This document shows, one piece after another, positions 1-64,000 of a stretch of DNA of 64,000 bases (positions are counted from its first letter, which is position 1; the number at the start of each line of letters is the position of its first letter). Under the pieces are notes generated by a model. It was not told where the DNA came from and did no database searches. It worked only from the letters and a program-made list of their open reading frames with translations. Source of the DNA: Thiomicrospira sp. WB1 (lineage in GTDB: Bacteria; Pseudomonadota; Gammaproteobacteria; Thiomicrospirales; Thiomicrospiraceae); NCBI RefSeq assembly GCF_001507535.1, contig NZ_LQBN01000001.1:372001-436000 (forward strand), read 5' to 3'. Position numbers and translations under genes: made by a program.

Positions 1-493
1 CCAGTTCGGTCATGACGTCGTGATCGTAAAGATCCTGGCGTGTGCGGGCGCCCCAGTAAAATTCGATCGGCGGGTGGGTTTCCAGAGCCAGCAGCTCGTC
101 CAATACCGCTTTCATGGGCGCAAACCCGGTGCCGCCGGCGATGAGTATGATGGGGTTGTAGGTTTCCGCTTTGACCGTTTCAGCGTCCAAATGGTATTGA
201 TCATTGGGGCCTTTCACGCGCAGAGTCGCGCCCGTTTCCAGTTGAAACAACTGGGTCATCCAGTCGGTGTGATCGTGGTCGCGAATGTGCAACTCGATCA
301 ACCCGTCGCGATGATGCGCCGCCGCGATGGAAAAGGGCTTGAGTTCGGTGTCGTTGAAGCCCAGCATCACATACTGGCCCCCGCTGTACGCAAACGGTTC
401 AGACGGCTGCAGGAACAGTTTGCAGGTGTCGTCGGTCAGAAGCTGACGGTCGACCAGCGTCATGTCTTGCAGGTGGGGCGTGCTTGTGGCCAT
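1..493 (-). CDS. NAD(P)H-flavin reductase family protein (3' end outside window)
   Basis: The visible N-terminal 164 residues match the ferredoxin-NADP reductase fold. A GGQYVM segment and KPFSIA (the RPYSIA-type flavin-binding motif) lie near residues 38-58. GGTGFAPMK, the start of the nucleotide-binding domain, lies near residue 118, and EFYWGARTRQDLY follows. No N-terminal ferredoxin domain is present, so a flavin reductase (Fre/LuxG-like) or the reductase part of a larger system is likely. It probably transfers electrons from NAD(P)H to free flavin in the cytosol. The ATG at 493 lies 15 bases after the xthA stop, so the two are probably co-transcribed. The Shine-Dalgarno (AAAGGA) is rather distant. 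The C-terminus is not visible, so a fused domain cannot be excluded. Confidence 0.75.
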   Translation of the reverse strand, partial: MATSTPHLQDMTLVDRQLLTDDTCKLFLQPSEPFAYSGGQYVMLGFNDTELKPFSIAAAHHRDGLIELHIRDHDHTDWMTQLFQLETGATLRVKGPNDQYHLDAETVKAETYNPIILIAGGTGFAPMKAVLDELLALETHPPIEFYWGARTRQDLYDHDVMTEL

Positions 494-508
494 ATGAGGG
501 AAATCCTT

Positions 509-1336
509 TTAGTTCAGTGCGAAATCGGTCCAGACCGGTGCGTGGTCGGACGGCTTTTCCATGCCGCGAATGTCATAACAGACGCCGCTGTCGATGGCTT
601 TTTTAACCAGGCCTGGTGTGGCCAGCAGGGTGTCGATGCGCAGGCCGCGTTTGGGCTCGGCCTGAAACCCGCGGGAGCGGTAATCAAACCAGCTGAAGGT
701 GCGGTCTTCGTCCGGGTGGATCTGACGGAACGAATCCTTCAGCCCCCAGCCGATCAGAGTCTGCCACCATTCGCGCTCTTCGGGCAGGAAGCTGGTTTTG
801 CCATCGCGCAACCAGCGTTTGCGGTTTGGTTCGCCAATGCCGATGTCTCGATCTTCGGGCGAGATGTTGAAATCGCCCATGACGATCAGGTTTTCATCCG
901 GCGAACATTGCGTGTTGAGGTAATCCATCAAGTCCTGATAAAACTTTTCCTTGGCTGGAAATTTGGTGGGGTGGCTGCGGTTTTCACCCTGAGGAAAATA
1001 GCCGTTCAGGACTTTCAGCGTTTCGCCGCCCGGGGTTGTGAAAGTGCCGATGATCATGCGTTTTTGCGCTTCCTCCGTGTCGTGGTCCCAGCCGTATTGA
1101 CAGTCGGTGAGTGTGACCTGATCCGGGTCAAACATCAGGGCCACGCCGTAATGCGTTTTCTGGCCCATAAAAACAGACTGGTATCCCAGTTTTTCCAGGT
1201 CTTTGACCGGAAATTCGTGGTCCTGCACTTTGGTTTCCTGCAGGCCGACGATGGCCGGATGCAATTCGGATTTGAGCGCATCCAGCTGATGCAGGCGCAT
1301 GCGCACGCTGTTGACGTTGAAAGAAACAATTTTCAT
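509..1336 (-). CDS. xthA: Exodeoxyribonuclease III
   Basis: The 275-residue protein aligns end to end with E. coli XthA (268 aa). Catalytic signatures are visible: QETK with the metal-binding Glu at residue 34, GDFNIS (Asp and Asn of the active site), RGLRID, and a C-terminal SDHAPVW carrying the catalytic His. The family removes 3' blocking groups and incises abasic sites in base excision repair. It begins at an ATG directly before MKIVSFNVNS. It is divergent from purU and followed by a flavin reductase gene. One copy of the dispersed CCAGGCCTGG palindrome lies in frame at 607-616 and encodes the TPGLVKK stretch, where E. coli XthA has unrelated residues. Confidence 0.95.
   Translation of the reverse strand: MKIVSFNVNSVRMRLHQLDALKSELHPAIVGLQETKVQDHEFPVKDLEKLGYQSVFMGQKTHYGVALMFDPDQVTLTDCQYGWDHDTEEAQKRMIIGTFTTPGGETLKVLNGYFPQGENRSHPTKFPAKEKFYQDLMDYLNTQCSPDENLIVMGDFNISPEDRDIGIGEPNRKRWLRDGKTSFLPEEREWWQTLIGWGLKDSFRQIHPDEDRTFSWFDYRSRGFQAEPKRGLRIDTLLATPGLVKKAIDSGVCYDIRGMEKPSDHAPVWTDFALN
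607..616. repeat. CCAGGCCTGG copy inside xthA
   Basis: This is a perfect palindrome core; the minus strand reads CAGGCCTGGTTAAAAAA. It is read in xthA as Pro-Gly-Leu-Val, the only coding copy not read as Gln-Ala-Trp. Confidence 0.85.
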
Positions 1337-1454
1337 AAGGAAATGACTTGGTTAAATAAAAAATGATTATACCAGAGGCCATGCCAGCCGTCAGGCACAT
1401 GACGGTCGGGTGTCACAGTGCTAAAATGCCCCAATCGTAGAAGAAGGAATTGCC

Positions 1455-2309
1455 ATGAGTCGTGTGTTTCGTTTGATTATTTCCTGCCCCGACCAGGTCG
1501 GGATTGTGGCCAAAGTGGCCAGTTACATTGCCGAGCAGGGCGGATCGATTGTGGAAGCCAATCACCATACCGATTCGGTCAACCAGTGGTTTTTTATGCG
1601 CCATGAAATTCTGGCCGAATCGCTGAACAATGACCTGGAAAGCTTCAAGCTGGGGTTTGAAACCATTGCCCGGGATTTTGACATGCAATGGCAGATCACC
1701 GACTCGGCGAAACCCAAAAAGATTGCTCTGTTTGCGTCAAAAGAATCGCATTGTCTGGCGGACTTGTTGTACCGCTGGCACGACGAAAACCTGCCCGGCG
1801 ACATTGCCTGTGTGATCGCCAATCACCCGGATCTGCAACAGATGGCGCAGTGGTATGACGTGCCCTTTCATCATGTGCCGGTCACACCCGATACCAAGCC
1901 CGAGGCGTTTGCTCGGGCCGAGGCGCTGGTGGCCGAGTACGACGTGGATGTGATTGTGCTGGCGCGCTACATGCAGATTCTGCCGCCGCAGATGTGTGCC
2001 GATTACGCCGGGCGGGTGATCAACATCCATCACAGCTTCCTGCCCTCATTTGTGGGTGCCAAACCCTACCATCAGGCGTATGAGCGTGGCGTGAAGCTGA
2101 TCGGCGCGACCTGTCATTATGTGACCGAAGAATTGGACGCCGGGCCGATCATCGAACAGGATGTGATTCGTGTGTCGCACTCACACACCATCGATGACAT
2201 GCGCCGTCAAGGTCGGGATGTGGAAAAAACCGTGCTTTCACGCGGGCTACGCTATCACCTGGAGGACCGTGTGCTGATCCACGGCAACAAAACCGTGGTA
2301 TTTGCCTGA
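1455..2309 (+). CDS. purU: Formyltetrahydrofolate deformylase
   Basis: The 284-residue protein has an N-terminal ACT domain (residues 4-80, RLIISCPDQVGIVAKV) and a C-terminal formyltransferase-fold hydrolase domain (about 88-284). The catalytic Asn-x-His is visible in INIHHSFLPSF, and the catalytic Asp lies in the ELDAGPII region. The family hydrolyses 10-formyl-THF to formate and THF, balancing one-carbon pools and supplying formate for purine synthesis. The length matches E. coli PurU (280 aa). The ATG follows an AAGGA box (GAAGGAATTGCC). It is divergent from xthA and convergent with a small coiled-coil gene 15 bases downstream. Confidence 0.95.
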   Translation: MSRVFRLIISCPDQVGIVAKVASYIAEQGGSIVEANHHTDSVNQWFFMRHEILAESLNNDLESFKLGFETIARDFDMQWQITDSAKPKKIALFASKESHCLADLLYRWHDENLPGDIACVIANHPDLQQMAQWYDVPFHHVPVTPDTKPEAFARAEALVAEYDVDVIVLARYMQILPPQMCADYAGRVINIHHSFLPSFVGAKPYHQAYERGVKLIGATCHYVTEELDAGPIIEQDVIRVSHSHTIDDMRRQGRDVEKTVLSRGLRYHLEDRVLIHGNKTVVFA

Positions 2310-2324
2310 CGCCGTTTTCCCGGT

Positions 2325-2612
2325 TTAGTCAAATCGGGCGCGGGCCTTCTGAATGGCTTGCTTAAGGCTCGTCAGTGCCTCATCCGCGCCTTGCGTCAGA
2401 TCTTCCCAGGCTTGAGAGCCGGGTTGCTTGAGTGCATCAAGTTTCTGCTGGGCGTCGGCCTGCATGTGCGTTAACCGATCCACTTCATCCTGATAAGCCA
2501 GTTTTGCATCGGCTTGTGCCTGTTCTGCCTTGGCTTTGAGCTGATCGATTTGCGCTTTCCACTCATCCAGTTGTGCCTGAAATTTCTGTCTCTGTGCCTC
2601 GTCTCGGTTCAT
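2325..2612 (-). CDS. Small coiled-coil protein of unknown function
   Basis: The 95-residue, highly charged protein has no signal peptide and no Cys. Heptad-like Leu/Ala spacing (EWKAQIDQLKAKAEQAQADAK) predicts one long helix over residues 5-65 and a second short amphipathic helix at the C-terminus. Similar short coiled-coil proteins are common and uncharacterised in gammaproteobacteria. The start is secure: the ATG follows a strong AGGAGGT at the usual distance. It has its own unit between purU (convergent) and the tonB cluster. No function can be assigned. Confidence 0.75.
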   Translation of the reverse strand: MNRDEAQRQKFQAQLDEWKAQIDQLKAKAEQAQADAKLAYQDEVDRLTHMQADAQQKLDALKQPGSQAWEDLTQGADEALTSLKQAIQKARARFD

Positions 2613-2688
2613 GGTTGACCTCCTGATTTCCTTTTACCCTAACAACCTGCATGGCGGGCTGCAAGGTGTTCGTATTTCAAACCGAGGT

Positions 2689-3471
2689 TCAGCGTAGCTG
2701 GAAATGGATGGGCACGCTCAGACGCCAGTGCGGGCGCTGGATGCCGTCAAAAAAGGGTTTGAAACGCATTTTCAGGCGCTCTTGCAGAATTTCCCGAGAT
2801 GCCTCATCCAGCAAAGGATGGCCACTGCTTTGCAGAATCTGCAGGTCGGTGATGCGCCCGTCCCGGTGAATGGTAAAGGCGAGCCGGACCTCGCCTTCCA
2901 TGCGGCGGCGCTGGGCCCGGCGCGGGTAGACGTCCTGTGCCAGTTGTGCCAGGGTCTGGTTAAGCTGGTTGAGGTAGCGCTGTTCGGCGGCGTCAATCTC
3001 AGCCTGGGAGAGGGTGGGCGGTTTCGGTTCTGGTGTTTTGGGCACGGGCTGAGGCGCAGGGTCCGGCTTAGGTTTCGGTTCTAGTTTGGGTTCCGGCTTG
3101 GGTTCCGGCTTAGGTTCCGGCTTAGGTTCCGGCTTAGGTTCCGGCTTAGGTTCCGGCTTGGGTTCCGGCTTGGGTTCCGGCTTGGGTTCCGGCTTGGGTT
3201 CCGGCTTGGGTTCCGGCTTGGGTTCCGGCTTGGGTTCCGGCTTGGCTTCCGGCTTGGCTTCCGGCTTAGGTTCCGGCTTAGGTTCCGGCTTAGGTTCCGG
3301 CTTGGGTTCCGGCTCGGGTTGCGTTTGGAACATGCTGAGTTCAATCGGCAATGCCCGTTCATTGGATGGCATCGTCCGGGATTCGCTTAACCACCAGCCT
3401 GCCAGAGCCATGCCGGCGAGCAGATAAACGCCGACGGTGACAACAAAGGCTTTGAACGTTCGGTGCTTCAT
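2689..3471 (-). CDS. tonB: TonB-family energy transducer with long Pro-Glu-Pro-Lys linker
   Basis: The 260-residue protein has an N-terminal membrane anchor (about residues 8-28). A rigid PEPK linker of about twenty four-residue units (roughly 50-135) follows, with two PEAK and one LEPK variants. The C-terminal TonB domain spans about 170-260 ([28 protein letters not shown] split over its strands). TonB carries inner-membrane proton-motive energy across the periplasm to outer-membrane receptors, of which this window holds two. It lies 5 bases after exbD and completes an exbB-exbD-tonB operon. The linker DNA is a near-perfect 12-bp tandem array, so its length may vary between strains. Confidence 0.9.
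3073..3320. repeat. 12-bp tandem array encoding the TonB PEPK linker
   Basis: About twenty back-to-back units of GGTTCCGGCTTG or GGTTCCGGCTTA (plus-strand reading) occupy this stretch. There is a short block of GCTTCCGGCTTG variants and degenerate units at the low-coordinate end. The unit length is a multiple of three, so gain or loss of units would keep the tonB frame. Confidence 0.9.
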
Positions 3472-3476
3472 ACCGT

Positions 3477-3860
3477 TTAGGCGCCTTTTTCGGTCAAAAA
3501 CGTCAGATTGGTCAGCTGGTGGGTTTTGAGCAGGTCGACCAGACCGATAAAGTGCCCGAATTCGGCTTTTGTGTCGACTTTGATCACGATCGGCGTCTGT
3601 TTGTCGAGGGGCTTGAAGCGTGCGCCCAGTGTGGGCAGGTCAATGGCTTGGGCTTCCAGAAATAATTGTCCCTGGGCATCAATCGCCAAATGCAGCGGAT
3701 CGGTGTCAGGCGGCACATAGCTTTGTGTGTTTTGGGTTTCAGGCAATTGGATGTCGAGCGAGTCGGTCACAATGAAACTGGCCGTGGTCAGCACCACCGC
3801 CAGTAGAACCAGCATTACATCAATCAGGGGGATGACGTTGATGTCGTCAAAGCGTTTCAT
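3477..3860 (-). CDS. exbD: ExbD-type proton channel subunit
   Basis: The 127-residue protein has a short cytosolic tail ([20 protein letters not shown]) leading into a single transmembrane helix. The helix contains the Asp of the LIDVMLVLL motif that carries protons in this family. The periplasmic domain ends in a [16 protein letters not shown] segment typical of ExbD/TolR. The ATG overlaps the exbB end by 14 bases, implying translational coupling. Together with ExbB it powers TonB. The short-partner arrangement fits the ExbB2/ExbD2-type TonB systems. Confidence 0.93.
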
Positions 3861-4293
3861 GAGGCCCCCGTTGCGATGCCATGGCTTGGAAGCGGCTCAT
3901 TTTGACGTCCACCTGGCGCATCAAGAGGTTGTACGCCATGATGCTGGGGATGGCCACGGCGATGCCGCCGGCGGTGGCTTTCAGCGCCAGTGCCAGTCCG
4001 ACCATGATCTGGCCGGTGTCGATGCTCTGGTTCATGCCCAGATCATAAAACGTCACCAGAATGCCCAGCACTGTCCCCAGCAAGCCCACATATGGGGCAT
4101 TGGCGCCGACGGTCGAGATCAGGGTCAGGTTTTTGGTCAGCGCCACGTTCAGAAGGGCCGGGTGGGTAAAGTCATCCAAGACCAGGTGGCGATAAAACAG
4201 GACGCGTTCAATCGTAAACCAGGTGGCCACAAAAGCCATCAATCCCAATAAAGAAAACACCACTGGGTCAAGATAGGTTTTAAGGAGTTCCAT
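3847..4293 (-). CDS. exbB: ExbB-type proton channel subunit (short form)
   Basis: The 148-residue MotA/TolQ/ExbB protein has three hydrophobic helices: residues 10-30, the segment around APYVGLLGTVLGILVTF (about 85-105), and GLALALKATAGGIAVAIPSIMAYN (about 115-140). It lacks the long N-terminal extension of E. coli ExbB, as is usual for ExbB2-type energisers. It starts at ATG 4293, 43 bases after the tmcA stop. A Fur-like sequence lies 20-38 bases upstream, so iron limitation probably induces the operon. Confidence 0.92.
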   Translation of the reverse strand: MELLKTYLDPVVFSLLGLMAFVATWFTIERVLFYRHLVLDDFTHPALLNVALTKNLTLISTVGANAPYVGLLGTVLGILVTFYDLGMNQSIDTGQIMVGLALALKATAGGIAVAIPSIMAYNLLMRQVDVKMSRFQAMASQRGPHETL

Positions 4294-4312
4294 AATCGGT
4301 ATGCCTGTTGTT

Positions 4313-4331
4313 AAGAATGATTATTGTAATC
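4313..4331 (-). promoter_or_regulatory. Fur-like operator upstream of exbB
   Basis: The minus strand reads GATTACAATAATCATTCTT, matching 14 of 19 positions of the classical GATAATGATAATCATTATC Fur box. It sits just upstream of the exbB start and touches the 3' end of tmcA. Iron-repressed TonB motors are common, so the placement makes biological sense. The match was judged by eye. Confidence 0.55.
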
Positions 4332-4335
4332 AATG

Positions 4336-6552
4336 TTAATTGTGTTTCAAGCCGTTTCTGTTTGCTTGGTTTGTAAAATGCCGGGCCAGCCATGACCGCC
4401 AGGCCTGCTCCAATTGTTTTCGACTGGCGCAGTCGGTGTCTGCCAGTGCCTTGGACCAGGGCTGATTTTGCACCACCTTTTTTAACCAGGCCTGCCCGAG
4501 CGCATCGAGGGGCCAGGTCGGCTGACAAAGCTGGCTCAGGGTCCAGTGGCGCAACGCCAGCGCCAGACTGTCAAAGTCGCGCCCGGCAAGGTAATCCGGC
4601 AGCGCGCAACCGGCCTCAGCCTCATTGCTGGGGGGCGCCAGAGACCAGAGCGAGGTTAAGAGGTCGGCAGGCAGTTCAGCAAAGGGCCCGGCCAGTTGCC
4701 ACGACCATTCGTCATAAAAGCGGTGCCAGCCCTGGGTGGTGATTTTTTTTGCCGGGTCCGACTGGGCATGGACCATCATAACCGAATGCAGGGCGCTGGC
4801 GTGGTCGCGTTTGAATCCAAGGTGCATCGGCATGAAGTTCTGGCGCTGCCAGAAACGAATCAGTTGTGCGGTGGCACCGAAACTGGTGCTGACATAGTCT
4901 TTTTTCTGGGCAGCATCGCTTTGCAGAAACGTGCTGAGCAGGTGGGTGCCCAGTTGCTGGTGCTGACAGTCGGGGGCGATGGCGAGGCGTTGAATGCGCC
5001 AGCCGTGCAGGCTTTGCCAGGTGTTGTCCCAGTTCAGTTGGGCCAGTTTTTGTGCCACCAGGTGCCCTCGAAAGCGACGCCCCGGTTTGAATGAGGGCAG
5101 TCCGCCCTCCGGCAGAGCCCAGAGCACGCCCACAATCTGTTGCCCCTGTTGCAGTGTCCACAGTGACTGCTCGGGCAGTGAGAGCAGACGCATCAGGTCA
5201 TTGGGCCGATGCTGGTAGTGAGACTGACTGAGCAGTGCCATGATCTGGTTGACGGTGTTGGGTTGGGTCAGCAATTCTGCCGTTTGCCAGGTGCGGACGC
5301 TGGGCGCATCGCCTGAACGTCGGGTTTGCTCCGAGAAGGGGGAGGAAGACAGATACAGCCGTTCATTCAGTTGCCGTTCCAGCGGGTCGTTCGGTGCCCA
5401 GCGGATGGGCGTGCTTAGGGTGTGGTGAAACACTCGGTCAAAGCGCTCGCGCAGCCGAGGCAGCAATTTGAGCGCAAAGCCCTGCCCGGACCCTTCGTAG
5501 CCGTCGGTGGTCGTGGCCATCACCACGCGCGGATAGGTGTCGAGCAGCGTTTCGAGCAGAGCCTGTGACAGGTGCGCGGCTTCATCAATCAACAGAACTT
5601 CCGGCGACGGCTGGCGGTTGTGCACCAGGTCATCCGGTGGGCGGTAGTCGAGAAAATGGCGCTGACCGTTTTGCGGGTTGGTCCATTGCAGGCGCGTGTC
5701 AGACAAAAGCTCGCAGTCGGGCTGGCGCTGCAAAAACGACCAGGCCTGGTGAATTTGCGAGGGTCGTGCCGCCGTCAGCGTTAACCGGGTCTTGCCTGTT
5801 TGCCAGAGTCGCCAGATGGCAAGCCCCAATAATGTGGATTTACCGCGTCCCCTCGGTGCGTCAATGATCAGCGGACGTTTGCGATGCCCCAGTGCGACGG
5901 TTTCAATTTTTGACCAGGCCTGTTCCTGTTCCGAGGTCGGTCGAAAGGCTTGGGGCGTCGGTTCGGGATTGGACGGTGTTGTTTGAGCGGGCCAGTCAGG
6001 CAGTTCGCGCAAACAGTCGGTGCCGCTTCCCTGACGAAGGGTCAGCGCCGCTCCCTGTTGCAGCCATTGAGTAAATCCGTCGCCCGGGTCGCTTTGGCCG
6101 TGACCGAGAAACGCCGTCAGGGCCGGGTTGGGCTCGTTGCGCAAGGGAGCCGGCAGTCCGAGAACGCAAACGCCGCCGCCGCGAATCATGCCGCCGACCA
6201 GGGCCAGTGCGTCCGCTTCGATGCCGTCGGCCAGATCCAGCACGGCCAGATCGATTTCCTGCCCCAGTGCCTGTTTGAGCCGTGCACGCGGCATGGCCGT
6301 ACACCCTTTTGGTAAGGCCTCGGGTGCTCGGGCCTCGCTTTCCGTGATCCAGAGCCCTGTTTTATGTGCCTCTTGCCAGGGTTCAAGCAGGGCTTTGATC
6401 AGTGCATGACGCCAGCGTGGCTCTCCCTGGAGTCGGATCAGGGTGCGATGACGGTGCCGCTGCAAATGGGCAAAAAGGGATTGGCGCCATTGTTGAAAAG
6501 GCGTACCATGAAAAGATACATCGTTATCGCATGGTTGGGAGACGTCGGTCAT
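4336..6552 (-). CDS. tmcA: tRNA(Met) cytidine acetyltransferase
   Basis: The 738-residue protein has the TmcA layout: an N-terminal DUF1726-like part, an RNA helicase/ATPase core and a GNAT acetyltransferase domain. The core carries Walker A in IDAPRGRGKSTLLG and Walker B in VLLIDEAAHL, plus MATTTDGYEGSGQGFALK. The GNAT domain includes RLAIAPDCQHQQLGTHLL. The family makes N4-acetylcytidine at the wobble position of elongator tRNA-Met using acetyl-CoA and ATP. It is somewhat longer than E. coli TmcA (671 aa). It carries three copies of the dispersed palindrome (4486, 5740, 5914), each read as Gln-Ala-Trp. Its start codon overlaps that of the divergent gene at 6551. Confidence 0.93.
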   Translation of the reverse strand: MTDVSQPCDNDVSFHGTPFQQWRQSLFAHLQRHRHRTLIRLQGEPRWRHALIKALLEPWQEAHKTGLWITESEARAPEALPKGCTAMPRARLKQALGQEIDLAVLDLADGIEADALALVGGMIRGGGVCVLGLPAPLRNEPNPALTAFLGHGQSDPGDGFTQWLQQGAALTLRQGSGTDCLRELPDWPAQTTPSNPEPTPQAFRPTSEQEQAWSKIETVALGHRKRPLIIDAPRGRGKSTLLGLAIWRLWQTGKTRLTLTAARPSQIHQAWSFLQRQPDCELLSDTRLQWTNPQNGQRHFLDYRPPDDLVHNRQPSPEVLLIDEAAHLSQALLETLLDTYPRVVMATTTDGYEGSGQGFALKLLPRLRERFDRVFHHTLSTPIRWAPNDPLERQLNERLYLSSSPFSEQTRRSGDAPSVRTWQTAELLTQPNTVNQIMALLSQSHYQHRPNDLMRLLSLPEQSLWTLQQGQQIVGVLWALPEGGLPSFKPGRRFRGHLVAQKLAQLNWDNTWQSLHGWRIQRLAIAPDCQHQQLGTHLLSTFLQSDAAQKKDYVSTSFGATAQLIRFWQRQNFMPMHLGFKRDHASALHSVMMVHAQSDPAKKITTQGWHRFYDEWSWQLAGPFAELPADLLTSLWSLAPPSNEAEAGCALPDYLAGRDFDSLALALRHWTLSQLCQPTWPLDALGQAWLKKVVQNQPWSKALADTDCASRKQLEQAWRSWLARHFTNQANRNGLKHN
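4486..4494. repeat. CCAGGCCTG copy inside tmcA (3' region)
   Basis: The copy is one base short on the plus-strand right side; the minus strand reads CAGGCCTGGTTAAAAAAGG. It encodes Gly-Gln-Ala-Trp-Leu-Lys-Lys near the TmcA C-terminus. Confidence 0.8.
5740..5749. repeat. CCAGGCCTGG copy inside tmcA (middle)
   Basis: The core is perfect, but neither flank has the full NAAAA continuation. It encodes His-Gln-Ala-Trp-Ser. Confidence 0.8.
5914..5922. repeat. CCAGGCCTG copy inside tmcA, 174 bases from the previous one
   Basis: The minus strand reads CAGGCCTGGTCAAAAATT, encoding Glu-Gln-Ala-Trp-Ser-Lys just before the ATPase core. Confidence 0.8.
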
Positions 6553-7123
6553 GGTACTCAGGGTTGCCAGGTTTCAATGCTTTAAATGCGCGAGGTTGCA
6601 AAACCGCCACTATAGCAAAAAAAACGCATGGATAGCAGTGCTCGGACTGTTTCTGCTTTACGTCTGGGCCGGGCCGACGCAAGCCCAGACCTTAAACGCC
6701 TGGCAACTTGAGGAGGCCCGCGATCTGGCGGCAATCGGCGAGCAGGCCGCGGAAAAAGGTCATCCGGTGATGCTGCTTTTTACCCGGCTGCGAGGCGGGG
6801 GCGCCGCTACCCTGAAAGAAGAAGCGATTCTGCCGGTGGTGGAAAACGGCTTGCTGGACGGCTACGCGGTGATGCTGGAAGTGACCCTGAATTCGGGCGG
6901 GGAGGTGATTGATTTTTACGGCGAGCCCGTGTCGAAGCAGACCCTGGCCGACTGGTACAACATTACCAAATACCCGACCCTGATCACGCTGGATCCAAGC
7001 GGCGAAGAGATCAGTGAGCGTATGGAAACCGCCGGTGCCTACGTGTATGTCCCGCATCGTATTCAGAAAATGGTCAATCAAGGCCTGGCGGCAATGGGAC
7101 AAAGTAAGCGCTTGTCGTTTTGA
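6551..7123 (+). CDS. Exported thioredoxin-like protein lacking the CXXC motif
   Basis: The protein of up to 190 residues has an N-terminal signal sequence (hydrophobic stretch AWIAVLGLFLLYVWAG followed by TQAQ). It then has a thioredoxin fold: HPVMLLFTRL as the first strand, YNITKYPTLITLDPSGE with the cis-proline loop, and a C-terminal helix. The position of the usual CXXC is occupied by RGGGAATLKEEA, so it should not act as a dithiol oxidoreductase. A GGGAG box precedes the ATG at 6551, but this ATG overlaps the divergent tmcA start; an in-frame TTG at 6596 is an alternative. The stop is 24 bases before nfeD, so it probably belongs to that membrane operon. Confidence 0.7.
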   Translation: MVLRVARFQCFKCARLQNRHYSKKNAWIAVLGLFLLYVWAGPTQAQTLNAWQLEEARDLAAIGEQAAEKGHPVMLLFTRLRGGGAATLKEEAILPVVENGLLDGYAVMLEVTLNSGGEVIDFYGEPVSKQTLADWYNITKYPTLITLDPSGEEISERMETAGAYVYVPHRIQKMVNQGLAAMGQSKRLSF

Positions 7124-7147
7124 ATGTTTGAGCAAGGAGGGTCGCGC

Positions 7148-8476
7148 ATGAAACGAGTGATTCATCGACTCGGCCTGTTGGCAATGCTTTGGTTTGCCAG
7201 CGCGTCCGCACTCGCCGACACCACGCGGGTGCAATGGCTGACCCTGGAGGGCCCGGTGAACCCGGGCACGGAGGCTTATCTTACAAAAGCGCTGTCTCAG
7301 GCCAAAACAGAGGGCGTTGATCTGACCGTGCTGAGGCTCAACACGCCGGGTGGGTTGGGCTCGTCCATGCGAGAAATGGTCCAGCAAATTGCCAATGCGC
7401 CCGTGCCGGTGGTGGTTTGGGTCGGACCCAGTGGCGCTCGAGCGACCAGCGCAGGCACCTTTCTGGTGGCGGCCAGTCATCGAGCGGTGATGGCGCCGGG
7501 CACGCATCTGGGTTCGGCCACGCCGGTGTCTCTGGGCGAAGGGGAAACGCCCAGTGCCAAACAGACCAAAGCGATTGAAGACGCCGCCGCCCTGATCAAA
7601 GGGCTGGCCGAACAGCGCGGGCGCAATGCCGACTGGTTTCAAAAGGCGGTCGCCGAGGGAGTCAGCCTGACCGCTCAGCAAGCGTTGGATCAGGGTGTGA
7701 TCGAACAGATGGCGGGGTCACGCAACGAATTACTGCAAGCGCTTGACGGGGTGACACTGGCCTTTCAAGGTAAAACCGTCGCGCTGAGCACGGATTCGGT
7801 GCAATCGGTCGAGCGACCGCCGGACTGGCAGGAACGGTTTCTTGCCGTGATCACGCAGCCCAACCTGGTCTATCTGTTACTGCTGATCGGTTTCTATGGG
7901 CTGGTGCTGGAATTTCTCAATCCCGGTATTGTGTTTTCCGGTGTCATCGGGGCGGTGGCGCTGGTGCTGGCCTTGTATGGCTTGCACTGGTTGCCGGTGA
8001 ACTGGGCCGGTCTGCTGTTGATCGGACTGGGCTTGGCGTTTATGGTGGCCGAAGCGTATCAGCCCAGTTTCGGACTCTTGGGGTTGGGCGGCGTTGCTGC
8101 TCTGGCCACGGGTTCGGTGCTGTTGCTCGACATTCAGGCCCCCGGTTATGGCATTGATCCATCACTGATTGTCGTGATGACGCTGGTGTCTCTGGTGCTG
8201 GTGGTGGGCGTGGCCTGGCTGGCCATGAAAGCGATGCATCGGCACCAGGTTGCTGGTCGTGAAGGCCTGGTGGGGGAGGTTGTCACGGCTCTGGCGGACT
8301 TTGATCGGAAAGGGCCGGTGTTGGCCCAGGGAGAGCACTGGCAGGCGCAGACCCAGGTGCCGATCAAGCAGGGCAGCCGCCTGACGGTGGTTGGACTGGA
8401 CGGATTGGTGTTACAGGTTCGCCCCGCTGATGAGGCGAGCGACAACACAGTCAAGGAGAGCAAGGAGGCCCAATGA
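7148..8476 (+). CDS. NfeD-family membrane-bound serine protease (ClpP class)
   Basis: The 442-residue protein starts at ATG 7148, seven bases after AAGGAGGGTC. A signal peptide ([14 protein letters not shown]...SALA) is followed by a ClpP/SppA-like protease domain. This has LRLNTPGG near residue 60, ATSAGT with the likely nucleophilic Ser, and a Lys in [13 protein letters not shown] as the partner base. Four to five membrane helices (about 235-375) precede a C-terminal NfeD/DUF107 OB-fold domain. Long NfeD proteins pair with slipins, which are their proposed substrates. Here the slipin ATG overlaps the stop (ATGATG), indicating coupling. The role is probably membrane quality control. Confidence 0.88.
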
Positions 8477-9222
8477 TGTTCGGTTACGGATGGATTGTAT
8501 TGATTGTTCTGGTGCTGCTGTTTTTGTTCAGCGCCATTCGCATTTTGCGTGAATACGAGCGTGGGGTGATTTTCATGCTCGGGCGTTTTTACAAAGTGAA
8601 AGGGCCAGGGTTGATTCTGGTGGTCCCGATCATTCAGCAGATGGAAAAAGTGGACCTGCGCACCGTGGTGATGGATGTGCCCAGCCAGGACGTGATTTCG
8701 CGCGACAACGTCTCCGTGCATGTGAATGCCGTGGTGTATTTTCGGGTGATTGACCCGGAAAAAGCGATCATTCAGGTCGAATATTTCCACGATGCCGTGA
8801 GTCAGTTGGCCCAGACCACCTTGCGTTCGGTGCTGGGCCAGCATGAGCTGGACGAAATGCTGTCGGAGCGCGAGCGCCTGAATGCCGACATTCAGGATTC
8901 GCTGGATCAGCAGACCGATGCCTGGGGCATTAAGGTCAGCAATGTGGAAATCAAGCACGTCGATCTGGATGAGAGCATGATCCGGGCGATTGCCAAGCAG
9001 GCGGAAGCAGAACGTTCGCGTCGGGCCAAGGTGATTCATGCCGAAGGCGAAATGCAGGCCTCGCAAAAACTGCAGGAAGCCGCCGAAATTCTGTCGCACC
9101 AGCCTCAGGCGCTGCAGTTGCGTTACCTGCAGACCTTGACCGAGATTGCCAATGACCGCTCCAACACCATTGTGTTTCCGCTGGACATGATGGAAAACCT
9201 GATCAAACAGCTGAAATCCTGA
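8473..9222 (+). CDS. Slipin (stomatin/SPFH family protein)
   Basis: The 249-residue protein has one N-terminal membrane helix (residues 4-22) and an SPFH/band 7 domain: [21 protein letters not shown], then the [24 protein letters not shown] region. A charged coiled coil follows ([27 protein letters not shown], split over about 175-205), with a hydrophobic C-terminus suited to oligomer formation. Slipins build ring-like membrane scaffolds and are cleaved near the C-terminus by the partner NfeD protease encoded directly upstream. An AAGGAGG box sits inside the nfeD 3' end. Confidence 0.92.
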
Positions 9223-9251
9223 GGCATTCGTGATGACGGAGGAGGCAAGCA

Positions 9252-9635
9252 ATGCCGATTGAAAAACATGGGGTGTCGCTGGGCATCCAGCGCACCGGCT
9301 CACAATTTTTTCTGCGCCTGGCCGCCGTGGGGCAGTTGACCCACGAAGATTATGAAATGATCACGCCCATGATTGAGTCCGCGCTGGACGGGGTCAAAGA
9401 GGCCAAAATGAATGTGCTGGCCGATCTGACCGAGATGGAGGGCTGGGATCTGCACGCGGCCTGGGATGATTTTCGTCTGGGCATGAAGCATCGTCAAGCG
9501 TTTGAAAAAATTGCCATCCTGGGGCATAAAAAATGGCAGGCGTATGCGGCAAAGGTGGGCAACTGGTTTGTCGCTGGGGACGTCGAGTACTTCGAAGACG
9601 AAGCCGCGGCGCTGGCCTGGCTGCAGTCCAGCTGA
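9252..9635 (+). CDS. SpoIIAA-like (STAS/SEC14-type) small protein
   Basis: The 127-residue cytosolic protein has no signal or membrane segment. The sequence (FFLRLAAVGQLTHEDYEMI, then NVLADLTEMEGWDLHAAWDDFRLGMKHR and WFVAGDVEYFEDEAAALAWL) is characteristic of the SpoIIAA-like family formerly called DUF3478. That family adopts a STAS/SEC14-like fold and is thought to bind a lipophilic ligand. The ATG follows GGAGG (GACGGAGGAGGC). It lies 29 bases after the slipin gene, so membrane association through the operon is a reasonable inference. Confidence 0.8.
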   Translation: MPIEKHGVSLGIQRTGSQFFLRLAAVGQLTHEDYEMITPMIESALDGVKEAKMNVLADLTEMEGWDLHAAWDDFRLGMKHRQAFEKIAILGHKKWQAYAAKVGNWFVAGDVEYFEDEAAALAWLQSS

Positions 9636-9654
9636 AGCCGTTGGAGATGCGTCT

Positions 9655-10452
9655 TTGCTGAACTTTTTGCGGCGCTGGCGTCACTGGCGGCGTCAGCGTT
9701 TTTTACAGCGTCATGGCATTGAACACGCACTTTGGGCCGAGCACATGCGCAGACCCTTGTTTGCCGGGTTGAGCGCGGTGGAACGGGCCCGTTTGCGTGA
9801 GCTGGCCAGTGTGTTTGTGTATAAAAAACACTGGCAGGCCAAAGAAGCGCAACCGCTGACGCTCTGGCACCAAGCATTGATTGCGGCGCAAGCCTGTCTG
9901 CCGGTGCTGCATTTGGATGAGCGTCGTCTGCGCGGCTGGCATGACGTGATTGTGTACCCGGCGCCTTTCTGGGCCGAGCACGAACAGGTGGATGAAGCCG
10001 GAGTTGTCACCGATCAGCCTGGATGGCTGGAAGGCGAAGCCTGGTTGGATGGGCCTTTGGTCCTGGACTGGCGGACCATCGAACAGGAGACGAGCACGAC
10101 TCACCCCCACCGATCGGTGATTGTGCATGAAATCGCCCACAAACTGGACATGGGCAATGGGCGTGCCAATGGCATGCCACCTTTGCATCCAGAGCAATCG
10201 CGCCCGGACTGGACCCGTATCTTTTCCCGTCATTATGAACACCTGCATGAACAGGTTGAGCAGGGCGTTGGACATCATTTTCTGGATGCGTATGCGGCCA
10301 CGGAGCCCGCGGAATTTTTCGCGGTGGTCAGTGAATATTTCTTTTGTCAGCCGCATGCCCTTCACCAGCATCACCCTGATCTCTACGCTCAGTTGCAGCA
10401 TTTCTATCGGCAGGACCCCCGTCACCGGCTGCCCAAACCCCTCCGTGCTTAG
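9655..10452 (+). CDS. mtfA: MtfA-family zinc peptidase (Mlc titration factor A)
   Basis: The roughly 265-residue gluzincin-like protein has the zinc site HEIAHKLDM near residue 158. A downstream EPAEFFAVVSEYFF segment supplies the third ligand. Flanking MtfA signatures are FWAEHEQVDEAGVV and EAWLDGPLVLDW. In enterobacteria MtfA binds the glucose repressor Mlc and has aminopeptidase activity; the role here may differ. No ATG is available near the N-terminus. I chose TTG 9655 because GGAG lies eight bases upstream; the CTG at 9658 is possible. It follows the SpoIIAA-like gene by 19 bases. Confidence 0.85.
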   Translation: MLNFLRRWRHWRRQRFLQRHGIEHALWAEHMRRPLFAGLSAVERARLRELASVFVYKKHWQAKEAQPLTLWHQALIAAQACLPVLHLDERRLRGWHDVIVYPAPFWAEHEQVDEAGVVTDQPGWLEGEAWLDGPLVLDWRTIEQETSTTHPHRSVIVHEIAHKLDMGNGRANGMPPLHPEQSRPDWTRIFSRHYEHLHEQVEQGVGHHFLDAYAATEPAEFFAVVSEYFFCQPHALHQHHPDLYAQLQHFYRQDPRHRLPKPLRA

Positions 10453-10633
10453 CCCGAATATTTCACAAATTTGCACCGACCTTGCTTGCCCCTTGATTCC
10501 ACAAGCAATATTTTCTCAATCGGTCGTAATCATGGATACGACGCTTCTTCGGAAATTTCCTTGTAAAAACAAGATCCTGCGCAATCTCAGCACAAATTCA
10601 TGAAACATTCGGGTTAGCACCTTGTAAAAATAA

Positions 10634-10643
10634 CCAGGCCTGG
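10634..10643. repeat. CCAGGCCTGG copy upstream of the ferric ABC operon
   Basis: The symmetry extends to TTAACC-GGTTAA-type flanks: TAACCAGGCCTGGTTA is a 16-base perfect palindrome, followed by seven A residues. It lies 18 bases before the Fur-like site. Confidence 0.85.
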
Positions 10644-10660
10644 TTAAAAAAAGACTTGTA

Positions 10661-10679
10661 AATAACAATAATTAGCATT
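10661..10679 (+). promoter_or_regulatory. Fur-like operator upstream of the ferric ABC operon
   Basis: The AATAACAATAATTAGCATT sequence matches about 12 of 19 Fur-box positions and lies about 100 bases before the substrate-binding protein start, where the promoter is expected. It is weaker than the exbB site. Confidence 0.45.
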
Positions 10680-10781
10680 TACAATGTGTTTCATTGTTCG
10701 ATTTGACGAACGCACATGGTTCCAACCTCATTGCAAAACGCCCGCATTTGGGTGTGAAGTGAACTCAAAAAGGAGAGGGGT

Positions 10782-11810
10782 ATGAAATTTTCGCGTATGA
10801 TCACCGGTTGTCTGGCTGTCGCCCTGGCATTGCCTTTGAATGTGGCCACGGCGTCGGCCGAAGAAGTGAATGTTTATTCGGCTCGAAAAGAGCAGTTGAT
10901 CAAACCCTTGCTGGATGAATTCAGTCGTGAAACCGGTATTGAAGTGAATCTGATCACCTCCAAAGCGGATGCCCTACTCAAGCGTCTGGAGACGGAAGGC
11001 GAAAGTTCTCCGGCGGATGTCCTGGTCACCACGGATGCGGGTCGTCTGCACCGTGCCAAGGAAGCGGGCGTATTGCAGCCTGCCATGACGGAGGCACTGC
11101 AGTCAAAATTGCCTGTGAACCTTCAGGACAAAGACAACTACTGGGTGGGACTGACCACTCGAGCGCGCGTGATTGTGTATGCCAAAGATCGGGTGAATCC
11201 GGCGGAACTGAGTACATATGAAGCCCTGGCGGATGACAAGTGGCGCAACCGCATTTGTATCCGTTCGTCCAATAATATTTATAACCAGTCACTGGTCGCC
11301 TCGATGATTGCGCATCGCGGTGCTGACGCAACGGAAGAATGGGCCAAAGGTCTGGTTAAAAACATGGCGCGCAAACCTGCGGGCGGTGATCGGGATCAGA
11401 TCAAAGCCGTGGCAGCCGGTCAGTGTGATGTGGCTGTGGTCAACACCTATTATCTTGGCAAAATGATTCATAGCCCGGATGCCGCCCAACAGGATGCGGC
11501 GGATCAGGTGGCGATCTTCTGGCCGAATCAGTCGGACCGGGGCACCCACGTGAATGTCAGCGGCATTGCGGTCACCAAAGCGGCCGACAACAAAGACAAT
11601 GCCTTGAAGCTGATTGAGTTTATGCTCTCCAAGAACGCTCAGAAATGGTACGCCGAAGTCAATCACGAATACCCAGTGGTCGAAGGTGTGGCCTGGAGTG
11701 ACACGCTCAAAGACTGGGGTCAGTTCGAGTCGGATGCCCTGAACCTGAGCCGTTTGGGTGAGTTGAACACCCAGGCCTTGCGCATCATGGACCGAGCCGG
11801 ATGGCGTTAA
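10782..11810 (+). CDS. Ferric-iron ABC transporter, periplasmic binding protein
   Basis: The 342-residue protein has a clear signal peptide (MKFSRMITGCLAVALAL...TASA) and a mature domain opening with EEVNVYSARKEQLIKPLLDEF, the FbpA/FutA/IdiA fold. NTYYLGKM near residue 220 carries the Tyr pair that coordinates Fe(III) in this family. It delivers ferric iron from the periplasm to the permease encoded next. AGGAGAG precedes the ATG. It is the first gene of an operon with permease and ATPase; a Fur-like box lies upstream. Confidence 0.92.
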   Translation: MKFSRMITGCLAVALALPLNVATASAEEVNVYSARKEQLIKPLLDEFSRETGIEVNLITSKADALLKRLETEGESSPADVLVTTDAGRLHRAKEAGVLQPAMTEALQSKLPVNLQDKDNYWVGLTTRARVIVYAKDRVNPAELSTYEALADDKWRNRICIRSSNNIYNQSLVASMIAHRGADATEEWAKGLVKNMARKPAGGDRDQIKAVAAGQCDVAVVNTYYLGKMIHSPDAAQQDAADQVAIFWPNQSDRGTHVNVSGIAVTKAADNKDNALKLIEFMLSKNAQKWYAEVNHEYPVVEGVAWSDTLKDWGQFESDALNLSRLGELNTQALRIMDRAGWR

Positions 11811-11830
11811 ACGAATGAGACAGGTCTGAT

Positions 11831-13465
11831 ATGCGCTTTCTGCGCGGCTTACCAGGCTGGGGTTGGTTGACCTTGGCACTGATTATTCTGATGAGCACCC
11901 CCTTGTGGGTGCTTTTCAGTTTTGTGTTTGAGCCCACAAATGCGACCTGGTCGCATTTGTCAGAGACGCTGTTGCCACAATATGTGGCCAACTCGATCTG
12001 GCTGATGCTGGGCGTCGGCGTGGGCACGCTGCTGCTTGGGGTGCCGACGGCCTGGTTTGTCAGTCAGTACGAATTTCGGGGGCGGCAACTCTTTCAGTGG
12101 GCCTTGCTGTTGCCCATGGCGATGCCGGCCTACATCATCGCGTACACGTATACCGGTCTGCTGGTGTTTGAAGGGCCGGTGCAATCGGCGCTACGCGAGG
12201 TGGTGCCGTTGACGATGATGCGGGCCTTTTTCCCGGAAATCCGCTCGCTCGGCGGCGCCATTGTGATGTTTTCACTGGTGTTATACCCTTATGTTTACTT
12301 GCTCAGTCGCGCGGCCTTTGCCAACCACAGCCAGCAGGCGATGGATGCCAGTCGTCTGCTCGGGGCCGGACCGGTACGCAGCTTTTTTCAGGTGGCGTTG
12401 CCCATGGCGCGTCCGGCGATCATTGCCGGGCTGACGTTAGCGTTGATGGAAACGCTGGCTGATTTCGGCACGGTGGAGCATTTTGGCGTGGCGGCCTTTA
12501 CTACCGGCATTTACCGTACCTGGACCGGGTTTGGGGATACGGTCACCACCGCCCATTTGTCTTTGCTGCTGCTGGCGTTTGTGTTGACGTTGATGGCGGT
12601 GGAACTTTGGTCACGCCGTCAGGCGCGTTATTTTGCCTTGTCTGCGCCCCGGCCGGCGGCCCATTTGCCGCGTCTTAGAGGCCGGGGCGCATGGCTTGCC
12701 GTTTTCTGGTGCAGTCTGCCTGTGGTGTTTGGGTTCCTGGTGCCGGGCGGTCAGTTGTTGTACTGGGCGGTGGCGACCGCAGAGACCGGGCTGAACGCTG
12801 AGTTTGCGTTGCTGGTCTGGAACAGTTTCTATCTGGCGCTGATTGCCGGCCTGGTGGTGGTCGCACTGGCGGTGTGGATGGCGTATGCCAAGCGGCTGTT
12901 TCCGCATCCGATGGTACGGGGTACCACACGGGTGGCGATGCTCGGTTATGCCGTGCCCGGCACCGTGCTCGCCGTTGCGGTGATGATTCCGTTTGCCTGG
13001 GTGGATCAGCAGATCAATGCCTGGGTGCAAACGCATTTTGGGGTCTCCGTCGGTCTGTTGTTGTCGGGGACCCTGTTTGCGCTGGTGTTTGCCTATGCGT
13101 TCCGCTTTCTGTCGGTGGCGTTGCAAACCGTGGACGCGGGGCTGCAACGGATCAAACCCAGCATGGATGAGTCGGCCCGGATGCTGGGCGCCAATGCCAC
13201 GGAAATACTGGGGCGCATTCATTTGCCGTTGCTGCGCACCAGTCTGCTCACCGCCTTTATCCTGGTGTTTGTGGAAGTGCTCAAAGAGCTGCCCATGACC
13301 TTGATTTTGCGCCCGTTCGACTTTAATACACTGGCGGTGCGTGCCTATGAGATGGCCGCAGATGAGCGTCTGGCCGATGCCGGACTGCCCGCGTTGCTGA
13401 TTGTGCTCACCGGCATCCTTCCGGTGATCTACCTCAGTCGTTTGATTGGAAAATCGCATGCATGA
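11831..13465 (+). CDS. Ferric-iron ABC transporter, permease
   Basis: The 544-residue protein is a fused pair of BPD-transport inner-membrane domains, as in FbpB/SfuB, with about twelve hydrophobic segments. Each half carries an EAA-type loop: MDASRLLGAGPVRSFFQVALP (split near residues 175-195) and MDESARMLGANATEILGRIHLP in the second half. It forms the channel for iron delivered by the upstream binding protein. The gene starts 20 bases after it and overlaps the ATPase start by 8 bases. Confidence 0.92.
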   Translation: MRFLRGLPGWGWLTLALIILMSTPLWVLFSFVFEPTNATWSHLSETLLPQYVANSIWLMLGVGVGTLLLGVPTAWFVSQYEFRGRQLFQWALLLPMAMPAYIIAYTYTGLLVFEGPVQSALREVVPLTMMRAFFPEIRSLGGAIVMFSLVLYPYVYLLSRAAFANHSQQAMDASRLLGAGPVRSFFQVALPMARPAIIAGLTLALMETLADFGTVEHFGVAAFTTGIYRTWTGFGDTVTTAHLSLLLLAFVLTLMAVELWSRRQARYFALSAPRPAAHLPRLRGRGAWLAVFWCSLPVVFGFLVPGGQLLYWAVATAETGLNAEFALLVWNSFYLALIAGLVVVALAVWMAYAKRLFPHPMVRGTTRVAMLGYAVPGTVLAVAVMIPFAWVDQQINAWVQTHFGVSVGLLLSGTLFALVFAYAFRFLSVALQTVDAGLQRIKPSMDESARMLGANATEILGRIHLPLLRTSLLTAFILVFVEVLKELPMTLILRPFDFNTLAVRAYEMAADERLADAGLPALLIVLTGILPVIYLSRLIGKSHA

Positions 13466-14546
13466 ATTAATGATTTCTCAACTGTCGGTGGCCCACGGTG
13501 CCGACAAGGTGCTCAAAGATGTGAACCTGCGCATTGACCCGGGACAGATCGGCTGTCTGCTCGGTCCCAGTGGCTGTGGCAAAACCACCTTGTTGCGCAG
13601 CATTGCCGGTTTGCAGGCGGTGCAAAGCGGGTCGGTTGCGCTGGAAGGCACGGAGCTGACCCGTCCCGGGTTTCAGGTGCCGCCTGAGAAGCGCCACATT
13701 GGCATGGTGTTTCAGGATTTTGCTTTGTTCCCGCATTTAACCGTGGCGCAAAATGTTGGCTATGGCTTGAGAAACCTGAAGGCGTCAGAGCGTGAGGCCC
13801 GGGTTCAGGCACTGCTGTCACTGGTGGGGCTGCCTGATAATGGCAAGCGGTACCCGCATCAGTTATCCGGCGGTCAGCAGCAGCGGGTGGCCCTGGCGCG
13901 TGCGTTGGCGCCCAAGCCTGCCGTCTTGTTGCTGGATGAGCCGTTTTCCGGCCTGGATGTGGAACTGCGGGAATCGCTGGCACGTGAGGTACGCCATATT
14001 TTGAAAAGCGAAGGCATGACCGCCTTGATGGTGACGCACAACCAGAACGAAGCCTTTGCCATGGCCGACCGGGTCGGCGTGATGCAGGAGGGTCGTCTTC
14101 TGCAGTGGGACACGCCTTACAACCTTTATCACGAACCCCATCATGCGTTCATTGCCGACTTCATCGGCCAGGGGGTGCTGATTACCGGCTCGGTCTGTGA
14201 TTGCCATCTGGTGCACACCGAGCTGGGGCTGCTCAAAGCCCATTTGCCGCTGGGGTCGCAACCGGGAGAGGCGGTCTCGGTCCTGGTGCGTCCGGATGAT
14301 ATTTTGCATGATGATGCCAGTGACTGGCAGCTGGAAGTGGTCAACCGGGCCTTTCGTGGGTCTCACTTTCTGTACACGCTCAAACTGCCCAGTGATGAGC
14401 TGGTGTTGTGTATGAGTCAGTCCCACCACGATCACCCGATTGGGACCAAGATCGGGATTCGTCTGGAAATGGATCACGCGGTGGTGTTTCATCATCAGCG
14501 CAATTTCGAAAACGAAGTGGTGCAGGATGTTACGCAACAGGATTAG
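13458..14546 (+). CDS. Ferric-iron ABC transporter, ATP-binding subunit
   Basis: The 362-residue ATPase has Walker A GPSGCGKTTL (about residue 36), Q-loop FQDFALFPHLT, signature LSGGQQQRVALARAL, and Walker B VLLLDEPFSGLD. A C-terminal regulatory TOBE-like domain (about 250-360) is present, as in FbpC. It energises the permease. I chose ATG 13458, which overlaps the permease stop, over an in-frame TTG 12 bases earlier. The 3' end overlaps the di-heme peroxidase start by 20 bases, so iron import and the cytochrome are one transcript. Confidence 0.92.
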   Translation: MHELMISQLSVAHGADKVLKDVNLRIDPGQIGCLLGPSGCGKTTLLRSIAGLQAVQSGSVALEGTELTRPGFQVPPEKRHIGMVFQDFALFPHLTVAQNVGYGLRNLKASEREARVQALLSLVGLPDNGKRYPHQLSGGQQQRVALARALAPKPAVLLLDEPFSGLDVELRESLAREVRHILKSEGMTALMVTHNQNEAFAMADRVGVMQEGRLLQWDTPYNLYHEPHHAFIADFIGQGVLITGSVCDCHLVHTELGLLKAHLPLGSQPGEAVSVLVRPDDILHDDASDWQLEVVNRAFRGSHFLYTLKLPSDELVLCMSQSHHDHPIGTKIGIRLEMDHAVVFHHQRNFENEVVQDVTQQD

Positions 14547-15732
14547 TCTCGTCGGTCTTTCGCTGATGGTGGCGGTGTTGGCCGGCTGCCAGAACACCCC
14601 GAGTGCCGATCATGGCTCCGATTTGACCGAAGCGGAACTGGGGCGCTTGCTGTTTTTTGATGCCAACCTGTCGCACAATCGAAAACAGTCTTGCGCGACC
14701 TGTCACAATCCGGCTGAGGGCTTTGTGGACACACGTCGGGATGAAAACGGCGAGATTCGACCGGTCTCACTGGGCACGGATGAACACTCACTGGGCACGC
14801 GCAATGCGCCCACCGTCACCTATGCCGCTTTTGCGCCCGATTTTCACTGGGGCAGGCATGCCCGGTTCAATTCTCAGCAACCGGACTACGAAGGGTATGT
14901 GGGCGGTCAGTTTCATGATGGGCGGGCCAAAGATCTGGCCGAGCAGGCGGGTGGCCCGCCGTTGAACCCGGTGGAAATGCAGATGCCGGGCAAAGGTTTT
15001 GTGGTCGAGCGCCTGCAGGAAAACCCTTTGTACGTTCAGGCGTTTCAGCGTTTTTACGGCACCGATATTTTCGAGCAACCGGCGCAGGCGTTTACTGCCA
15101 TGACCCGAGCGATTGAAGCCTTTGAGAAAACGCCCGAGGTTTCCCCTTTTGATTCCAAATACGACCGGGTGCTGCGAGGCGAAGCCGAGTTCAGCTTTAA
15201 GGAGCGTTCGGGCAAAGCCCTGTTTTTTTCCCAGCAGTTTACCAATTGCGCCACCTGTCATCAGGCCAGACCCAACGGGCATGTACGCGAGACCTTCACC
15301 AATTTTGAATACCATAACATCGGGGTTCCGCCCAATCCGGCGTTGACGTTGGAGGCGCCTGATCCAGGGTTGCTCGCCAACCCGGCGGTGGATGATCCGG
15401 CGCATCGCGGCAAGTTTAAAGTGCCGACGTTGCGCAATGTCGCCGTCACCGGCCCTTATATGCACAATGGCGTCTTCAAAGACCTGCGCACAGTGATCGA
15501 GTTTTACGATCATTTCCTGATGGGGTCCCAGCACACCCAGAACCCCGAAACTCACCAGGCCTGGTCAAAACCGGCCGTGCCGCAGACCCTGGCGGAGACC
15601 GAACTGAAAGACGGGCGTAAACTCAAGCCCATTCAGGTGGAACAGTTGGTGTGTTTTCTGAGAACCCTGACTGACCAGCGTTACGAGCACCTGATTGAGG
15701 AAAACGGCATCCAGTGTGCCGACCCCGACTGA
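14527..15732 (+). CDS. Di-heme cytochrome c peroxidase/MauG-family lipoprotein
   Basis: The 401-residue protein starts at ATG 14527 with a lipoprotein signal (MLRNRISLVGLSLMVAVLAGC). Two c-type heme sites are visible: SCATCHNPAEGF (about residue 57) and NCATCHQARPNG (about residue 240). The surrounding sequence is typical of the CCP/MauG family (LGRLLFFDANLSHNRKQSCATCH at the N-terminus; KVPTLRNVAVTGPYMHNGVFK at the C-terminus). It may reduce peroxide or oxidise a protein partner in the periplasm. Co-transcription with a ferric transporter and facing imelysin genes suggests a role in iron handling. A palindrome copy at 15555 encodes His-Gln-Ala-Trp-Ser-Lys. Confidence 0.88.
   Translation: MLRNRISLVGLSLMVAVLAGCQNTPSADHGSDLTEAELGRLLFFDANLSHNRKQSCATCHNPAEGFVDTRRDENGEIRPVSLGTDEHSLGTRNAPTVTYAAFAPDFHWGRHARFNSQQPDYEGYVGGQFHDGRAKDLAEQAGGPPLNPVEMQMPGKGFVVERLQENPLYVQAFQRFYGTDIFEQPAQAFTAMTRAIEAFEKTPEVSPFDSKYDRVLRGEAEFSFKERSGKALFFSQQFTNCATCHQARPNGHVRETFTNFEYHNIGVPPNPALTLEAPDPGLLANPAVDDPAHRGKFKVPTLRNVAVTGPYMHNGVFKDLRTVIEFYDHFLMGSQHTQNPETHQAWSKPAVPQTLAETELKDGRKLKPIQVEQLVCFLRTLTDQRYEHLIEENGIQCADPD
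15555..15564. repeat. CCAGGCCTGG copy inside the di-heme peroxidase gene
   Basis: The plus strand reads CACCAGGCCTGGTCAAAACC, in frame as His-Gln-Ala-Trp-Ser-Lys. Confidence 0.85.
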
Positions 15733-15743
15733 ACGGGAAGGCG

Positions 15744-16895
15744 TCAGCCGATGGTCAACATGTGATTGTCCCAGGCCACTTTGGGTAAGTGTTGGCGTCG
15801 GTCCACCCGTTCCTGCAGGGTATGCGCATCCACTTCGTGCACGGCGCCGAATGAATTGGTCAGCACGAAGCCATCCTTGGCCCCGTTCAGGGCCAGTCCG
15901 CAGACGTCTTTCATGGCATGATGCCCCGCAAAATCACCGCTGTCGAGGTGCCAGAAGGCCGCCAGATCGCCTTTGGGGCTGGTGAACCCAACCAGACGAC
16001 TCTGATCTGAGAGGGTGACACTGCCCACATAATCGTGCAGCTGGCGCACCACGAAATCCGGCTGGCTGAGAAAACGGGGGGATTGCCCGAGTGTGTGCAG
16101 CGCCGTCAGGGGGAACAGCCGGTCATGGTGGCAAGCCTGACGCTGCAGTTGCATGCCGAAGGCGACGGTGCCGTCGGCGGCCACGTCCAGATGGCGAATG
16201 CTCGCTTTGCTCTCAGGCGGCTGGATTTGCTCGACGATTTCCCCCGTGTGGTAGTTCAGATAGGTCAGATTGGGGGCCATGGTGGCCAGATTGAGTTTTT
16301 TACGGCCCTGTTCCGGTCGGGTCAGAATGCCGCCGTTGGCGATGACCAGATGACGGTCATCGACGCGTTTGAGTTCGTGCGGTCCGACGCCACCGGACTC
16401 GAACTCGCCCAACCACCGGTAGGTGTGGGCGTCGCGAATGCCAATCACACCGACATTGCGATCCAGATCCGCCTCGGTGGTAAACAGGGTTTTTCCGTCG
16501 GCGCTGAAGGCACCGTGCCCGAAAAAATGGCGGTTTTCCGGTGTCTGAAATCGTTGGGTGATGGCCCCGCTGCGCAGATTGACTTCAATGGATTCACGCC
16601 CGGGGCGGCGGGCAAACATCAGGACCGTATCGGGCTTCGTGGGGTGCTCGGCCCCACCATGGCCGCGAAAGCCGCTGAGGCCGGTTGTCAAGACTGGTCC
16701 CTGGCTCAGGTTCAGTTCCGCGCCAAACCCAAACGTGTCGGCCTTTGCCCCCTGGGGTGAGAACCACCCTTGCAAAGGGTCATGAATGGGGCTGTCGGAT
16801 TGCGACAGCGTCTGGGCAAACAGTTTGGGCGAGGTGGCGAGGACACTGCCCGCGATCAGGGTCCGCAGCAAGTGGCGACGGGTCAGATCATTCAT
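15744..16895 (-). CDS. DUF1513 beta-propeller protein, Tat-exported
   Basis: The 383-residue protein begins with a twin-arginine signal (LTRRHLLRTLIAGSVLATSPKLFA). The mature part has repeated strand motifs (FARRPGRESIEVNL, HFFGHGAFSADGKTLFTTEAD, VGPHELKRVDDRHLVIANGGI) typical of the DUF1513 propeller. DUF1513 genes regularly sit with imelysin and DUF1111 genes in putative periplasmic iron systems, as here. A GGAG box overlaps the 3' end of the upstream imelysin gene, three bases away. The biochemical function is unknown. Confidence 0.85.
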   Translation of the reverse strand: MNDLTRRHLLRTLIAGSVLATSPKLFAQTLSQSDSPIHDPLQGWFSPQGAKADTFGFGAELNLSQGPVLTTGLSGFRGHGGAEHPTKPDTVLMFARRPGRESIEVNLRSGAITQRFQTPENRHFFGHGAFSADGKTLFTTEADLDRNVGVIGIRDAHTYRWLGEFESGGVGPHELKRVDDRHLVIANGGILTRPEQGRKKLNLATMAPNLTYLNYHTGEIVEQIQPPESKASIRHLDVAADGTVAFGMQLQRQACHHDRLFPLTALHTLGQSPRFLSQPDFVVRQLHDYVGSVTLSDQSRLVGFTSPKGDLAAFWHLDSGDFAGHHAMKDVCGLALNGAKDGFVLTNSFGAVHEVDAHTLQERVDRRQHLPKVAWDNHMLTIG

Positions 16896-16898
16896 GGT

Positions 16899-17975
16899 TT
16901 AATCTCCATCGGTAAAGTTCATGCCGAGGTTGACGCCCATGGCTTCCGGTAAGGGACGCTCCAGTTGTTTCATCAATGTGTAGTAGCTCGAGCGCATGGC
17001 CTCGCGATCCAGAGCCTCTGTGGCTTGGCGTGCCTGATCCAGCGTTTGCATGAGGGTCTGGGCCAACTCGGTGTGGCCAGCTTTGCGGGCGTAGTCGATC
17101 AAGCCCGCGCCGCTGTCACCGGCAGTCAGAAGCGTCTCGACCTCATTCAAACCCGCGAGCAGGTTGGCGCGGGTCAGATCGGACAAAGTGGCGTCCAGAT
17201 GACCGTTGATCTGGCGTTGGTTCAGATAACGCAAATAATCCTGCAACGAAAACAGTAGCTTGCCGACGGCGGTTTCTCCGTCGGGCAATTGGTTCTCGAC
17301 CAGTTGTTGCAGATAGTTCGATTGAGAGGCGTTCCCCTCACTGCTTTGCCACTGTGTCAGAATCGAATCGGCCAGGCGGCGTTGGTGCTGTGTCAGACCA
17401 ACGAGCAGTTGACAGGCACGCGGCTGTGTTGCCAAAGCGCTGACAAACCGGGGCTCATAGAGCATGACTTCAATGGCCGGCAGTCCGACTTGTGTGAATT
17501 TGAGCTGATCAAAATAGGCCTCGTTCAGAGGCATGCTGCCGTTGAGAGCGGTTTCGAACGTGGTCACAATGGTGTCGTGATAATCCTTGCCACGCTGGCG
17601 CATCGAATCAACGAAATGAATGCGGGGAAAGAAAAGGTTGTCACGCAAAGGCCCGAAGTCATAGAGCATGGCACGATACCAGGCCGGATAAAGGACTTCG
17701 AAGGCGGCTTGCAGCGTGCTCACATCTGGAGTCGGACGCTGGCATTGCTGCCGGCTGGCGTCGGTCAGGGCCTGGGTGGCGGCCTGCCACCGCTCTAATG
17801 TGGGCAGGGTCACCGTTTTTAAGGCATGGACGGCCAGATCATGGCGGCCGGCATCATTCAGGGTGATGGCAGGGGCAGGCGGCGTGGATTGGTGCTGAGG
17901 CGTCGTGCATCCTTGTAGCAGACTCAGCAGGCCCAACCCTACGAGTAAGCCGGATCGTCGAATGAAAGAGGTCAT
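16899..17975 (-). CDS. Imelysin-family lipoprotein (second imelysin)
   Basis: The 358-residue protein starts at ATG 17975 with a lipobox (MTSFIRRSGLLVGLGLLSLLQGC). The body is all-helical, with the imelysin-type segment PAWYRAMLYDFGPLRDNLFFPRIHFVDSMR (split near residues 100-125) and a C-terminal helical bundle. It lacks a clear GxHxxE, so it is a divergent member like the second imelysin of known DUF1111-imelysin-DUF1513 clusters. The longer reading frame to 18044 starts with TTG and adds a non-signal extension, so I reject it. It is the middle gene of the three-gene unit. Confidence 0.82.
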   Translation of the reverse strand: MTSFIRRSGLLVGLGLLSLLQGCTTPQHQSTPPAPAITLNDAGRHDLAVHALKTVTLPTLERWQAATQALTDASRQQCQRPTPDVSTLQAAFEVLYPAWYRAMLYDFGPLRDNLFFPRIHFVDSMRQRGKDYHDTIVTTFETALNGSMPLNEAYFDQLKFTQVGLPAIEVMLYEPRFVSALATQPRACQLLVGLTQHQRRLADSILTQWQSSEGNASQSNYLQQLVENQLPDGETAVGKLLFSLQDYLRYLNQRQINGHLDATLSDLTRANLLAGLNEVETLLTAGDSGAGLIDYARKAGHTELAQTLMQTLDQARQATEALDREAMRSSYYTLMKQLERPLPEAMGVNLGMNFTDGD

Positions 17976-18030
17976 AGGTGTCTCTCTTGTTGTGCGTGAA
18001 ACAAAGGTCCGATTATAAAGGCGCGCTGGT

Positions 18031-19455
18031 TTAAAGGGTTTCAATAAATTTTATCAGCGCCTTGCGCTCGGATTTGGGCAAAGCCATAAAGGCGTCGCGA
18101 CTGGCCTGGGCTTCGCCGCCATGCCATAAAATCGCTTCTTCTATGGTTCGAGCTCGCCCGTCATGCAGCAGTTGGCCGCTGCCATTGATCTGTTTGCTCA
18201 AGCCCACGCCCCACAAAGGCGGGGTTTTCCACTCCCGGCCCGTGGCCTCAAAATCCGGGCGACCATCGGCCAGCGCTTCGCCCATGTCATGCAACAGGCC
18301 GTCGGTGTAGGGCCAGATGGTCTGGTGGGCCAGATTCGGATAGCGGTCGGATGGCTGCGTTTGGTAGCTCGGGCGATGACAGACAACGCACTCAAGTCGG
18401 GCAAACAGTCTCTGCCCGGTTTTGACCTGATTGGATGTTTGCGCTCGAGCGGCCGGAACACCGATCTGGTGAGTGAAGTCCACGACCTTGTCCAGCAGTT
18501 TCCGGGGCAGCTCCACTCCTTCGCGATCATTGCCATGGGGGCCTTTAAGACATTGCGATTGCGTCGTCTCGCAGGGCGGTTCGGGAAAAATCGGGTTGGT
18601 GATGCCGACGTCATTGCGAAAGGCCGTGGCCGTCTGCGCTTCGACCGAGGGCTGGTTGGCCTTCCAACCAAAGCGGCCGATTTGCAGGCGTTGCGTGACC
18701 GGGTCCCAGACCTGGTTCAATCGCCCGGAAATGCGCGGGTGGGCCGATTGCGCTTTGGCATTGGCGCGCAGCTCTGAGGCGGGAATCAGGCTCAACAGTC
18801 CCACACCGTGCAAAGCAGGGGCATTGCGTAAAGACAAGCGCGTGCCATCCGGCAAAGGCCCATAATGCAGGTTGCTGAGCACCGGGCGCGGGTAACGCAG
18901 GGTTAGGGTGGTGCCGTCCGGGTAGGTGACTGGTTTGGTTTGCCATTTGAGTGTGATATTGGCCTCAGGTCGCACATCGTTGGCCTGAAAGGCGACGATC
19001 TCTTCGCCGAGCTGGTGTGCCAGCGCAATCGACTGAGATTGAATCTGGTCGCCATAATGCGGTACCGGGCGTACGCCCAGTTGCGGGTCGATCTCGCCAG
19101 GCAGACTCAAACGCACGATCCCCTGATGCAGGCGTTCCTTATGATTGTTGGGTAAACGCCCTTTGCCGCCATTGATGTGGCAGGCCAGACAGGTGCGAGC
19201 GTTGTAGATGGGGCCCAGGCCATCCCGGGCGGTGGTGGAACTGGGCGCTTTGACCCAGGGTTGATGTGCCAGGGCCTTGCCTGCATAAAACGTTTTTTTG
19301 AGGTCTTCAGGAAGATTGGGCGCGGGTTGGATCGAGGAAGCAAAAGGGGTGATGGCCGTGGTGGCCTCGCCGCCGGGCAGGGCCGGGTTGGCAGACAGCC
19401 AGATGGGGAACCCGGCGATGAGCGCACTGGATAAAACAAAAGCACGTTGGATCAT
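18031..19455 (-). CDS. DUF1111 di-heme oxidoreductase-like protein
   Basis: The 474-residue protein has a signal sequence (MIQRAFVLSSALIAGFPIWLSA) and two c-type heme motifs: CLACHINGGKGR near residue 90 and CVVCHRPSYQT near residue 355. Around them are DUF1111 hallmarks such as DGLGPIYNARTCLACH, WPYTDGLLHDMGEAL and LLHDGRARTIEEAILWHGGEA. Family members are called thiol oxidoreductases or putative peroxidases and are linked to imelysin iron systems. It follows the first imelysin gene across a 309-base gap holding two strong hairpins, so it may be a separate or attenuated transcript. Confidence 0.88.
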   Translation of the reverse strand: MIQRAFVLSSALIAGFPIWLSANPALPGGEATTAITPFASSIQPAPNLPEDLKKTFYAGKALAHQPWVKAPSSTTARDGLGPIYNARTCLACHINGGKGRLPNNHKERLHQGIVRLSLPGEIDPQLGVRPVPHYGDQIQSQSIALAHQLGEEIVAFQANDVRPEANITLKWQTKPVTYPDGTTLTLRYPRPVLSNLHYGPLPDGTRLSLRNAPALHGVGLLSLIPASELRANAKAQSAHPRISGRLNQVWDPVTQRLQIGRFGWKANQPSVEAQTATAFRNDVGITNPIFPEPPCETTQSQCLKGPHGNDREGVELPRKLLDKVVDFTHQIGVPAARAQTSNQVKTGQRLFARLECVVCHRPSYQTQPSDRYPNLAHQTIWPYTDGLLHDMGEALADGRPDFEATGREWKTPPLWGVGLSKQINGSGQLLHDGRARTIEEAILWHGGEAQASRDAFMALPKSERKALIKFIETL

Positions 19456-19500
19456 TCGATTTTAGCCTTCTCCATATCAAAGACGAAGCTTGCTTTTTTA

Positions 19501-19510
19501 CCAGGCCTGG
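19501..19510. repeat. CCAGGCCTGG copy upstream of DUF1111
   Basis: It lies 46 bases before the DUF1111 start; the minus strand reads CCACCAGGCCTGGTAAAAAA. Confidence 0.85.
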
Positions 19511-19575
19511 TGGTTTGTTGATTTGAGCAAGTTTTATGTGCTGTGGGCACATTGATGGCTGTGCGATCCTGAAGA

Positions 19576-19607
19576 TGTTCGTTTTTTACACACGTAAAAA
19601 ATGAACA
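19576..19607. other. Imperfect inverted repeat with T/A-rich stem
   Basis: Arms TGTTCGTTTTTTAC (19576-19589) and GTAAAAAATGAACA (19594-19607) pair over 14 positions with one mismatch around a 4-base loop. It could be an operator or part of a terminator between imelysin and DUF1111. Confidence 0.6.
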
Positions 19608-19668
19608 CCTCCGGGCCTGCTGAAGGACCAAGGTTAAGCAACCCCATAAACCCTGGCAAAAAATACGA

Positions 19669-19711
19669 CAGGCCTGGTAAAACGTCTGGCCTAGACGTTT
19701 TACCAGGCCTG
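19669..19711 (-). terminator. 19-bp perfect hairpin built from two palindrome copies, after imelysin
   Basis: Left arm CAGGCCTGGTAAAACGTCT (19669-19687) and right arm 19693-19711 are exact reverse complements around GGCCT. On the minus strand, in the direction of imelysin transcription and 54 bases past its stop, the stem is followed by TCGTATTTTTTG. This fits a Rho-independent terminator. Each arm ends in one copy of the dispersed element, at 19669-19677 and 19703-19711. Confidence 0.75.
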
Positions 19712-19764
19712 CCTCAATCGGACTCGGCCGGTCAAGGACAGGTTGATCACAACACGTTTAACGG

Positions 19765-21210
19765 TTAGTCACATTGTGCGGTCGGATTGCTGGTGTCGCA
19801 AGCCGAAGCGTCGGGATCGACCACATTTTTCTCCACGCCCAGCGCTTTGGCCAGCTTGGCGATTTCCGCTGACTGTTTGTTGAGCGAGAGAATGGTATCG
19901 CGCATGGGTTTGGCGTCCTCCGACATGGGGTTCATGATCACGACATCGACGGGTGTGCCTTCGCGGGCCAGTCGGTCAATGGCCTGATAGCCCTGCTCGG
20001 TGTTGGCAAACTGCGCTTCCAGTTTGGTGCCAAGCTGTGTTTGGCCCAGATCGGCCAGATAATCATCAAAGCCATAGCCTGTCACCACGGTGCCGGCATC
20101 CGGTTTGCCGTCAAAGTCGCTGTCATAGCCCTGGTAGTCACCGTAATAACTGTTCTGAATGCCCAGCGCATTGAGCACAATGTCGCGATGGGTGTTGTCA
20201 GAAAAGCAGGAATGTTCGTCCTCCTGAGAGTCCGCCGACAGGGCGATTTGCATGCGTTCGCCGGCCAGTTCGCCTTCCGACAGGGTGCCCATGCCAGTGA
20301 GAATTTCCGCCATTTTTTCACGACCCTCGGCCAGGGTTGTCACCTGGGTAAACTGGGCGCGGTAGTTGTCGCTTTGTCCCGGGGCCCAGCCATTTTTGAC
20401 CTGGCGCAGATCATCAATGAGCTTGTCGACGGCGACCGCCAGATAGGTCAGGCGGCGATCGGCCGCATCGTTGTCAGCGTTGGAAATGAAGTCACTGACG
20501 GGGCGCTGTCCGCCTTGAGCCAGATTGGGTGCCTGCCAGGTTTTGACCGCTTTTTCACGCTCGCCCTGGGTGTCGGGGCTGGCGTTCCGGTTCAGGTCCT
20601 GACCCCATAGCAGAAATTCAATCGCATGGTACCCGGCCAAGACATCATGCTCGTCTTCTGCGGTGGCGGTTTTCGCCAGCAGATCACGGTTGATGGCAAT
20701 GTCCGGGTTGCCGATGATGGTGTGGTTGAGGTCATCCACGGTGATCGGCTGACCGTCATTAACCGGGGTCTGGTGTTCGGTGACGCCCAGTTGATCATTG
20801 CCGAAATCGTTACCGGCCACGGTGTAGTCAATCAGTGCTTCGCCCAATGGCCAAGCATTGATGTCCCCTTCCGGGCCGTCTTCGTCCTGATAATTGGTGG
20901 AATCAATCGGGCTCAGACGAAAACGGTACACTTCGGTCTGTCCATAAGGTTCACGCGCGGTCAGCCAAGCTTTTTTTGCCGCCGCCAGGGTGTCATCAGA
21001 CGGGTTCATGCGCAGGTCAGCAATGGCCGCTTTCAGTTCCAGTGCAGTGGCCAAGGAGTCCGAATAAGCGGCATAGGCCATGTCAGCATTGGTTTGCAGA
21101 ACCTTCTGAATCTGAGCCAGTTCGGACGCGTTTGAGTGGGTTTGGGTTTGTGCGCACCCCATCAAGGTAACGGAGGTGGCAACAGCCAGAGTCAGTGCTT
21201 TGAGTTTCAT
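19765..21210 (-). CDS. Imelysin-family iron-regulated lipoprotein (IrpA/ICMP-like)
   Basis: The 481-residue protein starts at ATG 21210, six bases after AAGGA, with a lipobox (MKLKALTLAVATSVTLMGC). The imelysin motif GxHxxE appears as GYHAIEFLLWGQDLN near residue 200. Other family segments are AWLTAREPYGQTEVYRF and INAWPLGEALIDY, plus a second helical repeat ending with REGTPVDVVI. Imelysin proteins are surface or periplasmic and iron-regulated, and probably bind a metal or metal complex. It lies 38 bases behind the LbtU-type porin gene, so the two are co-expressed. Confidence 0.9.
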   Translation of the reverse strand: MKLKALTLAVATSVTLMGCAQTQTHSNASELAQIQKVLQTNADMAYAAYSDSLATALELKAAIADLRMNPSDDTLAAAKKAWLTAREPYGQTEVYRFRLSPIDSTNYQDEDGPEGDINAWPLGEALIDYTVAGNDFGNDQLGVTEHQTPVNDGQPITVDDLNHTIIGNPDIAINRDLLAKTATAEDEHDVLAGYHAIEFLLWGQDLNRNASPDTQGEREKAVKTWQAPNLAQGGQRPVSDFISNADNDAADRRLTYLAVAVDKLIDDLRQVKNGWAPGQSDNYRAQFTQVTTLAEGREKMAEILTGMGTLSEGELAGERMQIALSADSQEDEHSCFSDNTHRDIVLNALGIQNSYYGDYQGYDSDFDGKPDAGTVVTGYGFDDYLADLGQTQLGTKLEAQFANTEQGYQAIDRLAREGTPVDVVIMNPMSEDAKPMRDTILSLNKQSAEIAKLAKALGVEKNVVDPDASACDTSNPTAQCD

Positions 21211-21248
21211 AACAATCCTTTCAGTTTTCAATCAATCAGATGAGGCGA

Positions 21249-22160
21249 TTAAAATTCGACCGCGAGCATGGCCTGATACAGTTTGTCGTCGGTGTCGGTG
21301 TTCTGGTTGTACTCCAGCAGGAAATGGGTGTTGGTGTAGATTTCTTTATTGTAGCCGACAAGGATGTAATCCTGATTTTCGCCATCACGTTGACCGGCCA
21401 CGGAAAAAGTCCCGACATTCGATTCATAGAAGGCTTCGATGTTATAGCGGGTGTGGTCCTCGACGTCCAGATCGGTGCCTTCGGCAATCAGGCCAAACTG
21501 GTTGACGCTTAGAAACGCCGCGCCGGAGTAAGCATTGTCGTCGTCAATTTTGGCGTAGCTGCCGTTAAAGGCCAGATAGTCGTTGACCGGCCAGTAAGCG
21601 TTCACACCGCTCAGATCGCCCCAGCCCAGTTCGCTCTGATCCAGGTTGGTGTTGCCATAATAATCGTCATTGATGTAACCATTGTCCGGGTCCACCACGT
21701 AGGCGCTGACTTCCAGCGGTCCCAACTGAGTATCAAACCCGATCCCGTTGCCGTTGGGCTCGACCAGGGTCAGAGAATCGGAAATCATCTGCGTCTCGCC
21801 GGTGGTGAACGGCACAATCATTTTACCGGCGGTGAGAGTGCCATAACCGGTTGCCAGTCCGATCAGAGCGGTGTCGACTTCAAAATCGGTTTTGTCATCG
21901 GTCCCGATGTCTTCTTGCAATAAAACCACTTCACCAAAGATCTGGTCGTTGATGTGAGCGCCCAGGGCGATTTCGACGGTGTCGAGCACGAATTGCGTGT
22001 TTTCGCCTTTTTCCACGCCGTTGGCGTCTTCATGTTGGATCGAGGTTTCCAGCAGGCCGCCAAATGAGATTTCGGGTAGAGTGACGCTCTGTGCCTGCGA
22101 CAGCGGGGCCGTGGCAAACAGCGCAGAAAAGAGGGCGGTTTTCAGGGGCAGGTGTTGCAT
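21249..22160 (-). CDS. LbtU-family outer-membrane porin (putative iron/siderophore channel)
   Basis: The 303-residue protein has a signal peptide (MQHLPLKTALFSALFATAPLSQA) and a beta-barrel with alternating strands, ending in the C-terminal aromatic YQAMLAVEF. It contains FGGLLETSIQHED and GYGTLTAGKMIVPFTTGETQMISD. The arrangement resembles Legionella LbtU, a TonB-independent legiobactin porin. That substrate is not established here. GGAG precedes the ATG. A Fur-like sequence lies 36-54 bases upstream of the start codon, and an imelysin gene follows. Confidence 0.8.
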   Translation of the reverse strand: MQHLPLKTALFSALFATAPLSQAQSVTLPEISFGGLLETSIQHEDANGVEKGENTQFVLDTVEIALGAHINDQIFGEVVLLQEDIGTDDKTDFEVDTALIGLATGYGTLTAGKMIVPFTTGETQMISDSLTLVEPNGNGIGFDTQLGPLEVSAYVVDPDNGYINDDYYGNTNLDQSELGWGDLSGVNAYWPVNDYLAFNGSYAKIDDDNAYSGAAFLSVNQFGLIAEGTDLDVEDHTRYNIEAFYESNVGTFSVAGQRDGENQDYILVGYNKEIYTNTHFLLEYNQNTDTDDKLYQAMLAVEF

Positions 22161-22195
22161 ACAGAACTCCGAACGTTTGTTTTTGTTTTAATATT

Positions 22196-22214
22196 AATAA
22201 CGATTCGTATTACG
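22196..22214 (-). promoter_or_regulatory. Fur-like operator upstream of lbtU-type porin
   Basis: The plus strand reads AATAACGATTCGTATTACG in a very AT-rich stretch. About 11 of 19 positions agree with the Fur box, with dyad character (AATAACG / CGTATT). The match is modest; placement and gene content are the main support. Confidence 0.4.
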
Positions 22215-22306
22215 TTATGTTTGAGCGAAGTGTAATGCTAACCGTTCTCGTTTTCAATACTGTTTATTTAAAAAATGCAAAAAAGATGCAAAAGCCATCG
22301 AGCCAG

Positions 22307-22315
22307 CAGGCCTGG
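22307..22315. repeat. CAGGCCTGG copy downstream of acetolactate synthase
   Basis: The plus strand reads CAGGCCTGGTGAAAAATGG; one base of the left palindrome half is missing. It lies 88 bases past the alsS-like stop. Confidence 0.8.
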
Positions 22316-22402
22316 TGAAAAATGGATAGGAGGAGATGAGGATCGCCAGGGAGATGACGATCAGTCAAAAACGGCAGGTTGGTTGCGTAAAAAGAGAGCG
22401 GT

Positions 22403-24088
22403 TCAGTCGGTGTTTTGCATGGCCTGCCAGGCGGCCTGGCTTTGTTCTTTGATTTCGTGGTTGAGAATGCGATCATTCTGGCTGTAATCCACCGGCACCT
22501 CAATCAGGTGGACGCCGCCCGCTTCGAAACAGGCTTCAATCCGTGGCAGAAAGTCATCGGGTGACTGGATGCGATGGCCGTGGGCGCCATAGCTTTGCGC
22601 GTACTCCACAAAATTGGCATTGCCCACATCCAGCCCAAAATCATCAAAGCCCATGTTGGCCTGTTTCCATTTGATCATGCCAAAGGCGTTGTCATTGAGG
22701 ATGACCACCACCAGATCCAGGTTGAGGCGCACGGCGGTTTCCATTTCCTGCGAGTTCATCATAAAGCCGCCATCCCCGCACACGGCCATGACATGACGCT
22801 CCGGGTAGACCAGTTTGGCGGCAATCGCCGAGGGAAGACCGGCCCCCATGGAAGCGAGGGCGTTGTCGAGCAACACCGTGTTGTGGTGATAGGCCAGATA
22901 ATTGCGCGCAAACCAGATTTTGTAGATGCCATTGTCGAGCGCGATCATGCCGGTGTCGGGCATGTAACGGCGTATGTCGGCCACCACGCGCTGGGGCAAC
23001 ATGGGGAAGCGGTCGTCGGTGGCATGTTTGAGGATGTCTTTGTCGATCAGGCGTTTGGCCTGCATGAAGCAGTCAAAATCCCAGTGGATCTGACGTTCAA
23101 CCCGCTCTTTGATCTGATAAATGCCATTGCCGATGTCGCCGACGACCTCGGCCTGAGGGAAATAAACCGGGTCGATTTCGGCGTTGGTGAAGTTGATATG
23201 AATCACCTTGAAACCGTCGTGCTTCATAAAAAACGGCGGCTTTTCGATCACGTCGTGACCGACATTGATGATCAGGTCTGTGTCATGCAGGGCGCAATGC
23301 ACAAAGTCGTGGTCGGACAGAGCCGCGCATCCCAGGTATAGGTGATGGCGCTCGTCCACGACGCCCTTGCCCATTTGCGTGGTGAAAAAGGGAATCCCGG
23401 TTTTGTCGATGAACTGACGCAGCATTTTGCCCGCGGTCTTGCGGTTGGCGCCCGCGCCGATCAGGATCAACGGGCGTTTGGCCTGTTCGATCAGACTCAC
23501 TGCGGTGCGTACGGCTTTTTCTTCCGCCAGAGGGCGACGGTGCATGCCTTTTTCAATCACCTGCGAATCAGTGGTTTCGCTGGCAATGTCTTCCGGCAGT
23601 TCCAGATGGGTCGCGCCCGGGCGTTCGGTCATGGCCGAACGAAACGCCTCGCGGACCCGGGAGGGAATGTTGTAGCCGCTGTGAATCTGGCAACTGTATT
23701 TGGTGATCGGGTGCATCATGTCGACCACGTCAATGATCTGAAACTGGCCCTGCTTGCTGGTTTTGATCGGTTTTTGGCCCGTGATCATGACCATCGGCAT
23801 GCCACCGAGCTGAGCGTAGGCGGCGGCGGTGACCAGATTGGTGGCGCCGGGCCCCAGCGTGGACAGACACACCCCAGCCATGCCGGTCAGACGTCCGTAG
23901 GTGGCGGCCATGAACCCGGCGGCCTGTTCATGCCGGGTCAGCACCAGTTTGATCGATGAGTTTTTTAACGAGTTGAGCAAGTCCAGATTTTCTTCGCCCG
24001 GGATGGCAAAAATGTATTCCACGCCTTCGGCTTCCAGCGCTTGAACGAACAGATCGGATGCTTTTTGAGTGGGATGTGGCATGGGCAT
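22403..24088 (-). CDS. alsS: Acetolactate synthase, catabolic (AlsS-like) large subunit
   Basis: The 561-residue ThDP enzyme has the activating Glu in TRHEQAAGFMA (about residue 53) and the central FAD-like domain (RPLILIGAGANRKTAG). The ThDP/Mg site is GDGGFMMNSQEMETAVRLN, continuing to LNDNAFGM. It condenses two pyruvates to acetolactate. No small regulatory subunit gene is adjacent, and the sequence looks closer to AlsS than to anabolic IlvB, so an overflow or pH-related role is possible. AGGA precedes the ATG. It lies 28 bases behind the EAL gene on the same strand. Confidence 0.85.
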   Translation of the reverse strand: MPMPHPTQKASDLFVQALEAEGVEYIFAIPGEENLDLLNSLKNSSIKLVLTRHEQAAGFMAATYGRLTGMAGVCLSTLGPGATNLVTAAAYAQLGGMPMVMITGQKPIKTSKQGQFQIIDVVDMMHPITKYSCQIHSGYNIPSRVREAFRSAMTERPGATHLELPEDIASETTDSQVIEKGMHRRPLAEEKAVRTAVSLIEQAKRPLILIGAGANRKTAGKMLRQFIDKTGIPFFTTQMGKGVVDERHHLYLGCAALSDHDFVHCALHDTDLIINVGHDVIEKPPFFMKHDGFKVIHINFTNAEIDPVYFPQAEVVGDIGNGIYQIKERVERQIHWDFDCFMQAKRLIDKDILKHATDDRFPMLPQRVVADIRRYMPDTGMIALDNGIYKIWFARNYLAYHHNTVLLDNALASMGAGLPSAIAAKLVYPERHVMAVCGDGGFMMNSQEMETAVRLNLDLVVVILNDNAFGMIKWKQANMGFDDFGLDVGNANFVEYAQSYGAHGHRIQSPDDFLPRIEACFEAGGVHLIEVPVDYSQNDRILNHEIKEQSQAAWQAMQNTD

Positions 24089-24116
24089 AAACGTTCCTGT
24101 TTTAAGGTGAGTGGAA

Positions 24117-26138
24117 TCAGCCGTAATCTTCTTTCAGTTGCGAAAGGCTTAAAGCGCGACTGAAAAAATGTCCTTGAAACAGCAGCTCGCTGGGCATGGC
24201 TCTCAGAATATCGAGCTTTGTTTGGCTGTCAACAAATTCGCAGATCACGGGCTGTAAATCAAGCTTACGTGCCATGTCGGTGATGAATGAGATCATTTGA
24301 CGGCGTTTCTGTTGAGATTCGATGCGATCCAGCATGGTGCCGTCAAGTTTGACCACTTCCACAGTGTTTTGGCTGGCTAAATCAAGCAAGGAGGAAAAGT
24401 TGGAATAACCACTGCCGAAGTCATCAATGGCAAATTTCACGCCGGTTTTGTGTAACTTTTGCAGGGTGGCTTCATGTTTGATCGCTTCATGCTCAGTGAT
24501 TTCAAGAATGAGCGACAGCCCGTTTTGCTGGCAGCAATGGAAAAGGGTGTTGATCCGCTCCAGGGCAGCTGGGTTGCCAAAGCTCGAAGGGTATAAGTTG
24601 ACGCTGATTTCAGGCGTGATACCGCTCAAATGCGGCAGGGCGTCAAGCAATAAAGTCAAGACGATTAAATCCAGTTGCTGGGTGAGTTGGTATTCTTCCA
24701 CCAGGTGGATGAAACGTCCGGCTTCAACCAGCTTGCCGTTCCCAGCGGGCAACCGAACCAAGCATTCAACCAGTTTGCAACGATTGTCAGCGGTAACGAT
24801 GGGTTGAAAATGCAGCTCGAATGCGCCCTTTTCCAGGGCACGTTGCAGACGGTGTAACAATTTCTGGTCCTGTGTGATTTTTTTGGCGTAGTGGTTGAGC
24901 TGAGAATGAGTGATGGGCGACAGGCTGGTGAGTGAGTCATCCGTTGCCAAGTAGCTGAACAAAATGCGAAACTGATCCACGGTGATGAAGGTTTCCAGGT
25001 GGGCCAGCTCAAACCAGTGAATGCGCAGTTCTTTGTCAAGAGGCAGTTCCGTTTCTTGTTCGATCTCGCTCACAACGGCTTGCATTAACTGTGTTTGATT
25101 CAATTTTTCGTCACGGTTGCCAATCAGCACATGCAGGCTGTTTTGAAACGTCTCGCTGATGTAGTCAATGCGAAGCGCTTCAAGCTGATGGAGTAAGGTG
25201 CGTTTGAAGCGTTCCAATAAGGCCTTTTTGTGATGTGAAAACACGCCGGGGCTGCTGACGAGTCCTTCGTGAATGACCAGATAGTAATGCAATGGTTCGA
25301 TCAGTTCGCGTTGGCTGACAAGAAAGCGCAAAAAGTTTTCATAGGCATTCTGTTGGTACTCGGCCAGACAATCATTCAAATAGGTGTCCAACATCAAAAA
25401 GCTCTGCATAACCTGTTCAAAGTGAACCTGTGCCCGGTAATACTCTTTCAGTTTCCAGTGAACGTAGGTGATGTGCGCTTCGTTATGAATCTGTTTGTGC
25501 GTAAGCAATATTTTATGGGCCAGCTCTTCGCGGTCACTGTTGGCTTCAAAAATAACCATTCTTGCTTCGAGGGAATTTAGCCAGTCAGCAAAGGGGCACA
25601 GGGCGTCATCCATTTGGGGCGATGTGTTAAGCGCGCCAAGCAAAAAGTCACACAACTCGAACAGCCATTGCTTGTGCTGTTCCATCATGGGATGGGCAAA
25701 GCGGCGTCGTGTCAGAATGTGTTTTCGCCACTGAGCGACGGAGGCATAGAAAAAACCTTTGGCGATGGCCTCTCTGGCTTTTTTGAGGTTGGTGCTTAGC
25801 GTGGCCGGGTCGACCAGGGATTCCAGCTTCGGTAAGTTGGAAATCATGAAATGTTGGGCCTCGTCCAACAATTCGAAGACGTCGTGAATCGCTACATGAA
25901 AGTCGGTAATCAACCTCTGGCCTTGTGCGTCAAGCCACTCTAAATCGGCCTGGTCGAGCGTGGACAGACAGACTTTCTGCAGCCAGTCACGTTCGCTGCG
26001 CATCAATTGAATCAGATTCTCGGACGTTTTGACGTTGTGCTTGAGTGCCGGGTGCTGCACCAGGTGCCTTTCCAGATTGAGCGTGATTTCGTCAAGCAGG
26101 TGGGACAATCGGTCAGAAGAATCGTTTGAGTGAGACAT
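24117..26138 (-). CDS. EAL-domain c-di-GMP phosphodiesterase with a CZB-like zinc-binding region
   Basis: The 673-residue soluble protein has a C-terminal EAL domain (about 425-670) that keeps catalytic features. ECLVRL stands in the EAL position, followed by SVNLYPSSF (Asn), ITEHEA (Glu), AIDDFGSGYS (paired Asp), VVKLDG (Lys), VICEFV (Glu) and LLFQGHFFS (Gln). It should hydrolyse c-di-GMP. The N-terminal 400 residues are helical. Within them H155, C181 (ALCPFADWL), H214 and H218 (LLTHKQIHNEA) follow the His-Cys-His-x3-His spacing of CZB domains such as that of DgcZ. Zinc control is therefore inferred. GAGGTG precedes the ATG, which overlaps the end of the GGDEF remnant. Confidence 0.8.
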   Translation of the reverse strand: MSHSNDSSDRLSHLLDEITLNLERHLVQHPALKHNVKTSENLIQLMRSERDWLQKVCLSTLDQADLEWLDAQGQRLITDFHVAIHDVFELLDEAQHFMISNLPKLESLVDPATLSTNLKKAREAIAKGFFYASVAQWRKHILTRRRFAHPMMEQHKQWLFELCDFLLGALNTSPQMDDALCPFADWLNSLEARMVIFEANSDREELAHKILLTHKQIHNEAHITYVHWKLKEYYRAQVHFEQVMQSFLMLDTYLNDCLAEYQQNAYENFLRFLVSQRELIEPLHYYLVIHEGLVSSPGVFSHHKKALLERFKRTLLHQLEALRIDYISETFQNSLHVLIGNRDEKLNQTQLMQAVVSEIEQETELPLDKELRIHWFELAHLETFITVDQFRILFSYLATDDSLTSLSPITHSQLNHYAKKITQDQKLLHRLQRALEKGAFELHFQPIVTADNRCKLVECLVRLPAGNGKLVEAGRFIHLVEEYQLTQQLDLIVLTLLLDALPHLSGITPEISVNLYPSSFGNPAALERINTLFHCCQQNGLSLILEITEHEAIKHEATLQKLHKTGVKFAIDDFGSGYSNFSSLLDLASQNTVEVVKLDGTMLDRIESQQKRRQMISFITDMARKLDLQPVICEFVDSQTKLDILRAMPSELLFQGHFFSRALSLSQLKEDYG

Positions 26139-26164
26139 CGCTTCACCTCAATGTAGCACAGCGG

Positions 26165-26503
26165 TTGATCTGTTTTGGCACACTTCGTTGCGCCTGCTTT
26201 TTCTGCCTGGTAAAGCGCTTGATCCGCTCCTTTCAATCGTTGGTTGATGTTTTTGGATTGAGTTGCGCGACACCTAAGCTGAACCGGACCGATGGATCAC
26301 AGGGTGTTGTGTTAAGGCCAAGGGCTGCAGACGGCTTCAATAGTCGGGCTCCGCCTTGGCTTCGGCATCGAATCCATTTTCAATATTATCATAAACGATT
26401 TTCTGTCCCAGAGGACAATCAGGTTTGCCTGGTTCAAGCGTTGTGTTTCTGATGAGGTGTCTTGGAACCTGTCAAACAATCCGTTTAAAAACCTTAAGAT
26501 CAT
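26165..26503 (-). pseudogene. Remnant of a GGDEF (diguanylate cyclase) domain
   Basis: Reading the minus strand with frame changes recovers the end of a GGDEF domain: CHDLKVFKRIV (GHDxGDxVLKRI-like), then LIVLWDRKSFMIIL, where GGDEF should stand. It continues with RFSLGVAQLNP (FSIGVA-like), a stop, and KGADQALYQAEKAGATKC (ADxALYxAKxxGRN-like). At least two frameshifts and a stop interrupt it, and the catalytic motif is lost. The fragment runs into the start of the EAL gene, suggesting a former GGDEF partner or fusion. Homology was judged by eye. The rest of the 26139-26660 gap shows no other gene. Confidence 0.55.
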
Positions 26504-26660
26504 GACAAGAGACCGGTTTTTCGCGTAAGATTAAATGGTGTCTCAGGCTAATGGTTAAGTTCAACCCAGCTATGGGCAAGAAGGTGGTCGTCTCAAGTGC
26601 GCTCGGGCACTTGAAAGAACGGTTTGGATGGATAAATGACCAGGAGTCAGGTGGATCATC

Positions 26661-27068
26661 ATGTATCAGTTCCCCGATAAACGCCCGGTGCTGCGCAACC
26701 CGTTTGCGTTTCGCTACCCGCTGAATGCTTTGCTGTCGATTATGCATCGGCTGTCGGGGCTGGCGATGGTTCTGCTGGGTGGTCTGGCGTTTGTCTGGGG
26801 TGTCTGGCTGGTGACGGTGCCTGAGTCCTTTGAGGCGTTGATGCGTTGGGCTGCGAGCCCCTGGGCCAAAATCGGCTGGACGCTGCTGGCACTGAGCTTC
26901 TGGTGGCATTGGCTGACCGGGTTGCGACATCTGATCGTTGAGCATCAAGGTTTTGATCACCCGTCCAAAGCTCAGGCAACGCGACAGGCCAATCACCGCT
27001 CTGCTTTGGTTCTGATTGGTGTGTTTGTGTTCGGTGCGGTATTGATTGTGCTGGGGGTGTGGCAGTGA
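26661..27068 (+). CDS. sdhC: Succinate dehydrogenase, cytochrome b556 subunit
   Basis: The 135-residue three-helix membrane protein opens with RPVLRNPFAFRYPLNALLSIMHRLSG, containing the SxxHRxSG signature. It carries the heme b ligand His in HWLTGLRHLIVEHQGF. It anchors the SdhAB catalytic dimer and, with SdhD, forms the ubiquinone site. AGGTGG lies upstream of the ATG. The last codons overlap the sdhD GTG start. Confidence 0.92.
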   Translation: MYQFPDKRPVLRNPFAFRYPLNALLSIMHRLSGLAMVLLGGLAFVWGVWLVTVPESFEALMRWAASPWAKIGWTLLALSFWWHWLTGLRHLIVEHQGFDHPSKAQATRQANHRSALVLIGVFVFGAVLIVLGVWQ

Positions 27069-27424
27069 CTCGATTATTGACAGGGTTTCGGGCTCACCTG
27101 TGGCAGCGCGTGAGCGCTGTTTGGCTATTGGTGTATGTGCCACTGGCCGTGGCTTATCTGGCGTTTCAGCCAGTCTCGTCGCATGCGGCGCTGATGGGGG
27201 TGCTCAGCCAGCCGCTTTTTTGGGTGGCCAGTGTACTGACCATCGGTCTGCTGGCGGTGCATGCCTGGGTCGGTGTGCGCGATGCGATTCTTGACTATGC
27301 TCCCCGCCCACGTGTCGGGTTATGGTTGATGGCGCTGGCCACGATGCTGGCGTTTTGGGTTGGGTTTGCGTTGTATGCGGCCTGGCGGATTCTGGTCGAA
27401 GCCAATGAGGGTGGCCTGTTATGA
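27065..27424 (+). CDS. sdhD: Succinate dehydrogenase, hydrophobic anchor subunit
   Basis: The 119-residue protein has three membrane helices. AVWLLVYVPLAVAYL forms the first, and HAWVGVRDAILDYAPRPRVG, with the second axial His and the conserved Asp-Tyr, follows helix two. I chose GTG 27065 because it overlaps the sdhC stop as GTGA and has GGGGGTG at a good distance; GTG 27059 is possible. The sdhA ATG overlaps the stop in the same ATGA fashion. Confidence 0.9.
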   Translation: MTRLLTGFRAHLWQRVSAVWLLVYVPLAVAYLAFQPVSSHAALMGVLSQPLFWVASVLTIGLLAVHAWVGVRDAILDYAPRPRVGLWLMALATMLAFWVGFALYAAWRILVEANEGGLL

Positions 27425-29229
27425 GTTTGGCGGAGCTGGATAATCCGGCGCAATGGGACATTTACCATTTTGATGCGGTGATTGTGGGAGCCGGTGGCGC
27501 GGGGTTGCGCTCGGCGCTGCAACTGGCTCAGAGCGACCAGAACGTGGCGGTGGTGTCCAAGGTGTTTCCGACCCGTTCGCACACGGTGGCGGCACAAGGC
27601 GGCATTAATGCCGCGCTGGGGAACCTCAGCGAGGACAACTGGCACTGGCACATGTATGACACCATCAAGGGCAGTGATTACCTGGGGGACCAGGACGCGA
27701 TTGAGTTCATGTGCCGGGAAGCGGCAGAAATTGTGCGTGAGCTGGAGCATTTTGGTGTGCCGTTTTCGCGCACCGACGCCGGTACCATTTACCAGCGACC
27801 TTTCGGCGGACAGAGTCAGCGCTTTGGCAAATCTCAAGCCACACGAACCTGTGCCGCGGCCGATCGGACCGGCCATGCGATATTGCATACCCTGTATCAA
27901 CAGAATCTGAAGGCGGGCACGACCTTTTTTAACGAAGCCTTTGCCGTGGATCTGGTCAAAGACGCGCAGGGCGAGGTGGCAGGCCTGGTGATTCTGGACA
28001 TTGCCCGGGGCAAGGTACAACTGTTGCGTGCCCGCTCGGTGGTGCTGGCCACGGGCGGTGCCTGTCAGCTGTTTGAAACCAACACCAATGCCAAAATCAA
28101 TACCGGCGACGGGCTGGCAATGGTGTTGCGGGCTGGCCTGCCGCTGCAGGACATGGAGTTCTGGCAGTTTCACCCCACCGGTGTGGCGGGCAAGGGTATG
28201 CTGTTGTCCGAGGCGGCGCGGGGCGAAGGCGGGGTTTTGCGCAACGCCGAAGGCCGGGCGTTTATGGTCGATTATGCCCCCAACGTCAAAGACCTCGCGT
28301 CGCGCGATGTGGTGGCGCGCGCCATTGCGGTTGAAGTCAAAGAGGGGCGGGGGTGTGGACCGAACAAAGATCATGTGCTGCTCGATCTGACTCATCTGGA
28401 TGCCGAGGTGATCAAACAACGGTTGCCCGGTATTCGGGACATTGCGCTGACGTTTTTGGGGCTGGATATGTGCGACAGCCCGGTGCCGGTTTACCCCACC
28501 GCACACTATATGATGGGCGGCATCCCCACGGATTTTCACGGTCGCGTGCTGACGCAATCGGTTCAGGGTGAGGCCACGCCCGTCGCCGGCCTGTACGCCA
28601 TCGGCGAATGTGCCTGCGTGTCGGTGCATGGCGCCAACCGTCTGGGTGGCAATTCATTGCTCGATATTGTGGTGTTCGGTCGGGCCGCCGCGCGCCATCT
28701 GCAAGCGGCGTTGGCCGGGCCCAATACGCGGACGCAGGCTGATTCGCCGTTGGATCTGGCGCCGATTCAGCAGCGTTTGGCTCACTGGCAACAGGCGGTG
28801 TCAGACGAGGCCCGATCCGAGGACAGTGTCGCCGCCATCCGGCGCGATCTGCAGGCAGCGATGCAACAGGATTGCGGGGTGTTTCGCACCGAAGAAACGC
28901 TGACGCAATTATGTGCGTCGCTGGCGGCTTTGCAGGCACGCCTGAAGAAGGTCTCGTTGCAGGATGCCAGCGCGGCGTTTAATCTGGAACGACTGGAAGC
29001 GATGGAGCTGGAAAACCTGATGACGCTGGCCACCGCCACGGCGTATTCGGCGCTGGCTCGCAAGGAAAGCCGCGGCGCGCATTCGCGCATGGATTATCCG
29101 GATCGGGATGACCAGGCCTGGTTAAAACACAGTCTGTATTTTCTGCAGGACCACCGCCTGACCTACAAACCAGTCAACCTGACACCACTGACAGTGGACG
29201 GGTTTGAGCCCAAAGCCCGCGTTTATTAG
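27421..29229 (+). CDS. sdhA: Succinate dehydrogenase flavoprotein subunit
   Basis: The 602-residue protein has N-terminal FAD-binding VIVGAGGAGLRSALQLAQ and the flavin-linking His in SHTVAAQGGINAALG. The substrate-site motif is HPTGVAGKGMLLSEAARGEGG, and VHGANRLGGNSLLD is also present. It oxidises succinate to fumarate in the TCA cycle and passes electrons to SdhB. It is translationally coupled to sdhD. A palindrome copy near the 3' end (29112) encodes Asp-Gln-Ala-Trp-Leu-Lys. Confidence 0.96.
   Translation: MSLAELDNPAQWDIYHFDAVIVGAGGAGLRSALQLAQSDQNVAVVSKVFPTRSHTVAAQGGINAALGNLSEDNWHWHMYDTIKGSDYLGDQDAIEFMCREAAEIVRELEHFGVPFSRTDAGTIYQRPFGGQSQRFGKSQATRTCAAADRTGHAILHTLYQQNLKAGTTFFNEAFAVDLVKDAQGEVAGLVILDIARGKVQLLRARSVVLATGGACQLFETNTNAKINTGDGLAMVLRAGLPLQDMEFWQFHPTGVAGKGMLLSEAARGEGGVLRNAEGRAFMVDYAPNVKDLASRDVVARAIAVEVKEGRGCGPNKDHVLLDLTHLDAEVIKQRLPGIRDIALTFLGLDMCDSPVPVYPTAHYMMGGIPTDFHGRVLTQSVQGEATPVAGLYAIGECACVSVHGANRLGGNSLLDIVVFGRAAARHLQAALAGPNTRTQADSPLDLAPIQQRLAHWQQAVSDEARSEDSVAAIRRDLQAAMQQDCGVFRTEETLTQLCASLAALQARLKKVSLQDASAAFNLERLEAMELENLMTLATATAYSALARKESRGAHSRMDYPDRDDQAWLKHSLYFLQDHRLTYKPVNLTPLTVDGFEPKARVY
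29112..29121. repeat. CCAGGCCTGG copy inside sdhA
   Basis: The plus strand reads GACCAGGCCTGGTTAAAACA, in frame as Asp-Gln-Ala-Trp-Leu-Lys in the C-terminal domain of SdhA. Confidence 0.85.
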
Positions 29230-29242
29230 TGGAGGTCATGTG

Positions 29243-29959
29243 ATGCAATTTTCCATTTATCGCTATCAGCCGGAATCGCACGACGAACCTTACATGCAGT
29301 CGTTCGAGCTGGCCGATGATCGGATCAATGACGACACCATGCTGTTGGGCGCACTGGAAATGCTGCGCGAGCAGGACCCGACGCTGACCTTTCGCAGCTC
29401 CTGTAAAGAAGGGGTGTGTGGCTCCGATGGCATGAACGTCAACGGGCAGAATGTGCTCAGTTGCATCACCCAGGTCAAGTCCCTGCCCGCACCGGTGGTG
29501 ATCCGGCCTATGCCGGGGTTGCCGGTGATTCGTGATCTGGTGATCGACATGGATTTGTTTTACCGGCATTATGAGTCGGTCGATCCGTATTTGCAGCCGA
29601 CGCAACCCAATCAGACCATCGACCTGGACCACGAGTTGCTGCAAAGCCCGCAAGAACGTGAACGTTTGGACGGCAGTTATGAATGTATCTTGTGTGGCTG
29701 TTGTGCCACCAGTTGCCCGTCTTTCTGGTGGAACCCGGACCAGTTTCACGGCCCGGCGGCGTTACTGGCCGCGCGGCGCTTTGTCATCGACAGTCGTGAC
29801 ATCACCACACGCGACCGGTTGGAAAAACTCGACGACGTTTACAAAACCTTCCGATGCCGCAACATCCAGAACTGCACCGCCAGTTGCCCCAAAGGCCTCA
29901 ACCCCAGTCAGGCCATCAACGAACTCAAATCCCTGATGCTGAAAAAGCAAGTCGACTGA
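29243..29959 (+). CDS. sdhB: Succinate dehydrogenase iron-sulfur subunit
   Basis: The 238-residue protein starts at ATG 29243 behind GGAGG. Cys clusters for the three centres are visible: CKEGVCGSDGMNVNG plus LSC for [2Fe-2S], CILCGCCATSCPSFWW for [4Fe-4S], and CRNIQNCTASCPKGLNP for [3Fe-4S]. It relays electrons from SdhA to quinone at SdhCD. The longer frame starting upstream inside sdhA adds residues without homology. Confidence 0.96.
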   Translation: MQFSIYRYQPESHDEPYMQSFELADDRINDDTMLLGALEMLREQDPTLTFRSSCKEGVCGSDGMNVNGQNVLSCITQVKSLPAPVVIRPMPGLPVIRDLVIDMDLFYRHYESVDPYLQPTQPNQTIDLDHELLQSPQERERLDGSYECILCGCCATSCPSFWWNPDQFHGPAALLAARRFVIDSRDITTRDRLEKLDDVYKTFRCRNIQNCTASCPKGLNPSQAINELKSLMLKKQVD

Positions 29960-29960
29960 C

Positions 29961-30260
29961 ATGGCGCTGTCGCAGATCGAACGCTTGAAAATGCTCCGTC
30001 TGGCCTGTCGTCGCGGTAACAGCGAAACCGAATCACTGCTGATGGCCTATTGGCAGAACCTGTTTGCCATGGCCGAAGAATCGGGCTTGAATGAGACGCG
30101 GCTCACGCAGTTTGAGCGCCTGCTGCAGGTCAATGATCAGGATTTGATGCAGTGGTGCCTGCGACCCGACACCGCGCCCGACGAATGGCAGCCCATGCTC
30201 GAGGCCATCAGGGCGGCGTATCGGAACGCATCTGAAAGTAACGTCTGGCCTGCGCCTTGA
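29961..30260 (+). CDS. sdhE: FAD assembly factor SdhE
   Basis: The 99-residue helical protein is only one base beyond the sdhB stop. It has the SdhE signature region LKMLRLACRRGNSETESLL, retaining RGxxE, which is essential for flavinylation of SdhA. The usual RRGMLELD is altered around the conserved residues. A C-terminal extension of about 15 residues overlaps the converging AGCS gene by 53 bases. Confidence 0.88.
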   Translation: MALSQIERLKMLRLACRRGNSETESLLMAYWQNLFAMAEESGLNETRLTQFERLLQVNDQDLMQWCLRPDTAPDEWQPMLEAIRAAYRNASESNVWPAP

Positions 30261-31572
30261 CGTGCGGCGCCAGCAGCAGGGTCGCGGTCATGGTGGGGAT
30301 GGCCATCAAGCCGTAAAAGCCGATCAGAAAATAAAACACCACTTCAATCGACAGCACCGCGCCCAGAAATACCGTGAGCAGATAAAGATATTTAAAGACG
30401 GCAGCCTTGTCGGCGCCGAACAGATAGCCAAAGCATTTGTGGCCGTAATACCAGAAGGTGATCACGGTGGTGAGGCTGAGCACCAGCACCATGACCGAGA
30501 CGCCCAGTGTGCCAAACAACCCGATGCCCTCGCCAAACGCCTGCAAGGTCAGGTCAATGCCGCTCAATTCGGTGTCGGGCGTGAGCACGCCGGTGGCCAG
30601 AATCACCAGCGCGGTGGCTGTGCACACGATCAGGGTGTCAATGATGGGGCCCAGACTGGCGACCAGTCCTTCCCGAATGGGCTCGTCGGTTTTGGCGGCG
30701 CCATGCGCCATCACTTCGGTGCCGATCCCGGCTTCGTTGGAAAAAGCGCCGCGACTGATGCCAATGATCATCACGCCCAAAAGCCCGCCATAAATCGCAT
30801 CCGGTGACCAGGCCTGGTAAAAAATGGTGGCCAGTATGCCCGGCAGATCGCTCGCATGCTGAGCCAGCACACTGACGGTCATGATCAGATAGAGGATCAC
30901 CATGCTTGGCACCAGTGTGACCGCGACCATGGCCAGTCGCTGCAACCCGCCCCAGATCACGCTCGCCACCAACGCCATCAGCAATGCCCCAAGCAGACTC
31001 AACCAGACCCATTCCGGCAAGGCCATCGCCTCAGCCGGTAACTGGGTGGTGATGACTTCGGTGAGCTGATTGATCTGAAAGGCGGGCAGGGTGCCCAGCA
31101 ACCCGGCGATGGCAAAAAACACCGCCAGCGGTTTCCACTGTCGGCCCAGTCCCTGCTCGATCACATACATGGGGCCGCCCTGAAGCTGACCGTTGGTGTC
31201 GTGGCCGCGGTACATCACGGCCAGCGAGCCGGTAAAAAACTTGGTGGAAATGCCCACCAGCGCAGACAGCCACATCCAGAAAATCGCGCCTGGCCCGCCG
31301 GCTGACAGCGCCAGCGCGACCCCGGCCAGATTGCCCAATCCCAGGGTGCCGGCCAGAGCCGCCGACAAAGCCTGACGGTGCGAAATGTCACCGGCGGCGT
31401 TGGCACGGTCATAACGGCCGGTCAGGATGGCCAGAGAATGGCTTAAATGACGAAACGGATAAAACCGGCCCTGAAGCGTCAGCCAAAGACCGCCGCCGAC
31501 CAGCAGAATAATCATGGGTGGGCCCCAGATCAGGCCCACGGCTTCCTGCAGAAATTGGGAAAGGGGCTGCAT
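30208..31572 (-). CDS. Alanine/glycine:cation symporter (AGCS) family protein
   Basis: The 454-residue protein has about ten hydrophobic helices and AGCS signatures: TLGLGNLAGVALALSAGGPGAIFWMWLSALVG (split around residues 80-110), GGPMYVIEQGLG, and SRGAFSNEAGIGTE. It imports small neutral amino acids with sodium or protons across the inner membrane. It converges on sdhE with a 53-base coding overlap. A palindrome copy (30808) falls in a loop as Phe-Tyr-Gln-Ala-Trp-Ser. Confidence 0.92.
   Translation of the reverse strand: MQPLSQFLQEAVGLIWGPPMIILLVGGGLWLTLQGRFYPFRHLSHSLAILTGRYDRANAAGDISHRQALSAALAGTLGLGNLAGVALALSAGGPGAIFWMWLSALVGISTKFFTGSLAVMYRGHDTNGQLQGGPMYVIEQGLGRQWKPLAVFFAIAGLLGTLPAFQINQLTEVITTQLPAEAMALPEWVWLSLLGALLMALVASVIWGGLQRLAMVAVTLVPSMVILYLIMTVSVLAQHASDLPGILATIFYQAWSPDAIYGGLLGVMIIGISRGAFSNEAGIGTEVMAHGAAKTDEPIREGLVASLGPIIDTLIVCTATALVILATGVLTPDTELSGIDLTLQAFGEGIGLFGTLGVSVMVLVLSLTTVITFWYYGHKCFGYLFGADKAAVFKYLYLLTVFLGAVLSIEVVFYFLIGFYGLMAIPTMTATLLLAPHVKAQARRYFQMRSDTPP
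30808..30817. repeat. CCAGGCCTGG copy inside the AGCS symporter gene
   Basis: The plus strand reads GACCAGGCCTGGTAAAAAAT. The gene runs on the minus strand and reads the core as Gln-Ala-Trp. Confidence 0.85.
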
Positions 31573-31653
31573 ACCAACTCAATCAATTTAATGTTCGTGT
31601 CGGTTATGCTAACGGTTTTGGCCGTCCGTTGGAATGCGAACGGCGCAAAGTGA

Positions 31654-33801
31654 TCAGATGACCTTGAATTGGCGCGAATAACTTTCCACGTCTTTGGACA
31701 TCTGACTGAGGCGCTCGCCCGATTGGTTGACCGACTCATTGCCTTTGACCACTTCGTCTGATTCATGGGTGATCAGTTCGACCTTGTCGCCGATCATGGC
31801 CACGGCCTGTTCGTGCTCTTTGAGGAAGTTCTGAATCTGCTCAATCGCCTGGGTCACATCGTTGGATTTGCTTTCCAGACCTGCGACGGCATCGCCCGCG
31901 GTGTGCGCCAGATCCACGCCCTGTTGCATCTGTTCAATGCTGTTTTGCATGTCATCGCCGACTTTGCCGATCATGGTCTGAATGTGACCGATGACCTTGG
32001 AAATCTCCTCGGTGGATTGCGAGGTGCGCTGGGACAGGCCGCGTACTTCGTCGGCCACCACCGCAAAGCCGCGTCCGTGTTCGCCTGCGCGGGCGGCTTC
32101 GATCGCGGCGTTCAATGCCAGCAGGTTGGTCTGTTCGGCGATGTCTTCGATGGTGTTGACGATGCCGCCCACGTCCTGCGACATGTGTTTGAGCGCTTCG
32201 AAGTTCTCGGTGGCGGTGGACACGCGCTGGGCCATTTCGCTCAGGCTGTCGGCCGACTCGTGCACAGTGCGTGAGCTTTCGATGGCCGCATTGCGCGAAT
32301 CTTCCGCCAGATGATGCACGCGATCGGAATGATCCGAAATCTGCTCCATCGCACGGGTCAGTTCTTCCACGGCAACGGCCACATTTTCGGTGGCTTCTTT
32401 CTGGTTGATCGCAGTTTGGGTAACCTTGTCGCTCTGCTGATCCAGATTTTGCGCCGCGTCGCTCAGATGCTGGGCGTCGTAGCCCAAATCATAAATCAGC
32501 TCACGCAAACGGGTTTGCAGCTTGGTCAGGGCATTCATCATGCGCCCAGATTCGTCCTGTGCCATCACCGGCGTTTCAAAATTCAGATCACCCTCGGCAA
32601 TGCGCTCGGCTACAGAGACGGAACGCTCCAGTCGGCGTGACAGACCGCTGGCCAGGAACCAGACCGCCACCAAGGATGCCGCGATCAGAATGATCAACGC
32701 GCCCTGCACCACCCAGAAATGGTGGGTGATCGTGGCTTCGACCTGGGCCAGAGGCACCGACACTTCCAGTGCGCCGCGCACATCGCCCAGCTGCCAGTCA
32801 GTTTTGGGTGAATCCGGGTGGCTGTTGTGACAGGCCACACAGGATTCATCGGTCATGATGTCGGCGACCGCATAGCGAAACACCGGGGCACCGTCGCGTT
32901 CTTCGATCTGATAAAACGGCTGGTCGGGGTTGGCTTTAAGCTGGGCCAGCGCCGTGGTTTCAAACGCATCCAGACGGGTTTCGTCTTGGGTTCGGAATTT
33001 GAACGGGTCCTGACTGAACAGGCGAAGTTTGCCGCCGTCGTCGCTCATATTGCTGAGCGCCCGCATGAAACTGGCTGGCAGCGGCAGGCTCAGGCTGTCT
33101 TGCTCATGGCTGATGCCGATGCCCGCTTTCTGACCCACCGGAATCACGTGTTCGGAATAAAACTGACGGGCATTCTGCGCGTTTTGGATGCTCGAAGTCG
33201 CCGCGGCCTTGCCCGCCTCCATGATCACACGGTCACGCAATGCCGAGCCCTGTTGCCACAGCAAGGCGATCACCAACAGCCAGATGGTCATCAGCGGCAA
33301 AAAGATTTTGGTTTTCAGTGGCAATGCGGACAGTTTTTGGCCCCAACGCCAGAACACCCCTTTTAGTCCCTGAGGCACCACACGCCCCTGGTCCAGGGTG
33401 ACATCATCCTCTCGGTTCATGCGTGCATACAGACGTTCGGCGGCACGAATTTCTGCCTCCGACGGTTGCACGCGAAACGACAGATAACCGTTTTGGATGG
33501 GAACCGCGGTGGCTTTGACCCAGTAATAATCACCGTTTTTGCGACGGTTTTTAACCAGGCCGCGCCAGAATTTACCGGCCTTCAACGTTGTCCAGAAATC
33601 ACGAAAGGCCTCTTTGGGCATAAACGGGTGGCGCACCATGTTATGTGGATTGCCCAGCAACTCCTCGGATTCATAGCCAGACGCCGCTTCAAAGTCCGGG
33701 TTCACCCGATTGATGGTGCCCACCTTGTCCGTGCGGGTGATGATGGCCTTGTGCTCGCCCAGTTTGTATTCGTGTTCGTTGGTCTGTTTGTCTTGGCTCA
33801 T
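31654..33801 (-). CDS. Chemoreceptor with PAS and periplasmic c-type heme (DUF3365-like) domains
   Basis: The 715-residue protein starts at ATG 33801 (AGGA upstream; an in-frame GTG lies 15 bases earlier). Order: an Aer-like PAS domain (residues 12-115, [19 protein letters not shown]); TM1 (about 166-184); a periplasmic sensor with c-type heme motif CVACH at 321-325; TM2 (about 362-385); HAMP; and a methyl-accepting domain ending at 715. The receptor hairpin carries [19 protein letters not shown]. It probably senses redox, oxygen or NO and signals to CheA/CheW. Two sensory inputs in one receptor is unusual. The divergent neighbour is a heme-sensor diguanylate cyclase. Confidence 0.9.
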
Positions 33802-33832
33802 GGTATGTCCTGCCACGTCGCGGAATTGTCAT

Positions 33833-33857
33833 AAAAACCACAGTTTTGTGGTGTTTT
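33833..33857. other. Hairpin in the divergent heme-sensor intergenic region
   Basis: ACCACA and TGTGGT pair around GTTT, with an A-run before and a T-run after. The form is terminator-like in both directions, but it sits between two gene starts, so an operator or leader element is equally likely. Confidence 0.4.
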
Positions 33858-33910
33858 TGTGACCAAAGCAAAGGGCGGGCCAAAAACCATTTGTGCTCAA
33901 GGTGTTTTTA

Positions 33911-33919
33911 CCAGGCCTG
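33911..33919. repeat. CCAGGCCTG copy between the two heme-sensor genes
   Basis: The minus strand reads CAGGCCTGGTAAAAACACC. The copy is one base short of the full palindrome and lies 110 bases upstream of the receptor start. Confidence 0.8.
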
Positions 33920-34041
33920 CCTAGTCAGGTAGTGTGATTGGTGAAATGGGTGCGGAAAAAAAGAATGTCGTTACTCAGGGAGGACGCCACCGTCCTGAAA
34001 CGATAGAATACAAGCTCTAGCAGACGCACGGGGAGCTTCCT

Positions 34042-35226
34042 TTGAACCAAAAACCAAGATCCGTTCAAAACATTGCCTTGCACGCCATGTCGTTGTCAGC
34101 GGTTCTGTCATTGATTTTTCTAGGGGTGTTTTTGTTTTTTTGGGGGCAGAAGGTCTTAACCAACCATGTCACCGATGCGTCGGTGTCCAACTCCAAAGCC
34201 ATGATGGTCGGCCTGCAAGCGCTGATGAAAAAAGGGGCCGACTCGGAAGAGCTGCAAAAGCTGGTGCGTGAAATGAATCAAAGCTTTTCGCAAATGGACA
34301 TTCAGCTGGCCACCACCGATTTCAAGAAACTGGATTCTGTGGAAGTGGTTCGGTCGGAACAAAACATGACAGTGCATTACCCGGTGAAGGTGGAAAAGCA
34401 ATGCATCGCATGCCATACCGAGGAGACGGTTGGCAGTCAAAAAGCGTTGATCACGCATCAATTTCCACTGTCGAAGGTGGTGTTTTCCTTGACCGATGTG
34501 ATGGTGCTGTTGGTGACGTTTACATTGATTTCATTTCTGATTATGTTTGCGCTGACCTTTCTCTACCTTCGGTTCTGGGTGATTTCGCCTCTGAAGGACC
34601 TGAGCCATTTTATTGATCAGATTAATTCGCATGATGAACTGGATTACCTTTCCAAGCGGACAAACATCTATGAAATTGAGCGAATCAGACATGCCTTTAA
34701 CCGGTTGGGCAAGGCGCTCAGTGATTCCTATGGCAAGACCGTCCAGGCGGCTCACTTTGATGCCTTGACCGGCGTTGGCAATCGCAGAAAAATGCTGGAT
34801 GAATTGGTCGAAGAACTCAAGCAGGCAAGAGAAAGCGGGTCGCCGTTTACGATTTTTTTAATGGATTTGAATCAATTCAAACCCATTAATGACCAATACG
34901 GACACGATGTGGGCGATGCTGCTCTGGTTCACTTTGCCACCCTTTTGAAAACGCATTTCAGCGAACGTGGTCAGCTCTTTCGGATGGGAGGCGATGAATT
35001 TCTGCTGGTTTTAAACAATACGGATCAAACGAATGTTCCCAACATTAAAAAACAGGTTCATGATCTTTTGAGCGAACATCCGCTGGAAGAGGGCGCTTTC
35101 AAACAAACCTTGCAAACCAGCATCGGGTCGGCAACGTACCCGGATAACGCGACGGATGTGGACGCCCTGATCAAGCATGCGGATATGGCCATGCTTAAAG
35201 ATAAAAATGGGCTGGCAGAGGCGTGA
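34042..35226 (+). CDS. Diguanylate cyclase with periplasmic c-type heme sensor
   Basis: The 394-residue protein has TM1 (about 17-36), a periplasmic domain with c-type heme motif CIACH at residues 121-125, TM2 (about 152-178), a HAMP-like linker and a C-terminal GGDEF domain. The GGDEF domain has DALTGVGNRR, FLMDLNQFKPINDQYGHDVGD and an intact MGGDEF. No RxxD inhibitory site precedes GGDEF. It should make c-di-GMP in response to a redox or gas signal at the heme. The start is TTG 34042 with GGGGAGC upstream. It is divergent from a receptor with the same heme motif. Confidence 0.9.
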   Translation: MNQKPRSVQNIALHAMSLSAVLSLIFLGVFLFFWGQKVLTNHVTDASVSNSKAMMVGLQALMKKGADSEELQKLVREMNQSFSQMDIQLATTDFKKLDSVEVVRSEQNMTVHYPVKVEKQCIACHTEETVGSQKALITHQFPLSKVVFSLTDVMVLLVTFTLISFLIMFALTFLYLRFWVISPLKDLSHFIDQINSHDELDYLSKRTNIYEIERIRHAFNRLGKALSDSYGKTVQAAHFDALTGVGNRRKMLDELVEELKQARESGSPFTIFLMDLNQFKPINDQYGHDVGDAALVHFATLLKTHFSERGQLFRMGGDEFLLVLNNTDQTNVPNIKKQVHDLLSEHPLEEGAFKQTLQTSIGSATYPDNATDVDALIKHADMAMLKDKNGLAEA

Positions 35227-35277
35227 CCGATTTTCACAATGCGTGACAGAAGAAAAATGGGTGTCCATTTTTCTTTA

Positions 35278-35616
35278 TTATTGTCGGCATTCAAAATAGT
35301 TGCAAAAGGCGTGGAAAATCTCATCCATTTTTTGCGGATTGACTTGTCCGTAACGCTTGAGAACGACCTGCTTTGAAATGACGAACGTTTTGCGAATAAT
35401 GAGTTTTGAGGGCTTTGGCAATGACCCCAATAAAAATTCACGGTTGTTGATGGGCAGCTCATCGCTATGTTGAATGCTTTTGGAGCTGATCGGGATGCCA
35501 ATGAAATCATCAAATGGCAAGTTATCCTTGTAGACCATAACAGGGCGGTTTTTGGCCTGTTTTGCATCGCTGAAATAAAACTGGCACAACACAACCTCGC
35601 CTTGCTTTACTTCCAT
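35278..35616 (-). CDS. PemK/MazF-like toxin
   Basis: The 112-residue protein opens with KQGEVVLCQFYFSDAKQAKNRPVMVY, the PemK/MazF beta-barrel start with the conserved Arg-Pro. It continues with FIGIPISSK and SKLIIRKTFVISKQVV. The family comprises ribosome-independent mRNA endonucleases. It overlaps the upstream antitoxin gene by 10 bases, the usual coupled arrangement. Confidence 0.82.
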   Translation of the reverse strand: MEVKQGEVVLCQFYFSDAKQAKNRPVMVYKDNLPFDDFIGIPISSKSIQHSDELPINNREFLLGSLPKPSKLIIRKTFVISKQVVLKRYGQVNPQKMDEIFHAFCNYFECRQ

Positions 35617-35801
35617 ACGTCATCTTCCTCTGACCCAAGCCAGTCTTCAACTTGTTGAGCGCTGTGATTGGAAAACGCCTGGGTTTCAATGGCATCGCCG
35701 TTATTTGCGTATTTCTGTTTTAAAAACAAAAAGAAATCAATGATCTCCTGCTGCGCATGTTCTGGCAAGCTTTGCCATTCTTGCGTTGGTATCGTCTGCA
35801 T
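35607..35801 (-). CDS. Antitoxin partner of the PemK/MazF-like toxin
   Basis: The 64-residue acidic protein (MQTIPTQEWQSLPEHAQQEIIDFFLFLKQKY...) begins at ATG 35801 behind AAAGGAG. The N-terminal helix resembles DUF2281-type antitoxins, and the acidic tail (DWLGSEEDDVW) is suited to capping the toxin. Assignment rests mainly on size, order and overlap with the toxin gene. Confidence 0.72.
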   Translation of the reverse strand: MQTIPTQEWQSLPEHAQQEIIDFFLFLKQKYANNGDAIETQAFSNHSAQQVEDWLGSEEDDVWK

Positions 35802-35961
35802 GGCACGCTCCTTTTGCAAGTGAGTGATCCAATCTACCACAGATTATACACAAGGCGGCTTTTAGTCAGTCATGAATGAAAAAATATGGGTGTCCTTTTT
35901 TACGATCACCCACAGCCCATAGTGCTGAGGCTTAAATTTTTACTAAAAAGAGCTCTTGTAA

Positions 35962-35971
35962 CCAGGCCTGG
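35962..35971. repeat. CCAGGCCTGG copy just downstream of the OlsF-like gene
   Basis: It lies 12 bases past the stop of the acyltransferase gene. AACCAGGCCTGGTT is palindromic, and the plus strand continues AAAAGTGG. Confidence 0.85.
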
Positions 35972-35982
35972 TTAAAAGTGGA

Positions 35983-37710
35983 TCAGGCTGACAGTTCACC
36001 GATATAGCGCTGGAATTTTTTGGGTTTGATCTGTTGGATGTCGACCAGGATCAGGGCGTCGATGCAGTCGCCGAAGTCTGGGTCGACACTGAAGTCGATG
36101 AAGCGCATGCCGCCGGGTTCGCACAGCTCGGCGTATTGTTTGAACAGGGTAGGCACCTTGACTTGATATTGATCGAGCAGGCGGTTAAGTTTTTTGTAGG
36201 CGTCTTTGTAGTCGCCCCGAAAGCTTTCTTTGGCCAGTTGTTTGACCTCGTCGGAGGCGCGAAACGGGCGTTTGCCCACGGCCATGTTGGCGTCGTCGCC
36301 AAACTGTTCGCTGAAAAAAGCGACGATCAGTTCTTTGGCCACTTGCGGGTAGGCATCGGACAGGGTGACCGGCCCGTAAAAGTAACGAATCTCGGGGTGG
36401 CGTTTGATGTAGGCGCCGATGCCATACCACAGATAATCCAGACTGCGTTTGCCCCAGTAGCGCGGTTGCACAAAGCTGCGCCCCATTTCCAGTGACTGCG
36501 GCAGGCGCTCGATCAATGCCGGGTTGAAGTCAAACAGGCTGGGGGTATAGAGCCCATCCATCCCTGAGCGTTCCAGAATTTGCGCGCATTCGCCGATGCG
36601 GTAAGCGCCCACGATTTCCAGTTCCTGATCGTCCCACAACACCAGATGCCGAAATTCGGCATCATACGCATCCAGATCATAGGATTCGCCGGTGCCTTCC
36701 TCGACGGTGCGAAAGGTCAGTTCGCGCAGGCGGCCGATTTCGCGCATCACGGGGGAGTCGGCTTCGTAGTCGAACAGGACGATTTTTTTGCCGTCGGCGG
36801 TTTCGCCCAGCAGCTCGCCGTGGCGCAGGTCTTTTTTCAGCGCGCTGCGATCCACCGGATGCGCCAGGGTGTTTTCGGTGTCAAACGGGCATTTGCGTGC
36901 CGCTTTTTTGGGGGTGGCCAGCCGATAGACGTGTTTGCGCATCAGCTTGGCGATTTTCTTGTCAGGCAAATCCAGTTCGGCCACGGCTTTGAACGGTATC
37001 AGGCGACCGATGTGAAACGCGATCTGCTGGTCGTTTTTATTGAACATCTCCTGCACCAGCATCAGGGTGCCGAGCGGTTTGTAAACCGAAGAAAGCCCAT
37101 AGAAAAGGGCCGAGTTACGGGCATCGATATTGATGGGCAGGATGGGAGCATTGGTTTTTTTCGCCAGTTTCAGAAAGCCACTTTTCCATTCGCCGTCGCG
37201 CACGCCACTGGGGCGGATGCGCGAGACTTCGCCGGCGGGGAAGATGATCACGGCTTCGTCATTGTCCAGCGCCTGAACCATGGCTTTGAACTGTTGTTTG
37301 TAGCTGGCTTTGGCCGAAAGGTTGTCCACCGACAGAAACAGCGATTCAAACGGCTCAACCTTGGACAGCAGTTCGTTGGCGACGATGCGCACGTCCGGGC
37401 GCACGCTGCGCACCAGCTTGAGCAAAGCCAGACCGTCCAGGGAGCCGATGGGGTGATTGGCGACGATCACGACTCGCCCATGCGCCGGGATGTTGTCGAG
37501 CTGGCGGTGGTTGACCTGGTAGGAAAAGTTAAAATGCTCTAAACTTTTGTCCAAAAACGCAAACCCGCGCAAATGCCGGTTGTGTTCGATGAAGGCGTTG
37601 ATCTGATCTTCGTGCGTCAGTTTTTTGAGAAAACTCAGCAGCGCGCCGGAACCGGGCTTTTGTTTGAAGTCGGGGTATTTGTCGAGAATGGTGGCTTCGA
37701 TGTCGAGCAT
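35983..37710 (-). CDS. OlsF-like bifunctional acyltransferase (ornithine lipid synthesis)
   Basis: The 575-residue protein has an N-terminal lysophospholipid acyltransferase domain with NHPIGSLDG (HX4D, near residue 85) and FPAGEVSRI. Its C-terminal GNAT-like acyltransferase domain (about 300-480) includes LDAYDAEFRHLVLWD and QPRYWGKRSLDYLWYGIGAYIKR, as in OlsB. This fusion matches OlsF, which makes ornithine lipids without separate OlsB and OlsA. Activity here is inferred. I start at ATG 37710; the open frame continues upstream without support. No clear Shine-Dalgarno is present, and a palindrome copy occupies its place. Confidence 0.8.
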   Translation of the reverse strand: MLDIEATILDKYPDFKQKPGSGALLSFLKKLTHEDQINAFIEHNRHLRGFAFLDKSLEHFNFSYQVNHRQLDNIPAHGRVVIVANHPIGSLDGLALLKLVRSVRPDVRIVANELLSKVEPFESLFLSVDNLSAKASYKQQFKAMVQALDNDEAVIIFPAGEVSRIRPSGVRDGEWKSGFLKLAKKTNAPILPINIDARNSALFYGLSSVYKPLGTLMLVQEMFNKNDQQIAFHIGRLIPFKAVAELDLPDKKIAKLMRKHVYRLATPKKAARKCPFDTENTLAHPVDRSALKKDLRHGELLGETADGKKIVLFDYEADSPVMREIGRLRELTFRTVEEGTGESYDLDAYDAEFRHLVLWDDQELEIVGAYRIGECAQILERSGMDGLYTPSLFDFNPALIERLPQSLEMGRSFVQPRYWGKRSLDYLWYGIGAYIKRHPEIRYFYGPVTLSDAYPQVAKELIVAFFSEQFGDDANMAVGKRPFRASDEVKQLAKESFRGDYKDAYKKLNRLLDQYQVKVPTLFKQYAELCEPGGMRFIDFSVDPDFGDCIDALILVDIQQIKPKKFQRYIGELSA

Positions 37711-37718
37711 AAAAATAA

Positions 37719-37728
37719 CCAGGCCTGG
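37719..37728. repeat. CCAGGCCTGG copy at the 5' end of the OlsF-like gene
   Basis: It lies 8 bases before the ATG on the minus strand (CAGGCCTGGTTATTTTTATG). AACCAGGCCTGG leads in from one side; the AAAA tract is incomplete. Confidence 0.85.
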
Positions 37729-37851
37729 TAGAAATTCATCAATTGGGTGAGTATGAATCAGTAAAGTGACCGTCTGATGACGGTTGAGTGAGGGTTTTAT
37801 GAAACCGGTCGAGCGCACACATACAATGACCAAGCAAAAGGATGCCGTGGC

Positions 37852-38652
37852 ATGGAAATGATTACCCTCACCTATTGGGATTTGGCTGGCTTGTCGCTGA
37901 TCACGGTGTTCGCCGGTGGCCTGTTGTTTTTGAATGGGTTTGAGCACACACGTCAGTTGGCGGTGGCCTCGGTGCGGATGGTGGTGCAGCTGTTGCTGAT
38001 GGGCGTGTGGCTGAGTTGGGTGTTTTATTCCGACAGTCTGTTGCTGGTGGGGCTGGTGTCCGTGATTATGATGACCTTTGCCGGTTACGAGATTCTCAAG
38101 CGCCAGACTTACCGCTTTCCCAAACTGGGTTCTTTCTGGGTGGGGCTGATGTCGCTGTCGATGACGGCGCTTGTGCTGACACTCGGCACCTTGATCTTGA
38201 TCATTGAGCCGGAGCCCTGGTTTCAACCGCAGTATGCGATCCCTTTGTTGGGGATGATTCTGGGCAACAGCATGACCGCCATCGGGCTGGGGTTGAATAC
38301 GCTGACGCAAAACGCGGTGCAGCAAAAAGACGTGATCGAGGCGCAGCTGGCGCTGGGCAAGTCGGCCCGGGAGTCGATGGCGTTTTTAAAGCGCCAGAGT
38401 CTGCACACGGCGTTGATCCCGGTGGTCAACATGCTGGCCGCCGCGGGCGTGGTGTCTCTGCCCGGGATGATGACCGGCCAGATTCTGGCGGGCGTGGACC
38501 CGATCGAAGCGGTCAAATACCAGATCATGATCATGTTTCTGGTGGCCACGTCCACCGCCACGGGGGTGATGATCGCTCTGTGGCTGGCGCAGAAGCGATT
38601 GTTTGACACACGCGATCGGCTGGTGGTCGAGTGCCTGGTCAAAAACCCGTAA
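37852..38652 (+). CDS. fetB: FetB-like membrane permease (UPF0014 family)
   Basis: The 266-residue protein has six to seven helices and UPF0014 signatures: LAVASVRMVVQLLLMG, MILGNSMTAIGLGLN, and VSLPGMMTGQILAGVDPIEAVKYQIMIMF (split near residues 200-230). In E. coli FetAB exports iron and limits peroxide stress. No fetA ATPase gene is adjacent, so the partner must be encoded elsewhere. AAGGA precedes the ATG. It converges with the polyferredoxin gene. Confidence 0.85.
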   Translation: MEMITLTYWDLAGLSLITVFAGGLLFLNGFEHTRQLAVASVRMVVQLLLMGVWLSWVFYSDSLLLVGLVSVIMMTFAGYEILKRQTYRFPKLGSFWVGLMSLSMTALVLTLGTLILIIEPEPWFQPQYAIPLLGMILGNSMTAIGLGLNTLTQNAVQQKDVIEAQLALGKSARESMAFLKRQSLHTALIPVVNMLAAAGVVSLPGMMTGQILAGVDPIEAVKYQIMIMFLVATSTATGVMIALWLAQKRLFDTRDRLVVECLVKNP

Positions 38653-38685
38653 GAGGGCTTTCGCCTGAGCGAAACAAAGGTTGCC

Positions 38686-40065
38686 TCAGTGGCCGGAAGG
38701 AATCAGGGCCCGAAACACGACCAAAAACAGATAAAACCAGATGATGCCGCCACTGATCAGCCAGAGTGTGGCGCGCTGGAAACCGGACACCGCTAAGTAT
38801 CCAAGACGTTTGTGCAGCACCCAGAGCGCCCAGATGACCGCGACGTAATTAAACAGACCAAACAGGTGAACCCAGCCATCGCGAAAGGTGGCCAGCGGCT
38901 CGGCGGTGGCGGCACTGCCGACCAGCCAGTAACCGGCATTCATCAAATCTGAGGCATAGTGCAGAAAGAAAAAGCTGCCAATGTGACTGAGCGCGCCAAT
39001 CAGCATCAGAGGGGCCATGAATTGACCGACCGATTGGAAATACGTTTTGACCGGCATTTGGATCAGTCTGGCGCTGATGGCAAACGTTCCCCAGACGATG
39101 GCAAAAGTGAGGGTCACCGCCATGGTCAGGGCGACGACGCCGACCCAATCCAGCATAGGTACGGGCATCATCGCTTCCAGCCACTGACCGGCCTGCACCC
39201 AGGGCAAATCTTCCTTGATGGCCGAGTGGCCCAGCGAATGGTGAAAACGCATGGTGATCGAAATGACCGCCAACAACCACACATAGACCCACACGTTCAT
39301 CGGCTCTTTGGCGGTGCTTGGCTGCGACAGTTGTTTTGATGGTCGGGTCAGAGTCAGTTCCACCGCGTTGCAGGCCTGGGCACAATCCATGCAGAGGGTG
39401 CAGTCGCCCATCGAATTTTTCTTTTCAAAAAAGTAGGGACGCAGGTTCCATTCGCAGGCCTTGGTGCAATCAAAGCTGCGACAGGTTTCGCAGTGGGTCT
39501 GATCGGTTTTGAGTTGGGCAAAGCCCACTTTGCTGAACGCGCTGGTAACGGTGCCGATCGGGCACAGGCTGCTGCAGTAAGCCATGTTGCGATAGCGATA
39601 AAACATGACCCAGGCAAAGGTCGTCAACACCAGAAAAAAAACGGCGCTGACCCACGGGGTTTTGAGGACGTCTGGAAAGGCATAAAGCGGCACCCAGTAA
39701 GCCATCAGGAGCAACCCGAACCCGAGCCAGCGATTTTTCAGCCAGCCCGGCAGTGGCTTCTGGGGGCCGAGACGGTTAAGGTATTTGCCCACAAAGCTGT
39801 GGGGGCAGATGCCGCAAAAGACGGTGCCCAGTGTGGCCATGCTCACGATCAGAAAAAACGGCCAGAACAGCGACCAGAAGAGCGCGCCGGTGTATGGGTT
39901 GGTCTCCTGAGTCGGATAGACCAAACCAAAATAGATGGCCGAGCCGAGCAGGGCGAGTACGATCAGGCGCACGCCCAGCATGATTTTGCTGTTTGTAAAA
40001 AACCAGCCGATGACCGGCCAGCCCAACAGATCGTTTTTGCGACGGGTGCGATTCACCTGATTCAT
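38686..40065 (-). CDS. Membrane-bound polyferredoxin (NosR/NapH/CcoG-like)
   Basis: The 459-residue protein has about nine membrane helices and several Cys motifs: FCGICPHSF and AYCSSLCPIGT (paired CxxCP motifs of the Fer4_5 type). Cytosolic clusters HCETCRSFDCTKACEW and GDCTLCMDCAQACN provide two [4Fe-4S] sites. It probably moves electrons across or along the inner membrane. It starts 10 bases after a TonB-dependent receptor gene on the same strand, suggesting that the imported metal complex is reduced. Substrate unknown. Confidence 0.82.
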   Translation of the reverse strand: MNQVNRTRRKNDLLGWPVIGWFFTNSKIMLGVRLIVLALLGSAIYFGLVYPTQETNPYTGALFWSLFWPFFLIVSMATLGTVFCGICPHSFVGKYLNRLGPQKPLPGWLKNRWLGFGLLLMAYWVPLYAFPDVLKTPWVSAVFFLVLTTFAWVMFYRYRNMAYCSSLCPIGTVTSAFSKVGFAQLKTDQTHCETCRSFDCTKACEWNLRPYFFEKKNSMGDCTLCMDCAQACNAVELTLTRPSKQLSQPSTAKEPMNVWVYVWLLAVISITMRFHHSLGHSAIKEDLPWVQAGQWLEAMMPVPMLDWVGVVALTMAVTLTFAIVWGTFAISARLIQMPVKTYFQSVGQFMAPLMLIGALSHIGSFFFLHYASDLMNAGYWLVGSAATAEPLATFRDGWVHLFGLFNYVAVIWALWVLHKRLGYLAVSGFQRATLWLISGGIIWFYLFLVVFRALIPSGH

Positions 40066-40075
40066 GGCCTGGCTC

Positions 40076-42193
40076 CTAGTAGTTGTATTGATAACTCAGT
40101 TTGACGGTTCGGGGGGCGCCGGGGGTGTAATCGTAGCTTGGGCCGCCAAAGCCGGAGGTTTTGGACACTTCGGTTGCGTAGCGTTTGTCGGTCAGGTTGT
40201 GCACACTGAACGCGACCTGATGGGCCTGGCGCTCATAGCCCATGGTCAGGTGGGTCAACCCGGTAAAGCCGCTGTATTCCTCGCTGTTGGCATCGTCCAT
40301 ATAGTAAGCGCCCACGCCCGCCGTTTCGACGCGTGCGGAATAGGGGCCTTGTCGCCAGTCGACAAACAGGCTGTACTGATATTCGGGAGAAAAGCGCAGC
40401 AGATTGCCGGAGTAATCATTGCCGTCGCTGACGTAATCCACGTATCGGTATTCGGTTTTGGCGCCGCTGGCACCCAGCCCCCAGTTCGGGGTCAGTTGAT
40501 ACGCGGCGGTCAGCTCCACGCCTTTTTTGTCGGTTTCGCCGGCATTTTCATAGTAATCGGCACTGCCGTTTTCCACTTTGACGATTTCGTCGTTGAGTTT
40601 ATTGAAATATAAGGCAAGATCAGCCGACCATTTGCGACTGCGGTGCTTGAGGCCGATTTCGTAGTTGGTCGAGGTGGAGGCGTCCAGATCCGTATTGTTC
40701 GGCGCATTGTCTCGCGTGGCCTGCATTTCACTTTCGGTGGGGGCCTGATTGGCGGAAGCGATAATGCCATACAGATTGGTTTGGTCGGTCAAGGCATAGG
40801 TTAATCCAAGCTTGGGCGAAATCAGGTGGTAGGTCTCGTCGTAGCGGTAATCGCCCGCCCCGCTCTGATAGGTGCCCGAGCCCCAGTCATAGTCAAGGAT
40901 TTCATTGCCGTCGATCGAGAGATTGACCCGATCATAACGCAGGCCCACGTCCACCAGCAGCGACCGGGAGGGGGAAAAACTGTCCTGAATGTAGGCACCG
41001 AAAATGGTGTTCTGACTGTCTTCAACCTGAGCCAGTTCTCCTTTATCATCGGTCAACACTTCGGAAATGCGTCCGCCAAAACCGGTCGAGGTGTCTTCAT
41101 AGGTGTATTTCTTGCCGTTTTCGCGAATGTCGGCGCGTGCGGTGACGCCAAACAACAATTCCGCCGGGTTACCAAACAGATCATGGCTGCGATGCCAGGT
41201 GAGATCGGTGCCAAACACCTTGTTGTCGGGGGCGTCGTTGATCATGCCGGTGACCGGGTGGAAATGTTCCCAGTGGGTGAAATAGACCTGAGGCTTGAAG
41301 GTGTAGTCCCCCATGGTGGTTTCATAACGGCTGTTGATGAACAGCATTTTGGAATAACGCCCGTTTTTGCGCCAGGCGCCATTGGTGTTGGTGGTTTTGC
41401 CGGTGTCTTTGTAGGCGTCGAATTCGGCGGCGCTTAAGGATTGGGGCAATTGCAGGTTGGCTTCGGTGTAGGCAATTTCGGTTTCGACCACCGAATTATC
41501 GTCAAAGAAATGCCCATGTTTGACACTGAATTGCGTCGAGTCGAACTGGTTCCAATCACGCCAGTCGTTGTCGGACTGACGACGGGAAATATTGAAAGCA
41601 AAGCTGTCGTTGTCACCGGCATCGAATTGCTTTTTGGCATTGAACTGTCGGCTGCCGAATGAGCCCAGGCCGAATTTGATTCGATCCTGCTGCGGGTCAA
41701 ATACGGATTTGGATTTGATAAAGACCACGCCGCCACTGGCGTTGCTGGCATAAATCGAGCCGGGGCCTTTGTAGATTTCGACGCCTTCCATGTCGTCGAT
41801 GTCAATCAGATCAAAACGGGTAAAACTGTCGGGGTCGGTCATGGGTACGCCGTCGCGAATTACCATGATTTCGCGCACGCCGTAGGGGGCTTTGAGTCCG
41901 GCCCCGCGAATGATCAGGCGCGAATCGTACCCATTGTTTTCCGAAATGGCCTGAACCCCGGGAATGGCGTCAATCACGTCATTGATGTTCATGGCGTTTT
42001 CACGCTCAATGCTGGCTTCGTTCACCACGGCCACACTTTGAGGGACGCTTTTGCTCTCGCGTTCAATTCGGGTGGCGGTAATACTGATATTGTCCAGTGT
42101 ATAGGCGGGTTCGGTCTGCGCCCAAACGAACTGCGGTGCGTGGAAAAAGGCGAGAGCCAGAATGGCCGTGGCCAGTGGTTTTCGTTGCATCAT
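40076..42193 (-). CDS. TonB-dependent outer-membrane receptor
   Basis: The 705-residue protein starts at ATG 42193 behind AAGGGGA, with a signal peptide (MMQRKPLATAILALAFFHAPQFVWA). The TonB box region is YTLDNISITATRIERESKS. The plug domain has IRGAGLKAPYGVREIMVIRDGVP and IYKGPGSIYASNASGGVV. A beta-barrel follows, ending in aromatic KLSYQYNY. The ligand cannot be read from sequence. The adjoining polyferredoxin favours a redox-active metal chelate, most likely iron. No convincing Fur box lies upstream. Confidence 0.9.
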   Translation of the reverse strand: MMQRKPLATAILALAFFHAPQFVWAQTEPAYTLDNISITATRIERESKSVPQSVAVVNEASIERENAMNINDVIDAIPGVQAISENNGYDSRLIIRGAGLKAPYGVREIMVIRDGVPMTDPDSFTRFDLIDIDDMEGVEIYKGPGSIYASNASGGVVFIKSKSVFDPQQDRIKFGLGSFGSRQFNAKKQFDAGDNDSFAFNISRRQSDNDWRDWNQFDSTQFSVKHGHFFDDNSVVETEIAYTEANLQLPQSLSAAEFDAYKDTGKTTNTNGAWRKNGRYSKMLFINSRYETTMGDYTFKPQVYFTHWEHFHPVTGMINDAPDNKVFGTDLTWHRSHDLFGNPAELLFGVTARADIRENGKKYTYEDTSTGFGGRISEVLTDDKGELAQVEDSQNTIFGAYIQDSFSPSRSLLVDVGLRYDRVNLSIDGNEILDYDWGSGTYQSGAGDYRYDETYHLISPKLGLTYALTDQTNLYGIIASANQAPTESEMQATRDNAPNNTDLDASTSTNYEIGLKHRSRKWSADLALYFNKLNDEIVKVENGSADYYENAGETDKKGVELTAAYQLTPNWGLGASGAKTEYRYVDYVSDGNDYSGNLLRFSPEYQYSLFVDWRQGPYSARVETAGVGAYYMDDANSEEYSGFTGLTHLTMGYERQAHQVAFSVHNLTDKRYATEVSKTSGFGGPSYDYTPGAPRTVKLSYQYNY

Positions 42194-42330
42194 TAATCCC
42201 CTTTTAAATTTTGAGGGAATTTTAGTCTGGATCGGAGGGGGCTTTATTGAAGACTGCTTAAGGCAGTATGGAGGATTCCTTGAGCGGATGGCGATGGCCA
42301 GGGTTGACTCATGCACTCGGCAAGGTAAAC

Positions 42331-42359
42331 TAATTCCTGAGTGTTTTGCTCAGGAATTA
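42331..42359 (+). promoter_or_regulatory. Perfect inverted repeat immediately upstream of selO
   Basis: TAATTCCTGAG (42331-42341) and CTCAGGAATTA (42349-42359) pair over 11 bp around TGTTTTG, 12 bases before the selO ATG. It could be an operator or a leader hairpin that limits ribosome access. Confidence 0.6.
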
Positions 42360-42371
42360 TCAGGGCCCTAT

Positions 42372-43853
42372 ATGTCGTTTCAATCCCGTTTTACCCAATT
42401 GCCATCCGATTTTTATCAGTTCAATGCGCCGGAGCCGATGCAGAATGGGCGCCTGGTGGGGGTGAACGCCGCTCTGCGTGAGCAACTGGGTTTGACGCTG
42501 TCGGACGAAGGGTTGCTGGCGCTGGCGTCAGGCCAATTGACGCATCCCGAGTTGGCTGAGGCAGGACTTCGACCGTTGGCACAGAAATACACCGGGCATC
42601 AGTTCGGTTACTACAACCCACATCTGGGCGATGGTCGGGGGTTATTGCTGGGCGAATGGCTGGCACCGGACGGACAGGTTTGGGACCTGCATCTCAAGGG
42701 GGCTGGTCGCACGCCCTTTTCCCGCAATGGCGACGGGCGAGCGGTGTTGCGCTCCAGCATTCGCGAATATCTCGCCTCCGAAGCGCTGCATGGACTGGGC
42801 GTGCCCACAACCCGGGCGCTGGCGATTGCGAGCAGTGACGAGGCGGTGCAGCGCGAAATCCTGGAACCGCGCGCGACCCTGCTGCGGGTCACGCCCAGTC
42901 ACGTTCGTTTTGGTCACTTTGAATGGGCGGCCCGGAAAAACGCCACGGCACGGGATGCGCTGCTCGGGTTTGTGGTCGACCATTACTTTCCTCAGGCGCA
43001 AGGCAAGTCGTTAAAGCACCAGGCCTGGTATCTTTTGCAACAGGTGTGCGAACGCACCGCGCGCCTGATCGCACACTGGCAAGCCGTTGGCTTCAATCAC
43101 GGGGTGATGAATTCGGACAATATGTCGATTCTGGGCGAGACCTTTGATTTTGGGCCTTATGCCTTTTTTGATGATTTTCAAATGGGATATGTGTGCAACC
43201 ACTCCGACACGGAAGGGCGCTATGCCTACAACGAACAGCCGAGCATCGGGCATTTTAACTGTGCGTTGCTGGCGGATGCGCTGGGCGCGTATTTGAGTGA
43301 GGAAGACCAGAAAAAAGCACTGGACGATTATGTGAACGAATACAACCGGGTTGCACTGGCGCAGATGCTGGTGAAACTGGGGTTGGCCCCCACGCCCCAA
43401 GATCGCAACCGACCGGATGCCGAGGTTCAAAAGGGCGACCGGGCGCTGGTGGCGGATGTGTTTATTCTGATGGATCAGCAGCGGGTGGATCACAGCCTGT
43501 TCTTCCGGCGATTGGCGTGGCTGGGCACCGAGCGTGAACCCGAACTGATGGCGCTGCTGGCCGAGCCGGACGCCTTTGCCGATTGGTTTGCGGCCCTGCA
43601 ACAACGGGTCACCGATGCGGGATTGTCGCAGCATGATTGGCAGGCACGGATTCGAGCCGCTAATCCGTCGATTGTACTGCGCAGTTACATTGCTCAGGAA
43701 ATCATTGACGCCGCTGAAAAGGGCGATGAGGTGCCTTTGATGCAATGGACGCAAGCGCTTCAACACCCGTTTGACGATCACGTGGAGTTGGCCGATTACC
43801 AGCAACCACCCAAACCGGCTCAGAAAAGCATGGTGCTCAGTTGTTCGTCGTGA
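42372..43853 (+). CDS. selO: Protein adenylyltransferase SelO
   Basis: The 493-residue pseudokinase-fold protein has LAQKYTGHQFGYYNPHLGDGRGLLLGE, LHLKGAGRTPFSRNGDGRAVLRSS (split) and the metal-binding NSDNMSILGETFDFGPYAFFDDF. The conserved C-terminal Cys-Ser-Ser is present. SelO transfers AMP to Ser/Thr/Tyr of target proteins during oxidative stress. The ATG at 42372 follows CAGGG at six bases; earlier in-frame codons add no family sequence. A palindrome copy (43019) encodes His-Gln-Ala-Trp-Tyr. Confidence 0.93.
   Translation: MSFQSRFTQLPSDFYQFNAPEPMQNGRLVGVNAALREQLGLTLSDEGLLALASGQLTHPELAEAGLRPLAQKYTGHQFGYYNPHLGDGRGLLLGEWLAPDGQVWDLHLKGAGRTPFSRNGDGRAVLRSSIREYLASEALHGLGVPTTRALAIASSDEAVQREILEPRATLLRVTPSHVRFGHFEWAARKNATARDALLGFVVDHYFPQAQGKSLKHQAWYLLQQVCERTARLIAHWQAVGFNHGVMNSDNMSILGETFDFGPYAFFDDFQMGYVCNHSDTEGRYAYNEQPSIGHFNCALLADALGAYLSEEDQKKALDDYVNEYNRVALAQMLVKLGLAPTPQDRNRPDAEVQKGDRALVADVFILMDQQRVDHSLFFRRLAWLGTEREPELMALLAEPDAFADWFAALQQRVTDAGLSQHDWQARIRAANPSIVLRSYIAQEIIDAAEKGDEVPLMQWTQALQHPFDDHVELADYQQPPKPAQKSMVLSCSS
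43019..43028. repeat. CCAGGCCTGG copy inside selO
   Basis: The core is perfect, with ACCAGGCCTGGT symmetry but without an AAAA tract on either side. It is read as His-Gln-Ala-Trp-Tyr. Confidence 0.8.
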
Positions 43854-43861
43854 GCCGCGAG

Positions 43862-44149
43862 CTATGCTTCTTTATGGTGTTGGATTTTTAAAATCAGAAT
43901 TTTTTCAGACCGGGGCAACCAGCGGTAGTAAATCCGGTAACCGGCTTGGCCGTAAGGCTTGTGTAAAATTCGCATGCCTTTGAGCGCTGCCGTTTCTTTG
44001 CCCATTTCCGGGAAGGACGCCAGGTGATCAATGGAGGTTGTCAGGGCTCGGATGGCGTTGTTGGCAGCAATGTCACTTTCTTCTGCCAAAAACTCTCGCA
44101 AGCGTATCAGGTCCTCACGGGCATGGGCTGTTAAAACAATCCGAGCCAT
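43862..44149 (-). CDS. RelE/ParE-family toxin
   Basis: The 95-residue protein is typical of RelE/ParE: LTAHAREDLIRLREFLAEES, then ASFPEMGKE and GYRIYYRWLPRSEKILILKIQHHKE with the usual C-terminal strand. Such toxins inhibit translation or gyrase. It abuts the antitoxin gene exactly, its ATG directly following the antitoxin stop. Confidence 0.88.
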   Translation of the reverse strand: MARIVLTAHAREDLIRLREFLAEESDIAANNAIRALTTSIDHLASFPEMGKETAALKGMRILHKPYGQAGYRIYYRWLPRSEKILILKIQHHKEA

Positions 44150-44446
44150 TTACGAATTCAATTCTGGGGCCGATTTTTCATCTTCGGTGAACCAGGATTC
44201 CACCCAAGGTTTGATCTGGTTGTCCCAGTCAAACTGCTCACCGGTTTCTTCAAACGCTTTCCAGGATAGCAAAGCGTCTTTCAGGTCGTCATCCAGATCG
44301 TCGCTTTTGGGCAGATAGCGTGCCTCAAGTTCATCGAGGTGCGCCACCAGCGCTTCACGGGCATAAAAGGTTTTGGTGCGCCCGGTCAGTTTGGCCATGG
44401 TCTCCAACCGTGATTCGATGTCTTCAGGCAGGCGAATGGCAAGCAT
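44150..44446 (-). CDS. Ribbon-helix-helix antitoxin
   Basis: The 98-residue protein starts at ATG 44446 behind GGGAG. The N-terminus MLAIRLPEDIESRLETMAKLTG followed by YAREALVAHLDELE fits an RHH/CopG DNA-binding domain. The acidic C-terminal half should bind the toxin. The track's upstream start at 44503 would run through the operator and is not used. Autorepression is likely through the palindrome at 44480. Confidence 0.85.
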   Translation of the reverse strand: MLAIRLPEDIESRLETMAKLTGRTKTFYAREALVAHLDELEARYLPKSDDLDDDLKDALLSWKAFEETGEQFDWDNQIKPWVESWFTEDEKSAPELNS

Positions 44447-44479
44447 AAGGGGCTCCCTTTTCAGTAATGAAGATAAACT

Positions 44480-44496
44480 GCTATACAAAGTATAGC
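44480..44496 (-). promoter_or_regulatory. Operator palindrome of the RelE/ParE module
   Basis: GCTATACAAAGTATAGC is a perfect 7-bp dyad around AAA. The minus strand contains TATACT, a good -10 hexamer, 34 bases before the antitoxin start. An RHH antitoxin bound here would block its own promoter. Confidence 0.65.
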
Positions 44497-44523
44497 AAGC
44501 CAAGGCTGGCGTTTGCTATTTTT

Positions 44524-46167
44524 TTAACCCGATAATGCGGCGCTGACGATGGCCTGGGCTTCTTTGATGATTTCGTCCAGGTGCGCCTGTCCTTTGAAGC
44601 TTTCGGCGTAGATTTTGTAGATGTCTTCGGTGCCTGACGGGCGGGCGGCGAACCAGCCGTTTTTGGTGGTGATTTTCAGGCCGCCGATGGCTGCGCCATT
44701 GCCGGGCGCATGGGTGAGTTTGTCCACAATCGGTTCGCCCGCCAGCGAATCGGCTTTGACCTTATCGGGCGACAGGTTTTTGAGGATGGCTTTCTGCTCG
44801 CGGTTGGCGGGCGCGTCAATGCGCGTGTAGACCGGGTCGCCAAATTGTTCGGTCAGGGCCTGATAAAGCTGGCCCGGGTCCTTGCCCGTGACGGCGGTGA
44901 TTTCGGCGGCGAGCAGGTTCAGGATAATGCCGTCCTTATCTGTGCTCCAGACGGTGCCGTCCCGGCGCAAAAACGACGCCCCGGCGGACTCTTCACCACC
45001 GAATCCGAATTCGCCTGAGACCAGTCCGTCAACAAACCATTTGAAACCGACCGGCACTTCGGCCAGCACTTTGCCCAGGCTGGCGACCACGCGATCGATC
45101 ATGGAGCTGGAGACCAGTGTTTTGCCGATTTTGACATCGGCCGCCCAGTTCGGGCGGTGGGTCAGCAGGTATTGGATTGCGACCGCCAGATAGTGATTGG
45201 GGTTCATCAGACCGCTGGAGGGGGTGACGATGCCGTGTCGGTCCACGTCCGGGTCATTGCCAAAAGCGATGTCATAACGGTCTTTGAGGTCAATCAAACC
45301 GGCCATGGCGTACGGTGATGAACAGTCCATGCGGATTTTGCCGTCCTTGTCGACGTGCATAAAGCCAAACGTGGGATCGACGCGGTCATTGACCACCTCA
45401 ATGTTGAGGCCGTAATGCTCGGCAATCGGCTGCCAGAAATCCACGGCAGCGCCCCCCATCGGGTCCACACCGATTTTGAGATTGGCCTCGCGGATGGCGG
45501 CCATGTCGACGACGCTTTCCAGATCTTTGACGTAGGGCATGATCAGATCTGCTTGGGTCAGGTGCGGCGAGGTCATGGCTTCGGCCAGTGGCAGACGCTG
45601 GATGGCGCTCATATCTTCGCTCAGAATGGCGTTGGCGCGTGCCTGAATCACATCGGTGGCGTCGGTGTCGGCCGGGCCACCATTGGGCGGGTTGTATTTG
45701 AAGCCGCCATCCTGCGGCGGGTTATGCGATGGCGTGATGATCACCCCATCGGCCAGGTCGTGTTCGCGTTGATGATTGTAGGTCAGGATGGCGTGTGAAA
45801 TCACCGGCGTGGGTGTGTAGCGACCGTTGCCCTGAATGATCACGTCCAGCCCGTTGCCGACAAACACTTCGATCGCGGTGGCATGCGCCGCTTCCGAGAG
45901 CGCATGAGTGTCCATGCCGATGTAGATGGGGCCGGTGATGCCCTGCTGGTCGCGGTATTCGACAATCGCCTGGGCGATGGCGGCGATGTGGTTTTCATTG
46001 AACGCGCTCTGGCTGGCGCAGCCGCGATGGCCGGAGGTGCCGAAACTGACCGCCTGATCGGGATGGCTGACGTCCGGGGTCAGGGTGTAGTAATCGCTGA
46101 CCAGCTTGGGAATGTTTTCCAGCAAAGCGTGTGGGGCCGGTTTGCCCGCCAGTTCAGAGTGCGCCAT
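44524..46167 (-). CDS. pgm: Phosphoglucomutase (alpha-D-glucose phosphate specific)
   Basis: The 547-residue protein has an N-terminal FGTSGHRG, the phosphoserine loop [15 protein letters not shown], the metal loop [13 protein letters not shown], sugar-binding GEESAGASF and phosphate-binding [13 protein letters not shown]. It interconverts glucose-1-phosphate and glucose-6-phosphate for glycogen, trehalose and surface-sugar synthesis. The length equals E. coli Pgm (546 aa). It stands alone and lies downstream of no other gene on its strand. Confidence 0.95.
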
Positions 46168-46291
46168 AGGTCGATGTCCTTGTTTTATGAATGCGTTGAT
46201 TTCATCTTAGCGGATTCTGAAGGGAATTTTAAATGCGGTTGGGGCAAAGCCCGTGACAAGTCGATGAAATAACGGTTTTCAGAACGAGTTA

Positions 46292-46306
46292 TGTTATAGT
46301 GTAACA
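46292..46306 (+). promoter_or_regulatory. Zur-like operator
   Basis: TGTTATAGTGTAACA is a dyad closely matching the gammaproteobacterial Zur core (TGTTATAWTATAACA). It lies 52 bases before the small His-rich gene and upstream of a ZnuD-like receptor. Confidence 0.65.
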
Positions 46307-46357
46307 CTCAGGTTTCCGTTTCAGTCACCCAAACTGTCAGGCTGTCGTCTTGTTTTT

Positions 46358-46672
46358 ATGAACCCTTTGCCTCGCTTACATTCTGCTCGCCGTTCCGGCT
46401 TGATTGCATCCTGCCTGGTCTGGGGGCTGCTGGCCGCGTTCTGGTTCGGTCAGACCGGGGCATTGGTGCACGAAACCGAGCATCCATTTCATGAGCACAC
46501 CGTGGAATGTGATGCGTATCAGGCGCTGTCGCAGCCGCTCAGCGGTGATGGGGTCGGTCAGGCTCCTCTGTCCAACCTGTTTCCGGCGCAAATCGTTTCT
46601 GCTTCGCTTGTTGTTTCCCGACGGGTTTCCGAGTCGCCTGTTTTCTATGGCCGGGCGCCCCCGTTCTCCTGA
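46358..46672 (+). CDS. Small exported His-rich protein next to znuD
   Basis: The 104-residue protein has an N-terminal hydrophobic helix (GLIASCLVWGLLAAFWFG). A cluster of likely zinc ligands follows, HETEHPFHEHTVECD (residues 38-52, four His and one Cys with acids). The rest is low in features. It resembles no family I can name; short DUF2946-like proteins near metal genes are comparable. No clear Shine-Dalgarno precedes the ATG, so the start is uncertain. It follows the Zur-like site and precedes the receptor, suggesting a periplasmic zinc role. Confidence 0.6.
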   Translation: MNPLPRLHSARRSGLIASCLVWGLLAAFWFGQTGALVHETEHPFHEHTVECDAYQALSQPLSGDGVGQAPLSNLFPAQIVSASLVVSRRVSESPVFYGRAPPFS

Positions 46673-46721
46673 ACGTGTCTCTTTTGTAAGTGTTTTGTCA
46701 TGGCTGCCGGGCGGGTTTTGA

Positions 46722-46731
46722 CCAGGCCTGG
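46722..46731. repeat. CCAGGCCTGG copy between the His-rich gene and znuD
   Basis: It lies 87 bases before the receptor start. The minus strand reads CAGGCCTGGTCAAAACCC. Confidence 0.85.
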
Positions 46732-46817
46732 TGGTTTTTGTCTTTGATTTGAGTGCTTCGCTGCGTGCGAAGAACTTATCGATTGATTTATATTCATTAT
46801 TCAGTTCAGGAAAACGT

Positions 46818-48950
46818 ATGAGCGTATCAAGAAAAACCCTATTGTCTAAGGCCATTGCTGTGGCCATGATTCAGGCCGCCGCGAGCAACGCAGTGCTGGC
46901 CGAGCAAAGCGAGCCGGTTGCGTCCAGTCAGACGAAACTGGCCCCTGTGACCATCTCCGCTTCGCCCATTCACCAACATCAGGCGTTTGATGTGCCTTCG
47001 CAAATCAACGGCCTTGATGGCGAGGAAAAGCGCGCGGCGCAGAGCGGCTCGCTGGGCGACACGCTGGATGGCATTGCCGGGGTCAACAACCTGGGTACCG
47101 GTGCTCAGGCTGGCAAACCTGTGATCCGCGGCATGTCAGGCAATCGAGTCAAAGTGTTGTCCAACGGTCAGGCCACCGATTTTCAAACCTATGGCGTGCG
47201 TCATCCCGCCAACATCGATCCCTTTCTGGCGGAGCGTTTGGAGGTGGTGCGCGGCCCGCAGAGTGTGCTCTATGGTTCTGAAGCCCTAGGTGGGGTGGTG
47301 AATGTGCTGTCGCCAGCGATTCCGTACGGGCGTGACACCCACGGCGAAGTAATGGGCGAGTACAGCTCGCAGAACAGTGAAAAAGTGGTCGGTGCCAAAC
47401 TGGGTGCGGGCGGCGAAAATTTCGGTCTGACCGCTGGGTATGTGCAGCGCAAAGCCGACAACATGACCGTGCCGGATGAAAAAGACCGCGCGCTGTTGAC
47501 CGGAGAAGTGCCTTACACCAATTACGACAACCGTTCGACCCATATTGGCCTGGGGTATGACGACCATTGGGGCTATGTCGAGTTGCGTCACACCCAGTGG
47601 ATTGCCAAACAGAATTTTGTGGGCATTGAAAACGATGGCGGTGGGTTCGAAGCGGTGCCCGCCGGACAGCGCCTGCAAAACGACGAAACTCAATTGAAGG
47701 CCGGTCTGTATTTGGGCGATTGGACCCTGAAAGCGGATTGGAGCCACACTTTCAACCAGCGCGAAGCCGCGCACGATCTGCCATATGAAACCATGGCCGC
47801 CGACAAGGGCACGGATCATTATCTGGACCTGGAAGTAAAACGGGATGATGTCACCCTCGCGCTGGCGCACCCGAAAATGGGCGATTTTGAAGGCGAAATC
47901 GGCGTGAGTCTGACCGAAAAAGAACAGACCTTAAAATCCGGTCATCTGGCACCCAGCGCGGATGTGAGCCAACAGGCGGTGTATCTGTTTGAAGAAGCCG
48001 ATTACGATCGCTGGCTGGTGCAGTTTGGTGCCCGCTATGATCGCCATGAGGTCAAAGCACCGATTAATGAAGCCAACCACCATTTTATCGAAGACGGTTT
48101 TTTTGACGACAGCAACAATGAGCGCACCTTTGATGTGGTGACCGGCTCGCTGGGCGCCACGTATCGGTTGGCGGATAACTGGGCGCTGGCCGGGTCGCTG
48201 GCACGCGGCTATCGTGCACCGAGCATTTTTGAACTTTATGCAGGCGGTGAACATGGCGGAGTTCAGGCGTTTCAGATCGGCAACCCGGACTTGAAGGAAG
48301 AAACCTCCATCAATGCCGACCTGTCGCTGCGCTGGCAAACCGATCAGGCGCAAGCCAGTGCTACGGTGTATCAGAACTGGGTGGATAATTACATTTATCT
48401 GGAACGCACAGGCAACACGGTCACGGGTGAATCGGGCAACAGTCTGGATGAAATGCAGGCGCAGCAGACCAAGGCTCAGATTCGAGGTCTGGAACTGGCC
48501 TATCAGCAGCAATTCACTCAACACTGGTCTGCGGATGCCGCGCTTGAAATCATTCAGGGGCGTGATACCGACAACAGCCGTGACCTGCCTTTGATTCCCG
48601 CCAATAACCTGCGTCTGGGCGGGCAGTTTCACCCGACCGATGGCGATGTGCTGAAAAATCAGGCACTCTCGCTCGGCGTGAAACTGGTGGCGGCCAAAGA
48701 TGCGGCCGGGCAGTATGAACCCTTTTCCCAGTTTGACAACATCCCGACCGGCACCGCCTCGACCGATGCTTACAGTGTCTGGGATCTGGGCTATACCGCA
48801 CAGGTCAAATGGGACAAACGCACACTGCGTTTGAGTGCTAAGGTGGAAAACCTGTTTGACACCGCCTATGTGGACTTCCTCAACACCTACAAAGGCTACT
48901 CACTCAACCCCGGGCGTAATGTTCGCATGAACGCCGCTTTGGAATTTTAA
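46818..48950 (+). CDS. znuD: ZnuD-like TonB-dependent receptor (zinc)
   Basis: The 710-residue protein starts at ATG 46818 with a signal peptide ending NAVLA. The plug domain has LGDTLDGIAGVNNLGTGAQAGKPVIRGMSGNRVKVLSNG (split near residues 75-115) and VRGPQSVLYGSEALGGVVNVL. A 22-strand-type barrel ends with RMNAALEF. The RGMSGNRVKVL plug and the HQHQAF N-terminus are typical of ZnuD-type zinc/heme receptors. The upstream Zur-like dyad supports zinc regulation. The substrate remains inferred. Confidence 0.82.
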   Translation: MSVSRKTLLSKAIAVAMIQAAASNAVLAEQSEPVASSQTKLAPVTISASPIHQHQAFDVPSQINGLDGEEKRAAQSGSLGDTLDGIAGVNNLGTGAQAGKPVIRGMSGNRVKVLSNGQATDFQTYGVRHPANIDPFLAERLEVVRGPQSVLYGSEALGGVVNVLSPAIPYGRDTHGEVMGEYSSQNSEKVVGAKLGAGGENFGLTAGYVQRKADNMTVPDEKDRALLTGEVPYTNYDNRSTHIGLGYDDHWGYVELRHTQWIAKQNFVGIENDGGGFEAVPAGQRLQNDETQLKAGLYLGDWTLKADWSHTFNQREAAHDLPYETMAADKGTDHYLDLEVKRDDVTLALAHPKMGDFEGEIGVSLTEKEQTLKSGHLAPSADVSQQAVYLFEEADYDRWLVQFGARYDRHEVKAPINEANHHFIEDGFFDDSNNERTFDVVTGSLGATYRLADNWALAGSLARGYRAPSIFELYAGGEHGGVQAFQIGNPDLKEETSINADLSLRWQTDQAQASATVYQNWVDNYIYLERTGNTVTGESGNSLDEMQAQQTKAQIRGLELAYQQQFTQHWSADAALEIIQGRDTDNSRDLPLIPANNLRLGGQFHPTDGDVLKNQALSLGVKLVAAKDAAGQYEPFSQFDNIPTGTASTDAYSVWDLGYTAQVKWDKRTLRLSAKVENLFDTAYVDFLNTYKGYSLNPGRNVRMNAALEF

Positions 48951-48971
48951 TCGATCTTAACCAACCTTCCG

Positions 48972-49020
48972 CCCCGGCGTTCTGTCGGGGTGTTTTTGAC
49001 CAGGCCTGGTAAAAAAACAC
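48972..49020 (+). terminator. Terminator after znuD, fused to a palindrome copy
   Basis: CCCCG (48972-48976) and CGGGG (48986-48990) form a stem followed by TGTTTTT. Directly after it the palindrome at 49000-49009, with GTGTTTTT and AAAAAACAC flanks, can form a second hairpin. Together they can end znuD transcription before groESL. Confidence 0.65.
49000..49009. repeat. CCAGGCCTGG copy between znuD and groES
   Basis: The plus strand reads CAGGCCTGGTAAAAAAACAC and the minus strand CAGGCCTGGTCAAAAACAC, so both sides carry the A-tract. Confidence 0.85.
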
Positions 49021-49059
49021 CTTTCTCTCTTGAAAAAAATCCCCCTGTCTCCATAAAGC

Positions 49060-49087
49060 TTGACAGCTTTGGCGCAATTTATAAAAT
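49060..49087 (+). promoter_or_regulatory. groESL promoter
   Basis: TTGACA (49060-49065) and TAAAAT (49082-49087) are separated by 16 bases, a good sigma-70 match. The CIRCE element begins three bases later, over the expected transcription start. Confidence 0.65.
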
Positions 49088-49089
49088 TG

Positions 49090-49116
49090 TTAGCACTCTC
49101 AGTATTAGAGTGCTAA
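49090..49116 (+). promoter_or_regulatory. CIRCE operator (HrcA binding site)
   Basis: TTAGCACTC, nine bases, then GAGTGCTAA is a perfect CIRCE element, placed just before groES. It indicates repression by HrcA, whose gene is not in this window. Confidence 0.93.
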
Positions 49117-49211
49117 TTTTTGATGCCGCAGCCCAGCTTTAAACGGTGGCTGCGGTGATTCTGACAAACGTCAGGCACTTGACCTTACTTGATAAATCAG
49201 GAGATCCATCG

Positions 49212-49502
49212 ATGAAAATCAAGCCATTACATGATCGTGTGGTTGTACGCCAGAAAGAGGAAGAAAAAGAGTCGGCCGGCGGGATTCTGCTGCCCGGTTC
49301 CGCTCAGGAAAAAGAAAACATGGGCGAAGTGGTCGCTGTGGGGCCAGGCAAAATGGCCGACAACGGTTCGCGCATGGAAATGACCGTGAAGGTCGGCGAT
49401 CAGGTGCTGTTTGGCCAGTTTTCCGGTCAGGAAGTCAAAGACGGCGAAGGGGAACCCCTGAAAGTGATGCGTGAAGACGACATCATTGCAATCATCGAGT
49501 AA
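49212..49502 (+). CDS. groES: Co-chaperonin GroES
   Basis: The 96-residue protein begins [20 protein letters not shown] behind AGGAGA. The mobile loop [18 protein letters not shown] and dome region [10 protein letters not shown] are intact. It caps the GroEL cage. The reading frame extends upstream into the leader, but only ATG 49212 gives family sequence. It lies 24 bases before groEL. Confidence 0.97.
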
Positions 49503-51173
<1,671 letters not shown>

Positions 51174-51205
51174 GCCCCCGCTTTCCCAACGTCTTAAGCA
51201 GACAG

Positions 51206-51245
51206 AAACCCGCGTCGACTTCGGTTGGCGCGGGTTTTTTATTTT
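51206..51245 (+). terminator. Rho-independent terminator after groEL
   Basis: AAACCCGCG (51206-51214) pairs with CGCGGGTTT (51229-51237), followed by TTTATTTTT. Confidence 0.9.
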
Positions 51246-51331
51246 TGCAACCCCGGTTGGCCTGCAGACGTTTGTGGCCGGGCGGGCTCGTGCTAAAATG
51301 CGGGTTTTGAGACGACAGATTGGATAATGGG

Positions 51332-52393
51332 ATGACACAGGCAAATATCAAAATCGGGATTGTCGGCGGCACCGGGTTTACCGGGGTCGAGCTTTTGCGC
51401 ATGCTGAGCACACATGATCAGGTGCAGGTTGAGGTGATTACCGCGCGTTCGGAAGCGGGGATGCCGGTGGCGGAGATGTTTCCCAATCTGCGCGGTGTGA
51501 CCGATCTGGTGTTCAGTGAGCCCAAACTGGCCACCCTGAGCCAGTGTGATCTGGTGTTTTTTGCCACCCCGCACGGCGTGGCCATGGAAATGGCCCCGGC
51601 CCTGGTGGAGGCCGGGGTGAAAGTGATCGATCTGGGGGCGGATTTCCGTCTGGAAGATCTGGGCGTCTGGTCGCAATGGTACGGCATGGACCACAGCGCC
51701 GAAATTTTGATGTCGCGTGTGGCCTATGGGTTGCCGGAATGGTATCGCTCAGCCATCGCGCAGGCGCGCGTCGTGGCCAATCCGGGCTGTTACCCCACGG
51801 CCATTCTGTTGGGTGCGTTGCCGTTTCTCAAGGCCGGGCTGGTCAAGCCGGAAGGGATTGTCGCCGATGGCAAATCCGGCGTCAGTGGCGCCGGTCGGGG
51901 CGCCAAAGTGCCCATGCTGGGCGCCGAAATGAGCGAAAGTTTTAAAGCCTACGGCATCAACGGTCACCGTCATTTGCCGGAAATTCTGGAAAAGGCCTCT
52001 CAGGTGTCCGACCAGTCTGTGTCGATGACGTTTGTGCCGCATCTGGTGCCGATGGTGCGGGGCATGGAGGCGACGCTGTATCTGCCGCTGACCGATCCTG
52101 ATTCGTCGCAGTCGGACGTGGAGGCGTTGCAATCCCTGTTGGCATCGACTTATGCCGAGGAACCGTTTGTGGATGTCATGCCGCCCAATTCGCTGCCGGA
52201 AACCCGCAGTGTGCGCGGGTCCAACCTGTGCCGCTTGAGCTTGTCACGTCCGCAAAACGGTGATGTGCTGGTGGTCACCTCGGTGATTGATAATCTGGTC
52301 AAGGGCGCGGCCGGTCAGGCCATTCAGAACATGAACCTGCTCTTTGGCTGGCCGGAAACCAAAGGCCTGCAGCAAATCGGCCTGATGCCTTAA
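51332..52393 (+). CDS. argC: N-acetyl-gamma-glutamyl-phosphate reductase
   Basis: The 353-residue protein has NADPH-binding IGIVGGTGFTGVELLRML and the catalytic Cys in VANPGCYPTAILLGALP. KSGVSGAGRGAK and the late segment SVRGSNLCRLSLSRPQNGD are also present. It catalyses the third step of arginine synthesis. I chose ATG 51332; an in-frame TTG lies 12 bases earlier. It stands apart from other arg genes. A large hairpin containing a palindrome copy follows it. Confidence 0.95.
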   Translation: MTQANIKIGIVGGTGFTGVELLRMLSTHDQVQVEVITARSEAGMPVAEMFPNLRGVTDLVFSEPKLATLSQCDLVFFATPHGVAMEMAPALVEAGVKVIDLGADFRLEDLGVWSQWYGMDHSAEILMSRVAYGLPEWYRSAIAQARVVANPGCYPTAILLGALPFLKAGLVKPEGIVADGKSGVSGAGRGAKVPMLGAEMSESFKAYGINGHRHLPEILEKASQVSDQSVSMTFVPHLVPMVRGMEATLYLPLTDPDSSQSDVEALQSLLASTYAEEPFVDVMPPNSLPETRSVRGSNLCRLSLSRPQNGDVLVVTSVIDNLVKGAAGQAIQNMNLLFGWPETKGLQQIGLMP

Positions 52394-52410
52394 AGTTGGG
52401 GCGGTCAATT

Positions 52411-52445
52411 GGGTCACTTTTACCAGGCCTGGTTAAAAGTGACCC
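52411..52445 (+). terminator. Long hairpin around a palindrome copy, after argC
   Basis: GGGTCACTTTTACCAGG pairs with CCTGGTTAAAAGTGACCC with a single extra T. The stem is 17 bp with essentially no loop and is followed by TTTCGC. It probably ends argC transcription. Confidence 0.65.
52423..52432. repeat. CCAGGCCTGG copy at the centre of the argC hairpin
   Basis: The core is the exact dyad centre of the hairpin at 52411-52445. The plus strand reads CAGGCCTGGTTAAAAGTG. Confidence 0.85.
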
Positions 52446-52513
52446 TTTCGCAGGGTTTTGTTACAATAAATTTATCTCAGCTCATAATTGAGAGCATGAC
52501 AAAGGAGGCAGAT

Positions 52514-52855
52514 ATGTCTGCGATGCCGGAACCAGTTAATTTTACCGAAGCGGCGGCCCAGAAAGTAAGCGGTCTGATTGCCGACGAGGGCAATCCGGAG
52601 TTGAAGTTGCGGGTGTACATCACCGGTGGTGGTTGCTCCGGCTTTCAGTATGGGTTCACCTTTGATGAAAGTCAGGCGGACGACGACACCGTCGTGGAAA
52701 AAGAAGGGGTCAAGCTGATGATTGACCCGATGAGTTTTCAGTACCTGATGGGCGCGCGCATTGATTATCTGGAAGATCTCCAGGGCGCACGTTTTGTGAT
52801 TGAAAACCCCAATGCGACCACCACCTGTGGTTGCGGGTCGTCCTTCGGCGTGTGA
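52514..52855 (+). CDS. erpA: Iron-sulfur cluster insertion protein ErpA
   Basis: The 113-residue A-type carrier aligns along its length with E. coli ErpA. The three cluster ligands are in [11 protein letters not shown] and the C-terminal TTCGCGSSF. It delivers [4Fe-4S] clusters to respiratory and isoprenoid enzymes; SdhB and the polyferredoxin here are plausible clients. AAAGGAGG precedes ATG 52514; upstream in-frame codons have no support. Confidence 0.95.
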
Positions 52856-52956
52856 CCAATCGGCCCGTTCATCGGGCAAAACACTCTATTTCCCATCAAC
52901 ACGGACAGCGCGGCATGCCTGATTCCGTGTTTTTATTTTCGCGTTAGGAACCCTTT

Positions 52957-54111
52957 ATGGATTACATTCCAGGATTGGCTGGTGTACCGGCCACTGAATC
53001 AGAAATATCATACATTGACGGCGAAAAAGGCCTTTTGACCTACCGTGGTTACGACATTATGGAACTGGCCGAACACTCGTCGTTTGAGGAAACCACGTTG
53101 CTGTTGTTGTTTGGCAAGCTGCCGAGCTATCAGGAACTGTATGATTTTGATGTGAAGTTGCGCAAAGCCAGACGGGTGAAATACAACCTGCGCGAAATCA
53201 TGAAAAACCTGCCGCCTACAACCCACCCGATGCACATGCTGCAAGTTGCAGTGGCAAGTCTGGCCAGCTTTTATCCCAGTACCGAATACATGAAAGGCGG
53301 CACCGAAAACCAGGATTACATCAACCAGGTGACGGTGAACATCATCTCCCACATGGGGACGTTGGTGGCCATGTGGGAGCATATGCGCAACGGCTTTGAT
53401 CCGGTCGAACCGCGTACGGATCTGACCTATGCCGAGAACTTTCTGTATATGGTCACCGGCGAGGAACCGGACAAGGATTGGGCGCGCCTGCTGGATGCCT
53501 GTTTGATTCTGCACGCGGAGCACACCATTAATGCCTCCACCTTTACCACCATGGTGACCGGCTCCACATTGGCCAACCCCTGTTCGGTGATTTCCTCCGC
53601 CATTGCCTCTCTTTCCGGTCCTTTGCACGGCGGGGCCAACCAGAAAGTGATTGAGATGCTGGATGAGATCGGGGAGCCGAAAAATGCCCGCGCCTACATT
53701 GAAAAGCGCTTGAGCGAGAAAAAAGTGATTTGGGGCATGGGCCACCGCGAATACAAAACCAAAGACCCGCGTGCCACGATTCTGCAAAAGCTGTCGTCTG
53801 AGTTGCTGGAAAAGAAAAGTGATGAAGGCTCACTGAGTCACTCTTTTGCCACGGCCATGGAAGTGGAACGTGTGTGCGAAGACTTGCTGGGTCACAAAGG
53901 GGTGTATCCGAATGTCGATTTTTATTCCGGCATTCTTTACAAAGAGATGGGCTTTGATGCGGGACTCTTTACCCCGATCTTTGCGGTGGCCCGTTCGGCT
54001 GGCTGGATGGCGCACTGGCGTGAACAGTTGCAGAACAACAAAATCTTCCGTCCCACCCAAATCTATACCGGCGCCGGTGCGGCGTGTTACGTGCCCATGG
54101 AGCAGCGCTAA
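52957..54111 (+). CDS. gltA: Citrate synthase (short, dimeric-type)
   Basis: The 384-residue protein has active-site His in GPLHGGANQKV and GMGHREYKTKDPRA and the catalytic Asp region ending VARSAGWMAHWREQ. It condenses oxaloacetate and acetyl-CoA. It is about 40 residues shorter than the NADH-inhibited hexameric GltA of enterobacteria and starts MDYIPGLAGVPATESEISYIDG, like the CitZ/archaeal dimeric group. It therefore probably lacks NADH inhibition. A methylcitrate synthase role is less likely, as no prp genes are near. Confidence 0.88.
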   Translation: MDYIPGLAGVPATESEISYIDGEKGLLTYRGYDIMELAEHSSFEETTLLLLFGKLPSYQELYDFDVKLRKARRVKYNLREIMKNLPPTTHPMHMLQVAVASLASFYPSTEYMKGGTENQDYINQVTVNIISHMGTLVAMWEHMRNGFDPVEPRTDLTYAENFLYMVTGEEPDKDWARLLDACLILHAEHTINASTFTTMVTGSTLANPCSVISSAIASLSGPLHGGANQKVIEMLDEIGEPKNARAYIEKRLSEKKVIWGMGHREYKTKDPRATILQKLSSELLEKKSDEGSLSHSFATAMEVERVCEDLLGHKGVYPNVDFYSGILYKEMGFDAGLFTPIFAVARSAGWMAHWREQLQNNKIFRPTQIYTGAGAACYVPMEQR

Positions 54112-54146
54112 CCACAGAAAGTGTCTGTCAGTGGGACTGGGACGAA

Positions 54147-55271
54147 TTAAGGTTGCCAGACCCCGCCCAGAATGGCATCGCGCTGTGCCCCGGTGACCGA
54201 GGCCAGTTTAATCGGGCGCTTCGCCAATCGTTCTCTCGCCAGCCAGGCCATCATCGCGGCTTCCACTGCCTCAGGCGGCAGGCCCAGTGCGTGTGAGGTC
54301 CGTACCTGAGTACGGCTGCCCAGCGCATCCTGCAGTCGTTGCATCAGAGTCTGATTGAAACCGCCGCCGCCCATCACAAAGACCTGCTCGGGCAGGTTTT
54401 CCCCACATACGTGTTTTAATGCGTCCGCCAGGCTTTGCGCCGTGAGCTGGTTGAGCGTGCTCAAAAGGGTGTCGGGGGAAGGCGCTGGGCCTTGATAGCT
54501 GTCCAGGTAGGTGGTGACCCAGTTTTGATGAAAGGCATCACGTCCGGTGCTTTTCGGCGGCGATTGCGCAAAATAGCCGTCACTCAGAAAATGCGCCAGC
54601 AGGGCCGCATCCGGTTCGGTGCGTGCCGCCAAAGCCCCGCCTGCATCATAGGCACATTCAAAATGCTGCTGACAGACCTCATCCATCAAAGCGTTGCCCG
54701 GGCCAGTGTCCCAGCCAAGGACCGGCTGGTCAGGGCGGAACAGGCTGATGTTGGCAATGCCACCGATATTAATCAACGCGCAGGTCTGTGTTTTTAACGG
54801 TTCGGGCAGCAACGTTTGGTGAAACGCCGGGGCGAGGGGGGCGCCCTGTCCGCCCAGTGCCATGTCGTCAATCCGAAAATCGGCCACGGTTTGAATACCG
54901 GTGTGTTTGGCGATGACCGCGGGATGCCCGATTTGCAGGCTCATGCCAAGGTCCGGCGCGTGGTAGAGGGTTTGACCGTGACTGCCGATGGCGGTGATCT
55001 CATTCGCCGACAGAGACTGTTCACGTAGCAGCTGATTGGCGGCCGCGGCCAGTTGTTCGCCCAGTGTGCGGGTTAAGTCGGCCAGTTCTTTCAGGGGGAT
55101 TTGGGGCGTGTGGTTGAGGTCAACCAGCCGCTGACGCAGGCGAGGCGCGATCGGTTCACTGACTTGGGCCAGGTGACGCGATGCAGTCGCACTGAAATCC
55201 ATCAATACGGCATCGGTCGCATCCAGACTGGTACCGGTCATCAGGCCAATGTAGAGCTCAGTTGGCCTCAT
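54147..55271 (-). CDS. anmK: Anhydro-N-acetylmuramic acid kinase
   Basis: The 374-residue protein has IGLMTGTSLDATDAVL, ITAIGSHGQTLYH, FRIDDMALGGQGAPLAPAFH (split) and GWDTGPGNALMDE, all AnmK signatures of the ASKHA fold. It opens and phosphorylates anhydro-MurNAc in cell-wall recycling. It starts four bases after the mepM-like gene, so wall hydrolysis and recycling are coupled in one operon. It converges with citrate synthase. Confidence 0.95.
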   Translation of the reverse strand: MRPTELYIGLMTGTSLDATDAVLMDFSATASRHLAQVSEPIAPRLRQRLVDLNHTPQIPLKELADLTRTLGEQLAAAANQLLREQSLSANEITAIGSHGQTLYHAPDLGMSLQIGHPAVIAKHTGIQTVADFRIDDMALGGQGAPLAPAFHQTLLPEPLKTQTCALINIGGIANISLFRPDQPVLGWDTGPGNALMDEVCQQHFECAYDAGGALAARTEPDAALLAHFLSDGYFAQSPPKSTGRDAFHQNWVTTYLDSYQGPAPSPDTLLSTLNQLTAQSLADALKHVCGENLPEQVFVMGGGGFNQTLMQRLQDALGSRTQVRTSHALGLPPEAVEAAMMAWLARERLAKRPIKLASVTGAQRDAILGGVWQP

Positions 55272-55275
55272 CCGT

Positions 55276-56694
55276 TCAGTCGAAGCGTTGAGCCAGTTGG
55301 GTATGTGGGCTGAGGCGCTCGAGTTGAGCCATCATCAGGCCGGCTTTCTGTTCAAAGCGCCGACGGTGCTGTTCGGGGACCGGGTTGGCATCGGGCAGCT
55401 TGACCCGAAGCGGGTCCACGTGGCGACCGTTTTTGCGGAATTCATAGTGCAGGTGCGGCCCGGTTGCCAGACCCGATTGGCCGATGTAACCGATGACGTC
55501 TCCCTGTTTGACCCAGCTGCCCTGTTTGTACTTGCCAAAACGGGACATGTGCGCGTAGACCGTGGTGAAACGGTTGGCGTGTTTGATGTAAATCACCCGG
55601 CCATAACTGCGGCTCCATTTGCGCTTAACGATCTGACCGTCGCCGGTGGCACGGATCGGTGTGCCAATGGGCCCGCCATAGTCCACGCCACGGTGGGCGC
55701 GCCATTTTTTCAGCACCGGGTGGTAGCGTTTGGGTTTGTAGCGCGAGGTAATGCGCACATAGTCCACCGGATTGCGCAAAAAGGCTTTGCGCAGGTTGGC
55801 CCCCTCCCGGTCGTAATAGCCGATGTTTTCTTTGCCGGACTCATCCCGCAGCAGGAAGGCGGTGTGAACGTCGTTGGAACCGGTGTTGATTTGAGCGGCA
55901 ATGATGTCGCCATCCCCAATGTATTCACCATCAATGTAGCGCTTTTCATAAATGACCCGGAACGGATCACCCGTGCGCAGCTGGCGGATAAAGTCAATTT
56001 CCCAGGCAAACACATCCGCCAGATTCATAATGGTTTTGGGGCTCAGGCCTTCAGCCTGGGCGCTCAGGTAAAACGAATCCTGAATGACGCCGGAGGCCGA
56101 TGCCAGGCGTACTTCCACCGGGCGCTCGATTTTTGCAAGCATAAATGCCTGGTTAGCCCGTGTTAGGCGATAGGTGAGCGCTTTGCTCGCGTGACGTTCG
56201 ATTTTCTGCAGACGGTTGGCCTCATCCAGCCAGATGTGGAGGGTGTCGCCCTGGCGCAAGCGGGTGAGCCACTGACTGTTTTCGGTCTGGCCGATCTCCC
56301 AGCTGACTTGCGCGGACAGACCGAGCGAGTCCAGCGCTTCAGACAAAGAGCCATTGGCCGGAACGGTGTAGGTGTGATGGGTCCAGGTCTGGTCGGTTGC
56401 GCTTGCATCGTTCGGGGTGCGGGCGTCTTGCGTTATGCTGGGCGGCGGCAGTGGCAGGTTACTCACCGTACGTGAGCTTGGCTGGTCCGTAGCGGATGCC
56501 GAGGCCAACTGCACCAAAAAAAGAAAAATCAGTGTCAGTAACAGAGCAAATTGAAGAACGCGTGTGGCCGTCACAGTTGTGCACTCACCTTGTTGATTTG
56601 GTTGTTCGTGTCGATCGTCGGTCCTGGGCGCATTGCCCGTCTCAGAAACGCTTGGTGCTTTTGAAAGCTGGCATTGACCGTTGTTTTCAGGCAT
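55276..56694 (-). CDS. mepM: Peptidoglycan DD-endopeptidase, M23 family (MepM-like)
   Basis: The 472-residue protein has a membrane anchor (about 45-66, VLQFALLLTLIFLFLVQLASA) and an OapA/LysM-like region (about 105-170, WTHHTYTVPANGSLSEALDSLGL). The C-terminal M23 metallopeptidase domain carries Zn ligands in HRGVDYGGPIGTP and GPHLHYEF. It cleaves cross-links to allow wall growth. The ATG at 56694 lacks a good ribosome site; GTG 56574, behind AAGGTGAG, would place the anchor right at the N-terminus and is a serious alternative. It is upstream of anmK. Confidence 0.88.
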   Translation of the reverse strand: MPENNGQCQLSKAPSVSETGNAPRTDDRHEQPNQQGECTTVTATRVLQFALLLTLIFLFLVQLASASATDQPSSRTVSNLPLPPPSITQDARTPNDASATDQTWTHHTYTVPANGSLSEALDSLGLSAQVSWEIGQTENSQWLTRLRQGDTLHIWLDEANRLQKIERHASKALTYRLTRANQAFMLAKIERPVEVRLASASGVIQDSFYLSAQAEGLSPKTIMNLADVFAWEIDFIRQLRTGDPFRVIYEKRYIDGEYIGDGDIIAAQINTGSNDVHTAFLLRDESGKENIGYYDREGANLRKAFLRNPVDYVRITSRYKPKRYHPVLKKWRAHRGVDYGGPIGTPIRATGDGQIVKRKWSRSYGRVIYIKHANRFTTVYAHMSRFGKYKQGSWVKQGDVIGYIGQSGLATGPHLHYEFRKNGRHVDPLRVKLPDANPVPEQHRRRFEQKAGLMMAQLERLSPHTQLAQRFD

Positions 56695-56773
56695 TTTAGC
56701 CCAAATTCAGAGAACAAAGCCAGTGAATGCGCGTAAAAAACGCACAAAGCGTCAGGTTTGTTCGCGGACAAGC

Positions 56774-57064
56774 TCAAAGCGTGACCTCAATCCTGCACTG
56801 GTAACCGTCGTCAGCAGGCTCGCACCCCAAAAAGGTATGACGGTTGACCCGACACCAGCTTTCAATGTCTTTGGGCGCACCGGCGTCGGTGCACGCCATG
56901 ATGATTTGGCAGGTGTCTCTGGATGTTTTGGAAGCAATTTCCGAACCATTTTTCAGTTGACGGATGGCTTGCTGAAGTTTGATCACGGGCATGGGGCACT
57001 TTAAGCCTCGCGCGTCCACAAAAAGGGGATTGGCATTTTGATCAGTGTTGTCTGTTGGCGTCAT
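56774..57064 (-). CDS. TusA-family sulfur carrier protein
   Basis: The 96-residue protein from ATG 57064 has LFVDARGLKCPMPVIKLQQAIRQL with the conserved CPxP Cys. A DTCQIIMACTDAGAPKDIESW segment and a C-terminal strand complete the fold. TusA proteins accept persulfide sulfur for tRNA thiolation, molybdenum cofactor or sulfur oxidation. The longer frame from TTG 57163 has no family match. It is divergent from glyQ and not clearly linked to mepM. Confidence 0.85.
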   Translation of the reverse strand: MTPTDNTDQNANPLFVDARGLKCPMPVIKLQQAIRQLKNGSEIASKTSRDTCQIIMACTDAGAPKDIESWCRVNRHTFLGCEPADDGYQCRIEVTL

Positions 57065-57180
57065 AGGTTTCACGATTGGGTTGGTTTGTCCGGGCGCGGT
57101 GACCACGGCTGTGTCAGCGCCGAATGTCTCTGCTATAATACGGACAATTTCTGCGTCGGGCAAACCGGACCTGTTTTTTA

Positions 57181-57189
57181 CCAGGCCTG
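57181..57189. repeat. CCAGGCCTG copy upstream of glyQ
   Basis: It lies 49 bases before the glyQ GTG. The minus strand reads CAACAGGCCTGGTAAAAAACAG, one base short of the palindrome. Confidence 0.8.
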
Positions 57190-57237
57190 TTGAGCGGCCC
57201 GGACAGCGCTTACCGTTACCGAATATAGGAAGTCATT

Positions 57238-58179
57238 GTGTCAGAACAAGCCAATTCCGCTGCCACGGATGTGACCACATTCCAGGGGTTGATTCAAACG
57301 CTGCAGGCGTTTTGGGCCTCTCATGGCTGTGTGGTGATGCAGCCCTACGATAATGAAATGGGCGCCGGCACCTTTCACCCGGCCACCTTTTTACGTTCCA
57401 TCGGGCCAGAGCCGTGGCGTGCGGCCTACGTGCAGCCCTGCCGACGTCCGACCGACGGCCGTTACGGCGATAATCCGAACCGTCTGCAGCATTATTACCA
57501 GTTTCAGGTGGTGCTTAAGCCGTCACCGGAAAACATTCAGGAATTGTACCTGGATTCGCTGCGCGCGCTGGGCATTGACCCGCTTGAACATGACATCCGA
57601 TTTGTGGAAGACAACTGGGAGTCGCCGACACTCGGTGCCTGGGGGCTTGGTTGGGAAGTTTGGATGAACGGCATGGAAGTGACGCAGTTTACCTATTTTC
57701 AGCAGGTGGGTGGATTGGAATGTCGACCGGTCACTGGTGAGATCACCTATGGTCTGGAACGCATTGCCATGTACCTGCAGAAGGTCAACAGCGTTTACGA
57801 CCTGACCTGGGTGGACGGCCCGGGCGGCAAAGTGACCTACGGCGATGTGTTTCATCAGAACGAAGTTGAAATGTCGACCTATAACTTTGAAAAAGCCGAC
57901 ACCGATCATCTGTTCCGCCAGTTTGACGAGTGCGAAGCGGTTTTTGCCCGCCTGGTCGAGGATCAGTTGCCTCTGCCTGCCTACGAACAGGTGCTCAAAG
58001 CCTCGCATGCGTTCAACCTGCTGGATGCGCGTCATGCCATCAGTGTGACCGAGCGTGCCCGCTTTATCGGACGGGTGCGTGACATGGCCCGTCAGATTGC
58101 ACAGGCTTATTATGACGGGCGCGAAGCCCTGGGCTTCCCTTTGGTGAAGACGGCCACCGACAGTGACAAGGACGCGTAA
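57238..58179 (+). CDS. glyQ: Glycyl-tRNA synthetase alpha subunit
   Basis: The 313-residue protein contains [29 protein letters not shown] and [28 protein letters not shown] (each split over about 20-80), typical of the alpha2beta2 GlyRS catalytic subunit. It charges tRNA-Gly with GlyS. It starts at GTG 57238 behind AGGAAG. The glyS ATG follows one base after its stop. Confidence 0.97.
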
Positions 58180-58180
58180 G

Positions 58181-60268
58181 ATGACACAAGAACGACAGGA
58201 TTTTTTACTGGAAATCGGCACGGAAGAGCTGCCGCCCAATGCGCTGAAAACCCTTTCTGTGGCACTGGGGAACGAGTTGGAAAACGCGCTGCAGGCAGCC
58301 GAATTGGCTTATGAGTCGGCCGAGGTGTTTGCCAGTCCCAGACGTCTGGCGGTGCGCATTAACCAATGTCAGGCACGCCAGAGCGACAAGCAGGTGGAAC
58401 GCAAAGGGCCGGCCAAGAAAGCCGCCTTCGACGATCAGGGGCAGCCGACCAAAGCGGCCGAAGGATTTGCCCGCAGTTGTGGCCTGAGTGTGGACCAACT
58501 CGAAGAAATGGATACCCCAAAAGGGGTCTGGCTGGTGGCGCGTCTGACCGAAACCGGTCAACCCACGCCGTCGCTGTTGCCACAGATGGTGGAGACGGCC
58601 GTGCAGAAACTGCCCATTCCCAAGCGCATGCGCTGGGGGGATTCCGACGTCAGTTTTGTGCGTCCGGTCCACTGGGTGGTGATGCTCTGGGGTCAGGAGG
58701 TACTGCCGGTCAGTCTGCTGGGCAAAACCGCAGGCAATCAGACCTATGGGCATCGTTTTCACGCGCCGGGCGCCATAGTGCTGCCGAGTCCGCGTGATTA
58801 TGAAGTGGCGCTGCGTCAGCAGGGGTATGTGGAACCGGATTTTGCCCACCGTCGTGCCCGCATCGAGACCATGGTGCAGGCCGCCGCCGAGAGCGAAGGC
58901 GGTCGGGCCGAGATCGATCCGGCCTTGTTGGACGAAGTCACGGCCTTGAATGAATGGCCCAGTGCGGTGGTGGGTGACTTTGACACGCGTTTTCTGAGTG
59001 TGCCGCCCGAAGCGTTGATTTCGGCGATGAAAGGCCACCAGAAATATTTCCACTTGCTGGATACCGACGGTCAATTGATGGCCAAATTCATCACCATCAC
59101 CAATATTGAAAGCCGTCGTCCGGCCTCGGTCAAAGAGGGCAATGAGCGGGTGATTCGTCCGCGTTTGAGCGATGCCCGTTTTTTCTGGGATCAGGACCGA
59201 AAACAGCCTTTGGATGATTTCCTGCCGCGCCTGAAAACCGTGGTGTTTCAGCAGAAGCTGGGCACCCTGTTTGATAAGGTGGAGCGGTTGGAAACCCTGG
59301 CGGTGAAAGTCGGTCGTCCCCTGATTGGCGAGGGTGTGTCTGCGGCCCAGTTGGAACGCGCGGCGCGTTTGAGCAAGTGCGACCTGATGACGGAAATGGT
59401 GGATGAGTTTCCCGATCTGCAGGGGGTGATGGGTCGTTATTATGCACAGGCCCAGAAAGAAGAGCCGGTGGTCGCCGATGCGATTGAAAGCCAGTATCGG
59501 CCTCGCTTTGCCGGCGATGCTCTGCCCGATCACCCGGTTGGACAGGCGCTGGCGATTGCCGACAAACTGGATACGATTACCGGTATTTATGGCATCGGTC
59601 AGATTCCGAAAGGGGACAAGGACCCCTTTGCGTTGCGACGCTCGGCGCTGGGGTTGTTGCGCATCATGATCGAAAAACAGCTGGATTTGGATCTGATGGC
59701 TTTGATTGAAGCCAGTCTGGCCTTGCACGCGCAGGTCGATGCCTCGAGGGACACGGCGCAGGCGATTTATGAATTCATGATCGGGCGTCTGCGGGCGTAT
59801 TACCTGGACCAGGGCGTCACCCCGGAACAGTTCGAGGCGGTCCGGGTGTGCCGTCCGACGCATCCGTTGGATTTTGATCACCGCATGGATGCGGTGCGTC
59901 ACTTTTCTGACATGGAAGAAGCCCAATCGCTGTCAGCGGCCAACAAGCGCATTGCCAACATTCTGAAAAAAGTTACTGACACCTTGCCTGAGGAAGTGAA
60001 CACCGCGTTGTTTGAGCAGCCGGAAGAAAAGGCGTTGTTCGAGCAGCTTGATGCCTTGCGCGAATCGGTCAGCGAATCCATTGCCGGTCAGAATTACCGC
60101 GAAGCGTTGATGCGTCTGGCGGCCATCCGCGAAACCGTGGACGCCTTTTTCGATGAGGTGATGGTGATGGCAAAAGACGACGCGGTCAAACAAAACCGTC
60201 TGGCGCTGCTGAGCCAGATCTATGGTTTGTTCGGACAGGTGGCGGACATCTCGCGCCTGTCGAACTGA
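58181..60268 (+). CDS. glyS: Glycyl-tRNA synthetase beta subunit
   Basis: The 695-residue protein begins TQERQDFLLEIGTEELPP, the GlyS N-terminus. It has RMRWGDSDVSFVRPVHW, MKGHQKYFHLLD and a C-terminal anticodon-binding DALR-like region. I use ATG 58181, not the GTG 18 bases earlier inside glyQ. The length is close to E. coli GlyS (689 aa). Confidence 0.97.
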   Translation: MTQERQDFLLEIGTEELPPNALKTLSVALGNELENALQAAELAYESAEVFASPRRLAVRINQCQARQSDKQVERKGPAKKAAFDDQGQPTKAAEGFARSCGLSVDQLEEMDTPKGVWLVARLTETGQPTPSLLPQMVETAVQKLPIPKRMRWGDSDVSFVRPVHWVVMLWGQEVLPVSLLGKTAGNQTYGHRFHAPGAIVLPSPRDYEVALRQQGYVEPDFAHRRARIETMVQAAAESEGGRAEIDPALLDEVTALNEWPSAVVGDFDTRFLSVPPEALISAMKGHQKYFHLLDTDGQLMAKFITITNIESRRPASVKEGNERVIRPRLSDARFFWDQDRKQPLDDFLPRLKTVVFQQKLGTLFDKVERLETLAVKVGRPLIGEGVSAAQLERAARLSKCDLMTEMVDEFPDLQGVMGRYYAQAQKEEPVVADAIESQYRPRFAGDALPDHPVGQALAIADKLDTITGIYGIGQIPKGDKDPFALRRSALGLLRIMIEKQLDLDLMALIEASLALHAQVDASRDTAQAIYEFMIGRLRAYYLDQGVTPEQFEAVRVCRPTHPLDFDHRMDAVRHFSDMEEAQSLSAANKRIANILKKVTDTLPEEVNTALFEQPEEKALFEQLDALRESVSESIAGQNYREALMRLAAIRETVDAFFDEVMVMAKDDAVKQNRLALLSQIYGLFGQVADISRLSN

Positions 60269-60297
60269 ACGGCGGAAGTCGAGCCCTGAGTTGATTT

Positions 60298-60325
60298 GCA
60301 AACGCCCCTTCGCGGGCGTTTTTTG
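60298..60325 (+). terminator. Rho-independent terminator after glyS
   Basis: AAACGCCC (60300-60307) pairs with GGGCGTTT (60314-60321), followed by further T residues. It lies just before gmhB, so read-through may still supply gmhB and plsC. Confidence 0.85.
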
Positions 60326-60343
60326 TTGAAGGAGAGCGAGTTG

Positions 60344-60919
60344 GTGAAGCGGGATAGGCCTGACTGTTGTAATCTGATTGTTCTGGATCGGGATGGGGTG
60401 ATCAATGAAGATTCCGATGCCTTCATCAAACACCCGGAAGAATGGCAGGCGATTCCAGGCAGTCTGGAGGCCATTGCGCGATTAAAGCGAGCCGGGTATT
60501 TTGTGGCGGTGGCCACCAATCAGTCCGGGATTCGGCGCGGCTATTACGATCGGGCCACCTTTTATGCCATGCAGCAGAAATTACAGGGGCAGTTGCGCGA
60601 GCAATTGCAAAGCGCCTCCGTGGATTGGGTCAGTTTCAGTCCTTATTTGGGGCAAGATCAGAGTCCGGCGCGCAAGCCGGGCACGGGCATGCTGCGTGCG
60701 ATTGAAGCCGCTGCGGGGCAATCCCTGGCCGGGCGGGCCTTCATCGGAGATACGCTGAGCGATCTGTATGCGGCAAAGCGCCACGGCATGCGTCCGATTC
60801 TGGTGCGCAGCGGAAAAGGGCGGCGCACTCTGGCAACCGCGGACCCGATTCTGGAGCGTGTGGTGGTTTATGATGATCTGGACAGCGCGGTGAAGGCGCT
60901 GTTGGCAGAGACTGATTGA
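60344..60919 (+). CDS. gmhB: GmhB-like heptose bisphosphate phosphatase lacking the zinc loop
   Basis: The 191-residue HAD phosphatase has nucleophile motif LDRDGVINED, VATNQSGIRRGYYD, and RKPGTGM leading to IGDTLSDLYAAKRHG. GmhB removes the 7-phosphate of heptose bisphosphate for LPS core. In E. coli GmhB four residues (C, H, C, C) bind structural zinc; here the region reads FSPYLGQDQSPARKP with none of them. It starts at GTG 60344, or TTG 60341, behind AAGGAG. The glyQS-gmhB-plsC order supports the name. Confidence 0.85.
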   Translation: MKRDRPDCCNLIVLDRDGVINEDSDAFIKHPEEWQAIPGSLEAIARLKRAGYFVAVATNQSGIRRGYYDRATFYAMQQKLQGQLREQLQSASVDWVSFSPYLGQDQSPARKPGTGMLRAIEAAAGQSLAGRAFIGDTLSDLYAAKRHGMRPILVRSGKGRRTLATADPILERVVVYDDLDSAVKALLAETD

Positions 60920-60944
60920 TGCAATCAACATGGCGTGTTTTTTA

Positions 60945-60954
60945 CCAGGCCTGG
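60945..60954. repeat. CCAGGCCTGG copy between gmhB and plsC
   Basis: TTTACCAGGCCTGGTAAA (60941-60958) is an 18-base perfect palindrome, the longest symmetric single copy in the window. It lies 22 bases before the plsC ATG. Confidence 0.85.
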
Positions 60955-60976
60955 TAAATTTTAGGAGTTCCAAACG

Positions 60977-61729
60977 ATGACAAGATGGCAATATGGGTTT
61001 TATTTTGTGCGCTCGGTGCTCTACACCCTGGGTGAGGTGCTGAGCATGGTGCTGTTTTCGGTGCTGGGCCAGGTGTTGCAGCCGTTTTCGGCATCGGTCA
61101 AATACCGTTTTATTCACAATTGGGCCAAGTTTTGTGTGGTGTGGTTGCGCTGGACCTGCGGGGTGCGCCATCGCGTGCATGGACTCGAGAACATTGATCC
61201 GAAAGAGGCTGGTCTGATCCTTGCTAGACATGAATCGACCTGGGAGACCTATGTGTTTCAGACGATTTTCCCGCAGCAGACCTTTGTGCTCAAGCGCGAA
61301 TTGCTGAAATTGCCGTTTTTCGGCTGGGGATTGTCCTTGCTGGAACCCATTGCCATTGATCGCGGGTCGGGTCGACAGGCGATCAAGCAGGTGGTCGATA
61401 AAGGCACCGATCGGCTTGAGCGCGGCATCTGGGTGGTGGTCTTCCCGGAAGGCACTCGCATGCCGCCCGGTGAGGCTGGCAAAATCAAACCCGGTGCGGC
61501 CATGTTGGCAAGCAAGGCCAAAAAACCCGTGTATCTGGTCGGGCATAATGCCGGTCAGTGCTGGCCCAAGGGAAAATTTATCAAACGTCCCGGCGTGATC
61601 GATGTGTACATCAGTCCGCCGATGGACGTGTCTGACAAATCTGTCAGCGAAATCAACCAACTAACAGAGGCGTGGCTGCATTCGCATTCTGCCATCACGG
61701 ACAAGGCGGGGGGCAAGCCCACAGAGTAA
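60977..61729 (+). CDS. plsC: 1-acyl-sn-glycerol-3-phosphate acyltransferase
   Basis: The 250-residue membrane protein has one or two N-terminal hydrophobic helices, the acceptor motif ARHESTWETYVF (HX4E in place of HX4D, common in this subgroup) and VVFPEGTRMPPGE. It adds the second acyl chain of phosphatidic acid. GGAG precedes the ATG. The motA-like gene starts six bases after its stop. Confidence 0.92.
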   Translation: MTRWQYGFYFVRSVLYTLGEVLSMVLFSVLGQVLQPFSASVKYRFIHNWAKFCVVWLRWTCGVRHRVHGLENIDPKEAGLILARHESTWETYVFQTIFPQQTFVLKRELLKLPFFGWGLSLLEPIAIDRGSGRQAIKQVVDKGTDRLERGIWVVVFPEGTRMPPGEAGKIKPGAAMLASKAKKPVYLVGHNAGQCWPKGKFIKRPGVIDVYISPPMDVSDKSVSEINQLTEAWLHSHSAITDKAGGKPTE

Positions 61730-61735
61730 ACGTTT

Positions 61736-62569
61736 ATGAGCAAACTGGCGACCATGATAGGCGTATTGCTGGGACTGGTGATCATCGGTCTGAACATGAT
61801 CGATTTTGACCAGGGGCGGTTGCTCAGTGCGTTTTTTAACTGGCAGGGGTTGCTTGTGGTGCTGGGCGGCACCCTGGCCGCGACCTTGATCAACTACCCG
61901 CTGAGTCAGGTGCACTGTCTGTGGCAGGGCGTCAAGCGAGTCTTTGCCGCTGAGCCGGATCAGGCGGAAACCGCGATTGAACAGATCGTCACCCTCAGTT
62001 ACCTAGCGCACCGCAAAGGCACGCTGGCGCTGGAAAACGAACTGGACCTGATTGACGACGACTTTTTGCAGTTTGCGGTCTCGGAAATGATGGTTTATCG
62101 CGAACTCTCTCACCTGGAAGCCAGCCTGGAAAATCATCTGAACACTTCGCGCCTGCGTCATCTCAATTGTCAGGAAATGTTTTACAACATGGCCGCTTAC
62201 GCACCGGCGTTTGGCATGATGGGTACGGTGATGGGGCTGATTATGATGATGACCACGCAAGTGGGCGCCGAGCAGGCGGCGGTGGGGCCGGGCGACGACA
62301 TGCTTCAGGGGCTGTTGCAGGGCATGGGGCTGGCATTGGTGACCACGTTTTATGGTGTGTTGCTGGCCAATATGGTTTTTACCCCGATTGCGGGCAAGTT
62401 GAAAGTGCTTTCCGACGCCGAGGCGCTCAAAAACGACATTCTGATGTATGGCATTCTGGGCATCAAACAGAACGTGGCGCCGTTGCTGCTGAAAGAAAGC
62501 CTGATGGCGTTTGTCAATGATCGCAACAAGCAACGATTAATGGATGCTGCCCCCGGGTCGATGGGATGA
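61736..62569 (+). CDS. MotA/PomA-type ion-channel stator subunit
   Basis: The 277-residue protein has four helices: ATMIGVLLGLVIIGLNM, LLVVLGGTLAATLINYP, then APAFGMMGTVMGLIMMM and GMGLALVTTFYGVLLANMVF of the MotA channel core. A cytosolic loop with paired charges (VYRELSHLEASLENHLN) is also present. It should form an ion-driven stator with an OmpA/MotB partner. Two such partners follow, each overlapping by an ATGA start. Whether it turns a flagellum cannot be decided; no other flagellar gene is here. Confidence 0.88.
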   Translation: MSKLATMIGVLLGLVIIGLNMIDFDQGRLLSAFFNWQGLLVVLGGTLAATLINYPLSQVHCLWQGVKRVFAAEPDQAETAIEQIVTLSYLAHRKGTLALENELDLIDDDFLQFAVSEMMVYRELSHLEASLENHLNTSRLRHLNCQEMFYNMAAYAPAFGMMGTVMGLIMMMTTQVGAEQAAVGPGDDMLQGLLQGMGLALVTTFYGVLLANMVFTPIAGKLKVLSDAEALKNDILMYGILGIKQNVAPLLLKESLMAFVNDRNKQRLMDAAPGSMG

Positions 62570-63312
62570 ATACGCGGGATTCGATTCAAAAAACTTTGCT
62601 GGCACAGAGCCTTCAGCGACTGAAGCAGAATCAGTCCTGGCAGCTGGTGTTTGTCACGCTCTTTACCGCCTTGCTCGCGTTTTTTGTGTTGATGATCACC
62701 TTGTTTGAGATCGAGAGCAATCGCACCGAGCGTGATTATCAGCGCTTGCTCAACGCGTTTTACCAGGAGGTAGTCCAAGCCCGTGACGAAATGGGCCTGC
62801 CCTGGTTGCAGGTGGAAAACACCTATGCCAAAGGCGTTCGTCTGAGTCTCAGCCCGCAACTGTTTGACGATCAATCTCTGTTTCAGGCCGGTCGGGCCAA
62901 ACTCAACCCGCGTTTTCTGCCCTATCTGGAACAGGTCGTGGCCCTGATACAGCGTCTGAAACTGCCTGAATTTCATCAACGCTATGCGCGGTGGACACGA
63001 AGCCAGACCGTGAACGAGGCGCCCGGCAGTCGCGTTGCCGTGACGCTCAGAGTGGAGGGCCACACGGATGCCACCCCTCTGGCGCCGACCGCCTTGTACC
63101 AGAATAACCGCCAGTTGAGCACCTATCGGGCTTATGCCTTTATGGATTGGTTGGCGTTGTACACCCAGTTGCCGCCGCATTTGTTTGCGATCGCCGGTTA
63201 TGGCGCCTTTCACCCGCTCACCAATGACCCGGACGATCGTCAGAATCGCCGGATTGAGTTGTATCTGCAGCCGCAAATTCTGTCCCTTCCGAGCCAGGGT
63301 GGTGCGCCATGA
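62566..63312 (+). CDS. MotB-like protein without the ion-binding Asp
   Basis: The 248-residue protein has one N-terminal membrane helix (about 27-45, LVFVTLFTALLAFFVLMITL) and a C-terminal OmpA-like peptidoglycan-binding domain. The OmpA domain has VEGHTDATPL, NNRQLSTYRAYAFMDWL and RRIELYL. Aligned with MotB, the essential Asp of the FADAMTAMMAFF helix is replaced by Thr, and no acidic residue lies in the helix. It therefore should not conduct ions alone. Translationally coupled on both sides. Confidence 0.82.
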   Translation: MNTRDSIQKTLLAQSLQRLKQNQSWQLVFVTLFTALLAFFVLMITLFEIESNRTERDYQRLLNAFYQEVVQARDEMGLPWLQVENTYAKGVRLSLSPQLFDDQSLFQAGRAKLNPRFLPYLEQVVALIQRLKLPEFHQRYARWTRSQTVNEAPGSRVAVTLRVEGHTDATPLAPTALYQNNRQLSTYRAYAFMDWLALYTQLPPHLFAIAGYGAFHPLTNDPDDRQNRRIELYLQPQILSLPSQGGAP

Positions 63313-64000
63313 CGTTGCATGCGCTCAAAGCTCGCGGCCAGTGGCTGTTTTCGTTTGGGGATCTGCTCACCCTGTTGATCACCTTTTTCATTTTGATGAT
63401 TGTGTTGAACAAGGGAGAGATCACCCGTTTGCAAAAATGGAGCGATGAACGACTGGCACAGGCGTATCATCAGTTGCAGAGCGAGTTGACCCAGCCCTGG
63501 ATTGAGGTGGCACGCACACGCAAAGGGATTCGTCTGGCGCTTGAACCGGGTGAGGCGTTTGTTCGTGGTGGCTATGAACCCAGTGACGCCTTACAGACAC
63601 AGTTGCGGCAGTTAGGCCAGGTGTTGGCAAAATTGGATTTATTTCAACCCCAGCGGATGACCTTGCCTGAGAGTGCCTTGAACGCGGCACGAGAAAACGG
63701 TCTGAGTTGGCAGGCGTCGATCCGGGTGGCTGGGCACACGGATGATCTGCCAGTCAATCCGGCCTCCCCCATGCGCAATAACTGGTTTTTGAGCGCCATG
63801 CGCGCTCAGACCGTCATGCGCTGGCTGTCAGAACAATCGGCGTTGCCACCGGAGTATTTTGTGGTGTCCGGGTTTGGTTCGCACCGACCTCAAGTCGCCA
63901 ATGATTCGCCTGAAGCGCGTGCGCGCAACCGTCGTGTGGAAATTTACTTGTCTGCAGCGTTTGAAAAGCGCCCGGGCTCCCCGGTTTTCCCCCATTTTTG
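63309..64000 (+). CDS. MotB-like protein with the ion-binding Asp (3' end outside window)
   Basis: The 230 visible residues start at ATG 63309, overlapping the previous stop as ATGA. The membrane helix WLFSFGDLLTLLITFFILMIVL has the Asp expected for ion binding. The OmpA-like domain has VAGHTDDLPV, LSAMRAQTVMRWL and RARNRRVEIYL. The open frame reaches the window edge without a stop. With the MotA-like gene it could form a working stator; the Asp-less paralogue upstream may be a third component. Confidence 0.85.
   Translation, partial: MTLHALKARGQWLFSFGDLLTLLITFFILMIVLNKGEITRLQKWSDERLAQAYHQLQSELTQPWIEVARTRKGIRLALEPGEAFVRGGYEPSDALQTQLRQLGQVLAKLDLFQPQRMTLPESALNAARENGLSWQASIRVAGHTDDLPVNPASPMRNNWFLSAMRAQTVMRWLSEQSALPPEYFVVSGFGSHRPQVANDSPEARARNRRVEIYLSAAFEKRPGSPVFPHF

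Follow-up and report, generated by a model that had tools for sequence, protein, structure and literature searches.

Can the breakdown of c-di-GMP be placed under zinc control? This question is raised by the gene at 24117..26138 of the window, that is, of the whole 64,000-nucleotide stretch of the Thiomicrospira sp. WB1 genome analyzed here. The original prediction placed a CZB region upstream of an intact EAL domain in its product. Sequence, orthologs, profiles and a structural model agree in supporting this layout, and the catalytic residues expected of the EAL domain are kept. In addition, a probable globin fold and a GGDEF-like domain, both overlooked earlier, change what the protein is. 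We consider it to be a c-di-GMP phosphodiesterase of the cytosol whose activity would be controlled by a predicted zinc site, a reading to which we give a probability of roughly 70% on the basis of sequence comparison and modeling. The features are the following.

24117..26138, minus: whole gene of the divergent CZB-EAL protein, an ORF starting from ATG and encoding 673 aa
25749..26120, minus: residues 7-130, putative sensor-globin fold that probably lacks heme (model and sub-threshold Pfam Protoglobin match)
25908..25913, minus: L76-I77, at the proximal heme-His position of relatives (I77 in the His column of a 26-protein alignment)
25350..25703, minus: residues 146-263, CZB-type zinc domain (Pfam, hhalign, orthologs and model)
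25674..25676, minus: H155, predicted zinc ligand 1 (invariant in 5/5 rows)
25665..25667, minus: W158, core Trp three residues after ligand 1 (invariant in 5/5 rows; Trp in 24/26 relatives)
25596..25598, minus: C181, predicted zinc ligand 2, perhaps also a redox lid (invariant in 5/5 rows)
25581..25583, minus: W186 of a CxxGxW-like motif, here CPFADW with Ala replacing Gly (invariant in 5/5 rows)
25497..25499, minus: H214, predicted zinc ligand 3 (invariant in 5/5 rows)
25485..25487, minus: H218, predicted zinc ligand 4 (invariant in 5/5 rows)
24915..25286, minus: residues 285-408, apparent GGDEF-like domain without the GGDEF motif (model only)
24156..24851, minus: residues 430-661, EAL domain (Pfam E 1.3e-43), with E458, N514, E546, D572, D573, K597, E634 and Q655

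The CZB-type domain and its predicted zinc site

Residues 1-409 were matched along most of their length in five of the 62 genomes of the family, including the genome under study; a sixth match was confined to the CZB part of a different protein. The four orthologs share 34-36% identity with the window protein overall; within residues 1-418 the figure is 26-30%. A single-protein query of the genome contigs yielded no relative, while a subsequent query with an alignment (A2) yielded three of these orthologs on named contigs, from Hydrogenovibrio sp. UBA650, Thiomicrorhabdus cannonii HH3 and Thiomicrorhabdus sp. ZW0627. Plasmids gave no match at E 1e-40. The ortholog of Hydrogenovibrio sp. UBA650 (L044, about 4260-6353) is broken by an in-frame stop that separates its globin region from its CZB domain.

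It had been proposed that H155, C181, H214 and H218, with Trp residues nearby, reproduce the ligand order of CZB domains. The residues were found where they had been placed, and H155, W158, C181, W186, H214 and H218 are invariant in all five rows of an alignment comprising the window protein and its four orthologs, one row being partial, as it is the piece of a broken gene that follows the stop. When this five-row stretch was compared by hhalign with seven CZB domains, the ligands H, C, H and H fell in register (probability 97.5, E 7.5e-12). A comparison with 31 other CZB domains from non-chemoreceptor proteins gave E 8.8e-13 and a score of 76.6, as against a mean of 11.7 and a maximum of 19.6 for 100 column-shuffled copies. 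Globin, chemoreceptor and GGDEF profiles compared by hhalign with the same stretch resulted in E 0.24-0.85.

The Pfam search was less clear-cut. PF13682 aligns residues 155-222 with profile positions 1-61 of 64 at E 0.0011, and the alignment opens exactly at H155, matching the His that starts the CZB profile, but the score of 19.7 bits is under the curated cut-off of 29.4. Each of the four orthologs gave this match too, with E values from 2.1e-6 to 0.0036 and scores of 18.1-28.5 bits, again below the cut-off. Since all five proteins miss it, we refer to a divergent CZB-type domain rather than to a curated member. The fourth position of the Cys motif is Gly in nearly all CZB domains, according to the accessible part of a published survey (PMC8262984). 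Here it is Ala184, with Ala in four of the five rows and Gly in L003 only. No different confident domain was found over the CZB stretch, the sole other Pfam match in the N-terminal half being a sub-threshold Protoglobin at 11-105, which lies beside it.

An AlphaFold model of residues 1-280, based on a four-sequence alignment, reached a mean pLDDT of 80.2 and a pTM of 0.77, with parts of residues 1-50 at low confidence. Superposition of residues 146-263 on the CZB domain of DgcZ (3t9o) was used in place of distances between the four predicted ligands. The two superpose with a VIA Z of 9.4 and an rmsd of 3.2 over 110 of 120 residues, and residue 155 falls on residue 22, the first ligand of DgcZ; the zinc ligands of DgcZ include His22 and Cys52, as given in the available portion of the source (PMC8262984). 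However, the unrelated helical chain 6duy scores 8.8, and the VIA notes advise caution with helical bundles whose Z is below about 13. The model alone would not decide the CZB fold. When the N-terminal model was compared with the PDB by Foldseek, none of the 145 listed matches reached E 0.001 or better, and both 3t9o and globins were absent from the best 50 of these 145. Searching PDB sequences with a profile built from residues 1-280 gave nothing meaningful (best E 0.055).

A profile of family residues 1-418 was also run against 369 genomes of the class, yielding 16 matches. Apart from the protein's match to itself, they all fall on profile positions 138-238, the CZB stretch, and these 15 all contain a CZB domain according to a profile built without the window family, although one of them, from the genome under study, was itself a row of that checking profile. 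The full H/C/H/H pattern is present in 12 of the 14 foreign matches. That an unrelated helical bundle resembles CZB by chance would agree with the sub-threshold Pfam score and with the modest structural Z, close to that of an unrelated chain, but it is hardly credible in view of the six invariant residues, the two hhalign comparisons with shuffled copies scoring far lower, and the CZB domain found in each class-wide match. Judging from sequence and model together, residues 146-263 are a divergent CZB-type domain with a predicted 3His/1Cys zinc site.

The genome under study contains 23 EAL matches and six CZB matches, and of these six the window CZB alone falls below the Pfam cut-off. Four CZB chemoreceptors (L033, L063, L064 and L066) and one GGDEF-EAL-CZB protein (L065) occur in this genome, although in the part of the survey available species seem to carry either CZB chemoreceptors or CZB cyclases, not both (PMC8262984). 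The view that CZB domains are known mainly from chemoreceptors and DgcZ also proved too narrow, as an EAL-CZB class accounts for 3.4% of 10,140 CZB sequences in the accessible text of the same survey (PMC8262984).

The EAL domain, the GGDEF-like region and the probable globin fold

The EAL domain at residues 430-661 is recognized by Pfam with E 1.3e-43 and 149.5 bits, the cut-off being 31.3. E458, N514, E546, D572, D573, K597, E634 and Q655 face identical residues in MorA and are invariant in all five rows, and the model of the domain superposes on the EAL domain of MorA with Z 26.4 and rmsd 2.4. The set E, N, E, DD, K, E and Q corresponds to the catalytic residues expected of EAL enzymes. It could be argued that the domain is a c-di-GMP receptor and not an enzyme, as in LapD, given that LapD is the top-scoring NCBIfam entry (104.1 bits, well short of its cut-off of 1020) and that LapD chains rank high in the PDB comparison. 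Nevertheless, in the LapD rows of our alignment the Glu of the EAL motif is Lys and DDFG is lost, unlike in the window protein. As all five family rows have the full set of eight expected catalytic residues, a receptor role is improbable. From its sequence, the EAL domain is most likely an intact c-di-GMP phosphodiesterase.

Upstream of it, the secondary structure of residues 285-408 follows the strand-helix order expected for a GGDEF domain. GGDEF-EAL tandem structures align over residues 261/265-673, for example 5m3c with 385 residues, as against about 244 for EAL-only entries. A GG[DE]EF motif is absent from the whole protein, and Pfam GGDEF gave no match up to E 10. A degenerate GGDEF domain was also sought by sequence, by comparing residues 263-425 of the five members with GGDEF using hhalign, and this was rejected at E 0.39. 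As the sequence comparison was negative, we keep the GGDEF-like reading as model-based only; in the model, residues 285-408 look like a GGDEF-like domain without the motif.

The N-terminal residues 7-130 model as a sensor-globin fold. They superpose on the AfGcHK globin sensor with VIA Z 11.8 and 11.7, below the warning level of 13 for helical bundles (122 residues aligned at rmsd 2.6 in the better case), on the N-domain of RsbR with Z 10.1 (123 aligned, rmsd 3.7) and on protoglobin with Z 8.0, and many more globins appear among the listed matches. Pfam Protoglobin matches residues 11-105 at E 0.0081 with 16.6 bits under a cut-off of 25, such sub-threshold matches occurring in three of the four full-length family members, and profile comparison of the N-terminal region with heme sensor globins gave E 1.3e-4 with a probability of 53.

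The column of the proximal heme His in the 26-protein alignment is occupied by I77 in the window protein and by K, K and Q in three full-length orthologs; by eye, the fifth family member has Leu-Asn at this position, in the piece before its stop. The non-His assignment rests on this one alignment, as hhalign of the globin region put gaps there. Heme might still be bound through a shifted His, which would make the protein an oxygen sensor like DosC or DosP. Apart from the modeled fold and the sub-threshold Protoglobin matches, such a role could draw on H85, which is His in three of the five members. Yet H85 is Ser in the other two, H81 is not conserved and the proximal column offers no His in any member, so that we regard heme binding of this kind as very improbable. 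Based on its sequence, the globin domain is probably without heme.

Heme, zinc and the proposed control of hydrolysis

In the alignment of 26 globin-CZB relatives, 17 proteins carry the heme His, seven carry the four zinc ligands, two carry neither and none carries both. The two groups were defined from those residues themselves, so the 17/17 and 7/7 are by construction and only the absence of proteins of both types is a finding. The seven four-ligand proteins are four phosphodiesterases of the window protein's family and three cyclases. Nine of the 17 heme-type proteins keep the Cys, His and His of the zinc set and lack the first His. Heme-His cyclases with three-ligand CZB-like sites occur at L142, L143, L144, L147, L152, L155, L159, L160 and L161. 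Two more distant phosphodiesterases of the same layout (L008 and L018) retain only H214 of the four ligands and have no heme His, indicating that zinc is not needed by every protein of this layout.

The 26 rows took in nine of one set of 20 loci (L144, L147, L152, L153, L155, L159, L160, L161 and L163) and five of 21 DosC-like loci. They leave out loci that are flavohaemoglobin-like by eye (L145, L146, L148, L149, L151, L154, L156, L157 and L162), those whose intended frame was not recovered (L150, L158 and L072), the broken gene (L044/L027) and L140/L141 (globin, EAL). A tree of these near relatives calls for two heme/zinc changes, or possibly one, and does not establish that the exchange happened repeatedly and independently. 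With groups chosen in this way and so few changes, the mutual exclusion of heme and zinc is a pattern to test and not a law.

In the cyclase DosC, the middle domain has an essential His223-Lys224 according to the accessible part of the report (PMC5549716). The LWxxHK stretch that holds these residues was set against the Cys motif of CZB by hhalign. The middle domains of DosC-like proteins resemble CZB domains (E 1.1e-6 with 20 rows; E 2e-7 with 11 rows, shuffles reaching a maximum of 16.6), also when only 13 CZB domains from outside the family are used (E 1.4e-4). Directly against the CZB of the window family the comparison was negative (E 0.13), and the link runs only through other CZB domains. 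It also speaks against a kinship that, in the PDB, the DosC-like middle-domain profile matched designed coiled coils (E 6.4e-9) behind DosC itself (4zvc, E 6.8e-14). PF21118 had no match in the window protein up to E 10, and 4zvc was not among the 50 VIA matches listed for the N-terminal model, which excludes nothing. Since the Pfam entry PF21118 carries the name "DosC CZB-like middle domain", we do not claim the kinship of DosC and CZB as new.

We tentatively suggest, although we would not put it at even odds, that sensor globin and CZB may form one old module of cyclases and phosphodiesterases, wired to heme or to zinc and not to both in the proteins seen so far. DosC would then represent heme and cyclase with a dead zinc site, and the window protein its mirror, zinc and phosphodiesterase with a dead heme site. 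A 2026 preprint, in the part available, proposes that CZB domains read redox state via usable zinc (PMC13370339). If CZB zinc reports oxygen or redox in this way, the heme-based and zinc-based proteins may respond to one cue through different chemical means.

Regarding the mechanism, the protein would dimerise through its globin and CZB helical domains, the former having presumably lost heme binding and serving now as a dimer and signal-passing part. Zn2+ bound to H155, C181, H214 and H218 would order the CZB domain. Loss of zinc, through low zinc or through oxidation that lowers usable zinc or attacks C181, would loosen it. The change could then run along the long helices 233-263 and 265-276, cross the GGDEF-like domain and reach the EAL dimer, switching hydrolysis. 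A different possibility is that zinc is permanently bound and structural, holding the dimer, and that the EAL domain responds to another input, either a ligand of the globin or a partner protein. The site is indeed invariant where present, the neighboring globin fold could hold a ligand, and the same-layout relatives L008 and L018 work without the full site. However, in DgcZ, TlpD and McpA the CZB domain is a regulatory zinc/redox sensor, as described in the portions available of two sources (PMC8262984; PMC13370339), and we find a purely structural zinc unlikely, if the most plausible of the alternatives considered.

The least certain point of gating by zinc is its sign. By analogy, we lean slightly, at little better than even odds, toward the zinc-loaded form being the active phosphodiesterase. 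The leaning stems from the shutting of DgcZ by zinc and from the gene order in T. cannonii, where the ortholog (L045:5956-7974) is followed by one ORF and then by a cyclase (L045:9068-10348) whose sensor half is of the same type, all on one strand. That cyclase has 426 aa, a four-ligand CZB domain of 37.0 bits, over the cut-off, and an intact GGDEF, and two further CZB cyclases of the same kind exist in the family (L070 and L071). The ortholog and the cyclase possibly form a matched pair, an arrangement that is understandable if a common signal drives them in opposite directions.

In the window, no CZB cyclase gene adjoins the CZB-EAL gene. Directly upstream, a six-frame search revealed a decayed GGDEF C-terminal tail at about 26174-26296 on the minus strand, with broken frames (…ADQALYQAEKAG…; E 1.1e-4), possibly the remains of a neighboring cyclase. 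A gene that is acetolactate-synthase-like by eye lies 28 bases downstream (22403-24088, minus) on the same strand, and the two genes could share one transcript.

On the synthesis side of c-di-GMP metabolism, control by zinc or redox state is established, through DgcZ. A phosphodiesterase with its CZB domain in the same upstream position would subject the reverse process, breakdown, to a signal of that kind. Globin-CZB proteins with a kept zinc site also provide relatives for the little-understood middle domain of oxygen-sensing cyclases. Given that the essential His-Lys of DosC, as described in the accessible text (PMC5549716), directly follows the LW aligned to the CZB Cys motif, mechanisms proposed for CZB become testable on DosC, and the reverse.

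Comparison with known CZB and globin-coupled systems

Proteins with both CZB and EAL, as here, are known as EAL-CZB and GGDEF-EAL-CZB proteins from the part of the survey available (PMC8262984). A protoglobin-GGDEF-EAL-CZB protein has been described in Acidithiobacillus, judging from the accessible portion of that report (PMC6416229), and AFE_1712, of the EAL-CZB kind, likewise has a protoglobin, comparable to the modeled globin fold of the window protein. The order of domains is where they differ. Among 47 CZB proteins of the family, 31 are chemoreceptors and 16 have EAL, the CZB domain following EAL and a GGDEF motif in all 16. These 47 were picked by eye, with an open frame of 650-760 or at least 950 aa (760-950 aa left out), and each locus was inspected with about 2 kb on either side. 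Nine of the 14 foreign CZB proteins of the class have EAL, always before CZB. The GGDEF motif in the same frame was printed for the 16 family proteins and found by pattern search for the nine of the class. Taken together, CZB follows EAL and the GGDEF motif is present in each of the 25 proteins with both EAL and CZB that were compared here, whereas in the window protein CZB precedes EAL and there is no motif; this contrast covers these 25 proteins.

Very tight zinc binding is typical of CZB domains. They bind zinc by 3His/1Cys and zinc inhibits DgcZ, according to the accessible part of the survey (PMC8262984), and a review of c-di-GMP, in the part available, also gives DgcZ a CZB sensor (PMC8846402). 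DgcZ (YdeH) shares with the window protein a CZB domain upstream of the catalytic domain, the same four ligands and the Trp three residues after the first His, and the model superposes on it. It differs in making c-di-GMP, for which breakdown is predicted here, and in having neither a globin nor a GGDEF-like spacer. The chemoreceptors TlpD and McpA share the 3His/1Cys CZB, which in them sits at the C-terminus. In the accessible literature on CZB with EAL, with globins or with the DosC middle domain, which leaves subscription journals mostly outside, we found no tested CZB phosphodiesterase or heme-less globin-CZB protein.

The globin-coupled diguanylate cyclases DosC, EcGReg and BpeGReg share the order of globin, CZB-like middle domain and catalytic domain. 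DosC has its heme His and an active GGDEF, and the zinc ligands are absent in the five DosC-like rows. By contrast, the window protein has no heme His, four predicted zinc ligands, a motif-less GGDEF-like domain and an intact EAL domain. EAL-CZB proteins were thus already known, and what appears new here, as read from sequence and model, is a CZB domain placed before EAL and the layout of a predicted globin-CZB phosphodiesterase with a zinc site.
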